Assembly: GCA_019775845.1 (NCBI GenBank)
Contig: JADQAV010000007.1
Location: 372,390-436,389, forward strand
Direction of reading: 5' to 3'
DNA: 64,000 nucleotides
Source: Myrmaecium sp. VS I D KN 1
Lineage: Eukaryota; Ascomycota; Dothideomycetes; Valsariales; Valsariaceae
The stretch's first letter is position 1. Each line of letters starts with the position of its first letter. The translations under genes and the position numbers were made by a program. Positions 1 through 64,000 of the stretch are shown piece by piece. Under the pieces are notes generated by a model. That model ran no database searches. It was not told where the DNA came from and worked only from the letters and a program-made list of their open reading frames with translations.

Positions 1-66
1 AAGGAAAAGCGTGCCTGAGTCGGTCTCTCCTACCTCGTGACCCGACTGACTTTTGGTGTTGCACAG

Positions 67-2737
67 TGCGGGCAAGCCGTGCCGGTCCGAAAAAGGTAAG
101 TGTGAGTTTCTAGAAACATCCATGCCGCCAGCCTTGCGCTTCCGATCCACGCCCGGCCTCCGCCGCAAAGCATGGAAGCTTTGCGCAATCCACCTGAGCT
201 GTTAACCTCACCTTGTTAACCTGGCGTTCTCTAACTCATTTACTGTAGAAGACGGAGAAGTTGGGCGTGCGCGCTGGCGAGGAGCTGCCGGATCGTGGCC
301 GGTGCAGCCACTACAGCAAGTCGTACCGTTGGTTCCGGTTCTCGTGCTGCGACAAGGTCTTTCCCTGTGATCGGTGAGTGTCACTTCGCAGCCAGTTGAG
401 GGACTCCTTGATGGATCGGCATGACAATCGATCCGACTTGATTGAACGTGGGATTTTCTGACGAGCACAGCTGCCATGACGCAACGGCAGGTCACCCCAA
501 CGAACATGCGAACCGGATGATCTGGTGAGTCCCTGCGGAACCGATTATTGGTGATGTCAAATCCCCAACCTTTTCCCTTTTTTCCCTCCGTCGGCCCCCT
601 TGCCTTTCCCGAGACGGTCGGACGTCACTTGCGGTGTGACCGTAACTTAACTTATCGGGACCACCGTACTGGACAGCTGCGTACCGTACTCGTCCGCTGA
701 CTCCGCACGGGAAAGCCCCACCACACCCTTACGTTATGTGCTCTTCCCCCCCTTGCCTGCCCTTCATCTTCCCCACGTCGACGATCTCCCCAGATCCACC
801 CGAGGTCCGTTCCGCCGGCACCAGGGTGATCGTCGGTTGATTGGTTGGCTGATTGGTTGATCAATCGGGTCAGGATGGGGGTGTGCGCTAGTAGTCCTGG
901 CCGGCCTTCCCCATCTTCTTTCCCCACACCCACACCCACACCCGCCCCCGGACTTCCTTCAAGTTTTCCCCACGTGAACGTCACTTTAGTTACCCCCCAC
1001 CACCTGCACTTCCCTCCGACCGTGCTGACATCATCATCGTCACCTTCCTTACCTACTTACCTACTTGTCCCCTTTTGCATGCATTCTCATGTTGCATCGA
1101 GATGATGATGATGATGGACCGAATTCGCTAACCCTCCCTTCTTTGGGCTTTCGCGGTCTATCAGTGGATTCTGTAAGCCTACCCCCTGTTCCAACCTTTT
1201 CCCTTGTTTTGATTGTTCTTTTGACGTCGAATTTCTTTGTTTCGCGCTGACCACGATGTTGTAGGCTCGCGGGAACAGCATTTCCGACCGAAAGACTGCC
1301 GGTTCTGCCACGCTTGGCTGACGGTCAAGCCGGGCCATGGTGGGTTTTGGGAGGGTGGGAAAGGTAAGACCAAACTCGATCCTGGCCTTCTTTTTCTCTT
1401 GCGCTTCTGCGCTTCTTTTTTCTTTTCTTTTTTTCTCTCTTCTTTCCCAATCTGTCATGTGCAAGGCATGTGTACCTGCAGCGATAAGCTGTCTTGCATC
1501 GTGATGCTGCCGAGCATCAAATCCGTTGAGGATGAAAAAACAAGCGTAAATGAGGTCTTCTGCATGGACGCACCAAGCCTCTGCATCCGGACAGGATCTA
1601 GCGGTATGCTGCTCCGCTGCCGACTGTAAGCCGGAAAGCCTCCGCGGCGTCCCATCCCGATGCGTCACGGCTTTTAGTTCCCCGTGGTGGAAACTTTTGG
1701 CGGAGAGACCTTGGGGTTTCGGCCACAATTATGACGGAAGCGGAATCTGCATGTTCTTTCTCCGTCTCCCCGGTGTCTACATTTCTTCTCTTTCCCTTCC
1801 GTCGAATACTCCATTCGGCCAAGATGGTGGGTCTGGGAAAGGAAACGCCGGGAAGCTCTATCTTGACCACCACTACCGTGGCCCGCCTCCGAAGTATCCA
1901 GTCTGCCGGAAACGAAAGGGCTCGAGAAGAAGGGAGAGAAATACCGCACGCCACCAGGATTCCGGAGGGTTGGAAACAATCAACTGGGTAGAAGCCCCAA
2001 CAAGGCTGTTCTACATTTTCCGGCATCGCGCTGCGCTTTTCCGCGCAGACTTTCAATAGCTTGAACAGGGCTTGATGACGGCGACGGGTCTGACTCCGCA
2101 TTGGCGATTTACCCCGGATATCTGCGTGGATCTGTGGCGTTTTTCTGGAGAAATGGAGACGGAGGGAGGAAGTCGGAGGGGCGTGTGGTGTGTGACCTCG
2201 ATGGTTTTGCGCTTATTCTTTGGCGCATGAACTACCTACCTACCCACCGACATGGTTGCACACCTGCGCAAACATCGCCAATGAACTGCTGAGGACGTTC
2301 ATATTCTCAGGCTTGATGAATATGATCGGAGATGCGTACGATCGAGGTGGTGCCATGCCGGCTTTTATTCTGGCTTTCGAGCGAGTGGCTACACTCCGCT
2401 TCATTTTCGCTGCTTATTTTTTTTTCTTTCTTTTCTTTTCTTCTCATTTCGTCTCTCGTTTTCTTATGTTTGTCTCGTTGTCCACTCGTTCCCATCACAC
2501 TTTAGCCCCGAGGACCTTAGGCTGACATATCACCACCTTCCTCCTTTCTCTTCACACAGGGACCCGAGACCCGCGGAAGATGTCCAGGAAAGGTATGTAC
2601 GCACGCACGTCCTACACTCAACCCGATCGTGACATGGCCCTTTCTTTTTCTTCTCCTTTTCTTTTGCTCATCAAGTTTCACACCCAGATCCGAGAAAGTA
2701 CAAGCGGCAGCGCCCGGCGGCGGCGAAGAAGAGCTAG
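67..2737 (+). CDS. CHY zinc-finger protein, 3' part (5' end outside window)
   Basis: This is the C-terminal part of a CHY-type zinc-finger protein. Exons read as 67-95, 249-373, 471-524, 1165-1172, 1265-1363, 2560-2592 and 2688-2737. All junctions are GT-AG and stay in phase. The joined protein shows the CHY signature in order: RGRCSHYSKSYRWFRF, CCDKVFPCDRCHD, HPNEHANRMICGFCSREQ, then RPKDCRFCHAW. It ends in a basic tail, MSRKDPRKYKRQ...KKS. The Cys/His pairs would bind several zinc ions; in budding yeast a related domain occurs in Hot13 of the mitochondrial intermembrane space. The exon at 1165-1172 is only 8 nt and supplies the CGFC motif. Two introns (525-1164 and 1364-2559) are very long for this group. 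The exon at 67-95 is less certain, and what precedes it cannot be judged. Confidence 0.85.
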
Positions 2738-3553
2738 GCAAGCGGGTACGGTATAACACGACATATGTACATGGGCCAGTCGAAGATGGCAGAAGGAGTG
2801 GGAATTGGTTATGGGAAATCTTCTTCCTGATCCAGCCTTTCCCAAAAAGAAAGAAAAATTAAAAAGAATAAAAACCAGAATAGGAAAGAAAAGACGATGA
2901 TTGTGAATATGTCTGACCGCCCATTATGCCTTTCGTTTGCCATTCCCCACACTTCATCCCTTTGTCGTCGTACACCGAGAAGGTAAGGAGGATGGTGGCA
3001 TTGGGGAAAAGGGCGTTCACCCTTTTGGTTCTGGTAGTTGCCTTTTCTTCCCTTCCACCGCGCAGTAGGATCTATGTACGCCTCGACTGGCAACGGGAGT
3101 CGCGCAATCCCGTTGCCGCTTCATTGTTTCAGCAAGGAATGGGTGGAGACGTAGATATATTACCTAAACGCCCCATATTATACCATACCATCCTCTCAAT
3201 CGCCTACTTCTTGCCCTTTTTTCCCCTTATATTATATATATTCTTCCTTTTTCAGGGAAAAATGAAAGTTACATACACGCACGAAGTTTCCACATCCAAG
3301 CGCTCATCCATGTGACATCCCTTGATCATTTTTATCTCACGCCGGCATCTATGTCGCAATGCAGATCAAGACAACCACAGCAACAACTACACATCTTATC
3401 CACACCGTGCGTTTCCACGCCTTGCCATCCCCGAGAAATGACATCCAAGGGCGATCCATCCACGGCAACAAGCCTTTCCCCTCCTCCTCCTCGAAGCCGG
3501 TCCAAGCATCATCCCCGCCCGTCCCCGCATTGCCCAACCCCCGGATAAGGCAA
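2738..3553. other. Convergent intergenic region, CHY gene / CCT5
   Basis: This 816-base stretch between two converging genes holds their 3' untranslated regions. It has pyrimidine-rich runs and a short AT-rich patch near 3225-3245. I see no gene, RNA or mobile element in it. Confidence 0.6.
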
Positions 3554-6500
3554 TTAGAAGTCGTTGTCGTCGCTGCCGGCGATGATCACGTTGTTGACCT
3601 GTAGAAGGAGTAATCAGTTAGCAAGACCTGCAGCAGCGGGAAGCGGTGCGATGTGAATGCAAAATCCAAACGAGGAAAAAAGAGAAAAAAAGGCTGAGGC
3701 GCAAGAGCAAGGCAACGGCAAGGCGCATGCGGCCCCGCGGGGCACAGCAGACGAAAAAGGGCGGGGTGGCTGCGCCTGTGTGACACCGAAGATGCGGGGA
3801 AAGGCGGGAGAGGGGAGGAGAAGATGGCGGGAAACGCGGAAAGAGAGAGAGAGAGAGAGAGAGGAATGGAGGAGGTGGTGGAGGGGATGCCGTGGAAGCA
3901 AGGCACAGATGACCATGTGCACACGGCAGAATGGATAGAGGACGGATGGGAATGGTGGTACGGTCTGGGGGAAAGGGAGGATGATGGGATGCAGCTTTGA
4001 GGTGCGCATTTGATTTTTGCTGTTGCGTCGTGCAATGCCGTGCGAAGCAAAACGGAAAATGCAGGGGGAGGAGACGGGTTGTTGGAGAAGGGAGTAACGA
4101 AGCATGCAAGGCGCCTTCGTGCGTTGTGCTTGTGATTGCGCAAAGCCAGGTGGTTACATGTGTTGTGCAGTGGATGAGGGGATACTGGATAGGGAAAGAC
4201 GAGTTGCTGTTTCGACGTACCTTGAGGACCATTCTGCACAGCTGGGTTGCCAGAAGCAGCTGCTGGCGCTTGGAGATGAGTGGATCGATAACGAAGTGCT
4301 CCCTCATATCTGCAGGGCAAAGTAGGGTCAGTAACTGAAATCAGGTGTTGCTTCTAAAACAGAACGTATGGGAAAGCAGCCTCATCCCGACCGGACGCCC
4401 CCATTTCGGCGTGCCGAAGCATCACAAGCGTGGGTGATGCTAGTAGACGCAAAGCTGGGGTCTGCCTGCAAAGGTGCGTGACAGCCATGGGCCCCGAGCA
4501 ACGAATCGGGACGAACCTAAACCGCCGCGGCAGGCTTGGAGATACCGTGCTACAGGTTGTGCCAGAGGATCGACCAAAGTGGGAGTGATTACGGGTGTTG
4601 ATGGACTGCAGAGAATATTGGTTCACTTACCGTTGCTGCCGGTGTTCATGCAATCGACACCAAGCCGAGAATTCTGCTCCTGGACTTGTCGCGACTTGAT
4701 GGAAGCGAGCGACTCGATTGGGTTGAGACCAGAGTTCTCGGCCAAAGCCATGGGCACAGAGTCGAGAGCTTCCGCAAAAGCACGCATGGCGTACTGTTCC
4801 AAGCCGGGGCTCTGTGAGGAAAGGGTCAGTCCTGCTCGTTCGAAATCAAACCATCCTGTCTGCTTACCTTGACCGCTGCATCCTCAACCGCCAGAGAGCA
4901 TGCTATCTCAGCTGCGCCGCCGCCGTAAACGATACGGTTGTCTCTGACCAGGTTGCGAACAACACACAATGCGTCATGTAGCGACCTCTTGGCCTCGTCG
5001 ATAAGCTGCAATCCGAGATTGTTAGCGAATGTCTGGAGGAACTACCGGTAGAGGGGTATGCCAGGTGGAAGGAGGCAGAGGAAGCTACTCGTACCATCTT
5101 ATTGCTGCCGCGTACGAAGACGGTGACAGCCCTCGTGTTGGCGCAGTCCTCGATGACCAGCATCTTGTCTCTTGTTGTGCCGAAAGTCATTTCCCTCACG
5201 GTACCAGCATGTCCGAGCTTCTCAGGGCTCAGGTCCTCGAAACGAGGAACAATTCTTCCATTGGTGGCGATGGCGATGAGCTCGATTTCCGGTCCTCCAA
5301 CCCATCGCACGGCTGGCAGGTTGTTTGTGAGCAGGAGATGGTTGGCTTCATCGTCGAAACCCCATTGGCATATTACGACGTTAGCACCGGTGTCCTTAAT
5401 CTGCTGAATCATCTCCGTGAACTTGTTCGCCTCGTACTGCTGTAACCGCTTGAACTCCTCCACAGTCGTGATGTCGAGCTTGTGCTTCGTCTTGGGCTTG
5501 GGAGGCTCGAATGCGCAAGTCAAGATGGCCAATTTGGCATCCTTCACTTCACTAGGCATCTGCGGGTGCGAGAAGTCCTTGTCCACGACAACACCCTTCA
5601 CCAAGATAGTATCCTCAAGCGCACCACCAACTTTTCCGTCCACCTTGATAAGCTCGAAATCAACATCCTTGCGCTCCAAATCGGCAACAGAGAGGACAGC
5701 ATCTACGGCGATCTGAGCGAACTGGTCGTGAGCTTTCGAGACGATTTTGCTACCGAGACTCGTCTTGGCGACCTTGAACAGATTCGAGGTTTCGTCCTTG
5801 GTGAAGGGGATGACATCGCTGACTCTGTCCAACTCGGCAACAGCCACTTCACAGGCGGCGTCGTAGCCGTCCGCGATCCGGATCGGGTGGATACCCTTGT
5901 CGATGAGATCGGCAGCCTTCTCGAGCAGCGCACCCGCGAGCACGACGACACCGGTTGTACCGTCCCCTATCTCGTCGTCCTGGGATTTCGAGAGTTCGAC
6001 CAGAAGCTTCGCCACATGGTTGGTAATTTCCATCTGCAAACGTATGAGAATCCAGCGCACGGTCGTGGGGAATCGGTCAACGCCCATACCTGGCCCAGAA
6101 TGGTCGCGCCATCGTTCGTCACTGTGATGTCTCCATCGGGGGAGATCAGGATCTTGTCCAAGCCGCGAGGACCCTTGACACCTTATCAGCATGGGCGCTA
6201 TGTAAAGTCGGCTTTTCCCCATACCAGAGAAGTCTTGACGATGTTTGCAACTGTTCGAGCGGCCAGAATGTGTGACTTGACCGCATCGGTTCCGTGCTGC
6301 CTCTTCTTCCTGCCCTGACTGCGATTCTTGTCAGCCTCCCGATTGGATCGCTAGCACCCGAAAGGCTATTGACGTACTCTCTGACGATAATGAAAGGCCT
6401 TCCAGATTCATCCGTCGTCACCTGGGCTGCAATTCCCCGTTAGTTATCCGTCCGCGTTCCAATACAATCCGTGCGGGCGCTTGGAGGGCAGAAGGAGGTT

Positions 6501-6629
6501 TGTAGCATACCGTTCGACATATCCAGCTCTGCAAATAAGCAGCAGTTAGCTTTCTGGAACCAAGGGGCCGGACAAGAAGCTGTCAAGGTAGACAGGGCGG
6601 GGCGAGGGTTGCTACGTACGCATAGCCAT
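3554..6629 (-). CDS. cct5: T-complex protein 1 subunit epsilon (CCT5)
   Basis: Subunit epsilon of the cytosolic CCT/TRiC chaperonin, which folds actin, tubulin and many WD40 proteins with ATP. Ten exons on the minus strand: 6620-6629, 6511-6528, 6378-6426, 6225-6318, 6090-6173, 5095-6033, 4868-5005, 4631-4811, 4221-4309 and 3554-3598. They join in phase to 548 residues, the usual family length. The start MAMQLDMSNAQ is followed by [27 protein letters not shown], the ATPase motif [15 protein letters not shown], the epsilon-specific [17 protein letters not shown], and the C-terminal [14 protein letters not shown]. The first two coding exons are just 10 and 18 nt, and the last intron (3599-4220) is 622 bases. 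The gene is head-to-head with HP1. Identification as epsilon rather than another CCT subunit is secure. Confidence 0.96.
3842..3862. repeat. (GA)n microsatellite
   Basis: About ten GA dinucleotides within the last intron of CCT5 (intron 3599-4220), in a longer purine-rich tract. Confidence 0.9.
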
Positions 6630-7085
6630 GTTGAAATGTGGTCCCTTTTCGGGAGAAAAGAGCACTCCTGGTCCGTAGGTTCCTCGAAGGTAGTAGCACT
6701 GCTGACAGGTCTATCTCCGGCTGCAAAGGGTGTGTGAGGTGGGCGGACAGAGGCGGTGGGGTCACGTATATGGGCGTTGTGAAGTGCCCGCGACAAATTT
6801 CTGGGGACGGCCAATCGGCCGCCAAGCGAAGCCCGAGGAACGTCGCGGTTCGCACATCGAACGCGCGACTTCTCTCGTTCACTTCAGCCCCAACCACCGA
6901 CCATCGCAGCAAACAGCTTCCCCCAACACAAGCACATCACCTGGTCTGGTCGCGCAGAAGCTGGGGCAAAGGATCTTGGATCATCCCGTATAACTTCGCA
7001 GCAGCTATTTCCTCGATAGCTATTTAATTGCGCTCCGGTTCTGCTCAGCAGCGCGTCTTCAGCTCAGCTAGCTCCAAAGCTCAAG
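6630..7085. promoter_or_regulatory. Divergent promoter region, CCT5 / HP1
   Basis: These 456 bases separate the start codons of CCT5 (minus) and HP1 (plus), so both promoters and 5' untranslated regions must lie here or in the neighbouring introns. No single factor-binding motif stands out by eye. Confidence 0.6.
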
Positions 7086-8173
7086 ATGCCTCGTATGTAG
7101 CAACACCATCCTTCGCGCATGAGCCACATGGGACAATGCTAACCTAGCTTCGATGCAGCTCTTGTCAGCGACGACGAAGGATCCTCCGACGTTGAGATGC
7201 AACGGACGTCTCCTGTGGAAAAGAAGAGGAACGCGAAGAAGGAAGAACCCGAGGAGGAGGACGCGGATGACGATGCCGAAGATGCCGGCAGTGGTGAGGA
7301 GGGGGAGGAGGAGGAGTACGCGCACACCAATGCCCTCGACCTTTACAATTGCGGTTGGCTAACTTTGCAGTGGTCAGATACGTGGTGGAGAAGATCATCT
7401 CGCACGCCTTCGATGACAATGTAAGTGGCAGCCGCCGGTTCCACCGTCCCCCTTCTGCGACGCGCAACAGGCAGCTAACAACGATCTAGGGTAACCCGCT
7501 CTACGAGGTGAAATGGCTCGGTTACGAGAAGAAGTCGGATCGGACATGGGAACCCGAAGACAACCTGTAAGCGCTGTCCGAAGTTACGCGTTAGGCGACC
7601 GGGCCAGTCTGACCATACATGCAGGCAAACCGCGCAGGAAGTCCTGCAGGAATACTTCGAGAAGATCGGGGGCCGGCCAGAGCCAGGCCAGAAGAAGGAG
7701 AGGAAGCGCAGAGTCTCGGAGCCGGCGGCGAGCACGCCGGCGTCGACCGGCCGAGGGCGCGGCCGCAAGAAGGCCAAGACGGAGGATGAGGAGGGCGCCA
7801 CGCCTACGTCGACCACGGCCACCCGGCGCAAGACGGCGGAGGACAAGTGGGAGCCGCCGAAGGGCTCGTGGGAGAACGACATCCTGGCCATCGACACGGT
7901 CGAGGAGCGGATCAACAAGAAGACCGGAGAGAAGGAGAAGTACGTGTACGTGATCTGGAACAACACGAAGAAGACGCTGCACGCGGCCAAGGTCATCCAC
8001 CAGAAGTGCCCGCAGAAGGTAAGATCTCCCTTTTCCAATCTGTCGTCGCGCGCAGAGCTTCCCTTTGCTAACTCTCACCCTTTCCCACCGTACAGCTCAT
8101 CCAGTACTACGAGCAGCACCTCGTCTTCAAGAACGGCCCGGACTACGACAGCGAGATGGTGAACGGCGACTAA
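7086..8173 (+). CDS. hepA: Heterochromatin protein 1 (chromodomain + chromoshadow)
   Basis: HP1 reads H3K9 methylation and packages heterochromatin in the nucleus; it corresponds to HepA in Aspergillus and HPO in Neurospora. Six exons: 7086-7092, 7159-7315, 7378-7420, 7490-7566, 7625-8018 and 8096-8173, giving 251 residues. After an acidic leader (residues 10-54, ending in a Glu run) the chromodomain begins at EYVVEKIISHAF and runs through LYEVKWLGYEKKSDRTWEPE to about residue 105. That stretch carries the aromatic residues expected of a methyl-lysine cage. A basic hinge (RGRGRKKAKTE) follows. The chromoshadow domain is at about 172-243 (WENDILAIDTVEERI...VYVIWNNTKKT...LIQYYEQHLVFK). The start codon sits in a 7-nt exon. 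Domain order, length and spacing are all typical of a complete gene. Confidence 0.95.
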
Positions 8174-9101
8174 ACCTTGCGTGGAGCCGATGACGTGACG
8201 TGACGCGCCGTATCCTTTCTTCTCTCGTCATTTCTACTTTTGACAGTGGATCGAAGAGGTGGGACGGATGGCCGCCGCGCGATTCGAGGGAAAGGGAGAG
8301 AACTCGTTTTCCCCCCCTTTCTTTCTGTGTTTCACTACACTTTCGTGTAGGGGAGGAAAGGAAAATCTTTCAAAGCGCTCTTAGCCTCCTTTTTCTATCT
8401 GCTGCTGCGAGAGGGATGATATTGAGACTGTGTGTGAGCGAGACGCGTGGTTTTCTTTTTCATTGAGGGAGATTGTCGTGATGGGGGAGATGCGACGGGA
8501 AGATGGATGGGTGTCAGGGGGGAAGGAGGAATCTTTGGTGTGAGTGTGTGCAGGATCTTTTATTTTCAAGGAAGCCATATTATCTTTATTTCTTTTCTTC
8601 TCCTCTTCTTCCCTCTATTTTGCTTGTTGATTTCCCTCCTTTTCGGTTCTCCTCCGGATTGCACCTTCCCTTCCCGCCTGTCTCGCTGTAGTTATCTTCT
8701 TGTAACATCGTTCCGGGAAAATAAAAACGTTGGTACGCCTGGAGTTTACACCGTCTTTGCACTTTCTGTCTACCGTAGGTCCCTAACTCCTTTCCTGCCT
8801 ATTTGATCTATCTGTATGAAGGGGTTGTGGTGTGGATGCGTGGTAACCGACATCCATACGTACATCCGGACGTATATATATGCATTCGTACTACCTATAT
8901 ATACCTACCGTACAGTACAGTACAAGATCTCTGTTGGGGGTTAGCTAATATCGAATTGCCAATCCCCAAAGATCCTCGATCAACTCCGCTTCCTCGCCGT
9001 TTATCCGGTATTATCTCGTTTCGTCATTCATGTCGTCTCGTCGTATATAACAGCCATCATTCCCCCAATCCTTATCCAACATCTCTCTCCAAACCCTCCT
9101 C
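8174..9101. other. Convergent intergenic region, HP1 / MsrB
   Basis: This stretch holds the 3' untranslated regions of two converging genes. It is rich in T and C runs and has a short AT-rich stretch (about 8860-8930) with repeated GTACA and TATATA elements. No gene was recognised. Confidence 0.6.
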
Positions 9102-9803
9102 TCACGCCTTCCCCTCCCCCTGCTCATCCCCACCCTCCACCTCCTTCTCATCCGCCTTAAAGTCGATACTCACACTGTTCACGCAGTGCCGCTCATCCGT
9201 CGGGGTGGGGTAGCCCTCGCCCTTGAAGACGTGGCCGAGGTGGCCGCCGCAGCGGGCGCAGCGGATCTCGGTGCGCTCCATGCCGAGGCCGCGGTCGACG
9301 TGGCGCTCGACGGCGCCGGGCAGGGCGTCGAAGAAGGCCGGCCAGCCGCACCCGCTCCGGAACTTGTGCGTGGCCCGGTAGAGGGGCGCGTGGCAGCCGG
9401 CGCAGGTGTAGACCCCCGTCGCCGGGTGGTGCTGGTCGTATTTGCCTGATCCTGGGGGCTCGGTGCCTTGGGCGCGGAGGATGCGGAATTGTTCTGCGGG
9501 TGGGGGACGGAGGTTAGTGGTGGGTATTCAACGGGCGGGAAAGTGGGTTCTTTGGTGTTTTGGGGATTTACCTGGCGAGAGGACGGCCCGCCATTCGCTG
9601 TCGCTCTTTTGGACGGGGTAGTTCTTGGAGGAGGAGGACATGTTGGAGGCGGAGCTGCTGCTGAAGAGGGAGCCGAGGATTGGGAGGCCGATGGAGAGTT
9701 GGCTTCGCGGACGGGCGATGGCGGTTCGTCGGGCGGAGAGAGGAGCGCGGGCGAGGTAGTTGAAGGTGCGGAGGAAGGATGGGAGGGAAGACAAGAAGCG
9801 CAT
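9102..9803 (-). CDS. msrB: Methionine-R-sulfoxide reductase B
   Basis: Reduces the R-epimer of methionine sulfoxide in oxidised proteins, using thioredoxin. Two exons on the minus strand, 9572-9803 and 9102-9493, encode 207 residues. The SelR/MsrB domain shows both zinc-binding CxxC pairs (CAGC and CARC), the motif FRSGCGWPAFFDA, and the catalytic RHCVNS with Cys at about residue 181. The N-terminus (MRFLSSLPSFLRTFNYLARA, then RRTAIARPRS) is Arg-rich, lacks acidic residues and resembles a mitochondrial presequence. A second in-frame ATG at 9639-9641 (residue 55) starts just before the domain. One gene could therefore give mitochondrial and cytosolic forms; this dual targeting is inference. 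The tail after the catalytic Cys is acidic and variable. Confidence 0.95.
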
Positions 9804-10984
9804 GAGCTTGTTTGTGGAAAGGAATACGATATGGTATATAGGAATGAGGTTAATGATATTCTAGAGAACGTGAGTGAACGGTCGGAAGTGAATTCAGCTG
9901 AGCTCTCAGCTCGTCCCGCGTCATCCCCGAATCGCCGCCATCATGGCCAGGCCGGGGAAGGTCTTGCCGATGTCCGACCGACGTCCACAGCCTTGCGCCT
10001 CGAGACAAGTTCCCTTGGAGAGAGGATGGATGAATATATACAAAATAACATCTTCCACCGTTTCTCGCCATACGATTCACTATCTATACTCCAACGATGA
10101 AACCGGGGCGCATCCACATCCATCGACTCTCCACCGTCCACCGTCCACTCTCCACTCTCCCCCTGCGTCTCCTGCGTCCGCGGTACCTGACAGGACCAGC
10201 CTCCCCCTTCCGCCCCTCCCAGCCTCCTCCCTCCTCCTGCCCGGTTCCTGCGTTGGCACAACACCACCGCCCACACCGACCAACCTCTCTCCCGCCATGC
10301 CCATCCAGTCCGTTGCCGCCGCTGCTTAAAACCGTTCTCCGCAACCGTTGTCACTCTTAATTCTCCTCCTTCTCCTCCCTCTTTTTCCCCCTTCCCTCTC
10401 CAACTACTTCCCCCCAGCCTTCTCCCCATCCACCTTAGCTCGCCGTCAATTCACCACAAGCGTCGTGTCGTTCAGATATCCACCGTGTATGCTTCGGTGG
10501 CTTGTCGCTCGTTCTCCGCAAACATCTCCCTACCGTACCGTTCACCGGACCGGCCCATAGCCAACCGTTTCGCGGACGGGCCGTTGTGGCACCTGTCAAA
10601 TCAAAAAGGAACAAGAATCCAACGTGAAAACCCAACGGTAACCGCCAAAGTAAAAACTCGGGTACACGACCCGTCCCCTGTTGCGCGACCTCACGGCTAA
10701 CGAGATAGGTATACAGACCAGAAGGTGGTTGCTCCGCCAGCTCACTTCCCCTCTCCGGGCCCTCAGTCGATCCCACACCATCACCGCAACGCACTCCCTC
10801 ACTCAACCCGCATTCACGACACCTTCACGAACCGAAACGACACGCAGATCAATCACGACATACACATCCCACGACCAGTCATTACGAAACCGTAACACGT
10901 AACGAAACGACCTCAACGACCTCCACGAACCCGAAACACATATCCTTACGACAGGAAAAGAAAAAAGAAAAGGACGATCCAACC
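9804..10984. promoter_or_regulatory. Divergent upstream region, MsrB / micropeptide gene
   Basis: This 1.2 kb stretch between divergent starts has two parts. At 10100-10450 it is very pyrimidine-rich, with CCACCGTCCACTC-like short repeats. From 10600 on it turns C/A-rich, consistent with a long 5' untranslated leader of the plus-strand gene. Short open frames here overlap on both strands and look non-coding. Confidence 0.45.
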
Positions 10985-11137
10985 ATGAAGCGCAACCTCG
11001 TCATCTTCGTCATCATCCTCGTCCTCTTCATCGTCATCGCCCTCATCGCCTGGGCCATCTACTACATCCAGCGCCGCATGAGCGTCGGCGGTGGCGGGGG
11101 CGGCGGCGCCACCGACAGCGAGATGAGCGAGGCGTGA
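10985..11137 (+). CDS. 50-residue single-pass membrane micropeptide
   Basis: A 51-codon frame starting in good context (aaccATGaag). It reads MKRNLVIFVIILVLFIVIAL followed by IAWAIYYIQRRM. A single hydrophobic helix (about residues 4-28) is flanked by Lys-Arg at the start and Arg-Arg after it. The tail is Gly-rich, then acidic and short (GGGGGGGATDSEMSEA). Codons are strongly C-ending (GTC, ATC, CTC), as in well-expressed genes of this genome, which supports translation. A C/A-rich leader precedes it and a T-rich 3' region follows. The function is unknown; the shape fits a small regulatory or tail-anchored membrane peptide. It is below the usual length cut-off of gene finders, so it is easily missed. 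Confidence 0.7.
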   Translation: MKRNLVIFVIILVLFIVIALIAWAIYYIQRRMSVGGGGGGGATDSEMSEA

Positions 11138-11707
11138 GATGTTTTTTTTCTTCTTCTCTTTGTTGAATTTTTCCATTTATTGCATATTGTTTCATATATT
11201 CTCTTGACTTTCCCCTGTTAATTCGTTATTTTTCATTTGTTACTTGATGTTCCATCACGCATCCTCCAAATGGATAGAGAGCCAAATGGGGTACGCAAGA
11301 CTCGAAGGGAAGGTCTGAGGGGGACAGCAAGTGATGATATCAAAGCGAAAGAAGGGGGACACAATTCCAGGGGCCGGAGTAGGAATAGCCGGCATGGCAA
11401 CGAACGGAGCGCATGACAGCGGGGGCGTTGGGATATAACTGTATTCATTTCTATCATTTCTTATTTTTGGGAGTTGTTTTCGATGCATCCTTGAGAAAAC
11501 CGGAAGGGATGCAATGTACCGAAAGACACCTCTACTTCTTTTGACATCCTCTCCTTCTTTCTTCTCAATCTTCCTCTATACGTGCTGTTTCCTACTGCTT
11601 CGTCTTCCCCGAACTTGGAAGTGGTTTTCTCCCCGCGCGCGACACCTACATACCTTGACTGCCGATCATCTTACCAGGTCCGACATCTTACCTTCCTCAA
11701 CTCCCTC
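11138..11707. other. Convergent intergenic region, micropeptide gene / MFS transporter
   Basis: Contains 3' untranslated sequence of both neighbours, T-rich on the left and C/T-rich on the right. No gene was seen. Confidence 0.55.
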
Positions 11708-13930
11708 TCAACTTCCCGTCCTCCCTTCTCCTCTAACATCATCATCATTCTCTTCCCCCTCAAGCACAATCTCCCGTCCACTTCCCTCTCGCACCCACCC
11801 GCCCACCACCACATTCGCCACGGCGACGACGCCCAGTCCCCACCACGCCGCTCCAACCGAGCCGTGCCGCAGGCCCCATCCGTAGAACGCCCCCCACGCC
11901 ACCGGCCCAATCGTCCGGCCGGCCGCGCTAACCGAGGTGCCCAGCCCGTGCACCGTCCCCAGCACGCTCGGATGGGGGCAGCAGTTGTTGACGAGGATGG
12001 TGTTGGCGGGCAGGGCGAAGGTGCGGCCAAGCACCTGCAGGAACAGGATGCCGGCGATGCCGGCCCAGACGAGAAAGCCCGAGGCGGGCGCCGGCGGAGG
12101 CGACGTGCTGGGAATGAGCGCGAGAAAGGGCGTCAGCACGTGGACGAGTGGGAAGAGCGGGAGGACGAGCCGGTAGGAGAGCACGGTGCCGAGACGGGAG
12201 GCGAGGCGCGGGTAAAGGAACAGTTGCAGGGTTAGCCCGATGGCGCCGAGGATGGAGAGAGCGAGGCCGATGCGCGAGGGGGGTAGGGCGAGGCCTCCGG
12301 TGAATTGTAGCGGGAGATGCGGCGGGGTGGTGGCGCGGGGCGTCGAGAGGAAGACGAACCAGAGACTCTGGAAGGTGCTGACGTGAACAGCGAGCAGACC
12401 ATGTGCGAGGAGGGTGAGAAGCACGTTAGGCGTCCAGATGCGGCGGAAGGGGAGCTTGCGGAGCGGTTTGCGGGCCTTGGATGAGATTCGGTCGGGGGTG
12501 GTGGGCTCGAGGGGCAGAGTAGTGGTGGAGTTGCGTGGGGTAAGGAGTGAAGGGTCGTCTGGGTTAGGGACACGGGCATATCCCACTGGTGCCGAGCTGC
12601 GAAACAGTCTTCTTTTGAGCCATTGGCCAAGGCGGAGGCCGTAGTCAGGTTTATAACGCAAGGCTACGAGAGTCTTCATGCTGTCAGACGGTGAATGTAT
12701 TCCAAGGGAGTGAAACGCACCTCTTCAAGTCCGAATATAACGCACAGGGCCGACAGAGCCAGGAAGACGGCGCTGACCAAGTTTGGCAGCGCATAAGGCC
12801 ATTTCATCATCCATTGGACGCCGTCTTTACCTCCTAATAGCGAGCCAGGCCCGAAAACGGACGGGTAACTTGCCACAGGATCGGCAAGAAGGCCACCTGA
12901 GATGGTCAGCGTTCGAAAGACGGAGTGTGAGGATGCACGAACCTAGTATAGGACCTATGATCACTCCGATGTTGAACGTCATCGGCAGGATCAGGAACGC
13001 TCTCGACTGGTATCTGCGATCGTCAATCGGTCTTGCCAGGCAAAGTTTCGACAAGGGGTGCTCACTTTTTCTCCTTGATCGTTTCTGAGATCATCTGTTC
13101 CTGTTAGTTTGAGGTAGATTGAGGAAGAACGAATCACATTGCTGCCAGCCAAATTACTAGACAGTCAATTCGAGCAGCTATCCGAACGACCTCAATCCAA
13201 GGAAAAGTTCAATACTCACCGTCCTTAAAACCCCCACATTCCCGTTCAACGCCCCTCCAATGCACCTGAACACCATGGCGCTGACGAAGCTCCTCGAAAA
13301 GCCAAAGCCTACCGCACTCACCGCCGTGCCCGCCAATCCCACCAGCAGCACCCGCTTCCGTCCCATGCCCTCCCAATCCGCACACCTCCCCCACAGGATG
13401 GCCGTTAGAAACTGGCTCGCGCTGAAGGCGCCCTGCAGCAATCCGGCTTGGGAGCTGATTGTCGACTCCGGCAAGGATGGATCGAACGACTTGAGCTGGT
13501 AGTACATGTACGCGCTCAGCGAGGTTTGGGTCAACGGCTCCGACAGGCGGGCCAGCATGAGGATGAAGAGCTGATCCTTGCGAGGGAGGGTGCGCCAGGT
13601 CACTGGGGCTTCCTCCTTGGGCGGAGCTTCCGGGTCCAGGCTCTGGGTGGAGGGCGATAGGGTGCGCCTTTGGAGCATGGTATAGTCTGAGCGGCTGGAA
13701 GAGGTGGAGGAACGCCGAGAGGACTTGGTGCTTGACATGTGGTCCGTAGGCAGCGTGTCGGAGCTGAAGGATGAGCTCTTACCTCTGCCTGGATCGAACT
13801 CAGGATCCGACAGGGTTTCGAGAAGACTGCTGTCATCTAGCCTTTCGGAAGCGTCTCCTCGGTCCCAAAGGTCCCGTGGCGGGCTGGGAGAAGTGGGAGA
13901 AAGGTTGGAGTCATTGGCAGAGGACATCAA
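11708..13930 (-). CDS. MFS transporter, 652 residues
   Basis: Major-facilitator membrane transporter resembling yeast YCR023C and plant ZIF-like carriers; the substrate cannot be read from sequence. Five minus-strand exons: 13220-13930, 13066-13100, 12943-13013, 12721-12896 and 11708-12673. They join in phase to 652 residues. A Ser-rich cytosolic N-terminus (about 95 residues) precedes KDQLFILMLARLSEPL. The loop motif LWGRCADWEGMGRKRVLLVG is the MFS signature between helices 2 and 3. GVIIGPILGGLLADP forms helix 5. A long cytosolic loop follows, then six more helices from IWTPNVLLTLLAHGLL to VVAVANVVVGGWV. The donor at 12942 (GTTCGT) and the acceptor before 12673 are weak but needed to keep FGLEETLVALRYKPDYGLRLG intact. 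Start could be the first or second Met (13930 or 13927). Confidence 0.85.
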
Positions 13931-14894
13931 CGGTTATGGAGAGCACAGAATGAAGGCAAGACACTGGGATGAACGGGATGATATGTACATGCAAAGAAGC
14001 AGAGAGGAAGAAGAGAGAGCAGGAGAGAAAGTGAGGGGAGGGACTGCAGTCGATTCATGCTGCAGAAGGATTTCATATTCGTCCAAGGTACATTATCGCT
14101 ATCTGCTGTTGCGGTAAAGTTGTGGAGAGGTGGAGGCCAATCATGAAGGATGCTCACCGTGCCGTTCCTGCCGAGCGCTAGTGCCTGACGCCAGCGCGGG
14201 CGGAGAGCATGTCATCAGTCATCAACCGTGGGGAACCTGGAAACCCCGTCACGTGCCGTCGTCTTCTTCAACATCAACTCCAGTCGACCTCAATTTCACA
14301 TTCAACACCATCCGCACGGAAGGATCCAGGAGATCCCGGCACGTGTAGCGAATGATTACCAGACAGTCTCATGTAGGTAGGTAGCAGCATCGAACATGCC
14401 CGAGGGGCCATCGACAGTGCTTCCATCACCATCGAGTCCCGACTATTCATTCCTTGATCACGTCTCTGCTCTAGCCTATGCTACCTGAGCAAGGTAGCAT
14501 AGTTACCAGGCAACACCACGAGGAGGCGCAGAGTCCGAATTCGTTGCCCGCGCGTCTTACGGCTTCAGTGCCAGAACCTCATCCATGCTCCCCTTTCTCG
14601 ACCGCGGCCCTTGCCACTACCCGCCCCGGATGGGACATGCATCCTCTTAAGCGCCTGGCTTCACCTAGATTGGCTACGCCTCAGACGGGAAACGGACTGC
14701 AAGCTCACCGGAAGCAGGCAAGGCGAAGGAAGAACCGCGGGAGAGGGAGCGGGAGAGATCCTGAACCTACTCACCTGCGCGCCTTGAGACGAGAAGCTGG
14801 CTCCGAAGAGGGCTATCCCGTTGTCAAGAACGTGGGGTTATGATGCATGTGCATCGGCTGACTCAACTCCCGAAGCTTCAACTCACGAAAGCAT
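13931..14894. other. Intergenic region upstream of the MFS gene
   Basis: Holds the promoter side of the MFS gene and the 3' side of the next minus-strand gene. The part at 13960-14060 is purine-rich. I see no reading frame with coding character and no RNA gene. Confidence 0.5.
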
Positions 14895-16298
14895 TCAGAA
14901 AATATCGTTGAGTTCCTCCAACTCGGGAGGGAGCTTGTCGAGCTCCTCCACTACCACTGTCTTCTCGAGCTCTTTCGTCTCGATTCGTGGCGGTGGTGCT
15001 TCTGTCACCGTCTCCTTCGCTGGCTCGGGAGGATCATCTGCAAAGGCATTCCGGAAGAGCTTCTTCAAGCTCTTGTACTCCTTCTTGTCAATGTCTTTGC
15101 GATGTTCCTCCAAGAAGCTGAGGCTTGCTTCTTTGCTCCAAAGGGGAGGGATTAGACACCTGGTCAGGCATCTTGTTTCCCAGAACTGTTTCCATTCCTC
15201 GCCAAGCCTGCTCAAGGCAGTACTGCGAGGCACCGGAGTGGATGGTTCGGACCAACATCCAGCAAGCTCGGACATGGTCGGAGAAGGAGGAGGCGACAGC
15301 TCTAGTGACGGTGACTGCAAAGCTGGAGGCGACGGTGTCTGGGGTGGCGACGGCGGCGATAGAGGCTTCGGCTGCTCTGCAGGCTTCGATGGCTGCAGCT
15401 GCTCCGAATGCAGCAACTCTTCAGGCAACTCCGCTGGGCTCTGGGCCACCGGAGGCTCTGGGGATTGTGCTGATACCAGTGGGAGCTGGCTATGCGAAGG
15501 AACAAGTCGAGTCTGGAGTGCTTTTATAACGCGTGATAGGCCTGCCACAGCCAAAATCGCGAGAACAAGTCCAGCCTTGGCCTTCTGTTCATCCCAGAGC
15601 ACATCCAGGGCTTCGAGACACCATTTAAAGGTGTCGACAACCAGTCTGTAGTGCTCGGCGACAGATACCAGCAACGCTCTCCCATGCATCACTGGATCAA
15701 GCACCACACACATGGCCGCGACAACCTCGTATGATCGGTAGCAGAGCTCTACCAACCACAGCGGTAGAAGAAAGAGAACAGCTGACCATGCGCGAAGAAC
15801 ACCCCAACCGAGCTGTAACATCCCGAGGGACGCCGAACCACCGAAGTAGAGGGCGCACCTGGCAAGCCAAAGGAGAAACTGCGACCCCGACGAAGACTAG
15901 TCAGCGATGAACGGTGATGAAGTCATGCAAGAGCTGGGTGGAAGGGAGGAACTTACCATCACCGCGGCCAGCACTTGATCGTACAAGTGGTTGTACCCAT
16001 ACAAAGCAATGCGCAGCAGCAAGATCGGAGGAGCCGTGACTTGCAACATCACGGCGTCGATGACAATCTGGCGGATTGTCGGGAAGACCATGAAGGGAGC
16101 AACGGTCCAAAACACGCGAGTCCAGTCGCGAACGGCGAGGAACGGGCCGAACATGGCGAAAGGCACGGCTGTCAACGTGTGTTGAAGCAGCTCGCCTTGG
16201 TCGGGAGAATGTGGGTTGAAGACGAGGGAGAGGTAGTTAATTGCCACGAAGGCAAGGAGCAAGAAAGAGCTGCGAAGCTTGTTCGTGAAGGAAGACAT
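14895..16298 (-). CDS. Multi-pass membrane protein with Pro-rich tail, unknown function
   Basis: Two exons on the minus strand, 15957-16298 and 14895-15878, encode 441 residues starting MSSFTNKLRSSFLLLAFVAI. Hydrophobic stretches recur from residue 10 to about 230: SSFLLLAFVAINYLSLVF, VFWTVAPFMVFPTI, APPILLLRIALYGYNHLY, FLLWLARCALYFGG, AVLFLLPLWLVELCY and AGLVLAILAVAGLSRVI. The region from about 245 to 330 is rich in Pro, Ser and Glu (PPSPPQTPSPPALQSPS). The C-terminal 100 residues are charged with coiled-coil character, including KKEYKSLKKLFRN and an end in PPELEELNDIF. I do not recognise the family. The splice is phase 0 with clear GT-AG sites, and both exons have long open frames. It is probably an organelle or ER membrane protein with a cytosolic tail. 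Confidence 0.75.
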
Positions 16299-18495
16299 CT
16301 TCGTGTGGAATGATAGCTGCGAAGCTGATAGTTGGGGAAAAGAGAAAAGAGTTGGTTGCAGGCGAAGAGAAGGGCTGCTTTTAAAGACGCAGTGCCGGGA
16401 GATTGTTGGCTGTGGCCCGTTTGCATTCTGCATCGAATGTTACTGGAAGCGCAGCATGCATTTGCATGTGAAGCGGGTGGGAAATTGGGTTGTTGGGGGA
16501 ACTGAGGTCGTGAAGGGAGTGTGACTGAAGGCTGACGGGCGAGCGTGCAGGGAGCTCTGCGCAAAACCGCACCAATGCTTGCAATCTCACGGTAGGAACG
16601 CAGGAAAAGCGAGGAGAGCGAGCTACTATATAGACCGAGGATATATATGAGCTGGAAGCTATTACCAGCTCAGCAAGGCCTCGAAAGTTAGGTGGTGGAG
16701 GTGAGTTCACTGTCTCGTTTCCGTCACTCCTCAGTCAGACGCTAGTGCCTTTCTTTCTGCCTCTCCAACGGAACTCGCAACGGTCAGTATTTTTGCGAAA
16801 GCACTTCCCGTCGTGCAGCCCAATACGTCAACCAAGGAAATTGCACGTTAGGAATCAAGAAGAGGTCGATATACCTCCATCGAAGTAAGCACAGCAATGG
16901 AGAGAGGAAATAAGAGCTCTGATTCAATTTTCACTTGGATCATGTTGACCATCCTACTACTATATAGTAGCTTATTTCCTACTTCCTCTGCAAGCCATCA
17001 TTCAGCGACCAAAGACGGTTCCTTTCTCCTCTCCTTGAGAGCCGTTACTCCCTGCATGTGATCAGTCTCTTACTTCACGTTCAGTCACTCACCACCACCA
17101 AGTCTTCACTGAACGTGTACGCGTCGCCGAACGAGCATTCCGGCTTGCTTCCGCTGGGAGGGAAAGGGACGGTAGTCGGACGGGCATGTGACGACGGTAC
17201 CTAGAGAAGAAGACGTAGGTAATAATGACAAAGGCAACGTTGGTGTCTCATCTCGCTGCGAACGATGGAAGGGGATGGTTTGTAGCGGATTTGAACAGAC
17301 TTGATGAGTTTCTCGATTGATGTGGAGGCAGGAATGGCTTGCGATTCTACATATAAAGGTGGTTCTATGACATGACTAAGGTCTCAGAATGCATCGATGT
17401 GCAGCTGCTGTGCTCTTTTTCAGAACTCCGTCGAGCCAGGCGAATCGCCGCCCAAGATAGCCAGTCGAGGGAGGGCTTTCCTTCGGCGGACAGAGTGAAC
17501 GTCGAGCAACGAGAGGACCAAGAATCAAGGAAAGAAAGGTTAGGCGGCAGCAGATGCATCGCACTTCAGTCGGACAGCCCTAGTCAATCTTACACAGCCG
17601 GCCCAAGGACACGAACAAAACGACCAAGACCGAAGGACAGACATGAAGACAAGAGGGAAATGCAAAGCGTTCCATTCATAGATGCCAGGATCAAGAGAAG
17701 ACCCGGAGGGGACGAGAAACCTCCACCAGAGAGCAAAACAAGATAGAAAAGAAGAAGACCAATTAGAATGGAAAAAAATGGAAAGCAAAGAAGCGACCAT
17801 CGTCCGTCCCAACACCGCTCATATCACGTAGGAACAAACACCCATGCTCTTCGCCATCCTGATCAGAAATCAACTTCGCCAGCCCAGAGGAAGAAAAAAA
17901 AGAAGAGGAGAAACACACCACCACCTTCACTGTCACCGTCACCGTCACTGTGAGCGGCGTAGTGTATGAAGGAAGGGAAGGAGACAAAACAAAAACACAC
18001 AAGGTGAAAAACGCAAAATTGTAAAACCCAAAATATCTGCAACGACGTAAATATATATATCCCGTTTTTCGCTCGACTCGCTCGCTATGCATGGCTTGGG
18101 GGGAAAGGAAGAGAAAGGCAAGGAAAACGTGGTGGAAAATGAAACGATGACGGCACAAAAAAGGCTGAGAGAGAGGAAAAAGAGAGGTGGAAGGAAACAT
18201 GTGGCACAACAGTCACCAGCAGGGCCGGTAAACGTTGCCTCGCCACCGCGTGAGACTCCACCCGGGCGGGGCAGTCGAAGTGCCCATGAAACAAGAAGAG
18301 ACAACAGCAGCCTCTGTTGGAGGAGAATCAGCAAGACAGCGTACCTCCTCATGTGCCCAACAACAGATGATCCACCCCAGCCGCGGCGCATAGATAAACC
18401 CTAAGATCTGTAACGTAGATAACGTAGATACCGTACCGGCGCGTGTAAGTCCCTCACAAAGGTACCGGAGCCGACGCATAAGAATGGATATGCTA
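16299..18495. other. 2.2 kb intergenic region
   Basis: The left part is the promoter side of the membrane-protein gene. The right part (about 17700-18495) is probably the 3' untranslated region of the Zds gene, A-rich on the plus strand. Small CGTAGATAACGTAGATA-type repeats occur at 18413-18432. No gene, tRNA or transposon was recognised. Confidence 0.5.
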
Positions 18496-21466
18496 TCACC
18501 ACATCTCATCATTCTTCGTAGGTTGCTCATCCTCGAAGAGCGGCTGTTGAGAATATAGCTGCTCCTGCGAAGATGATTGGCCGGAAGCTTGTTGTCCCCG
18601 ATAGCGGTCACCTGCTGTTTGCCCGTTGGGGTCTGTCGTCGATCGCCCAGAGCTAGGCTGGGGACGCGAGTCTGAACGGGCGGGCGGCTCAATCGGCGGA
18701 TCACTCGTCCCGTTCTCTTCCCGAGCTTGGAGCTGTATCGCTGTCAGCTAATGTCCCCCGGCTGTCGCTCGGAGAATGTGAACTTACCTCCTGATATCTC
18801 TGGTACTGTGAGAACTCTTCCGGCTGCTGCTCCCTCTGCTTCTGCTGCTGCTGCTGTTGCTGCTGGGCTTGTTGCTGAGCAAGCCTTTGTGCTTGCTTTT
18901 GGGCTGGGGACATTGCGATCTGGACTTGCGGGTGTTGCTGCTGAACCTTGGCAAGGTACGAGTACATAAAGTTGCTCAGCAAGACTTGAGAGTACAGTTC
19001 CCGACGGGGATTTGCCAATTTGAGATGAGCCATCCGGTATATAGCACGTTCCTGGATGATGGGGAATCTTGTCCAGCTGTAGTCAACGTCCGGTTTGAGA
19101 ATCCTCGGTGGCGGTTCCGGTGATAAGCCGCGAAGGGATGATGCCTTTTTATGATGGTGTTCCTTGTCACTCTTCTTCTTTCCTCCGCCAAACAATGACG
19201 AAAAGATGCCATCTTTCTCCTTCTTCGTCTCGCCGCCGCTTATCTTTCGATGATTCTCCTTTTTGCGTTCCTCTTCCAACTTCAGACTTTCTCGGTCGAG
19301 CACCAGGCTTTCCCGTCCTCGTCCGCCATCGATAGATGACTGTAATACATCCAAGCGCGTGTTGTCGTGCGAAGCATCATTGGTCTTAGCGCCTTTCAAT
19401 TTGCTAGCCTTCTTCAACGCATCTTTCTCCTCTTTCTCCCTCTTCTCCCTTTCCTTCTCCTTCTCTTTCTCCTCTCCTCCACGTAGCCAGCCCCAGCTAG
19501 TCTTTCTGCCGCTGTCACCGGAATCCTTCTTCGACTTCTTTTCAGACTTCTTCTCCTCCGCAACAGGCGGAGCGGTCGGAATGAAAGATATGGAGTCAGT
19601 CCTTGTGCTCTGATTACAAGGAAGCGGCGTCGGGCTGGACCCAATTTCTTCCAAGGTGGTATTCGCTGGTTTCACAGGCTGCGCAACGGGGGCTGGAGAG
19701 CCTTGTCTCTGAAGAGGCGGCCTACTTGGTGGCTTTCCAGCAGGTGGCGGCCCACGAAGAGGAGGAATCGTTTGCACGGGTTGACTTGGCGGAGGCTCAT
19801 GCGACGATCTTCGTTCCGGTATATGAAGCAGGCTTGGCTGGGCATCTTGTGGTGGCGGCGTTGCGACAATTTGAGGCACCGGAGGGTTATATGCAGCCGG
19901 GAGTGTGATGGTGCTGCGGCCATTGGACCCAATGCGTGAATGGAAACTTTTTGAAGGGGTGGAAGATGGCCTTGCATCTGGATCTGTTGGTGCTGCTCCT
20001 GATGGCTGAGAGTAAGTAGATTCTGGAGGAGACCGTCTTTTAGCAATCGATGAGGGGCTCTCTATAGTTTCCATTCCGGGCCTCTGGACCGGGGCACTTT
20101 GCACACGGTTGAGCCCCGGAACAGGTACATCCTCCAGCTTTCCACTATCTGGAAGCGGCGGCGGTTCATCTGCGTCGGCCTCCGTATATTTTCCATGAAC
20201 CCGACGCGAGAATGGCACTCGCTCGCCCTTTCGCAAACTACCGCGACGATAATTTGTTCGGGTCGACCGTTTCAATGTTTGTCCACCAGGTTTTGGAGGC
20301 AGGATGGGCATATCTTCCGTAAGAGAGATCTCGGCGGAGTCTGAGGATTTACGGGATGCACTCAAACTCAATCGTCTAACCAGCTGGGTTGGATCTTCCA
20401 CCAGTTGCTCCAGCTCCTGGATATCTGACATGCCTGCCTCAGGACCGCCGTGGCGTTCGGACCTCTTCCTCTCGAGACGCTCGGCACCATCTCTATATCC
20501 ACTCCCACTATCGATTTGTCGGGAAAGCATGGACTTCTTTCTTCGTAAACCTCCACCTCCGCCGGCGTCTGGCGACAAGCTGTCGGAATCTCCAGACCTT
20601 CGCCGTATCTTGGTCATTCGCTCGTCAATGAAGGTTTTGAACTCCTTGGGGGCCAGCTCCGGGTGCAGCCTCGCAGGTACCCAGAACAATCGCGAGGCGT
20701 CGTCTTCGTCTGCAAACTGAGTCGGTGGTGTGGAGACACTTGTGCTGAACGATGGTAGATCTGGATCTGAGCCGTTCACATCCATGGACATCCGGCGTAT
20801 GGCTTGTAGATTGCTGAGTTCCTGGGCGACCGCCTGCGGACTAGACTCATAATCGATATCATTGAGAGGAAATTGTTGTTGGGCGGGGTTCGGAGACGAA
20901 ACTCGAGGCGAAGCGTGTTCATTTCCTTGTGCGGTACCGTTCGTAGTAGCATGATCCTGCTGAGACACGGCTCGTCCGTCTGTAGACACGCTATTACTCG
21001 GGCTTGCGGCGGGAGAAGAGGATGGAGAGGATCGGACGGAATTCGGACGGTATAGGGTCTCAAAGGGTTCGCCATTCGGGGAGCTGATGAAGCTCAGGGG
21101 GCGCGAATCGCGCCGGGAGTACTCGCTATCACCGTACATGTCTCCGATGGCTTCCGTGACGTGATGGCTCTCATCACTTATCGAGATCTGAGGAGCATGG
21201 CCACGACGGTTGTGATACATCCGCTCCAGATCTTGCGCTCTTTGTGAGGCCTGTTATGCAGTAGAGGAACGAATTAGCAAGTGTATCTCCGGAGGTCAAG
21301 GGGGCACATGGCGTAGGACCATGGGGAAGAACTCCGGGCGGGCTGTTGGACGAGTGGTTGCAAGGCCTAGGGTCGGAAAGGGACACAGCACGCGCTCGTG
21401 GTGCAACGTACAACAGCGCGGTCGTATCGGGGGTAATCATGGGGGAAGCGGGAGACCAACCTGCAT
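18496..21466 (-). CDS. zds1: Zds1/Zds2-family protein (PP2A regulator)
   Basis: In yeast, Zds proteins bind PP2A-Cdc55 and control mitotic entry, polarity and mRNA export. The main exon is 18788-21250 and the last exon 18496-18732. A 6-nt first exon (ATG CAG at 21461-21466, donor GTTGGT) is proposed, giving about 901 residues; a start at the downstream Met (21218-21220) is the alternative. The N-terminus has the conserved ISISDESHHVTEAIGDMYGD. The middle is a long disordered Ser/Pro/Lys-rich region with SFIDER-like and LFWVPARLHPELAPKEFKTF motifs. The Zds C-terminal domain lies at about residues 722-775 (DYSWTRFPIIQERAIYRMAH, LKLANPRRELYSQVLLSNFM). A Gln-rich tract follows. The acceptor at 18733 restores a hydrophilic tail ending in KNDEMW, which argues against reading through the last intron. 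Confidence 0.88.
18838..18900 (-). repeat. Coding CAG-type (Gln) repeat in the Zds gene
   Basis: A run of CAG/CAA codons encodes a stretch of mostly glutamine, with alanine and lysine, just after the Zds domain. It is a simple-sequence tract likely to vary in length between strains. Confidence 0.85.
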
Positions 21467-22609
21467 GGCTGGAGCTTGAGGAATGCAGATCCTCGTCGCA
21501 ACGAGGCCGCCACAACGACAGGCTCACAGAAGGACGGCCCGAGGAGGTGAGTTGGAGAGCATCGAAGGGCGAGGGACAGCGGAGGGGAGGAGATTGCAGG
21601 CACACAGCGATCGAAGTGTGTCCCCTTGGGCGGCCGAACAGGGGATGTGAACGGGAGGTTGTTTGCTCTGGTAGGGTCTTCGGGCCTGATGTAGATGGCC
21701 GGGCGCCGCGGGAAGCTTCGCTTGGCTGTGGAGTCGTCCGTCTTCCCCGAGAACGTCTCTCCAGAACGTCAATGGGGACACTATGTCGCAGGTCGGGGAC
21801 TTAGGGGGGAACAGGGGCAAAATCTCTTCTCCAGACATGCCGGAGTCCACTGCACTCTGGGCTCCAGTAGGTTTCTGATGTAGCAACAGGAAGGGGTTTT
21901 CGGGCATGTTTACTGCAACCTGCTGCTCCGCCAGAAAGCGCGAATTATACAGTACACACAAATCTAGTACTTAGTATTCTGGACTGATTATAGGTGTACT
22001 ACACTAATAGTTGCGTGGTACGCACATAGCTATCGTAGTAATCATAAGCGTGAATCCGTTTCGATCCATACAGTGGAGTGCGACTTAGAAGCAGCAACTG
22101 GCAACATGCAGTCGATCGATCCGCTAGTCAGCTTCATAGCAATCCGCATCCAATGACGTGGTGGAGTTGAAGCAACTACATGGCTTTGACAGCGTCTGAC
22201 CATAATACTCTTAGCTATATCGCCCTTCAAAGAACCACCGCTGGCTCCGTTTCGGCCCTATATTGGTCGTTGCAGCGGCCTTGTGGCATTGCAGCCTCGT
22301 GCACTCGGCGGCTGTTAAGCGCCAGGGTGACTACGGAGGCCGACCCACTGTTGAGAGACACATCAATGCATGGTCACAGAACTAGCGCACTACAAGCACA
22401 CTGCAAAATAGTACGGAGTTGTCGAAGTTACTAAGTAGTCCACAGAGTAGGGGTTCTTCTACATCAGAGGGGAAATGAGCGCCGGCAGCCGCTGTACAGC
22501 CACCTGGCGAGTATATAATTATTGTATTTTTCATGTATTATCTCTACCTAGGATGGCGAGAGGCAGTTACCTCAGCTTGCTCAGACCTACTTTTCGGGAA
22601 TAAGTTCCT
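21467..22609. other. Intergenic region between the Zds gene and the AT-rich block
   Basis: The left half is promoter and leader of the Zds gene. From about 21960 on, base composition drifts to AT with many short TAGTA/TACTA steps, as if approaching the mutated block. No gene was supported. Confidence 0.5.
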
Positions 22610-25600
22610 CCGCTTCCGCTTATTAAAAGTTAGTCTAAGAGTTTTTAGCGCCTTATTACTTATTATACTCCTTTTATTAGGTTAATTTATATATATTTAG
22701 TATATTACTATATTTTAACTATTACTCTATATAATATTAGCTTCTTACTAATTTAAGATATAAGCGCGCTCTATTTAATAATATAAATATTATCTTACCT
22801 ACGCGTAAGCCGCTAACGCTAAATCTTAAATATAGTAGTATAGACTTAACCTTTAATTTCTAGTCCTTATACTTACTACTATATATATAACTACTATATA
22901 TATATTAATAAATAATTTTATATAGATCGCTTTATCTACTACTACTTAACTACTTTATATAAAAAAAACGCGTGTATCGCGTTTTATTAGTATATATATA
23001 TACCTATCTATAACCGCTTTATATAACGCTTACTAGGCTCGTATTATATTACTATATATCTTAAATATTAGAGGTTTAGTAGTAGGCTTACTAATATATC
23101 TAATATAATATAGCTATGCGACGAGGATAAATATATAACTATTTATAATAAAAAATAATAGCGGTTATAAGTTATTTAATAAGCTATTCTAAATATATAT
23201 AATAATAATAATATAGTATAAAGGGAGGCTGTCTACGTAGTACTTATAAAGTTATATAACTATTTATTATATAAGGAGTAGCTTAAGGTATTATACTAGT
23301 TAATTTTCTAATATAGTAATATAGTTTTAGTTATATATACTAGCTTTAAGAAGAGTATAATTCTCTAAAATATACCGCTCCTACTATATAGTAGTATTAT
23401 ATTAGTAATCCTTCTATTAAATATAATAGGCGAGGACTAAGTAGCGAGTATTAAACGCCTTCTTAGTATAAAGCCTATATAAATTACTATATAAACTATC
23501 TCTAGTAAATTACTTTTAAAGATTATCTAAGGCTAGTATATATATATCTTAATATTACTCGAATAGATTATAAGCGTAAAATTCTATTATATCCTCTAGG
23601 ATCCTATATTTCGCGCGTATATTAGTTATATAATTATAGACGAGGTATATCTTATATATATATAAAGAATATCCTTTTATTATAAATATATATAGTTATA
23701 TAAACTGTGTAATATCCTAGGCCTCGTACCTTAGTTTACTTATATAGTAACGCTCGACGAAACTATATATTAGAATATATATATTCTTACTAGATTTAAT
23801 TATAATATATAATTATTATAAATAACTATTAACTAGCTAGAGCTGCTAATTATCTACGGATTTATTAAGTATAAAGGCCCTTATTAGTTTAAGGCGATAT
23901 ACTTTATCTTAGAAATTATATAGCTAGCTAGTCGTTAGGATATAGAGCTATAATATATTTTAATACCTTTATATATCGGTAAAACTATTATTTTTATTAA
24001 TAATAAGTATAAAGTAAGGGAATATATATATATATATATATATTATAATACTAACTTACCTTCTATAAATATACTAGCTAGTAAGCTACTATAGTAATAT
24101 AGGAGCTTTATTTAATATATACTATAAGCGATAAGGCGCGTATCTATATAAAATTTAAAATAAGTAGCTTTATTTATATCTTTATCTACTTTAGTATCTT
24201 AGTAAATAGAGTTAATATTCTAAATATCTTCCGCGTAGTATAGTTTAGTATTATATATTCGCTTAGTACTATAATAATATAGTAGCGCTAAGGTAGGGCA
24301 GCTTACCTTACTTATATAAAAGAAGAGGTATATCTTTTCCTTAAGGCGTAGACGCGTAGTAAGCGTACTTTATTTAATATAGTAATATAAGCTAGGTAGC
24401 CGTAGATACTCCTATAATAACTACTATATTTAAGTTAGCTTAGCTAGGAAATATTTATAGGAGATAAGTATATAGCGAGTTTTATATAATTAACCGCAGA
24501 TAATTATACTTTAGTAGATAGCTAGTTAAACGTATTATTAATTATATTATTAAATAATATAAGAGATATACTAGACGATACGTAATTATTTATCCGAGAG
24601 AATACTATAATAGTAGTCTTAAGCTTTATATACCGCAGCCTATAACTAGTATAAGCTATAAATAACCCGTCCGGTCGACTATTAAGTATTATAGCCTTCT
24701 ACTAAATATAATATACGAATTTATAAATACGTCTAGTTATTTATATATACTATAGTTAGATATCTTCCGCGAAGTAGAGGCTAATATTAATATAGTATAA
24801 CTAATTCCGCCGCTTCGTTATTATTTAAACTATAATATTTAATATAGTAAACTTACTATCTATAATATCCCCTATATATATAATATAAATAATACCCCTA
24901 AGTCTTCCGGGCGCTTATTTATATCCGTATAAATATAATTAGTTAATAGGTAAGTTAGCTTCTTTATACTTCGCCTTTTATTATATATAGTAAGCTAGTA
25001 GTAATAGATAACTTAATATAAGAGATATACTAATATTCTAGTAGAATTATTAATAGTAACTTACTACGCAGTCTTATATTAAGCTAGGATATATTAGTAT
25101 TAAGTAATAATATAGATTATCTCGTCTTATTAATTTAGCAGGAAAGTTAGGCTCTTAAGAAGAATATTATAGCGAGTTTAATACTATCTAGTATAAGTAT
25201 ATACGTACTACTATTAACTTAGCTAATACTATTTAGTATAAGTATATATATATACTACTATTAACTTAGCTAATACTATTTAGCGTAATTATATATATAC
25301 TACTATTAGCTTAGCTAATACTGTCTAGTATAAGTATATATATACTATTATTAACTTAGCCTACCTAGCTAATACTACTTACGCTACTATTATTATAGAA
25401 GCGCCTCTTTACGCCGCTTATATAAGTTAATATACCTATACTAACGAGATTAAACTAGATAACCCTCCTAGTAATACTTAGTAATATAATCTATCTATAT
25501 TATATATTACTATTAAATATTATATTAAATACTATTAAGTTAGTAGGTAATAGGAAGCAGTAGCGCGTAAAGAAGTAATATAATAGTAAGTATATAAATA

Positions 25601-28600
25601 AAATAATAAAAGTATAGTATTATTATTTATATCTCTATTACTTTATACTATACCGTCTTATATAATATTATATACCTCTGCTATTATTACTTAATTAACT
25701 CTCTACTAGTATATTACCTCTTATAATACCGTTTATTACTATATAATATTTATTTTAATATAAATAGCTACTTAGTTATCTACTATATTACCTCTATTAG
25801 CGTAGGATTAGTATTTATATATAGTTAGTATATAATTAAGCCGGCGAAGCTATAGCCTTAATTAAGTATTAACTAAATTAGATCTAATACTAATATAATT
25901 AAAGTAGTAATATATTAATAGTAGCTCGGTATTAACGGTATAGTAAATATCTTATATATATTATCTATTAATAGTAATATATAAGTCGATATTAGTTACT
26001 TTATTAATAGTATATACTAACTAGTTATAGTATACTTCCTAAGAAATATAGTAAGGCTATACTAGCTAATAATACTACTACTATATAAGTAGTATATAAG
26101 TTAGTTAAGAATAATAAAAAGAGTAGCGATAGTATTATTAAGGAGTTAAAGTTCCTTAAAATATATCTTTATAAGCTATTAAGTATTCTTATATTAAAGC
26201 CGCCTACTAATTATACCTATAACTATCTCCGCGAGGTAAATAAGAAATAAGATAGTCTTTCTAAATAATAAAAGATGCGTCTTATATACTATTAATATAT
26301 TAAGAGTATATATAGAATAGATCGCTCTATCTCTTACTAGTTATATTATAATAAAGAATATCTCTACCGTATATACTATAGTAATTTCCGTTAGGCCGGA
26401 GTTTAATTAGGAAAAACCTACTTAAGATATTAAGTCTCTATATATAATAGTTATATAAATTACTAGGAAATTAATAAAGTCGCTAATATATAAGCGTTTA
26501 TATCCGCGTTTATAGCGTTAATAAAGGCTGAGAAGCTTATAGCGACTATATTATTAGTATTAGCTATATTATCTACGCTTATAAAGGATAAAAAAATAAG
26601 AATAACTACTATACCTATATTATTATTAGCTCTTATACTTACTACTAAGAAGAGGCCGGTACTTAATACACCTACTTAAAAGAAAAAAAAGTAGTATATT
26701 AGGCCTAAATAAGGAGAATTTATAAATATACTTATACTTACGCCTATACCTACGCCTAAATAAACTAACTCTAACTTTAAAGTATTAAGTAGTATATCGC
26801 GTCTAGATAAAAACTATATTAATATTATTATAGGGGTCGGGAAGCTTTTTAAGACGATCCTTATAAAGCTAGATAATTAGGAGATATATTAGGGATAGAT
26901 TAAAAAGTAGCTTACTTAAGTAAATATTAATATTAACTAGGTACGCTTAATAGCTAAGTAAGTTTAAATAAAAGTAAACTTAGTTTTATATATTATTAAT
27001 ACCTATAATACAGCCCTATTTAACGTTATACTTACGTAAGATATAAATATAGAAGTTATACGCGTTAATACTACGCTCCTAAGGTTATTTAAATAGCCCC
27101 TAAATATACTAGCTAATAGGAAGTTTATTAAATAACTTACTTAGGCTATAGAGCAGGCGTATTACGTAGAAGTAGCTACGGATATTACTAGACGTAGCGG
27201 AGATATAAATACTATTTATATATATATAATAAACTTAATACGTTAAGTTATATTATTAAGAAGAGGAATATATTAATCTACGCTAATCTAGCTATACTTA
27301 ATAGTAAGTTATATATTACTATCTATAAGATTATTAAATATATAGAGGCTATATACAGTTAGACTACGACTATAATAGTAAATACTAAGTTAGTTATAAA
27401 TATTAGTATAAGTATTAAGTATATAAGTAAGAGAATAATAGATTTATTATAAGAAGCCTAATATAAATTTAGCGATTATATTACGTAATTCTTACTAGAA
27501 GCTTATTATAAGGCTGCGGGAAGACTCTTAACTATATTTAATTAACTTAAATATACTATAGGCTAACTTTATACAGCTATTATAGAAAATTTATAAGTTA
27601 TAACTAGGCGTGCGGTAATTATAAGCGCGTCTCTAATTAATAAAGTAATATATAAGACGACTAAGTAGGATAATAATAAATATAATACTGCTAAATAAGG
27701 TACCGCTAAATAGAATACTAGCGAGGAGGATATTAATAAGAATACTAATAAAAAGACTAATAATATAAATATTAGTAAGATATAAGGCGTTACTACAGAT
27801 ACATAGAACGCTAACTATAAGCTTATAAATTTAAATAAGACTACGTAAGGAAAGTATATAATAAAGACTATAATAGGAAAATTAATAGTATTAAATTATA
27901 ATAACTACGGTAGGGAATTTAAGAAATTAAAAGTATTAAAATAGAAACTATATAAGGAGGATATACTAGCTATAACACGCGGAGAATTATAAATATATAA
28001 TAGGAATAGATAAAAGTAGCTTAATACCCTTAATATTATTATCTATATTACGTATATTATTATAATCGTTAATACTTATAATTATTATAGGAAGCTTATT
28101 AGCGCTAGCCTATATAATATATATTATATAGTAAGTTATAGTTATATTATAAATATTATATAGGGATTACGTAAGTATAAAGTTAGCTAGGGATATAATA
28201 TTATCTATTACTAATTTTATAGTATACTTTCTATTCCTATACTTACTAAACGTATACTTAAAAGTATAGTATATACTATTAGTATATATATATAAGTAGA
28301 TATTATATATAAAGAGGAAGTTTATATTATATATACTACTACTACGCGACTATATAAGTTCCTTTAATTTAAAGTTAAATAGCTTATCTATTTAATTAAT
28401 TTTATAGAAGCTAGCTAAACTACTACGACTATTAATAAGACTATTTACTAGGATTATATATTAAAGTACAAGGTCTATATATAGTAACGTAATAAGCCTC
28501 TAAATATTTACTATTTCCTATACGTAATTCGATAAGCTTAAGCTAGTAAAGTATATATAGCTACGTATAATAGCGCGGTATAAAAGCCCTATATTACTAT

Positions 28601-30780
28601 ATTTAATAGTAAGGCGTAAGGTAAGGTAACTATTAATAAAAGTAATAAATTATATATAGTTAAAGAACTTACTATCGGGAAGTATATAAGTTATAATACT
28701 ATACTATAGGGGTTTAGTATTAAGCGTAGTAATAGTCTGTACGTATAAGGTATTTACGGCTATTTATAATAGATAGCGTTCCTATACTATATCGACGAGA
28801 GTAAAGAACTTTATAATATTAAGTATACAGAACGTATCTAATAAGCTACCCTTTTATTATATAGCTTATTAACTACCTAGGATTATATTAATAAATATTA
28901 CTATAATACGCGCGTAGAAGCTATAGAGGATAAGCTCCTCTATATAATAAAAGAAAGCTTTCTCTACCGGGATATTTTATCGGCCGAGGTAGTTTATATA
29001 GGTATAAAGTATAAAGAAGTTATAGAGTATATCTGTACTACTAAAATAGGCCTTTATAATTATATTAAGGTACGCCTAATATATATACTAAAGACTAGGG
29101 ATAGGAAGTAACTAGTTAAGCTAATTTATTACGTCTATAGCTTCGCTATACTCTAATTAATATAACTAGATAAGTTAAATAGTTCTCTAGTTACTAAATA
29201 TAAGATAAAGCCGATTATAAAGCTAGTTAGTAGGTATTTATAGTTAATTAATAAAGATATTTATAAGAATATAATAGTTACCGGAAATAGTAGCTTCGCT
29301 TTTAAGTATAGGTCTAAGGGAGACGCGCTATATATACTTAAGTATTAAATAGTCTACTTATAGTAATATTAGGTATTAATCCTCTATTATATTAAAGATT
29401 ATAAATATCTTAGTTAAATATACGGCCTTTATCGCCTTAAAAATAAAGTACTTTAATATAGTTTTATATATTAAGTTTATATAGTTACTAGGCGCGTGGA
29501 GTATATTAATTAGTTATATATAGTATATATAGTAGATTATAAATCTTATAAGGCCTGTTAGCGAAATATCTTTAATATAGTATATCTTCTTAATTATATA
29601 AGAGTAGAAGGCGCCGGTCTATCTAATTACTTAATAGTAAGTAGTTTAGTAGAAGTTAAAATTATTATAATAGATATAGAACGGCCGGGTTATTATATTA
29701 TAAACTAGGTCCTTATATAGTATTAACCGGCGAAGGATATATATCTTACTAAGTATATACCTTTATAGCCGTAATAAGGCGTATATTTTATTATTAGATT
29801 ATTACGTAGCTTACTATAATACTAAGGCCTGTAAATAATAAGATAATATACCGCTTAATACTAAGTATAAAGAGGTATAAACTAAGTAATTATATAAAAT
29901 AGTTAGAGGAGTTTCGTAACTTTATAAAGGTAAGTATACTTATAATAAGAATTAAGCGTCTATTATCTACTAGTAAGTTATAATAATATATATATATATA
30001 CTCTATAATCCTAATAGCTTCTAAAACTCCGGATATAAGCTATATAAGTAAAGGCGAGTTATAGCGGATATTATTTATAAGTAAGTTAAATATATTATCC
30101 CTCCAGAGCTATATTAATTTAAATTAGCTAAATATAGGCTCCTATATTTAGAACGTAGCTCGATTATCCCTAAGAATATCTACTATACTATTAATAACTA
30201 TTACCTTATACTTTTTATCGTTATATAGCGCTACACGACTCTTCTTATTTATATAAATAATATTAAATAGAGTCTGCACCTTCTTATATCTCTATATATT
30301 AATATACTTATTATACTTCTATTTATTAATAATAGTATCAGCCGAGTTATATAGTAGCTAGGTATATATAAGGTTAAGAAATAATATAAACTACTAGTAT
30401 AGTAGATTTATAATTATATTAAGCTTCTTATTTACTAATTTATACTATTATATATTACTACTAGTATCTTCTAACTTATTTATATCGTATTATATATTTA
30501 GATTATCTTTAGCTTTACTCTAAGTAGTAGTAATAAGGTTAGTAATATTAAATAATATATCGCTAGGTATATCTATAGGCTTAAGAGATTATATTTCAGG
30601 CAGCGTATTAATAAATATACGCGAATTTTAAGTAATAAGTATTCTTATTAATTAAAGAGTATTACTAGCGCTATCGATTAGTATATATAGATATAAAAAA
30701 AATATTATAATTACGACGCTGAATTTTATAGAAGATTACGTATATTATTATATAGTAAGCTGTCCGTACCGATATATAAA
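22610..30780. mobile_element. RIP-saturated repeat relic, 8.2 kb, family not determined
   Basis: This block is strongly AT-rich. CpA and TpG dinucleotides are almost absent over whole lines of sequence, while CpG and GpC persist (GCGC, CGCG and CCGC occur throughout). That is the signature of repeat-induced point mutation of C to T at CpA on both strands. Its sharp edges and length suggest one or more inserted transposon copies. It carries no open frame of 60 codons on either strand and is thoroughly broken and old. I could not assign a family: no terminal repeats of LTR size are visible, and short terminal similarities are noted separately. A small regional heterochromatin island or centromere-flank role is possible but not shown. 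HP1-bound, H3K9-methylated chromatin would be expected here. Confidence 0.9.
25187..25375. repeat. Tandem repeat, about 4 copies of a 45-50 bp unit
   Basis: Inside the RIP relic, a unit of the form TAGTATAAGTATATATAC, then TACTACTATTAACTTAGC, then TAATACTATT recurs four times. Units begin near 25193, 25237, 25283 and 25328, with small length and base differences; the last unit carries a short internal duplication. It survived as a repeat despite heavy mutation, so it was probably a minisatellite of the original element. Confidence 0.8.
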
Positions 30781-30962
30781 AGGGCGCTAAAGTCCCTCAG
30801 ACCCCGATTAGTATCGGGGTTCCTTACGCAGTATCGACCACCCTGATTAGCTGGCCGCTGCGTATACGCATGCGGTTTAGCGCAATAATCGGTCGTCTGA
30901 GTTCACTGAGATAAGAGAGGCAGAGGCGCGCAGTTGTTTTTGCTCCCTGTTCAACGCCAATC
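30781..30962. other. Right boundary of the AT-rich block with hairpins
   Basis: GC content returns to normal here. A perfect 7-bp stem with a 4-nt loop lies at 30802-30819 (CCCCGAT / ATCGGGG). Flanking it, 30796-30810 and 30886-30901 form an imperfect inverted repeat starting CTCAGAC. Only about 180 bases separate the block from the stop codon of Gem1. Confidence 0.7.
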
Positions 30963-33021
30963 TTAGGACCCCGTAAGATTTTTCTTCCAGATGATGCCTA
31001 GAGCAGCTGCAGCACACACAGTAGCTCCAGCTACGAAGTAGAGTTGTGTTCGATCAACAGGCTCGTCGTCCTGTTTGGGGAATGCTGTGGAAGGATAGGT
31101 ACAGCATTCAGCAAGCTACTGAGAATCAGCCACTGTCCACACGAAGTAACAAAGAACAGGTTGCACTCACATGCACAAAGAATTCGGAGATGCTGCTCCA
31201 AGTCACGCTCACGTGTAACGGAGCAGCCATGTTCAACGCGTTTGTGTGGTCATCAGGTTGCTGCTCGCATCTCTGCATCGCCTTATCCTGATCTGCTTTG
31301 AGCGCAGTATAGACGGCTGGCATTCCATCCAGATGAGGGTACTTCTTGCGCAAGTTCAAGATGTGCTCGAAACTGTCCGGATCGCTTGAGTCGTAGGTAT
31401 AACAAAGAAGGTCACAGGCATCTAGTTTGGCCTGGTTCTCCAAGATCGCGGGCTCAAGTTCTCCTAATTCCTCTAAGATGAGGTAACACTGTTTCCCGCC
31501 CTTGAGTTCAACGCTGTTTACAGCAGAACGTGGCTTGATTGTCGGATGGTAAGTATGGCTGAACGGTCTGTTGAGGAAGGCATCCAGAAGAGCGCTTTTA
31601 CCGCTGCCGCTGGAACCGAGGACATAGCAAAGGAAAACATTGCGCTCGACCCGGCCAGGCCGGTTCCTTCGCTTGCGAGCTCTCGTCACCTTCAACGCAG
31701 CTGTTGTCCCGCCCTTCTCGGAGCTCTCGAACCCTAGGTATGCTAGGTACTCTAGAGTGGTTTTGGGCTCCTCAAAGGTAGTCATGCTCCACTGAGCCAA
31801 CCAGCCCTGTAGTGTAATATGACCCTGTTCATTGCGCACAGTACACGATGGGAACGATGATTCTACCCAGGAGGCCGGCAACCCAGGCGTTGGAGCAAAC
31901 AGTGCAGCCAGCTCCGAATCGTTAAGACCGCCGTCATTGTCCTTGTCGAAAAGAATGAAAAGATCGACGAAAAAACGGTATCCTGCTGGGCTGAGCTCCG
32001 CGGAAGAGTAAGGAGGAACTTCAAATTTGGGGTGCAGGAACCCATCTTTGAGGCTCAGACTGTCAGTGTAATTAAACTTGCGCAGAATGATCCAAACCGT
32101 TTCATGACGACCCTTTTCAACAAAAATCTTGTTGAGGAGAAGGAAACCATTCACATCTAACCCGTGCTCCGACACAGAGTCCGGAGATATCTTGGCGATG
32201 GTTTTCTTGATGTTTGCCAGTTCCTCTTCAGATAACGGTTTCTCAAAACATTTCAACTGGAAGATGTGTATCTCCTGGTCATTGAGATACCCATCTTGGT
32301 CCTTGTCACTCAAGTAGAATATCCTGCGCAAGGCGGATACCGCTGCTGGCTTCAAAGTTGCTTCTTTGGAGTCGTACAAAGGGGATATGGGGTGAGTGAC
32401 AGCCTTTTGGCACAGAAAGAACACCTCATTGATGTTGTGGTGTTCTTTCGCACTTGTCCGTATGCAGGAATCTATTTCCTTGAATTCGTTCATAACCGGG
32501 AGCATCTCATCCGCCACGACCTGAGGCGAAGATCCATTGCTTTGCAGATCCGATTTGTTCGCACACAGCACGACTGGCACATTGACACCCAGCGATCGAA
32601 AGTATGGCATCCAGAAAAGAGCCACTCTCTCATAGCTGTAGTGGTCGGAATATACTAATAGTATCACATTCGACTTTCGTAGCTCCCTGCGGAGGTTCTC
32701 GCGCTCCTGCGGTAAGGCAGAAGTATCGACAATTACCGTAGTGACATTGTCAGGTGTGCCGAGAGCGGGTGGGAGTGTCACTTGGGGAAGGACGGGTTGG
32801 ATCCGATGGGTAACGAAGACATCCTTTACGAGCGCTGTGATCAAACTGGATTTACCTGATGACAAAACTGTCAGCTGCGTGTATAGGCGCATGGAATCTC
32901 TGAGAACACGCTTACCTGTCCCTTCATCGCCGCAAACACAGATACGGACTGCTTCCCGAGATACGCTCAGCGATCACGCCCTAGTCGTCAGCGAGTGGCA
33001 GGAGAACATACCAGTCGCCAT
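30963..33021 (-). CDS. gem1: Mitochondrial Rho GTPase (Miro/Gem1)
   Basis: Outer-membrane GTPase that regulates mitochondrial morphology and inheritance and the ER-mitochondria tether (ERMES). Four minus-strand exons: 33012-33021, 32916-32948, 31171-32855 and 30963-31115, giving 626 residues. It starts [20 protein letters not shown], the P-loop of the first GTPase, with NKSD further on. Two canonical EF hands follow ([13 protein letters not shown] and [13 protein letters not shown]). The second GTPase has [15 protein letters not shown]. The last exon supplies the C-terminal anchor, [20 protein letters not shown], followed by a short basic tail. All family parts and the normal length are present, so the gene looks intact although it abuts the RIP relic. 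The start codon is in a 10-nt exon. Confidence 0.96.
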
Positions 33022-34025
33022 GCTCAGCATTCATCTTCAGACGTACTTGCAGAGTTGCTTCGAGTGCGTTGCTTGCGACAAGATCGTTCCAGCCGATTCA
33101 GGCACTGCTCTGCATGGGCGCACCCGTTGTACGGAGGAGTTCGTCGGACTCAGAGTTTAAGAAGTCTTGCCGGCCACGTGCACGGCCGGTTCGGCAACCG
33201 GCGAACAGCGGGATGTGCAGTCGGCGATCGCAACCGCAGAGCGGCTTCCCACCACCGGTGGTGTACGGTGGAGAGGGTGGAGATGGAAGTGGTCGCAAGT
33301 CGCACAGAGGCTGAGCACCTAGTAAAGTAGTAGTACCTAGGCGAGATGCAAGGCAGCCTCCCCGGATCACAGCTGAGCTCCCCCAAGAGCAGCTCGGAAG
33401 GTGCAAGGGCTCGGTGACGTACCCGCCCGCCGTGCTGAAAGGGCTGACGGGAGGTGGCCCACACACGACTGATTGGCGACGGGGATTGTCTCTGTCAATC
33501 CGCGACCGCGGAACCTGCTAACTACAACTAAACTACATTATTTGTTTACCTATTTAATATTTACCTTCGACAGGAGGGCTGAACAACATCGCCGTTTTGA
33601 ACTTCCTCTTGCGATCTTTGGCATATTTCTGCATCGATAGACGGCGACGGCAGCTGCTGCAATGCGTGCCTACTGCTTCCCTCGAGACCGTAATTGCTCC
33701 CGTCTGATTCATTGCTCACTCTCTCCCGAACCGGCCCCCTCCCTTCCGCTTCGGCGCCATTCCTTCCCACTAGCAGCCCTCGATAGGTGTTAGCCGCTCA
33801 CGCCTCCAAGGGCTCCATGCGGCGCAGGCGTTGCTCGCACGAACTTGTTCAGACTCCATACGTACCCCACATCACGATTGTGACATGACAGCAGCTTGTA
33901 TAGCTTCCATGGTTTGACGCAACCCTCTTGTTGTCCCGGGCGCATTGACTGCGGGACCGTGAACTCCGAGGCAGAGCAAGACCGTTCCATCGCCATCTGA
34001 CATCGACCTCCGGAGCGTTTGCGCC
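33022..34025. promoter_or_regulatory. Divergent upstream region, Gem1 / CreC
   Basis: One kilobase between head-to-head starts. It contains an AT-rich patch around 33520-33565 but no gene-like frame. Both promoters are expected here. Confidence 0.55.
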
Positions 34026-36442
34026 ATGTTGTAAGCCGTCCCACGGATGCGTCACGAATGCCTACGCGGCTCCATCTGAGCCATTGGAGACTGACACTTA
34101 TGGATTCTGGACAGTGTACTCCCCCCACCTCCCAGATATCCCCCCAACGGCGGCCCAGGTGGTACTGCTTTGATAGAGACAAACAACATCCTCTCTCATC
34201 CGACAGGGCCGGAGCATCAACTTGTCGTCGGGGAAGGTACAGTAGCTCACGAGCCCGCTGACTGAGGATTATGGTCACCAAGCTCACATATGCTGATGGT
34301 GGTAGGGACATATATACTTCGAGACGACCTTCACCTAGCTACTCCTCCGCCGCATCCTTCCGAGGCGCCTGTACATAACCCAAACCCTCTCGCAACCACC
34401 GTATCTCCCCCGACTGCGGGCACCAAACTTTCTCTTGTCACACTCGTACCCCGTAGGCAGTCGTACCCTCGATTATTCCGTTCCGAGACCATAACCAGTA
34501 CGCGGTCGGCGATACCTCCAAGCATACAAGAGCATTCAAACGAGGCACAGAGCCAGTTCAGCGACAGCGGATCTTATAACCATAACCGAGGCTATTCGTT
34601 TAATGGAAGTTCTCAACCTCCCACTTTTGGGGCCGGTAACGCTGCACTGAACGCCCCGAACGGCAAAGACTCTAAAGATGCTGCCAAAAAACGCAAACCA
34701 AAAAGCAACATCGTCAAGAGCAATTCCTCGTTCGTGTCCAGGGTCATACCTCACGAGTCACTGACGAAGCGATTGCAAGAGCGCAATCCGGACGGGGCGA
34801 TGGCTTTCGCGAACATCAATCGGGCGTTACAGTGGTTGGACATTTCCGCGCCCAACAAGGAGGAGCATCTTACCAAAATTCTTTTCACCAAAGCACATGC
34901 GCTCTGCCACGATATAAATCCGTTGACGAAGAGCCCCTCTCATATTGACTTAATCTTGGGATTTTCCACGGGAGATATCATCTGGTACGAGCCGATGTCC
35001 CAGAAATACAGTAGAATCAACAAGAATGTAAGCATGTTCGGCTGAGCACAGCATACGCAGAGCGAGACACTAATGCTGAACAGGGAGCAATCAATTCTTC
35101 CCCGGTAGCTGACATACACTGGCTACCTCATTCCGAGAATTGGTTTCTCGCCGCCCATATGGATGGCAGCCTGGTGGTGTATGATAAAGAGAAGGACGAT
35201 GCGGCGTTTGTCCCGGAGTCACTCTCCATGGAAGACCAGACCACGGCCTCATCGAAGAAACCACATCTGAAGGTTAGAAAATCCGTGCAGTCGAGCAATC
35301 AGAAGACAAATCCCGTGGCGTACTGGAAAGTGTCAAATTCGAAGATCAATGCGTTTTCCATCTCACCGGATAGCCGACACCTGGCCGTTGTCTCCGAGGA
35401 CGGAACCCTTCGCGTCATTGATTTCATACAGGAAAAGTGAGCGTTTCGATCCCGTTACTTAATTATCCCACACTGACGCAACTGCAGGTTGCTGGATGTA
35501 TACAGAAGCTACTACGGTGGAATGATGTGTGTTTGCTGGTCTCCAGACGGAAGGTATATGGTGACCGGGGGGCAGGATGATTTATTGTCGATCTGGTCTC
35601 TCGAAGATAGTGTGCTCGTTGCGCGTTGTCAGGGCCATAATTCATGGGTAACTGCCGTCGCATTCGACCCTTGGCGTTGTGACGAGAGAAATTATCGGTT
35701 CGGTAGTGTGGGCGAGGACTGCAGGCTTCTCCTCTGGGATTTCAGTGTTGGGATGTTGCATAGACCTCGAGCGGTACGCTGGTTTTACCCTCTGAAGCAA
35801 CCAATAGGTTCCGATAGCAGCCTGCTAACCTGGTGTTCCCGTGCAGGCATCTGTTCGACAGCGTGGTAGTGTATCCTCCCACGCCCCACGAACGCGTGCG
35901 GAAGGATCTACGACACGGCTGCGCTCTGATTCCAACGTCACAACGGCCAACGACGAGGATGGCGAGGATGTCGACGATATTGTACACCCTGTTGAGCCTC
36001 GGGCACGGACGGCACTATTACCCCCAGTCATGGTGAGACAATGAAGCGCTCCGCAAAACCTCCGGCAGCTCAAGCTAACATGCGCGAAAGGCCAAAACTG
36101 TCGACGAGCATCCACTGTGTTGGCTTGCCTTTGAAGAAGACTGCATCATGACCTCGTGCGAAGACGGTAAGTAGCCTACGCGGTTCTCCCCTCTTGCTCT
36201 AGTTCACTGCAGCAAAAGCCCTAGAAACGTCGGGCTCGGGTGGATCCACTCTCGCATCCAGGCACAACCCAACATCCCCCGCCCCCGTTCCGCTCACACC
36301 ATCCGTCGCCCAGCACAACGGCCCCCATTCGTTGCTAACGCTCTGCGTCTTGATAGGCCATATTCGCACCTGGGACCGCCCTAAAGAAGGTGCTGGCGGG
36401 AACGAGGAAGACAACCCCTCTCCCACAACTGGGGCCAACTAA
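34026..36442 (+). CDS. creC: CreC, WD40 catabolite-repression protein
   Basis: CreC (WDR20 family) binds and stabilises the CreB deubiquitinase in carbon catabolite repression. Eight exons: 34026-34030, 34115-34236, 34306-35027, 35084-35436, 35488-35773, 35847-36032, 36091-36166 and 36357-36442, giving 611 residues. The start codon is in a 5-nt exon (ATGTT). Joined to the next exon it gives [15 protein letters not shown], which matches the known CreC N-terminus. The conserved [20 protein letters not shown] follows. WD repeats include [50 protein letters not shown] and the last [15 protein letters not shown] Pro-rich N-terminus and a short polar tail frame them. All joins keep phase. It lies 3.5 kb from a CreD-type arrestin. 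Confidence 0.95.
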
Positions 36443-37128
36443 TGGACGCGGTTTCACAGAGCCGCATCACTACGCAACGCACGTCGGGACGGTCCGTTGA
36501 TGTGCTGCAGAATCACGCAGCCATCACTGCGTTGTTATTCGCTTAAAGATAGCTATAGTGAATGGGGTGCTATCAGAGTAAATCACTATAGATTGTAGTA
36601 TTATGAGGCTCAAGGCGAGCCTCAGGCCCGTATGGAGGAGAACAGGAGAACTCGTCAGGGCAGTGAATGTACTGTACCACGAGTAATACCATCCCTATCG
36701 ATACCTAACAACGCTAGTTATCACTTACGCCTGACGAGCATGTATATATCTCTCGAAAACAGGATAGATTACTATATGCCTTTAACCCTACACTAGTAGA
36801 TATAACAAAACGTAAAATAAGTTACGCTTCCAGTAAGCATTCTTATAGGCCGCCTTGTCAACCCTCAAGCAGGCCTTCACGCCAGGCTCTGACTTATATA
36901 TATGAGGGGACCTGCAGGTGGTGCTCCCTAAGTAAAATAGTAGCCACAAATGTGGTGAGCATTCCAGCGACAATAGGTAGCTGGAGCCTAAGGAGTAAGG
37001 CTTTGAGAGCCCTTACTAAGCCTATACTAGGCTCGCTTATTCCCGACGGTTTCCACGCCGGCGTCCATTTGGCCCACCGAAAGTGCAGCCCGTAACGTAA
37101 CTTAGGTACTAAACGAGCATACGACTCG
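36443..37128. other. Intergenic region with AT-rich, possibly decayed sequence
   Basis: Part of this stretch (36540-36900) is AT-rich with many TATA/CTATA steps. Short overlapping frames on the minus strand (36788-37154) could be remnants of a decayed gene or repeat, but I cannot assign them. Confidence 0.4.
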
Positions 37129-38076
37129 ATGAATCGCCATTTCATCCCGTCCATCTTGCGACCGGACTACACCTGGCCACGCCGGATGCGGTCTCCCATC
37201 CAGCAGACCACCCCTCCAGTACCAGTCCCGCCCAGCAGATCCGCCAGATTGCTTTGGGGCCTCGTGCACAAGTCCCTCTATCGCTTTTCGCAGTGGTATT
37301 GCTCGTGGTTCGGTCTGCTGTTCGATGCACATGTCATCCAGCTACCGTTCGGCCTGGTGATGAAATGGACGGACCGCACAAGCGTCGAAGAGGTGGTCGC
37401 CATGCAAATGGCACGCTCTGCTGGCATGCCGGCCCCCAGGGTTCTCTGTTGTGGCGAGCACGTCAATGCATCGTTCAACCGCAGATTCTCCATCCTCATG
37501 ACGAGGCTACCCGGCGTGCCTTTGAACAATTCGTATGACGACCTACAGGCTGATGTTGAGGAACCTTGGCTGGAAGAGTTGAAAACCTGCGTTACTACCA
37601 TGCGGATGTGGCAGCCTCCAGGGTCGGAGACGGTGTGCTCCCCCCTCGGGACTCGCCTGCGGAGCTCGCGGGTGCCTGGGCACGTCATGGGCCCTTTCTC
37701 GAGCCTGGAGGCGTTCTACAACCACCTCTTCGCTCCGGCGTCTGCCCATGCATTCACTTCCGACGGTGAATACCAAGAGACGCTCGCTCGCGCGCAACGA
37801 TTGCGAAATAGTCGGCATCGGATCGTGTTCACCCACGGGGATCTCAAGGCGCACAACGTCCTCGTCGACGACGACGGCCACTTGTCCGGCTTTCTTGTCT
37901 GGGAGTCTGGCGGCTGGTACCCGGAGTATTGGGAGTTCACGACGGCGATGCGGTTCGGCAGAGACAGCTGGTGGCTTCAGGTGGCCGACTGGATGGGCGG
38001 AAGGGCATACCGGGAGGAGCTGGATGCCGATGTCGCGTTGAATTTGATCACTGTCGACTCTTATATAGCGTTTTAA
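37129..38076 (+). CDS. Aminoglycoside-phosphotransferase-like protein lacking a metal-binding Asp
   Basis: Intronless 315-residue member of the fungal APH/choline-kinase-like phosphotransferase family. The N-lobe has LPFGLVMKWTDRTSVEEVVAM, with the Lys and Glu expected for ATP binding. RLPGVPLNNSY is the linker region. The catalytic loop is HGDLKAHNVLVDDDGHLSG, with Asp at residue 238 and Asn at 243. The next motif, normally I-I-D-W-E-S in relatives, reads FLVWESGGWYPEYWE. The metal-binding Asp is Val at residue 257 (codon GTC at 37897-37899, one base from GAC). If correct, the protein should be catalytically impaired or a pseudoenzyme. The frame is otherwise complete, with no stop. The natural substrate of these fungal proteins is unknown. 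Confidence 0.85.
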   Translation: MNRHFIPSILRPDYTWPRRMRSPIQQTTPPVPVPPSRSARLLWGLVHKSLYRFSQWYCSWFGLLFDAHVIQLPFGLVMKWTDRTSVEEVVAMQMARSAGMPAPRVLCCGEHVNASFNRRFSILMTRLPGVPLNNSYDDLQADVEEPWLEELKTCVTTMRMWQPPGSETVCSPLGTRLRSSRVPGHVMGPFSSLEAFYNHLFAPASAHAFTSDGEYQETLARAQRLRNSRHRIVFTHGDLKAHNVLVDDDGHLSGFLVWESGGWYPEYWEFTTAMRFGRDSWWLQVADWMGGRAYREELDADVALNLITVDSYIAF

Positions 38077-39976
38077 TGGGGCGAAGCCTCATCAAATCTG
38101 AAGCCTAGAGGATGGACACGAGTCGAATGGCTGCGAGGCGGTACTCGCAAGCAAGCTCCAGGAGTCTGCCCCTCTAGACCTTCCAGTGGGGAAGCGGCAT
38201 GGAACGTCAGCATCGAACGAACTCGTATGGTGTTGAAGGTGGTCTCTGAAAACGCTGCTGTCTAGAAACGACGGACGCCAACGGCCTCTCTCATTGACGA
38301 CCTTCGGACGGTCTGGTTTGCGATCTACTGGATAACAGGCCAGTCGGACTCCTGATCGGTGCTCTTGTTGGGGGAGGGCGGGCGGAAGATTGGTCGATGA
38401 CGGAGTACCAGTATGTACATATATTGATCCAGAAACCGTCGACCCGCATCAAGGTGATATCCGGCTGCGCAATTGCGGTGCAGTAGGTACCTAAGTCACG
38501 TAAGATGATCCAACTAGCAATCAGTACTACTTAAGGTATGTACGGATGATATGAGTACGTTATATATATAGTACATACCTTATGGCAAAAACGACGTTCA
38601 GCCGACCGGAGGTACATTCACAATCTTTCCTTTGCTGAATAAGTATGTGGGTATCGTCAATCGAGTAATTTAAATTACTGTAGTGCTTGTTACGAAACCA
38701 CTATCTGCCAATTACGACATTCGGAAAGGTGACAGGGGAAACGGAAGTTCTTCGGCTGCAGCCGGGTTTAGTGGCAGTGGAAGGTGGAGCCCTCGAATGA
38801 AGAGCTCCGGTGGATTTCGGGACGAACAGGGAGTTAGCCGTGTCGGGTTGCCGGCCAGGGGGTCAACGGCGAGGGAAGGGAAGGCTCTGTGGCTCTCTCG
38901 GGCAGCTCTGCCTCTCTCGGCTTGTTGCCTGCCGGCCGTTCTTACTGCCCTGGATCGGAATGACAAACCACCACCGCTATCTACACCTGCTATACTACAG
39001 TACTGCATAATAACAGAATCAACGAGTATTACCTTAAAGTGACGGCTACTTACATTACTTATGTACTGAAATCCGTATAGTAATTCCATATCTTTCAACG
39101 TTTTCACCCGCAGCAGGACCGGTGGACCCTTCAATCATCGCTAGAGTGAACGTCATGTACATAACCTGGAAATTTTGCACGGGGCCGGAATCTTAATCGC
39201 AGACGAATCGCGCCACCATATGCAAATGCTACCTAGTCGTATATCCGTACCATGGCCGTTCCGCAATGCGCGCTCGGTCGCATCACAGGCCTCCGATCTA
39301 TTTTCTTATTCATGCGCTGAGCGTGCTGCTGCTGCTGCTGCTTCTCCCTCTTCTTCCTCTTCTCAACATCCATCCACCATTCATTCCTCCCCTCCCTTCC
39401 CTCCCACCCCTTCAACGTTCGGATTGCGTTGCTCGTCCCACGCCACCACCTCGAGCACCTATTGCGCGTGCAGGATCAACCTCGCTGGCTTCCCCATCAA
39501 GGCGCATTCTCCCTGCGGGTCGACCTGAATCACCGACAGCCGATCCACCATACGATAATAAATTCACCTCGCTCGACCGTCGTCCACTGTCCAGCGATTT
39601 TGGACTTCATACCCTTGTTCTTTCCCGGCTTACTCGCTTTGTCTCACCCGGATCGAACCTGCCAGCGTCCCGAGGCCGCAGTCGCAACGCTTGGCCTGCT
39701 ACGGCCCCCCGGCAGCTTGCACCAGACCTCGCTGCACGATTTTCCCACCAACGCCTATCGCCGAGGCTGAATCCTACATCTCCTGCACCGTCCTGGCCAG
39801 CGATCGCATGATCCTCAGTTCTCCCAGCGGAGCACAGATCACGAGGAAGACATCGGCAGTATACTGCCTATATCTCGGTATCCGTCGTCTCTAGTCCAAG
39901 AAGTACCCCTCAAGTTCTTTCGCCGCTGCCGCACGGCTTTAACTCGAGCCCTTCCTTGGCTATACGTTCGTCCAAC
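38077..39976. other. 1.9 kb intergenic region
   Basis: The left part holds the 3' end of the phosphotransferase-like gene and AT-rich patches (38500-38680) with TACGTA/TATATA steps. The right part (39270-39976) is C/T-rich, typical of a long 5' untranslated leader of the arrestin gene. A weak B-box-like match near 39650 on the minus strand has no tRNA fold. No gene was called. Confidence 0.5.
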
Positions 39977-41931
39977 ATGGTGCGCGGACCTGTTGTAGTT
40001 TTTGGCGGTAGCAAGCCAACCTTGGAGATAAAGTGACTACCCTCGAAGCCGTCTCTGTGTCTTCGCACTCATTTTGACTGTCCTGTAGACCGACGTCGCC
40101 ATTTGTAGTTCTTTATGGCAACAAGCATGAAGCGCAGCCCGCCGAGCTCACCGGCACTCTCGTCCTCACCAATCCGGACTCTATGCAGGTCAAGAGCATA
40201 CGGATGAAGCTCGAGGCGGTGCGGAAGGTCTCGTAAGTGTGTCGTAAGAGATCGCATGCGCGACTTTGCGGACTAATTCTTGCCCTCCCATGCAGGTGGA
40301 TGACCAATACTGTTACACCGCAGCCGATCGTGAACAAGACGAAATTCTTCGAGAGGAGGATCGTCATCTTTCCCGCCGACGGGAACGTGAACAACAAGCC
40401 GCACAAGATCAATGCGGGGAGCCACGCTTGGCCGTTCAAGTTCGAGATACCCGGAGACATCGACGAGAGCGTGGAGGGGCTGATGGGTACTTACATCATC
40501 TACTCGCTGCACGCAACCGTTGACCGGGGCTACATGAACAAGAACCTTGTCGCATCCAAGCATATCCGCGTTACACGCACCCTCGGGCTGGATACTCTGG
40601 ACACGATGCCTATGGAGCAGGTGCGTCTCTGATCGCCTTTGGTTTAACTCTTAGTGGTTGCTGACACTTTCTAGATCAACGAGGATATTTGGGCGAACAA
40701 GATCGCGTATAAGATCACTGTACCACAGAAAGACTACATTGTTGGCACATCGATCACGGCCGATTTCATTCTGATCCCTCTTCGGAAAGGGGTTGAAATA
40801 GGCACAATACGTATGGAAGTTAGCGAGCACATGATTCTCACGACTGAAGTTTCCGGCCGGCCGATACACAACACTCGCGATACCGTCGTAGCCTGGAAAG
40901 ATCAAGAGATGCCCCCAGACGCAAAGAGGACCCTACCTGAGGGGGTTGACCAGTCGGAGCAGCTGTTTGACGAGGCATACCACTTCAAGCTGACGCTGGA
41001 CCTTCCTAAATCTCTGAAAATCTGCCGGCAGTCCGTCGAGACGGACAACATCAAAATTTCCCACAAACTGAAGCTTTACGTTAACCTACATAACCCGGAA
41101 GGCCATACCAGTCAACTCCTTGTTAAAAACCACCTTCATCTGTTTGTGTCGCCTTTCCTCCCACCTGGAGAAGATCAGAGCGTCACTGTGAACGATGAGG
41201 TGGTGGCTGCCAATGCCATGCGTGGTGATGCTTCGGTCAATGCGCCACCAACTTACGGGGCTCACCAGCTGGATGAACTGTACAACGATTTGGACTCGGG
41301 TCTGATGACGCCTGCGCCTCGTGGCAGTGGGACGAACACTGGTTGGAACACTCCATTCTACGCTCTGAGCAGAAACCCTTCTGTGGAGAACCTGCGTTCC
41401 TTGAACGCTATGGCCTCACCCGAGGGTATCGGAGCGTCTGCCAGTGCCTTGCACTCACGATTGAGCAGACTCAGTATGGCACAAAACCGGACCTCGGTTC
41501 ATTGGCCCGACGCTCCTTCCCAACATGCATCGGGCGCGACCACTCCTTTCGAGCCTCGGGAATCCACCTCCGGGCGAGAGTCGGTCCAGGGAAGTTACTT
41601 CGACGGCGTCGAGGGGGACCCCGCTGCTGAGGAATACGATATGGAGGGCTTGACCAGGATTCCGAGCTATAACACTGCGGTGCGGACACCGGCGAGAACC
41701 CCCATCAGCGAAGACCTACCGACCTATGAGTGGGTCACCAGCAGACCTGCCAGTCCAGTTCACAGCCCTGTGAGCGGGAGGAGCGGTGCCAGCACACCTA
41801 GTGGCGGCCTTGGCCGAAGTGGCACCACTACGCCCAACGGCCTTGCGACGTTGAACGAGGAAACCTTGCGGAATACGCTTCAGAACTCACGGCGAAATTC
41901 TGAGCAGATGGAACAGCCCGGTCCCAGGTAA
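39977..41931 (+). CDS. creD: Arrestin-related trafficking adaptor, CreD/ApyA type
   Basis: Arrestin-fold adaptors bring the HECT ubiquitin ligase HulA/Rsp5 to membrane transporters; CreD acts in carbon catabolite repression. Exons 39977-40032, 40089-40232, 40296-40620 and 40675-41931 give 593 residues, close to Aspergillus CreD. The arrestin N-domain begins PTSPFVVLYGNKHEAQPAEL and the C-domain includes IWANKIAYKITVPQKDYIVG. Two ligase-binding motifs are visible: PPTY (about 366-369) and LPTY (about 523-526). The stretches APPTYGAHQLDELYNDLD, SASALHSRLSRLS and RIPSYNTAVRT resemble CreD as I remember it. Its paralogue ApyA cannot be excluded. The stop follows CCCAG|GTAATG, a possible donor, so a longer spliced C-terminus is conceivable. 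Confidence 0.88.
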
Positions 41932-43124
41932 TGCTTTCTGATCTTTGGATAAAGCCTCTTTCCCTGATAAGAGATGGATCTGGACCAACTTCACCCCCTT
42001 TGCCCGGGTCAACGGCCCCTTATATCGACATCCCGCATTTTCTACACCTAATATCTTCTTCTCGGTCGTTTTCCTTGGGTATTTTAGATAGACCGACTGC
42101 AGGCTCACGCCTTCTCCTTGGCATCTCTAGCTGTCAGAGACCGGCCGACAATGGTTCATGCACACCCAGCGCCACCTCGTCACCCTCTTCCGCCATCATC
42201 ACCAACACTACCGACACCATAACGGAAAACACCGCCACGACTGCCACCGCCTCTTCCTCTTCCTCCTCGACGACCTCGTCGCATCCTCACCTCCACCTCA
42301 TATCCTCGGCATTGAGCAAGTCGCATTTTCGACTCCGAGTGCCGGCACTCAGCGCGTTGGTGCACACCGAGCATGCGAAACCCGATGACGTTACGGCATA
42401 GAACACGATTGGTTATGTGTGAGTGAAGCTGAAAGAAGGGAAGACCACGAATCCATTGTTGGGACATCCGACATCGAAAATGACGTCTTGATACATGAAC
42501 TTTTCGGCCAGGCGACGCGAATTGCATCTATAGAATATTTATTTTGATGAGACACATATCTCTATCATCACTCATAATTAGACATTTGACATAGACGCTC
42601 TCAAAGCGATTCCGCACTCCCGCATCTGTGACAAATCAGTATGTATCTGGTGCCTTTCCGCGTGGGGTCCATCGTGACACCGCGGCGTGGCATGGAAGAT
42701 CTCCCATCATCGATCTTGTGAGACCCTGAGAATGGATGCGAAAGCGAACCCCGCCAGGGTCTGGATTGGGCGCTCCTACGTCATCCATCCCGACGATCAT
42801 AAACAACCATACTGTACTGTACCGCAGGGGACCCCGCGTCTGAAGGCGGTTTATATTCTTCTATCGTAGCCGGGTTCCCTGGTAAATCCTCCCGAGACCC
42901 TTTCTTGACCACTCTCCCCTTCAAACTTATTTCATCCTCCCTTTGGACGTATAAACACTGTACCTACTACGTATACTTATCACATCTTAAGAGAGCCCTG
43001 CTCCGAATCATCCCATCTGGCGGCCCCCTGTTCCGCCCACTCACTCGTCTGAGACTCAGCCGAAACGCGCCCGGACCTCCAATCAGCTCACGACACCTCG
43101 AGCACCTACATACGCATTTCCACC
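41932..43124. other. Intergenic region, arrestin gene / Slm1
   Basis: Contains the 3' untranslated region of the arrestin gene and the leader of Slm1 (C-rich from 42900). A low-complexity stretch at 42160-42300 has CCACC/TCCTC runs. No further gene was recognised. Confidence 0.5.
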
Positions 43125-44854
43125 ATGGCATCCACCACCCAAGAGCCAGCTCAGAACATGCCCACCCGCACGCTCACTGAAGACGACGCCGTCCCCGCCG
43201 AGGACACCAGCGAGGTACGTTCCCAACGATGGCCATCTGTGAAGAATGCAGTTCCGCGATCGTCCCTTCCATCTGGCGACTGTCTCTCCAGTCCGAGGGG
43301 CGCCGCAGCGTGGCATTCGTCGAGTTATGGCTGACACTGATCGCGGCGCAGGTCACCAGGCTATTCGCGGAGCGTCTGCAGGCTTGGAAGCACGCGTGCG
43401 GCTACATTGAGGATTACATTGAAGCGACCGAGAAGGTGCACCATGCTCACGCGAAAGAGTACGAGAAGGTCTTGAAGGTAATTCACCCGCATACAATGCG
43501 CCGAACGGCTCCCTGCATGGAGTATGCCGTTGCTAACGCTGCAAACGTTCGCAGACCGTATCGCATCCCTTAAAAGAAGGGCATCATTTTGACCAGAGCC
43601 TGGGCGGTGTTGCTGGCATGTTCGACAACATCCGTTCGAACACACAGGTGGGTGACGCGGCCTCCTTGCCGGATCCGAGTCGAGTGTGACTAACCACCAT
43701 GCCGACAGGCCATCTCCAACTCCCACACCGAAACCGCGAAGACCCTCAAGGGTACTGTTCTCCCCGTCTTCGAGCGCCTGCACGCTGAGATCAAGAACAA
43801 GAACAAGGAACTCACGAAGGGCGCTGGAAAGGGTGCCAAGGCTGTCGACAAGGCGCGCAATGCGACCCAGAAGCATATCGAGCTGCTCGGCCAGCACACT
43901 GCAACTTTCGACTCGACGGGCGGGAAGGTCAGCGCCCATGAAGATCCTTACCTCTTGCAGCGCCAGGTGAGGCATCGCCTGAATAAGCAGATCATCGAGG
44001 AGAACAACAACAGGCAAGACCTGTTGGCTGTGCAGAACAGCTTTGCGCAGTTCGAAGCGCACATCTTGCAAACGATCCAGACCGGTTTGGGTCAGTTCAA
44101 TCAGGTTGTGGGTGCTCAGGCCGAGCAAACCAAGACGCTCTATGGCGACATGACCGCTACTGCCCAGCGGATCGCGCCAGACTTTGAGTGGAATGGATTC
44201 GTCAAGCGCAACAATGAAGTTTTGATCGATCCTTCCCAGCCTCCCCGCTCGGTCGCGAACGTCACTTTCCCTAACCAGAACCACCGATCGACCCAGCCGC
44301 TGATCGCTGGTTCTTTGGAGAAGAAGGGCAAGGTGTTCAAGAAGTACGAGACTAATTACTACGTTGTTACACCGAGCAAGTACCTGCATGAGTTCAAGAC
44401 GGATGACGATCTGGCCAAAGACCCGGAGCCGGAGATCTCCCTCTACCTCCCCGACTGTGTCGTCGGTGCCGTCAACGGCCAAAAGTTCAACGTCAAGGGC
44501 AAGGACGTCAGCAAGGGCAAGATCGGCAACAGCTTTAGCATGACGCACGAATTCGCCTTCAAGGCACACACCCCGCAAGACGCCCAGCAGTGGTGGGAGA
44601 TCATCCGCTCTGCGGCTGGCCAGGTCACCAACGAGATACCGCCCGAGTCGAACCCCGTGAGTCCCGTCGCGACCAACTCTGCGGCCGGCAGTACGGTGAC
44701 CACGCCGACGGTGGAGAAGGAGCAACCTGCTCCCCTCCAGACGCAGGGCATCACCGGCACTACCGGTACGGGTACTGCTCCAACCAGCGCTACGACGACC
44801 ATGGCGACGGCGGGTACGGCAAGCGGTGTCGACAGGAAGCCTGGCGAGCACTAA
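43125..44854 (+). CDS. slm1: Slm1-type BAR/PH protein
   Basis: Slm proteins bind PI(4,5)P2 at eisosomes and relay TORC2 signals on sphingolipid synthesis and actin. Exons 43125-43214, 43352-43477, 43555-43647 and 43709-44854 give 484 residues. A helical, charged N-terminal half (about 30-280) has BAR-like character: TRLFAERLQAWKHACGYIED, VHHAHAKEYEKVLKTVSHPL and KNKNKELTKGAGKGAKAVDK. The PH domain is at about 300-406: PLIAGSLEKKGKVFKKYETN, YYVVTPSKYLHEF, and the terminal helix motif DAQQWWEIIRSA with the conserved Trp. The tail is Thr/Ala/Pro-rich and unconserved. Splices are all phase 0. A 503-codon frame on the opposite strand is a composition artefact. Confidence 0.93.
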
Positions 44855-45234
44855 GGTGGACGTTGCGTTCACGCTTTTCGATACCGCCGCGACTCGTTAT
44901 CCCGTTGCTTGTATCATGTGCACTGGAAAGAGATGACCACTCGTTTCGCAGGAGAATTTGTTTCGTCTTGTTCCGAACGATTTGAGATACCTTTTCTTCC
45001 GGTTTCCTTGTGTTCTTCCTCTTTCTTCTTTGCCTTCTCGTTGACCTATTCACCGATTTATTTATTCTTGATTTCTTGATCTTACCAAAGTGTAATATAT
45101 GCCAAAGGCTTTTGTGTTTCCATGGCCGGCTTGGCCCTAAACCGAACTTCTTTCCCCTCCTTCCGATGTGACCCCTTCTCATCTTGCCTCCGCGCACGCG
45201 AGCGGAGCGAACATGCAGCATCCTGTCTCACCCC
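44855..45234. other. Convergent intergenic region, Slm1 / AlkB
   Basis: T- and C-rich 3' untranslated sequence of two converging genes. Nothing else was seen. Confidence 0.6.
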
Positions 45235-46545
45235 TCAATCCCAGATCTGCCTCACGTTCAAATTGACCCGCTTCCCAGCCATCCAGCCCCTCCAAGCTTC
45301 GTACGGGTCCTCCTTTTCCTCCTTCTTCTTCTCCTCCTCCTCCGTCCGTTCTTCCTCCCCATCTTCCCCGTCCTCTCCTTCCCCCTCACCACCACCACCA
45401 CCACCACCACCCGCCTTCCTCAGCCGCGGCCGCGCCGGCCACTCCCTCAAGCCCGCCGGACACGTGTCCCGCACAACAACAGGCACGCCATGCCAAGCCC
45501 AGCGCGCGGGACCGTCCATGTAAACCGCGTCGCCGGAGCGCAAGCGAAGCACGACCGTCTTCGTCCCTGCGCCTCCGGCTCCGCCTCCACCCACCCCGCA
45601 GACGAAGAGGGCGTCGCACCCCAGGCTCAGGCTGGCGAGACCGCGGTCGACGCGCTCGGCGACGTCGCGGTGGAGGGCGAGGGTGTCGCCGGGACTGTAG
45701 AGGTTGGCGATGGCGGCCTGGGCGGTCAGGCGGGGCCAGACGGCGCGGCAGAGTGCCGCGAGGGGCGCCGGGAAGGCTGGCGCCGTGGTGCTCGGGTATT
45801 GTTTGGTGGTCCAGTTGTATTGCCCGCCCAGGGTCGTCCAGCGGAGTTTTTTGGTGAGGAAGGGATGGGGGGCGAGTGCGCGGTGGATGGTGGGGGTGTG
45901 CGGGTGCGCGATGGGGGTGGTTTGGGTGGGGGGGTTGGTGAAGAAGGATGAGGGGGTTGGGGAAGTGGAGGAGGACGGGGGTGGGTAGGTGATGCTGTAG
46001 TGGGTGTGGATGTTGGTGAGGTGCGCTGGGTTGGAAAGGTCGGTGTGGAGGAGCCGGGTGAGCAGGGCCCATTGGGTGGTGGGTGGGAGGAGGTTGGGGA
46101 GGATGTGTAGGCCTGTGGGTATTATATGGAAAAGCAGGTTGAGGGTGAGTGGTTAGATGGTTGCTTTGGTTTAGGTGTGAATAGAAGGGGGTTGAGAGAA
46201 GTGAAATGGACTTATAGAGACCATACTGCACATACCAGGTAAATCCTCATGTTCGTATATCGGGACGGGATCCGTGATGCCTTCCTCATTCTCAAAAATC
46301 CCCTTCACCTCCGGCGCCGTCGCCTCCTCGAACGCGGCAAAGGCGGACCGGATCTGTTCTGGGCGGACGTGGTCGATGATCCGGATCTTGGCCTGCTGGG
46401 CGTCGGACAGGCCCCGTGCGAAATCGATCAGCTCGGCGTCGGCGTCCAGCTGCCGGGGCTCTTTCATCTTTTGGTATTTCTTGTAGACGGCCCGGATGTC
46501 GTCCGGTGGCCGCTCGTGGGGATCCAGGGCATGGTGGTCCGCCAT
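45235..46545 (-). CDS. AlkB-family Fe(II)/2-oxoglutarate dioxygenase
   Basis: Oxidative nucleic-acid demethylase family related to human ALKBH1. Two minus-strand exons, 46236-46545 and 45235-46112, encode 395 residues. The N-terminal part (MADHHALDPHERPPDDIRAV, then ELIDFARGLSD) is typical of fungal AlkB homologues. Iron ligands are visible: His251 and Asp253 in LHRDVAERVDRG, and His311 in RWAWHGVP. The 2-oxoglutarate clamp is the RVNLNVR pattern near the C-terminus (Arg385 and Arg391). Between His311 and the clamp lies a low-complexity insert, a Gly run followed by Glu/Lys repeats at about 335-368. This insert is probably a disordered loop and is unusual in a double-stranded beta-helix core. 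Its substrate could be DNA, tRNA or mRNA; sequence alone does not say. Confidence 0.92.
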
Positions 46546-47166
46546 TTGGTGACTGTGAGGGATGTTAATGACTGTTGTGAGTCCACCCGCTTGGATGCAT
46601 AGAATAAAAAGCTGATACCTGTAGGTGGGACCTTCACGGGATGCTTACTGGGCTTTTGCGAGAACACGCAATGGATTATTACCTCGTGTGTTAATATTCT
46701 GACAACATATAAAAATCCATGTGAATGGTGGTGGTGGTGGTGGTGGTGGTGGTGTAAGAATGATATTTGCCTCAGGCACACCACCAATCGCCGGCCCTGG
46801 ATGTTTGTTGACGGGCCGCCCCTCGCTTCGTCCCCGACGACGAGAAATCCGGCCAGCGACTACACTACTACACCACCGGTCTCCTTCCACCAACAAACAA
46901 CAACGCCTCCCCCCTTTCACGGTCCGCGATACTAACCCACAGGAACCCTGCCCCTTCCTTTCCCTTCACCCATCCTCCTCCGTGATCCCGCAACGCCTTC
47001 GCCAATTCGCTCCTTTCCCATTCCAAGCGCTCATCGCCCGCGCTTTTGATCCTTCCCCCGCCGTTCCTGATCACCGTCCAGCGAACGCCAGCTCAGCGCG
47101 GTAGATCCACACGACTTTCAGAGAAACGACACCAAGACACGCAGAACCACACACGAACGGGTCAAC
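46546..47166. promoter_or_regulatory. Divergent upstream region, AlkB / Cdc2
   Basis: These 621 bases lie between head-to-head starts. They include a GGT microsatellite and a C-rich leader before the kinase gene. Confidence 0.55.
46726..46754. repeat. (TGG)n microsatellite
   Basis: About nine TGG trinucleotides in the AlkB/Cdc2 intergenic region, probably variable between strains. Confidence 0.9.
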
Positions 47167-48368
47167 ATGGAGAACTACCAGAAGATGGAGAAGATTGGCG
47201 AGGGTATGGTTGCCAATGATGCCTACTCCCAGCGCAACCCCGCCCCCCGCCTGCCAGCCAGCAAGCCATCACCGCTGTACCCTTTGCACTTGCTGACCCA
47301 ATCACGCGTTTTACAGGCACGTACGGTGTGGTCTACAAAGCCAAGGACCTGACCACCAAGGACCAGCGCATCGTCGCCTTGAAGAAGATCCGGCTCGAAG
47401 CCGAGGACGAGGGCGTCCCCTCGACCGCCATCCGCGAGATCTCTCTCCTCAAGGAGATGAACGACCCCAACATCGTGCGCCTGCTGAACATCGTGCACGC
47501 CGACGGCCACAAGCTGTACCTGGTCTTCGAGTACCTCGACCTGGACCTGAAGCGGTACATGGAGGCGCTGCCCGTCAGCCAGGGTGGACGGGGCAAGCCG
47601 CTGCCCGAGGGCTCCGGCAGCGCGTTGCAGAACTTGGGCCTGGGCGCGGACATGGTCAAGAAGTTCATGTCGCAGCTGGTGGAGGGCATCAGGTACTGCC
47701 ATTCCCACCGGGTCCTCCACCGCGACCTGAAGCCGCAGAACCTGTTGATCGACAAGGAGGGCAATCTCAAGTTGGCGGATTTCGGTTTGGCCCGGGCGTT
47801 CGGTGTGCCTTTGAGGACGTATACTCATGAGGTTCGTGGGGGTCCTGGACGCTGAGACGCGGGCGATATATTGACATGGTGATTAGGTGGTGACCCTCTG
47901 GTACCGTGCTCCCGAAATCCTCCTCGGTGGTCGACAGTACTCTACCGGTGTCGATATGTGGTCCGTGGGCTGCATCTTCGCCGAGATGTGCACGCGGAAG
48001 CCGCTCTTCCCCGGTGACTCCGAGATTGACGAGATTTTCAAGATCTTCCGGTGCGTATCCACTTCTGCTACCACGTACATCGTGTTCCAGACTGACAGCG
48101 TGCCAGTGTCTTGGGAACTCCTTCCGAGATGGAGTGGCCCGGTGTCTCCTCATTCCCCGACTTCAAGCCTTCCTTCCCCAAGTGGGGTCGTGTCGACATC
48201 GCCACTCTTGTTCCGGGTCTCGATGACAACGGGCTGGATCTGCTCGAGTGCTTGCTGATCTACGACCCGGCCGGTCGTATCTCCGCCAAGCAGGCCATCA
48301 CTCACCCATACTTCACGGAAGGCTCCAACCCTTACATCTCCAGCGTCAAGAACGGATACTACCATTAG
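47167..48368 (+). CDS. nimX: Cyclin-dependent kinase 1 (Cdc2/NimX)
   Basis: Master cell-cycle kinase acting with B-type cyclins at G1/S and G2/M. Exons 47167-47203, 47317-47831, 47887-48050 and 48107-48368 give 325 residues. The start [20 protein letters not shown] carries Thr14 and Tyr15, targets of Wee1-type inhibition. The cyclin-binding PSTAIRE helix is exact. The catalytic loop is [14 protein letters not shown], then DFGLARAFG, and the activation segment is [15 protein letters not shown]. The insert [20 protein letters not shown] between the kinase lobes is characteristic of filamentous-fungal Cdc2. The exon 2 donor is GTTCGT; the neighbouring phases confirm it. The gene is complete and divergent from AlkB. 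Confidence 0.97.
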
Positions 48369-49141
48369 GTATGATCATGGACACGGACGGCACAGTCTCG
48401 GTTCGGGAGAAGTGTCGGAGTGGGTTTCTTGACGATCCGATCATAGGAGAGGGATAGCAGTTGATGCTACTGCGATAACACTGGCGTGGGACTGTGTTTG
48501 GAGTAGAAAGCGAAAGGGATGAACATTGGGTCCACTCTCTTGGAGCGGCTTTGGGAAAATTATATCTGGGGTAGATGCCCCCCGGGAAGGAGAGAGAGGT
48601 GGTACATCAGTAGTGTGGGTATGTCGTTTCGTTTTATGCATTCCAATGGGGAAACTCAGGAGGGCGTCCGGGCAGGACGTCGAACGACCACGAACATCGA
48701 TCGGTTGCTTGCTTACGAAGGAGTCACGGGAAGGGGTTAGGGAGGTGTTGCAGGACGGACTTTATGGGAACTCCCTTTCTTTTTTGTTTCATTGAGGATA
48801 GTACACGTTCTATCCCTTCTTTCTCTCGTCTCGTCTCGTCTCGTCTTTTCCTCCGTTTTGTGCATGATAGAGTGGGTCAGATGATTCAATCAGAAAACAT
48901 CTCTCGGTTTTGAAAGTCAGCCTTGTATACATGTAATTGTGATGACCGAGTATGTTGTAATGTGTACGCGCAGAGTGTGGGGTCTCCAGAACGCCGGCGA
49001 TAACGAGACCCGTAATCTTAATTCCGATGGACCCCTCGCTCTCTCCCCTCGTCACCGCAACCACTTGCCAGTGAAACTCACACATCCATCCACCTGCACC
49101 GCCGAAGTCACCAACAGTCCCCTCATCCACAATCACCGACA
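48369..49141. other. Intergenic region, Cdc2 / GH18-UBA gene
   Basis: Contains the 3' untranslated region of the kinase gene. A pentamer run (TCTCG)n lies at about 48823-48845. No gene was seen. Confidence 0.55.
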
Positions 49142-50394
49142 ATGCCACCGCCGCCGCCCATCCCCACGTCCTCCCGTCCCGGCCCGGACCTCCTCCCGAC
49201 GACGGAGCACCCGCCGCGGCTGGTCCTGTACGCGCAAACGCACCACAGCCCGACCGGGGCGCCGTACTCGTTGCTCCCGCTGCTCGAGCGGCACACCGGG
49301 GTGACGCACGTCATCGTGGCCGCCTTCCACCTGAACGCCCGGCCGGGCCACATCACCCTGAACGACGACCCGCCCGACCACCCGAAGTTCGCCGTGCTGT
49401 GGGAGGAGGTGCGCCGGCTGCGGGCGGCGGGCGTGACGGTCATGGGCATGCTCGGCGGCGCGGCGAAGGGCACGTATGAGCGGTTGAGTGGGGGTGAGGA
49501 GCAGGTATGTTAAGAGAGAGAGGGTGTGTGTGGTGATGGTTGGGAGAGTATAGCTAACTAGAATTCCAGTTCGAGAGCTACTACCAGCCTCTCCTAGCAA
49601 CCCTGCGCTCTCTCCCACTCACCGGGCTCGACCTCGACATCGAGGAACCCACGCCGCTAACAGCGGTAAGCCGACTGCTACGCCGACTCCGCGCCGACAT
49701 GGGCCCCTCCTTCACCCTCTCCCTGGCGCCCGTCGCCACCGCCCTGATCCCGGACCCGAACCCGGCCGTGAACCCAGGCCTGCTCGCGCGGGCGACACCG
49801 TTTCCGGCCCCGGACCCGGCCTGGCGCAGCCTGCCCCACCTCAGCGGCTTCGACCACGCCGCCCTGGCCCGCCACCCGGACCACGCGGCCGCCTGGGCCG
49901 CCGTCGCCTTCCTGAACGTGCAGTTCTACAACGGCTGGGGCGGGCTGGCGCCGGACGGGCGCTTCGTCGACGCCGTCCTGGCCGCGGGATGGGACCCCGC
50001 GATGATCAACGTGGGCGTCCTGTCCAGCCCGCGCAACGGCCGCGGCTACGTCGCCCCCGACCGGCTCCGGAGCGTGCTCGCCGGCCTCCGTCGCCGTCAT
50101 CGTCGCTTTGGCGGCGTGATGGCGTGGGAGTATTTCAATGCGGGTTTGGAGGGCGGCGGCCACGCGTGGGAGGGCGCGGATACGTGCGAGCCGTGGCGGT
50201 GGGTGCGTGCGGTGGCGGAGGTGGTAAGGGTGCCTGAGTCTGCGTTCGGTTGGGATCGGGAGGAGGACGCGGTGGATGAGGGGAAGGTGGAGATTCTCCT
50301 GGGATTGGGGATCCCGCGTGACCGCGCGGTTGGCGCGCTGCGGGCGGCGGATGGGAATGTGGAGGTTGCGGCTAGCTTGTTGTTTCAGGAGTGA
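49142..50394 (+). CDS. GH18-type glycosidase fused to a C-terminal UBA domain
   Basis: Two exons, 49142-49504 and 49570-50394, encode 395 residues. The chitinase/ENGase-like TIM barrel begins PPRLVLYAQTHH. It includes THVIVAAFHLN and GVTVMGMLGG (barrel strands), and the family 18 catalytic motif at 141-147, LDLDIEE, with Asp142, Asp144 and acid Glu146. Later VAFLNVQFYNGWG and FGGVMAWEYFN match strands near the substrate. No signal peptide is present: the start is MPPPPPIPTSSRP. After residue about 355 a UBA domain follows: KVEILLGLGIPRDRAVGALR then AADGNVEVAASLLFQE. A cytosolic hydrolase of N-glycans or chitin oligomers with ubiquitin binding, possibly in glycoprotein disposal, is an inference. 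A GT-like site at about 49664 is read through in frame. Confidence 0.88.
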
Positions 50395-50660
50395 CGGTGG
50401 TGGTCGTGGTGGTGGGGGCGGTGGATGGGCCGGGTGAGGTGGGTGGATGTGGGATGTAGGTTTTGGGTGGGGAAGGGCTGGTTGTGGTTTGGGCGTCGCC
50501 TGTGGGGTTGAGATGCGTAGTAGAGTCGAAGAGAGAGGAAGGAGAGTTGGATAGACAGATGATGATTTAGAGAGAGCTTAGCGAGACTTTTTATCACATT
50601 CAAGACAAAAAAGATTCATAATGGAATTCGATCTGTGCCAGCACATGACTCCTCTTTCTC

Positions 50661-52642
50661 TCATCCATCATTCCGACCAAACGCCTTCTCTCGAGCCGCT
50701 ACGCCGTCTCCCGCCCCAGCAGCCTTCAACCGCTCCCCCAACCACGCAGCAAGCGCCAACACCTTCTCCTCCTGCAACCTCCCGCCCACAACCTGCACCC
50801 CCACCGGCGCCCCATGATACACCTCCGGATCATACGCCTCCGCAATCCGACAATCCAACTCCGTGCGGCGGCACCGGCGCTCCACCTCCACCGCATCGAC
50901 CGGATCCCGCCCACGATCCGCCGTCATGACCGGCACCACCGCGGCCGCATAATCCAGAACGTTCACCCAGCTCGCGTAACCGATATAAGCGGCGGCGGGG
51001 GCGGCGCCGCGGTCCGGGCGCGCGGCCGCGCAGGGGGCGACGGGGGCGAGCAGCGCGTCGACGGGGCGGCGGGTGGCGGTACGGTGGGCGCTGGCGCGCC
51101 AGTAGGTGAGGTGGGCGGTGCGGGCGGTGCGGATGGTGCGGTTGAGGGTGAAGAGGGAGGGGTGGGTGGTGGTGGGGGGTTGCGGCGTGGGGGAGTAGAG
51201 GGCGGTGATGGGGAGGAGCATGGGTTCGGAGCTCAGGGCGAGGGCGGCGTGGATGTTGTGCCCGTTGTCTTGGGTGAAGATGCGGTTCTGGTTTGTGTGA
51301 AAGGGGGGTGTGAGGTGAGGTGAGGTGGGTGGGATTGGGAAAGTGGGGGGGGGTTAACACTTACGATGAGGGAGGCGAGGTCGGCGTGGGAGCAGGGGCT
51401 TGGAGGGTCCCAGTCGATGACCTGAGGGGAGGAGAGGTGTCAGCGGTGTGAATCACCAAGGTATGTACTTGTACGTACGTCGTGCCCCAGCTTCCGGAGA
51501 GTTTGAGCGACAATCTCCATCGCGCGTCGAACAGGCGGGTGCGGCGTGACGACGCCATCATGCTTGAGGAGACCAAAGGCAAGCTTGCCCTCCGGTCCCT
51601 CCGTCCGGAGCATGGCCGCGACCTGCCGCTCGATCTCATCCCGCCACGGCATCTCGATGACCATGGGATCGTGGAGCCAGGGCTCCTGCGACAGGATGGC
51701 TTTCACCACCAGCGTGAGCCCCGCCGCGCTCGTCGCCAGCGGCCCGACCACCGACGGCACCGTGATCTGACCATCCATCGAATTGGCCATGCCCGCGTAC
51801 GGCAGCCGACCCGTGCTCGGACGGAGACCATAGAGACCGTTGTAGGCGGCCGGGATGCGGATGCTGCCGCCAATATCGGTGCCGAAACCCACGGGGCTGC
51901 CGCGGAGGGCGATCAGGGCGCCCTCGCCGCCGGAGCTGCCGCCGGCGGAGAGCAGCCGGTTGCGCGGGTTCCAGCAGTAGCCGATGATGTGGTTGGTCGT
52001 CTCGCCGGCCATGAGGGTGTGCGGCACGGCCGTCTTGCAGTACAGCACCGCGCCCAGCCGGCGCAGCTCCCGCACCATCTCGCTCTCGACCACGCCTTCC
52101 CTGCCCGTGCCCGTCTCCCCTTCGAACGTGCCGATCCAGCCGACGTAGCCCATCGTCGTCTCCACGCCCCCCACGTGGAATTGGTCCTTGAGGGAGACGG
52201 GGAGGCCGTGGAGGGGACCGATGGGCCCGCCGTGGGCGGCGTAGTAGGCGTCTAGGGCTTCGGCGTCGGCGATGGCGGCGTCGAAGAAGATTTCGTGGAG
52301 GCAGTTGACCTGGGGGGGGTTTTCAGTCAGAACACATGGAGCACGTCGGATAGATGATGAGGTCGATACCAATTGATGCGCAATCGCCGCCCGATGGCAA
52401 AACGCCCTCGTCACCTCGACCGCCGTCCAATCGCCCGCCGTCGTCCGCTTCACGATGCCGACGGCGTCCGTCTCGGTGATCTCGATCTCGCGCGGGCTGA
52501 GGAACTGCTGAACGTACGCGCCCGTCACGTCGCGCTGCTCGTCCGCGGAGGGGATCCGGTCGAGGCGGTGGGCGGCCGGGATCTGCGCGGTGATGGCGGC
52601 GCGCTTCGCTGCGGCTCGCGCTTGCCAGTCTGTGCTGGCCAT
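50661..52642 (-). CDS. AmdS-like amidase (amidase signature family)
   Basis: Hydrolyses amides to a carboxylate and ammonia, as in acetamide or general amide use. Exons 52370-52642, 51479-52309, 51365-51421 and 50661-51287 give 595 residues. The Ser-Ser-Lys triad is visible: Lys132 in HGLPVSLKDQ, Ser216 in SAGGSSGGEGAL, and the nucleophile Ser240 in GTDIGGSIRIPAAYNG. The 24-residue gap between the two serines matches the family. The C-terminal part has HGAPVGVQVVGGRLQEEKVL, also typical. The start MASTDWQARAAAKRAAI lies in an exon whose frame stays open another 154 codons upstream (to 53104). That extension has untranslated-leader character and is excluded. No signal peptide is seen, so the enzyme is cytosolic. 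The physiological substrate is unknown. Confidence 0.93.
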
Positions 52643-53282
52643 GATGGGTTGGGATCGGGGAGGTGGTGAAGAAGGGAGTCTGTGGGTGTTAGTTGGGTAG
52701 GAAAAGAGAGTGAGGGAGGGGCTGAGAAAGTGAGGAAGTGAGGAAGTGAAGATGAAGTCGTACCGAAAGAACGAACCCCGCACGCAGTGCCTCGATCCAG
52801 TGTCTCGGTCACACCCCCGAGTGCGGGGAGTAGTAAGGTGGAGGCATTCGATACGCTGTCCCCGTTGGAGCACAGCAGGGGTATGGTATGTAGGTAAGTG
52901 AGAGGGAGAGGTGTAAAAAGCCCTCGGACGGTACAAACCGCCCGAATGTATATAAAAATACGGTTGTATAGGTGAACACGTACCATACATACCATACAAA
53001 CCCTCACCTCCCCCTCCCCCTCCCCAGTACCCAAATCCTATACCCTCCCCCCATAAGCAGCAGCCTTGCATGCAATTCATAAGCAGTTCGCAATACCACC
53101 TCATTCAATGTCCTGGACATCAACATCATAACGGAAGAAGAAAAGAACAGGAGGGGTATCAATAAAACCACACCATCCCCCTCCTCTACCCCCTCTTCCT
53201 CCATCTACCATTCAAAGAGAGACATCCCCTCCAAGCGAAGACGAAAGAAGAAGAAGAAAACAGGAAAGGAAAGCAGTCAGAA
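52643..53282. other. Intergenic region upstream of the amidase gene
   Basis: Holds the amidase promoter and leader, and the 3' end of the next minus-strand gene. A (CCCCCT)-like run lies near 53010-53050. No gene was supported. Confidence 0.5.
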
Positions 53283-56200
53283 TCAGCAAATCTCTGGAAT
53301 CGTCGCCACCCACTCCTCAACCGGGTAACCCTGCTCATCCGCATGCCGCACCATCATCCGCTTCACCGCGACCGCCAAGCGACCCAGGCGACCGAGATCG
53401 TACGCTCGCAGCGGGCCGTCCGGGCCGCAGTACGCCTCGAAGATGGCCGCGAAGCGGTCGACGGCGGGGAGATCTGCAGGGTGAGAAAGACACCGGTTAG
53501 CTTGAAAAAAAGGTCCATAGGTAGGGAACGACGGGATGGGAAGAACTTTACCACCAAAATCCCGCAACCCCTCCCACATCGCCGCAAACGCCTCCTCCTC
53601 CCAGCCCTCCTCCCCCTCCGCATCCTCCTCTCCCGCCGGCAGCGGCGGTGGCGGCGGATGCGACGCATCCCTGCGCTTAAAAACCGGCACCCGCTCCATC
53701 GGCAGCCCATCCGCATCGCGCTCAGGGAAGTCAGAGCGCCGGGGAACGTCAGCGGCAGCAGCAGATAGACGCGCGCGCCTCGCCCGATCCGGTTCCACCG
53801 CCAACCGCTTGGCCAGCAACGTGATGAAGAGGAAGCAATGCGGCATCTCGACCTCGCGAACGCGGCGACGACGCGCCTCCTCCTCCTCCGCGCGGCGGGC
53901 GGCGTCGCAGGCGAGGCGGGCGTGGCGGTCCGCCCACGCCCGCTCCGCGGCCCGGGTCGCGGCTTCGGCGCGGAAGGCGCGCGTCACGTCGCGGACGAGC
54001 TTGACGGCCGACCGGACCGGCGCGACGAAGCCGCGGTTGCTGTATGGACGGGCGCGCCACTGGGAGGCGGTGTGGGCGAGCCGCGCGACGAGGTCGCCCA
54101 GGTCGGCGACGTCGTCGATGGCGCCGTCGTCGAGATGGCCGTCGTGGCGGTGGTAGGCCGGGTTCGCGGCCTCGAAGAGGATCAGCGCGCGGAAGAGCCG
54201 GAGCAGCGAGGGGAGAACGTGGGCGTAGACTTCCGTCACCGCGTGGGCGTCCGTCAGGTCCGACTTCGCCAGCGTTCGCGTGGATTTGGTGGCTTTCTTC
54301 ATGGCTTGGTAAATCGCCTCGTCGTCCTCCTCGAGCCCGTCTTTGCCGTTGAGGTCGCGGTACAGCTGCCGGACCGCGTCGCAATTCTCCGTGACCTCCT
54401 TGCAGATCTCCGTGCGCAGCTTGACCGTGTGCCTCGTGTCTGACTGGGCGGTGACGCCGACCTCACGAACGAGTTTGCTTAACCTCTTCAGCGCGTGCCT
54501 TTGTCCGAGAAGCCTGTCGACCTCCTCCGCCATCCCGTCTTCCGACGCAGCAGACCCATCTTGCATCTCCACATCGTCATCGTCATCCTCATCCGACAGC
54601 TCCGCTTCTTCCACGCCATCATCCCGCTCTTCGCGCCTGACCCGCTTCGGCGCTCGCTCAATGATCTCTCCAAATCGCTGCTTATGCTTGTTCCGGACCC
54701 GTTCTTCGACCGCGCTCTCGTTCGCCCGCAGCGGCCTGTTCGCCACCGGCACGCTTCTCCCATACCACTTTTTCTTCTTCCGTCGAGTTGGCGGGCTCCA
54801 GTCCGGGCTTCCCTCTTCCTCCTCCTCTTCACCTTCTCCCTCGCCGCTTTCCCCATCACCACCCTCCTCTCCGTCAGCCTCTTTTCCATCACTCTCATCC
54901 CAATTCCCAGTCCCTCCCACTTCCTCTTCCTCTTCCGCCCCCGCGTCTGCCTCCTCAGGTTCCGCCTGCGCACTGTCATTCTCTCCAGGCTCATCCTTCT
55001 CCGCCTGCGTCCCCGACACGCCACGGCGTCGCCCAGCCGCCCTTCCTGCTTTATCCTTCCCAACTGCCACAGCTGGAGTCTGCTTCCTAGAGGTCACCAC
55101 AACTTGTGGACGCGTTTTGCCTTGACTCGCGCTGGGCTGTACCTTAGCACGTTCCGCCCTCGTCGTCTTCTTCGCAACGTTGCTTGGCCGAGCTGCGGGT
55201 GCCGCAGGTTGCCGGGTGGTTCCGGAAGCCGTTCGCTGCGAGCGCCGTAGGTCGCGCTGTGGTTTGCCGGCGGTCGCGGTATCTTCCTCCACGGCAGGGG
55301 TCTCGGTATTCGGAGCCTTCTCCGGCCGTCCTCTCAGGCGCGCGCCTACTGGTGGCTTCGCTGTGCTGGGAGCCGCATCCTTCTGCGCTGCCTGCGCTTC
55401 CGAAACGTCCTGCGCGGGTGCTGGAGAGGAAGACTTCCGCGGACATCCCCTCGGCTGATCGCTCCCGGCGGGTTTCTCGGTGACGGCGGACGCGTCAGAC
55501 TTTTGAAGGCGACCTCCCAGGCGAGCGGGTTCCTTCGATGGCCGCGCGGATGATGAAGCGACATCGGGCTCCTCCGCGCCGGAAGACTGGTCCGCTTTGC
55601 GTTGGCTCTCAGCAGATGCATCGGGAGCAGTCAGTTCGTCAGCTTGCTTCCGCAGCCGTCCTTTCTTCTGCATCCGCGTCGGGGTGACGTGGTCCACCAC
55701 TGATCTCTTCGCTGGCGGCAGGGCTTGCGCGGACGGAGGCGTGCGGCTAGGCGAGACTTCGACCTCGAAGCTGTCGCGGTTGCGCTTTGGAAGAACGGCG
55801 GACGGGAGGGAAGACCTGGAGACGCGCTTCAGCTTGCCGGTCGTCGCTGGCTTCTGCGTGCTGACGAGTGACGACTCGTCAATGGACACTCGCTTCTGCT
55901 TCGGCTTCGGCTTCGGCTTCGGCTTCTGCGCGCTGGCGGGCGACGAGACGGTCATGACGGTCGTTGCGTCAGTCCCAACGGCGGCGACGGCGGGAGGAGG
56001 CATTGTGAGCGTCTTCGCGCTGTTCAGCAGCGACGCGAACTGGCTCGGATCAGGCGGGGGTTGGGACGGGGTCGGTTGCGCGACGGCGGTTTCGGCGTCA
56101 ACGTCCAAGTCCAGGTCCTGAGCCGCGGCCGACTTGCGTGCACTTCGGGGCACGCTGGATCGTTGCTCTTCGAGCAGCTGGCGGTCGACGAGGTCTTGCG

Positions 56201-56600
56201 AGCTGGGGCGCTCGAGGAACGGGTAGACGGGTATTGGTACTGATGATACTGGTACTGGTACTGGTGCTACTAGTGGGAGATGGAAAGGAAGAAGTCACAG
56301 ATCAGATAAGGCGGTCTACAAACAAAGGAAGAAAAAGAAAAGAAAGAAGGAGAAAAAAAGCAAAAAGGCTGGTTTGGCGAGGTAAAGTGAGGTAAGGTAA
56401 GGTAAGGTAGTACCTGGGTCGGGGAGGCGGTCTATCCCGAGATTGATTTGCTCTCTGCCGCCGTCGTTGATGTCGCTACCCGAATCTTCCTCTTCTTCCT
56501 CCTCTTCCTCCTCGTCCTCTTCTTCTTCCTCATCCTCTACATCCTCTTCATCTACCTCGTCCTTGCGATTCGGCGGGTTCAGCGCGGATAGCCTAGCCAT
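53283..56600 (-). CDS. Large nuclear-type protein with acidic and basic tracts, SANT/Myb-like C-terminus
   Basis: Exons 56414-56600, 53552-56269 and 53283-53473 (minus) give 1031 residues. The first exon is mostly Glu/Asp. The second starts APVPVPVSSVPIPVYPFLER and has a long Ala/Pro/Lys/Arg-rich segment with several R-G-R or R-L-R patches resembling AT-hooks (LRGRPEK, GRRRGVSG). An acidic stretch follows, then the basic motif SPDWSPPTRRKKKKWYGRSV. From about 620 to 900 it is helical and ordered, with THAVTEVYAHVLPSLLRLFR-type stretches and a Glu/Arg coiled coil. The end (EEEAFAAMWEGLRDFGG, DRFAAIFEAYC, GRLAVAVKRMMV) resembles a SANT/Myb-like fold of fungal telomere or chromatin proteins. I do not recognise a named family, and a chromatin role is inferred from composition. 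Confidence 0.8.
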
Positions 56601-57471
56601 CTTGTCCTACGCCGGCGGCGGTGAAGAAGAAAAAAAGAAGAACAGAAAAAGAAAAACAAGGCAGGCGCATGCGACGAGGCTTGTGGCTGGTTGGCTGGTT
56701 AGGTGCTTTGGTCGGTCGGTCAAGGTGAGGTGCAAAAACGCAAAACGCAAAAACGCCGCCGCAAGCAAGCAAGCAAAGATTGTGTGTGTGAGTGCTGCTG
56801 TGCTGTGCTGTGCTGGTGGCTTGCTGCGGAGATCCCGGGGGAGGAGGAAAGGGAAGGGAAAGGGTCTCGCTCGCCAAGGGTTGCCGGGGTGACGGGTGAT
56901 GGGGAGCGGGCAGGGTGTTGGCAGGCGCGCGCGCGGGCCGTTGGGAGAGGAGATTGACGGGTGGAGGTCGAGGTGATGGATGGATGGACGCCTTGAGGAA
57001 GGAGGTACTGTAATAACGCGACTGGTGTATTACTTTTATATAAATGTGTGCGTATTACACCTTGCCGTCAATTTGCGTTTAATTGCCTGTCCTGATTCTA
57101 AGGTATGTAGTGAGATATTAGGCGTCGAAGAATGTTGTAGGCTGCTTGAGACGGTGCCTGAGGTGTCTCCCGTCGACCAGACATAAATACAGTAGTACTC
57201 CACCTGAAGAAATCTATGTGAATACTTTAAGTAGTACATAGTGACTAGCTAGTAGGTCAGGTAATCCTATAAGGTGACGATGCAGCAGCAGCTGTCACTC
57301 TCTCTGTACATGTCACCACAGCATAGCCTCTCTTCTCTCCCCTCCCCCTCCCCTTCATTCTCCGCACGCCTTCCCGCGGCCTGAGCGTTCCCAATTTAAA
57401 CCTACCCGGAGCGCCCAGCATCGCCAGCAAGCATCACCGGAGAGCAGCACTATAGCAGCAACAACATCTCC

Positions 57472-57503
57472 CAGCACCAGCACCAGCACCAGCACCAGCA
57501 ACA
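57472..57503. repeat. (CAGCAC)n microsatellite
   Basis: About five CAGCAC hexamers upstream of the Ala/Pro-rich gene. Confidence 0.9.
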
Positions 57504-57530
57504 GCCTCACCCCGGCCGGTTTGCCTACTC

Positions 57531-57558
57531 CGCCGCCGCCGCCGCCGCCGCCGCCGCC
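57531..57558. repeat. (CCG)n microsatellite
   Basis: About nine CGC/CCG trinucleotides upstream of the Ala/Pro-rich gene. Confidence 0.9.
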
Positions 57559-57799
57559 CCCTCCCCCTATTCATCAAAGTCTCTCTTAAAGTTCTTCTTC
57601 TACGGACTCCGCCTCTCACGCTTCACTTTACACTCTTTCTTCCCTCTCCTCTCCAACCCCTCCTCCTTCTCCTCCTCCTGTTGTGTGTTGTACAACAGGT
57701 AACACCTACCCACATATCTGCTTCACCTCGAAGGAAGGACATCACCACATCCACCCACCGCACCTCCATAATCCATATCCTCCTACCTCTCGAGCAATC

Positions 57800-58454
57800 A
57801 TGCCCGGCGTTCGTAAGTACATAATCTCCTCTCCATCGCGACGCGCCGCGTCACATCCACCTTGAAAGTGTCACAACCCACTAACATCACCCCCCGCCCT
57901 TCCTCCCTCAGCACCCGACGCGTTCAGCACGGTGAAAAAGGCCTTCAAAAGCCTCTTCAAAAAGAAGAACAAGAAGAGCAAGAAACAAGCCCAAACTCCC
58001 GAGCAAAACCAAAATCAAGAGGCGACCGCGGCCTCAGCAGCAGCAGCAGCAGCGACCACCCAAGACACCAAGCCCACAGAAACAACACCTGCCGCACCCG
58101 CTCCTGCAACGGAACCCCAGCCCGCTGCTGCCGGCGACGCGAAGCCCGCGGAGCCAACAACAGCAACAACAGCAGAGCCTGCGCCCGCCCAAATGGCGAC
58201 TGCTACTGCCACCGGCAGCGCTGCACCGGCTACAAGTACGTCACCTCGCCCGTTTGACCCTTACAAAGGTCAGTAATTTCAGTGCGCTAACACGCGGAGC
58301 AACAGATGCGCCCGTAGCATACCCCGCTGCTGCGGCGGCGGCGGCGACCGCGCCGACGGATGCCTCCAAGGCTACTCCCGCTCCCGCTCCCGCTTCCGAG
58401 ACCGCAGCGCCGGCTGCGCAGCCCGCCCAAGCCGCGCCCGCGACTTCGGCTTAG
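57800..58454 (+). CDS. Small Ala/Pro/Thr-rich protein with basic amphipathic N-terminus
   Basis: Three exons, 57800-57812, 57912-58235 and 58306-58454, join in phase to 161 residues. The N-terminus MPGVPPDAFSTVKKAFKSLF is followed by KKKNKKSKKQAQT. Residues 9-24 form a likely basic amphipathic helix suited to binding an acidic membrane or nucleic acid. The rest is almost entirely Ala, Pro, Thr, Glu and Gln (TETTPAAPAPATEPQPAAAG), and so intrinsically disordered. It ends AAPATSA. I do not recognise a family; such low-complexity proteins occur in many fungi. The first exon is 13 nt. A long leader and T-rich 3' sequence suggest good expression, but this is weak evidence. Confidence 0.72.
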
Positions 58455-59460
58455 GGAGGCCGATGATACATACGCCTTGGTCCGAGAGTACGAGGGAGAC
58501 CACTGCTCTCCGTCTTAATTCCGATATCCCGGTTTTCCTCCCTTGGATGTTCACTTTCTCTTCTTTCCCTTTCTTAATTCTCTTCTCTCACTTAAAATAC
58601 GTAACCCCCAAATACCCCAAAAATGTTCCTTTTCCTATACCCCTCAAACCAGTTGCTTGTATCTAAGTTCTTTTTTTCTTCCCTTTTTTTTCTTCGGCCT
58701 AGGGTTTTGCTTTTCTATTGTCTTGTCTTGTTTTAGTCTCTCGTACCGTGTTGATTGCACGTCATAACCTGATACCAGAAATGCAGAAAATGTGTCTTTT
58801 GAATCTTCCACGTAGCCTTCCGTTTGTTTTGCGTTGCGCCCGTTACATCAAAGCAGCTGCATCGCACGCGTTTCGCTTATGGAAGGGTGGTACGGGATCG
58901 CGATGTGCCGGTGAGGCGGTGGTGGTGGCTTCGAAAGAAGATACCTGAGTTTCGGATGCTTCCGTTCTCCTGTCACCGACAGCTTCGCAACACGGTGTCT
59001 CCCAGCTGCACACCGCACTGCAAGGCACGACACGGCTGCCTACCTACCTGCCTGTCCTTCTCGAAAACCTTGGCGTTTCTTCCGGACCGCCGTCAGCGGC
59101 GACCTGGGCTGGTCAAGGTAGGTGACTTGCCTACCTTAGTTGACGTACCTACCTAAGGCCGGGAGCACGACGGCGACAGCATCGGCTCTTCCGCTGACTG
59201 ATGACTGATGAACGTCACACCGATTCAAGGCGGAGCGCACGTCACACACGCAGGGAGTGGGCCTTGCCGATGACTAAGGTCATCTCCTCCGTGCCGGGTA
59301 TGTCGAGTACATAGGTACAGGAAGGTTGGTAGGTTCCTGTGACATGCCGAAAGCGGAAACCGAAAAAGGGATCGGAGGAAAGAAACATCCAGGGCAGCGC
59401 AGCACTTCTTTCGGTGCGTCCGCGCGTGGGGGAGGTGAAGAGTCATCATCATCATCGGTA

Positions 59461-59485
59461 GCAGCAGCAGCAGCAGCAGCAGCAG
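59461..59485. repeat. (GCA)n microsatellite
   Basis: Eight GCA trinucleotides in intergenic sequence, just after a short ATC run. Confidence 0.9.
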
Positions 59486-60160
59486 TAGAAACTACCTCGA
59501 GTGATTGACTGAGTGAGTGACTGGACGGTTGTCAGCGGGGATGACACGTGAAAGTGGAAGAGAACAAAAAGCCCCGGGGAAGGACGGAGGATGTGTAAGG
59601 AGTCGCTCCCACCGCTTCCTACAGGATCGTTCACATCCCGCGATGTTGCAACCGACGACGACTGCGACGGCGAGGACAACGACGATGATGCGGAATAAGT
59701 CATCAAAAAGACTAATGGCGCGGCAGTGTGCTGACTGGATGACTGGACTGGGTGAGTGGCGAGTGCAGGGTAGCATGTTGTGTGATGATGGTGCCGAACT
59801 GCACGGGGAAGGAGGGGGGGAAGGAGGGGGGGCCAAGATCGTGATTTCCTGTCCATCCATTCTCCATCCTTCAGCCCTGGGTGCAAGGGGAAGGAAGCCG
59901 GGGGCCATGGTGGAGCGGTCAGCACGATCCTGGATACGACATACCTCGTCCATCCATCCATCCATATACACACATACAGTAAGGCCTTCCCGCTAGTGAT
60001 TTTATAAGCCGGAGAGAAACGTGTTTTTTGGTTGGTTCTGGATCTGGAACGCCGGCGATGGAATCCAGACATCAATACCGACCGTAGGTACGAGGGCATG
60101 GCGGCGGATGATAAGCCGGCAGGTTACTCCAGCACCGCGGCTTTCATCTCCGCATGCACG

Positions 60161-60185
60161 CACACACACACACACACACACACAC
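60161..60185. repeat. (CA)n microsatellite
   Basis: Twelve CA dinucleotides in intergenic sequence upstream of the calpain-like gene. Confidence 0.9.
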
Positions 60186-60869
60186 CAATGGGGCTCGATT
60201 CAACTGACGGAAACTCTCAGAAACTCTTCTCGAGTACGAGGAATTGTACGAGGGAGAGCTTCTTTGGCCCCAGAAGATTGTGCTGTGGCATGGCGTCATG
60301 CCGCCTGCGAGGGGTCAGCGGTTGGCCCGCCTGCTCACCGGCTCCTCGGCGGGAAAAGAAGGAGGTTAAGCCTTACCGTACCGAGGGGGATGCCTGCCTG
60401 CATGCATGCATGCAGGCTCGGTGACCGTTTGTTTCGACGGCGGTGATGGTGGTGTTTTGGCTCGCGCTGGGCCCGAAGGGGCGGCGGCCTGGTACTCGGG
60501 GCAAGGCTGTCGTCCGCCTCAGCCTCGCTTGGGGGGGACGGCTTTGGGGAGAAAGCAGCAGAGCGACGGATGTCACGCTTCCATGCGCGGCGGCTGCGCC
60601 GACGAGATGGAGGACTTACCGCCCCCCCCCACCCGTAAATAGTACACACGTCCACATTTTGAACCGGGATGTCGTTGCATTGGCCCAAGCTTCTTTCCAT
60701 CCTTCAGCCGCAATCCCTCCGCCCTCCATCTGATCCTCTCTCAACTGGCCTCTTCGAGGGAAGCGGCCGGGACAGCTATAATAATCGACCCACGGACCGG
60801 CCTCGACATGGCGGACCTCCGCAGACTCCACGCACCCTCATCGACCCCCCCTCGCAATTCCGGTCGGCC

Positions 60870-63800
60870 ATGACATCCCAGCGATCTTTCCGGCTCTTTG
60901 ATCCTGAAGACACCCGGCCGCCCACGCGAGGACCGCTCTCGCTCGCCTCGAGAATGTACCACCGTCCCCCGCCGCGGCCGCCGGCATCGAGGCCGACGCA
61001 GCCGCCGCAGAAGCACGTCGATGACTTCTGGGCCAAGTTCACGACCGCCCACCCGGGCAAGGTCTTCACCATCCTGCCGAACAACTACTACGCCAAGCGG
61101 GCGGCCCTGCAGCAGGCCGGCGGCGCCGGCGCCGGCCAGCACCCGCCTTCCCAGAACGCGGTGCACAGCTACGAGGAGGCCGTGGCTGCGTGCCGGGCCA
61201 AGGTCAGCAAGATCGTGCGGGAATGCCGCCGCCTCAATCAAAAGTATCGCGACCCCCACTTCGACATCGAGGCCGACTTCAAGCGCAGCCAGCTGTGGCC
61301 CGACGTCCTCCCCGACTGCTTAACCGGCCTGGGGGAGGAGGACCGTGGGAAGCTGGTGCCGATGAGCGTCAAGAGGATTGAGGTGAGTGACCACGATTTT
61401 TTTATTCCCTGACGTTACCCTTGACTCGGGAAAGGCTGAAAGGTCGTGGACCCTTCTCTCCCCGTGCGGGGAAAGGGTCCCTGCGGCGTGGAGAGTTTGG
61501 TATGCGTGGGGGTGGTCTTGATCATTTCATCGGGGTCTTCACTTCACGTCCAGTTCCCCTTGACTAACTAGTGAGTGAAAGGATATCTTCGAGAAACCGC
61601 AATTCTTCATCGAAGGGGCGACGGCGAACGATGTCAGGCAGGGCAAAGAAGGCGATTGCTGGTTCATGTCGGCGTTATGCACGCTGAGCAACAAGAAGGG
61701 CTTAATACAGAACGTCTGCGTGGCGCGGGACGAACAGGTCGGAGTGTATGGGTTCGTGTTCCACCGAGGTATGTGAATGTCCCTTGGAAGCATGATCATC
61801 GCATAGGAGGGTACTGATCTGCAGTTGAACAGATGGCGAATGGATCTCTGAGGTCATTGACGATAAGCTCTACCTGATCAAGGAGGATTTCGACGAAGCG
61901 ACCCTCGACCGGCACCAATGGCTCGAGCTGCAGAATCGCAAGAGCCCGGACGAGGAATGGCGGGCGGTGATGCAAACGGGTTCGCGGGCCCTGTACTTTG
62001 CACAATGTAGCGATCCGAACGAAACGTGGCTACCCCTGTTGGAGAAGGCTTACGCCAAGGCTCACGGTGACTATGCAGCCTTGGAGTCAGGTTTCGTAGG
62101 GTGAGTACTGCTGCTGACACATCCCGCCCCTCTTCCAGAAACATTTAAGAGTTCGTTGCTGACATGATGATGTTTTTTCTAGCGAGGGTATTGAGGACCT
62201 GACTGGCGGTGTGACAAGCGAGATCTTTACCACCGATATCCTAGACAAGGACAAGTTTTGGCGGGAGGAGTTGTTGAATGTCAACAATGACTTCCTCTTC
62301 GGATGTGGTCAGATGAACGGCATCTATGGTGAAAGGAAGGGCATCCAGGAAAAGCATGCTTACTCCGTAATGGAGGCCAGGGAAATCGACGGGCAGCGAT
62401 TGGTCAAGCTAAGGTAGCTAAACTCCATCCCAGCGTTTGACAGTATGCTTACTTAGCTTACGCGAAGAAACCCTTGGGGTAAGACTGAATGGACCGGGCC
62501 GTGGAGCGATGGCTCCGAGGAATGGACTCCTGAGTGGATGCACAACCTCAACCACCGGTTCGGCAATGACGGAGTATTCTGGATCTCCTATGAGGACCTT
62601 CTGAAGCATTATCAGCACCTGGACCGCACCAGGCTCTTTGGACCGGAGTGGACCGTCACGCAGAAGTGGACGAGTGTCAACGTTCCATGGTCAGTCGATT
62701 ACCTGGACACCAAGTTCACCATTTCCCTCTCCAAACCAAGCTCCGTTGTCATCGTCCTCTCTCAGCTGGACGACCGCTACTTCCTGGGCCTTGAAGGCCA
62801 ATATGAATTTCAGCTGAAGTTCAGACTCCACAAGAATGACGAAGACGACTACATCGTCCGAAGCAACGGGAGCTATTACATGAAACGTTCCGTCAGTACG
62901 GAACTTGATCTGGAGGCCGGCGATTACACCGTTCTCTTCAAGATCACCGCCACCCGGCTGGACAACCCAGCACCAGAAGAGGTGATCCGCCGGACCTGCC
63001 GCACTCGGCGCGAGAAGCTCCTCTCGATCGGCCTAAGCTACGACCTCGCGCACGCCAAGGGCCAGTTCCGCGCGCTGGAGAAGGAGCAGCGCGAGAGTGA
63101 GAAATTGAAGCGCAAGGAGAGGCGCAAGGAAGAGGCGCGGAAGATCTTCAACGCGCGTCGCGAACGGCGCCGGAAGGAGAAGCTCCGGCAAAAGAAGAAG
63201 GAGGCGAAACTAGCGGAGAAGAATCGCAAGCGAGGCCGTCCCGCCACCCATGGCATCGCAACGCCGGCTGAGTCTGAGCAGGCGCTGGACAAGAGGCTCG
63301 AGGACCTGAAGCTTCACGAAGGAGACGGCCTGGGTATCAATGTCGGGAGCGAGGAGGTCCCGGAGGCTGTCGCAGTAAATGTTGCGGCCGCTGCCACTGT
63401 TTCCCATGCCAGGTCTAGCATCACTGAGACCATTCCCGTCGGGAGCCCGCCTGGCCGTTCACAAAGCCCGAGTTCGGGAGGCGGCTTCCAGGGCCGTGGA
63501 GGCTACAACAGTCCTCATCGTGCTGTGCTCGCAAACCTCGAGAGTAGCCACCGCTCTCCATCTCCCGGTGGCGGCTTCGGGGGCCGGGGCGGATATAACA
63601 AGGGTCGGGACGGTTACAACGGCCGAGATGGCTATAACGGTCGCGACGGGTATAATGGTCGGGACGGCTACAATGGCCGTGACGGCTACAACGGTCGCGA
63701 TGGCTATAACGAAACTTCGACCGACCCTGCCACCACCTCCGGTGCCGAAGACGCGCACCCTCCCACTGGCACCCCGACAGCAAGGGGCATTTCTCCTCGG

Positions 63801-64000
63801 TCTAATTCCCGCCCGCCATCACGCCGCGCCACGCTCTCACCTTACCCCGCCGGTCTCCCGGGCATACGGGTCACTCGCGAACGAGCGCACAGCAATGCCT
63901 CCCGGGTCAGCGTCAGCGATCTGTCGGATGACGACGATCTGCTCTCGTGGGACAGCGAGCTGGATGGACCAAGCTCGTCGGAGGACTCGGACGAAGAGGC
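60870..64000 (+). CDS. Calpain-type cysteine protease, 3' end outside window
   Basis: Exons 60870-61382, 61582-61768, 61833-62100, 62183-62413 and 62468 to the window end. The start MTSQRSFRLFDPEDTRPPTR is chosen for its context (cggccATGa). The frame is open upstream to another ATG at 60669, so an extra 67 residues are possible. The papain-like calpain core has all three catalytic residues: Cys197 in QGKEGDCWFMSAL, His381 in QEKHAYSVMEA and Asn401 in RNPWGKTEWTGPWSD. A beta-sandwich-like domain follows (SVDYLDTKFTISLSKPSSVV to DYTVLFKITAT). Next is a Lys/Arg/Glu coiled coil (about 605-670) and a Gly-rich tail with six RDGYNG repeats. The tail continues past the edge in an acidic Ser-rich stretch. 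It differs from PalB in lacking a visible MIT domain. Confidence 0.9.
63606..63710 (+). repeat. Coding tandem repeat, six RDGYNG units
   Basis: Six in-frame copies of an 18-base unit encode Arg-Asp-Gly-Tyr-Asn-Gly in the tail of the calpain-like protease; the last copy ends in Glu. Synonymous differences between copies (GGC/GGT/GGG, TAC/TAT) show that the repeat is kept at protein level rather than being freshly expanded. Confidence 0.95.

Follow-up and report, generated by a model that had tools for sequence, protein, structure and literature searches.

A GH18 barrel joined to a C-terminal Ddi1-type UBA domain in Myrmaecium: a candidate cytosolic ENGase that may be recruited to ubiquitinated glycoproteins

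The window (the whole stretch of 64,000 nucleotides that was analysed) carries a gene in which a glycoside hydrolase family 18 (GH18) barrel is followed, after a short linker, by a C-terminal ubiquitin-associated (UBA) domain (Table 1). The initial annotation had placed this gene at 49142-50394. These limits are correct, but the frame requires a 65-nt intron (49505-49569) that had been left unmentioned: when unspliced, it meets a stop two codons past the exon 1/exon 2 junction. The spliced product (translation of 49142-49504 joined to 49570-50394) has 395 aa, its junction (GGEEQ/FESYY) shows no gap when aligned to the structure 2Y8V, and the CTAAC of the intron is presumably the branch-site motif. 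Upstream of the ATG, the first in-frame stop is met at 49019 and no other in-frame ATG intervenes; the N terminus, MPPPPPIPTSSRPGPDLLPTTEHPP, contains no hydrophobic stretch by eye, in agreement with the earlier claim that a secretion signal is absent. A single open exon encodes both the UBA and the second half of the barrel, and the GC content by codon position over the last 33 codons (0.76, 0.48 and 0.73) indicates that the coding pattern runs through the UBA; the possibility that the UBA belongs to a separate transcript was rejected on these two grounds. A protein kinase gene lies directly upstream (window 47167-48368, + strand, Pkinase in 47328-47852) and resembles, by eye, the Cdc2/CDK1 kinase, and an amidase gene (PF01425, window 50664-53104, - strand) follows downstream, in convergent orientation to the GH18-UBA gene. 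The style of the gene and its closest homologues suggest a filamentous ascomycete.

Table 1. Features of the GH18-UBA locus (positions in the window; residues of the spliced protein)
Feature	Position	Strand	Description or evidence
GH18-UBA gene	49142-50394	+	two exons around one intron
Exon 1, residues 1-121	49142..49504	+	proline-rich start without visible signal peptide, then first part of the barrel
MxGG motif, M103-L-G-G	49448..49459	+	sequence
Intron, 65 nt, GTATGT...CTAAC...CAG	49505..49569	+	junction gap-free against 2Y8V
Exon 2, residues 122-395 and stop	49570..50394	+	remainder of the barrel, then linker and UBA, frame open throughout
GH18 (beta/alpha)8 barrel, residues 25-341, split by the intron	49214..50229	+	Pfam, PDB matches, alignment, Foldseek
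DLDIE catalytic motif, D142/D144/E146	49630..49644	+	intact; D144/E146 = Endo T D129/E131
Proline-rich insert of 26 residues, 184-209	49756..49833	+	lacking in all 15 aligned relatives (2 fungal, 13 bacterial)
Acidic linker, residues 342-356	50230..50274	+	low-confidence stretch in the model
Ddi1-type UBA of three helices with an LGI loop, residues 357-392	50275..50382	+	Pfam, six-frame search, PDB, alignment, models

The spliced protein was compared with Pfam (hmmscan), which recovered GH18 at residues 28-175 (E 1.3e-7, 32.1 bits against a cut-off of 29.6) and UBA at residues 357-392 (E 3.2e-5, 24.1 bits against 22.4). Both matches only just exceed the curated cut-offs, and the GH18 match stops short of the second half of the barrel. 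A scan against NCBIfam returned one weak and irrelevant match (E 0.092). Moreover, the gene was absent from the 6 matches of a six-frame search of the genome (25.66 Mb in 66 contigs) with the GH18 profile, so that little weight can be placed on this profile by itself. The barrel is strongly supported by the PDB instead: phmmer aligned residues 20-181 and 210-316 with 2Y8V (E 2.8e-74) and residues 25-183 and 211-341 with 4AC1 (Endo T; E 7.3e-56), far ahead of the next match, a Streptomyces chitinase (E 1.3e-6). The identity over the barrel is 54% to 2Y8V and 44% to 4AC1, as calculated on an alignment over fragments of both chains. Foldseek, run on a model of exon 2, ranked both structures among its five top matches, at modest TM-scores (0.43-0.47). 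The barrel with a DxDxE motif that the initial annotation had recognised is thus confirmed by a Pfam score above the cut-off, an intact DLDIE and the PDB match.

The gap present in both PDB matches corresponds to the 26-residue insert listed in Table 1. We considered that it could be an unspliced intron and rejected this explanation: of the three GT-AG pairs spaced 40-110 nt apart in the region, a single one (49800-49844) would preserve the frame, its donor GTTTCC is unusual, and its excision would delete the conserved L212 and S213 while leaving most of the first part of the insert in place.

For Endo T, the active site is described with Y12, D129, E131, Y195 and W259 (PMC3408457). These correspond to Y30, D144, E146, Y241 and W307, and all five are invariant in the three-sequence alignment (chain numbering offset of 4, derived from the alignment). 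The first Asp of the DxxDxDxE motif is replaced by Thr (TGLDLDIE) and, in Endo T, by Glu; this position is also reported to depart in MaEng18A (PMC4169460). The MxGG motif was described in three Metarhizium ENGases, the remaining 21 of the 24 GH18 proteins having S/AxGG (PMC4169460). On sequence grounds the barrel would belong with the fungal GH18 ENGase group B-V (also subgroup E), whose members, according to Stals et al. (PMC3408457), are ENGases often misnamed chitinases; the same authors refer to proof that the function of Endo T and Endo FV is deglycosylation rather than the breakdown of chitin (PMC3408457). We consider an ENGase much more likely than a chitinase, and a generic chitinase was rejected since the nearest solved barrels are 2Y8V and Endo T and the MxGG motif is present. 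Only one gene of this kind was found in the genome: the sole 2 tblastn matches at E 0.001 are the gene's own exons, to the exclusion of all 6 GH18-profile matches, and GVM(A/G)WEYF, searched as a degenerate pattern, matched once, in the GH18-UBA gene itself.

Concerning the UBA, a blind six-frame search of the genome with the corresponding profile recovered the locus among the 10 matches listed (E 1.1e-4, 27.4 bits). Compared alone with the PDB, the domain matched yeast Ddi1 first (E 1.5e-6) and NUB1 next (E 0.0012). It shares 20 of 37 residues with the UBA of yeast Ddi1 (score 94, 20 s.d. above shuffles) and 18 of 38 (47%, score 88) with that of the Ddi1 encoded in the same genome, which was identified by its aspartyl protease and UBA profiles; the two Ddi1 UBAs score 97 against each other. 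Among the 9 other UBA matches listed in the genome, this Ddi1 scores best against our UBA (88) and the next reaches 59; the remaining ones include proteins that, by recognition, we take to be Rad23, Ubp14, Swa2 and Dsk2.

Structural models agree with this assignment. AlphaFold, given exon 2 with an alignment to 13 bacterial relatives that contribute no UBA, produced three helices at exon-2 residues 237-273 (block mean confidence 70 for 231-240 and 82-90 for 241-274; overall mean 64.3), and the half barrel was poorly modelled. Folded alone without alignment, the UBA stretch again gave three helices, with a mean pLDDT of 82.6. The UBAs of Ddi1 and Mud1 came top in Foldseek with this model (probability 1.00, E 0.079 and 0.096, hence no match at E 0.001), and with the exon-2 model the UBA 1wiv appeared at rank 41 (probability 1.00, E 0.38). 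Mud1 is reported to be the Ddi1 of fission yeast (PMC5028754). Altogether, what had been called a clear UBA from the letters alone is borne out by the profile score, the blind genome search, the match to yeast Ddi1 and the three-helix models, and the profile searches proposed as a check placed both domains above their cut-offs. The canonical ubiquitin-contact loop of a UBA is MGF/Y (or LGF); both the yeast Ddi1 and that of the same genome have LGF, whereas the domain described here has LGI, which could weaken ubiquitin binding. Yeast Ddi1 without its UBL (RVP-UBA) is reported to bind ubiquitin with a Kd of 43 uM (PMC5028754). Since the domain is only 47% identical to the Ddi1 UBA of its own genome and yet keeps the fold-defining pattern, the comparison suggests that the fusion is old and has been kept by selection.

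The protein was then compared with known systems. Like Eng18B, Endo FV and their kin (B-V or E), it has a GH18 barrel, the catalytic D and E and no visible signal peptide, and it shares with the Metarhizium ENGases their reported MxGG. It is set apart from the B-V/E ENGases, as published, by the C-terminal UBA. Indeed, only GH18 was found by SMART, InterProScan and CD-Search in Trichoderma atroviride Eng18B (337 aa; PMC3346758), and GH18 is the only domain reported for the Metarhizium ENGases (PMC4169460), so that a UBA is not general among the published members as annotated. From its reported length, Eng18B would have, by our estimate, about 50 aa past the barrel, a length that would fit a UBA-sized tail. 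The nearest solved barrel, 2Y8V from Aspergillus fumigatus, was deposited as chitinase ChiC; its crystal chain has 290 aa and the match runs up to residue 272, so that a UBA would not fit in the remainder. Endo T / Eng18A of Trichoderma reesei (4AC1), an ENGase with the same active-site residues, differs in that it is described as secreted and as losing a 46-aa C-terminal peptide by clipping (PMC3408457). This peptide approaches in length the linker and UBA together (54 residues).

The UBA resembles Ddi1 by sequence and both Ddi1 and Mud1 by fold; unlike these proteins, the GH18-UBA protein has, in the Pfam scan, neither a UBL nor a retroviral-like protease domain. No UBL appeared among the 5 families recovered by that scan down to E 1, and a shuttle factor of the UBL-UBA type was rejected accordingly. 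A scan of bacterial genomes with two barrel patterns identified 13 relatives among 60 candidate stretches (35-39% identical), all from genera of the Actinomycetota. A hydrophobic signal-like stretch precedes the match, by eye, in all 13; 12 of them end at most 9 aa after the match and one has about 145 further residues. These relatives inform the barrel and not the fusion. The viral contigs gave 48 pattern matches and no relative.

The genome was also searched for other enzymes acting on N-glycans. A PNGase candidate (L020; G000:C10, near 1413079), one of three transglutaminase-like matches, aligns with mouse PNGase (E 7.8e-48) and keeps the stretches RCGEW, DHVWTE and DACE, in which the catalytic Cys, His and Asp are found. 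This PNGase looks intact, so the ENGase need not be the main deglycosylase. It differs in this respect from Neurospora PNG-1, which is reported to be inactive (PMC3346758). A single match was obtained for the GH38 mannosidase (E 9.8e-97). In plants and animals, cytosolic ENGases usually belong to GH85; the single match to this family (L019, 1501-1840; G000:C37, near 150587) consists of two pieces in different frames, which are consecutive on the profile (24-74, E 1.4e-8; 71-118 of 302, E 0.0069, with a score under the curated cut-off), and nothing was found there beyond profile position 118 among the best candidates scored. The locus looks like a frame-broken remnant of a GH85 ENGase, and the GH18-UBA gene would thus be the only intact ENGase candidate within what was searched.

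Considering these data together, we give about an even chance to the following reading: the protein would be a cytosolic GH18 ENGase of the fungal B-V group that is recruited, through its C-terminal Ddi1-type UBA, to ubiquitinated glycoproteins in ERAD. Briefly, misfolded glycoproteins would be pulled from the ER and ubiquitinated; the UBA would tether the protein to the ubiquitin chain or, alternatively, to the UBL borne by a proteasome shuttle, Rad23 for example; close to the proteasome, the barrel would then cleave the bond joining the two GlcNAc residues of the N-glycan core, and the bulky glycan would be gone before the glycoprotein is degraded. The enzyme may also trim, at the same place, the free oligosaccharides released by PNGase. 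A role of the intracellular Eng18B in ERAD has been discussed (PMC3346758), and we infer the link between this role and a Ddi1-type ubiquitin binding in one mechanism. The working analogy is the couple formed by Png1 (PNGase) and Rad23, in which a deglycosylase is connected to ubiquitin and the proteasome through a separate protein, whereas here the UBA is built in. Png1 has a fold and a chemistry other than those of GH18. The initial annotation had contrasted the absence of a signal with the secretion of most fungal GH18 enzymes. This contrast is weakened by the ENGase-group members without signal peptide already in print (T. atroviride Eng18B, Endo FV and others; PMC3346758, PMC3408457), which make a cytosolic GH18 not unusual in itself; the unusual part is the UBA. 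Its proposal of a cytosolic enzyme acting on ubiquitinated glycoproteins remains the best reading, and its mention of autophagy found no specific support.

Because the PNGase looks intact, a serious rival is that the enzyme follows the textbook pathway and acts on the free oligosaccharides released by PNGase, and that the UBA only positions it beside PNGase at the proteasome, via the UBL of Rad23 or Ddi1. We hold this to be possible, although on the unlikely side. The free-glycan route looks complete in this genome (the PNGase with its Cys, His and Asp motifs, and the GH38 mannosidase), ENGase is described in reviews as trimming PNGase products (PMC9102325), and an interaction of the Rad23 UBL with the Ddi1 UBA is also reviewed (PMC11012796); however, free glycans would presumably not require the recognition of ubiquitin. 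The present data do not discriminate between this rival and the main reading. The UBA could also serve as a C-terminal stabiliser, sparing the enzyme from degradation at the proteasome with no role in the choice of substrate. Its place at the extreme C terminus and a loop that may bind ubiquitin weakly are consistent with such a function, which has been described for receptors that also bear a UBL, a domain that this protein lacks, and we find it improbable.

A passive relic, in which binding has been lost and the enzyme works like any intracellular Eng18, is an explanation that we judge decidedly improbable: the LGI loop and the GH18-only architecture reported for Eng18B and the Metarhizium ENGases would fit it, but the confident UBA fold, the codon-position GC pattern persisting through the domain and the fold-defining pattern, kept though about half of the residues differ from Ddi1, argue against it. 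The chance that the gene encodes a cytosolic chitinase, or that the fusion is an annotation artefact, appears very slight, given on one side the deposition of 2Y8V under a chitinase name and, on the other, the MxGG motif with the kinship to Endo T, and the single open exon shared by UBA and barrel.

Neither the enzyme family nor its intracellular branch is new, and what may be new is the fusion with a Ddi1-type UBA. Searches of open papers did not reveal this fusion; since most subscription papers and all sequence databases lie outside these searches, this is weak evidence of novelty, and automatic annotations of the same architecture probably exist in other fungi. How filamentous fungi deglycosylate ERAD substrates is presented in the literature as unsettled, Neurospora PNG-1 being inactive (PMC3346758). 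If a ubiquitin reader is built into an ENGase, glycan removal and ubiquitin would be physically linked. More broadly, UBA-bearing GH18 ENGases might be a direct ubiquitin-reading deglycosylase of filamentous fungi, one protein doing the joint job of Png1 and Rad23, the fusion being ancestral to the group and the C-terminal tails of similar length in other fungal members, such as those of Endo T and Eng18B, being worn or unrecognised UBAs. We regard this generalisation as unlikely; if true, it would explain how glycans are removed before the proteasome in fungi with a catalytically dead PNG-1. An ENGase that acts directly on protein-bound glycans leaves N-GlcNAc stubs, a product reported to be linked to aggregation in NGLY1 deficiency (PMC9102325).

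Elsewhere in the window, a gene on the - strand (31126-32892) encodes a Ras-type GTPase with EF-hand-associated domains. We take this make-up to be that of the Miro GTPases.
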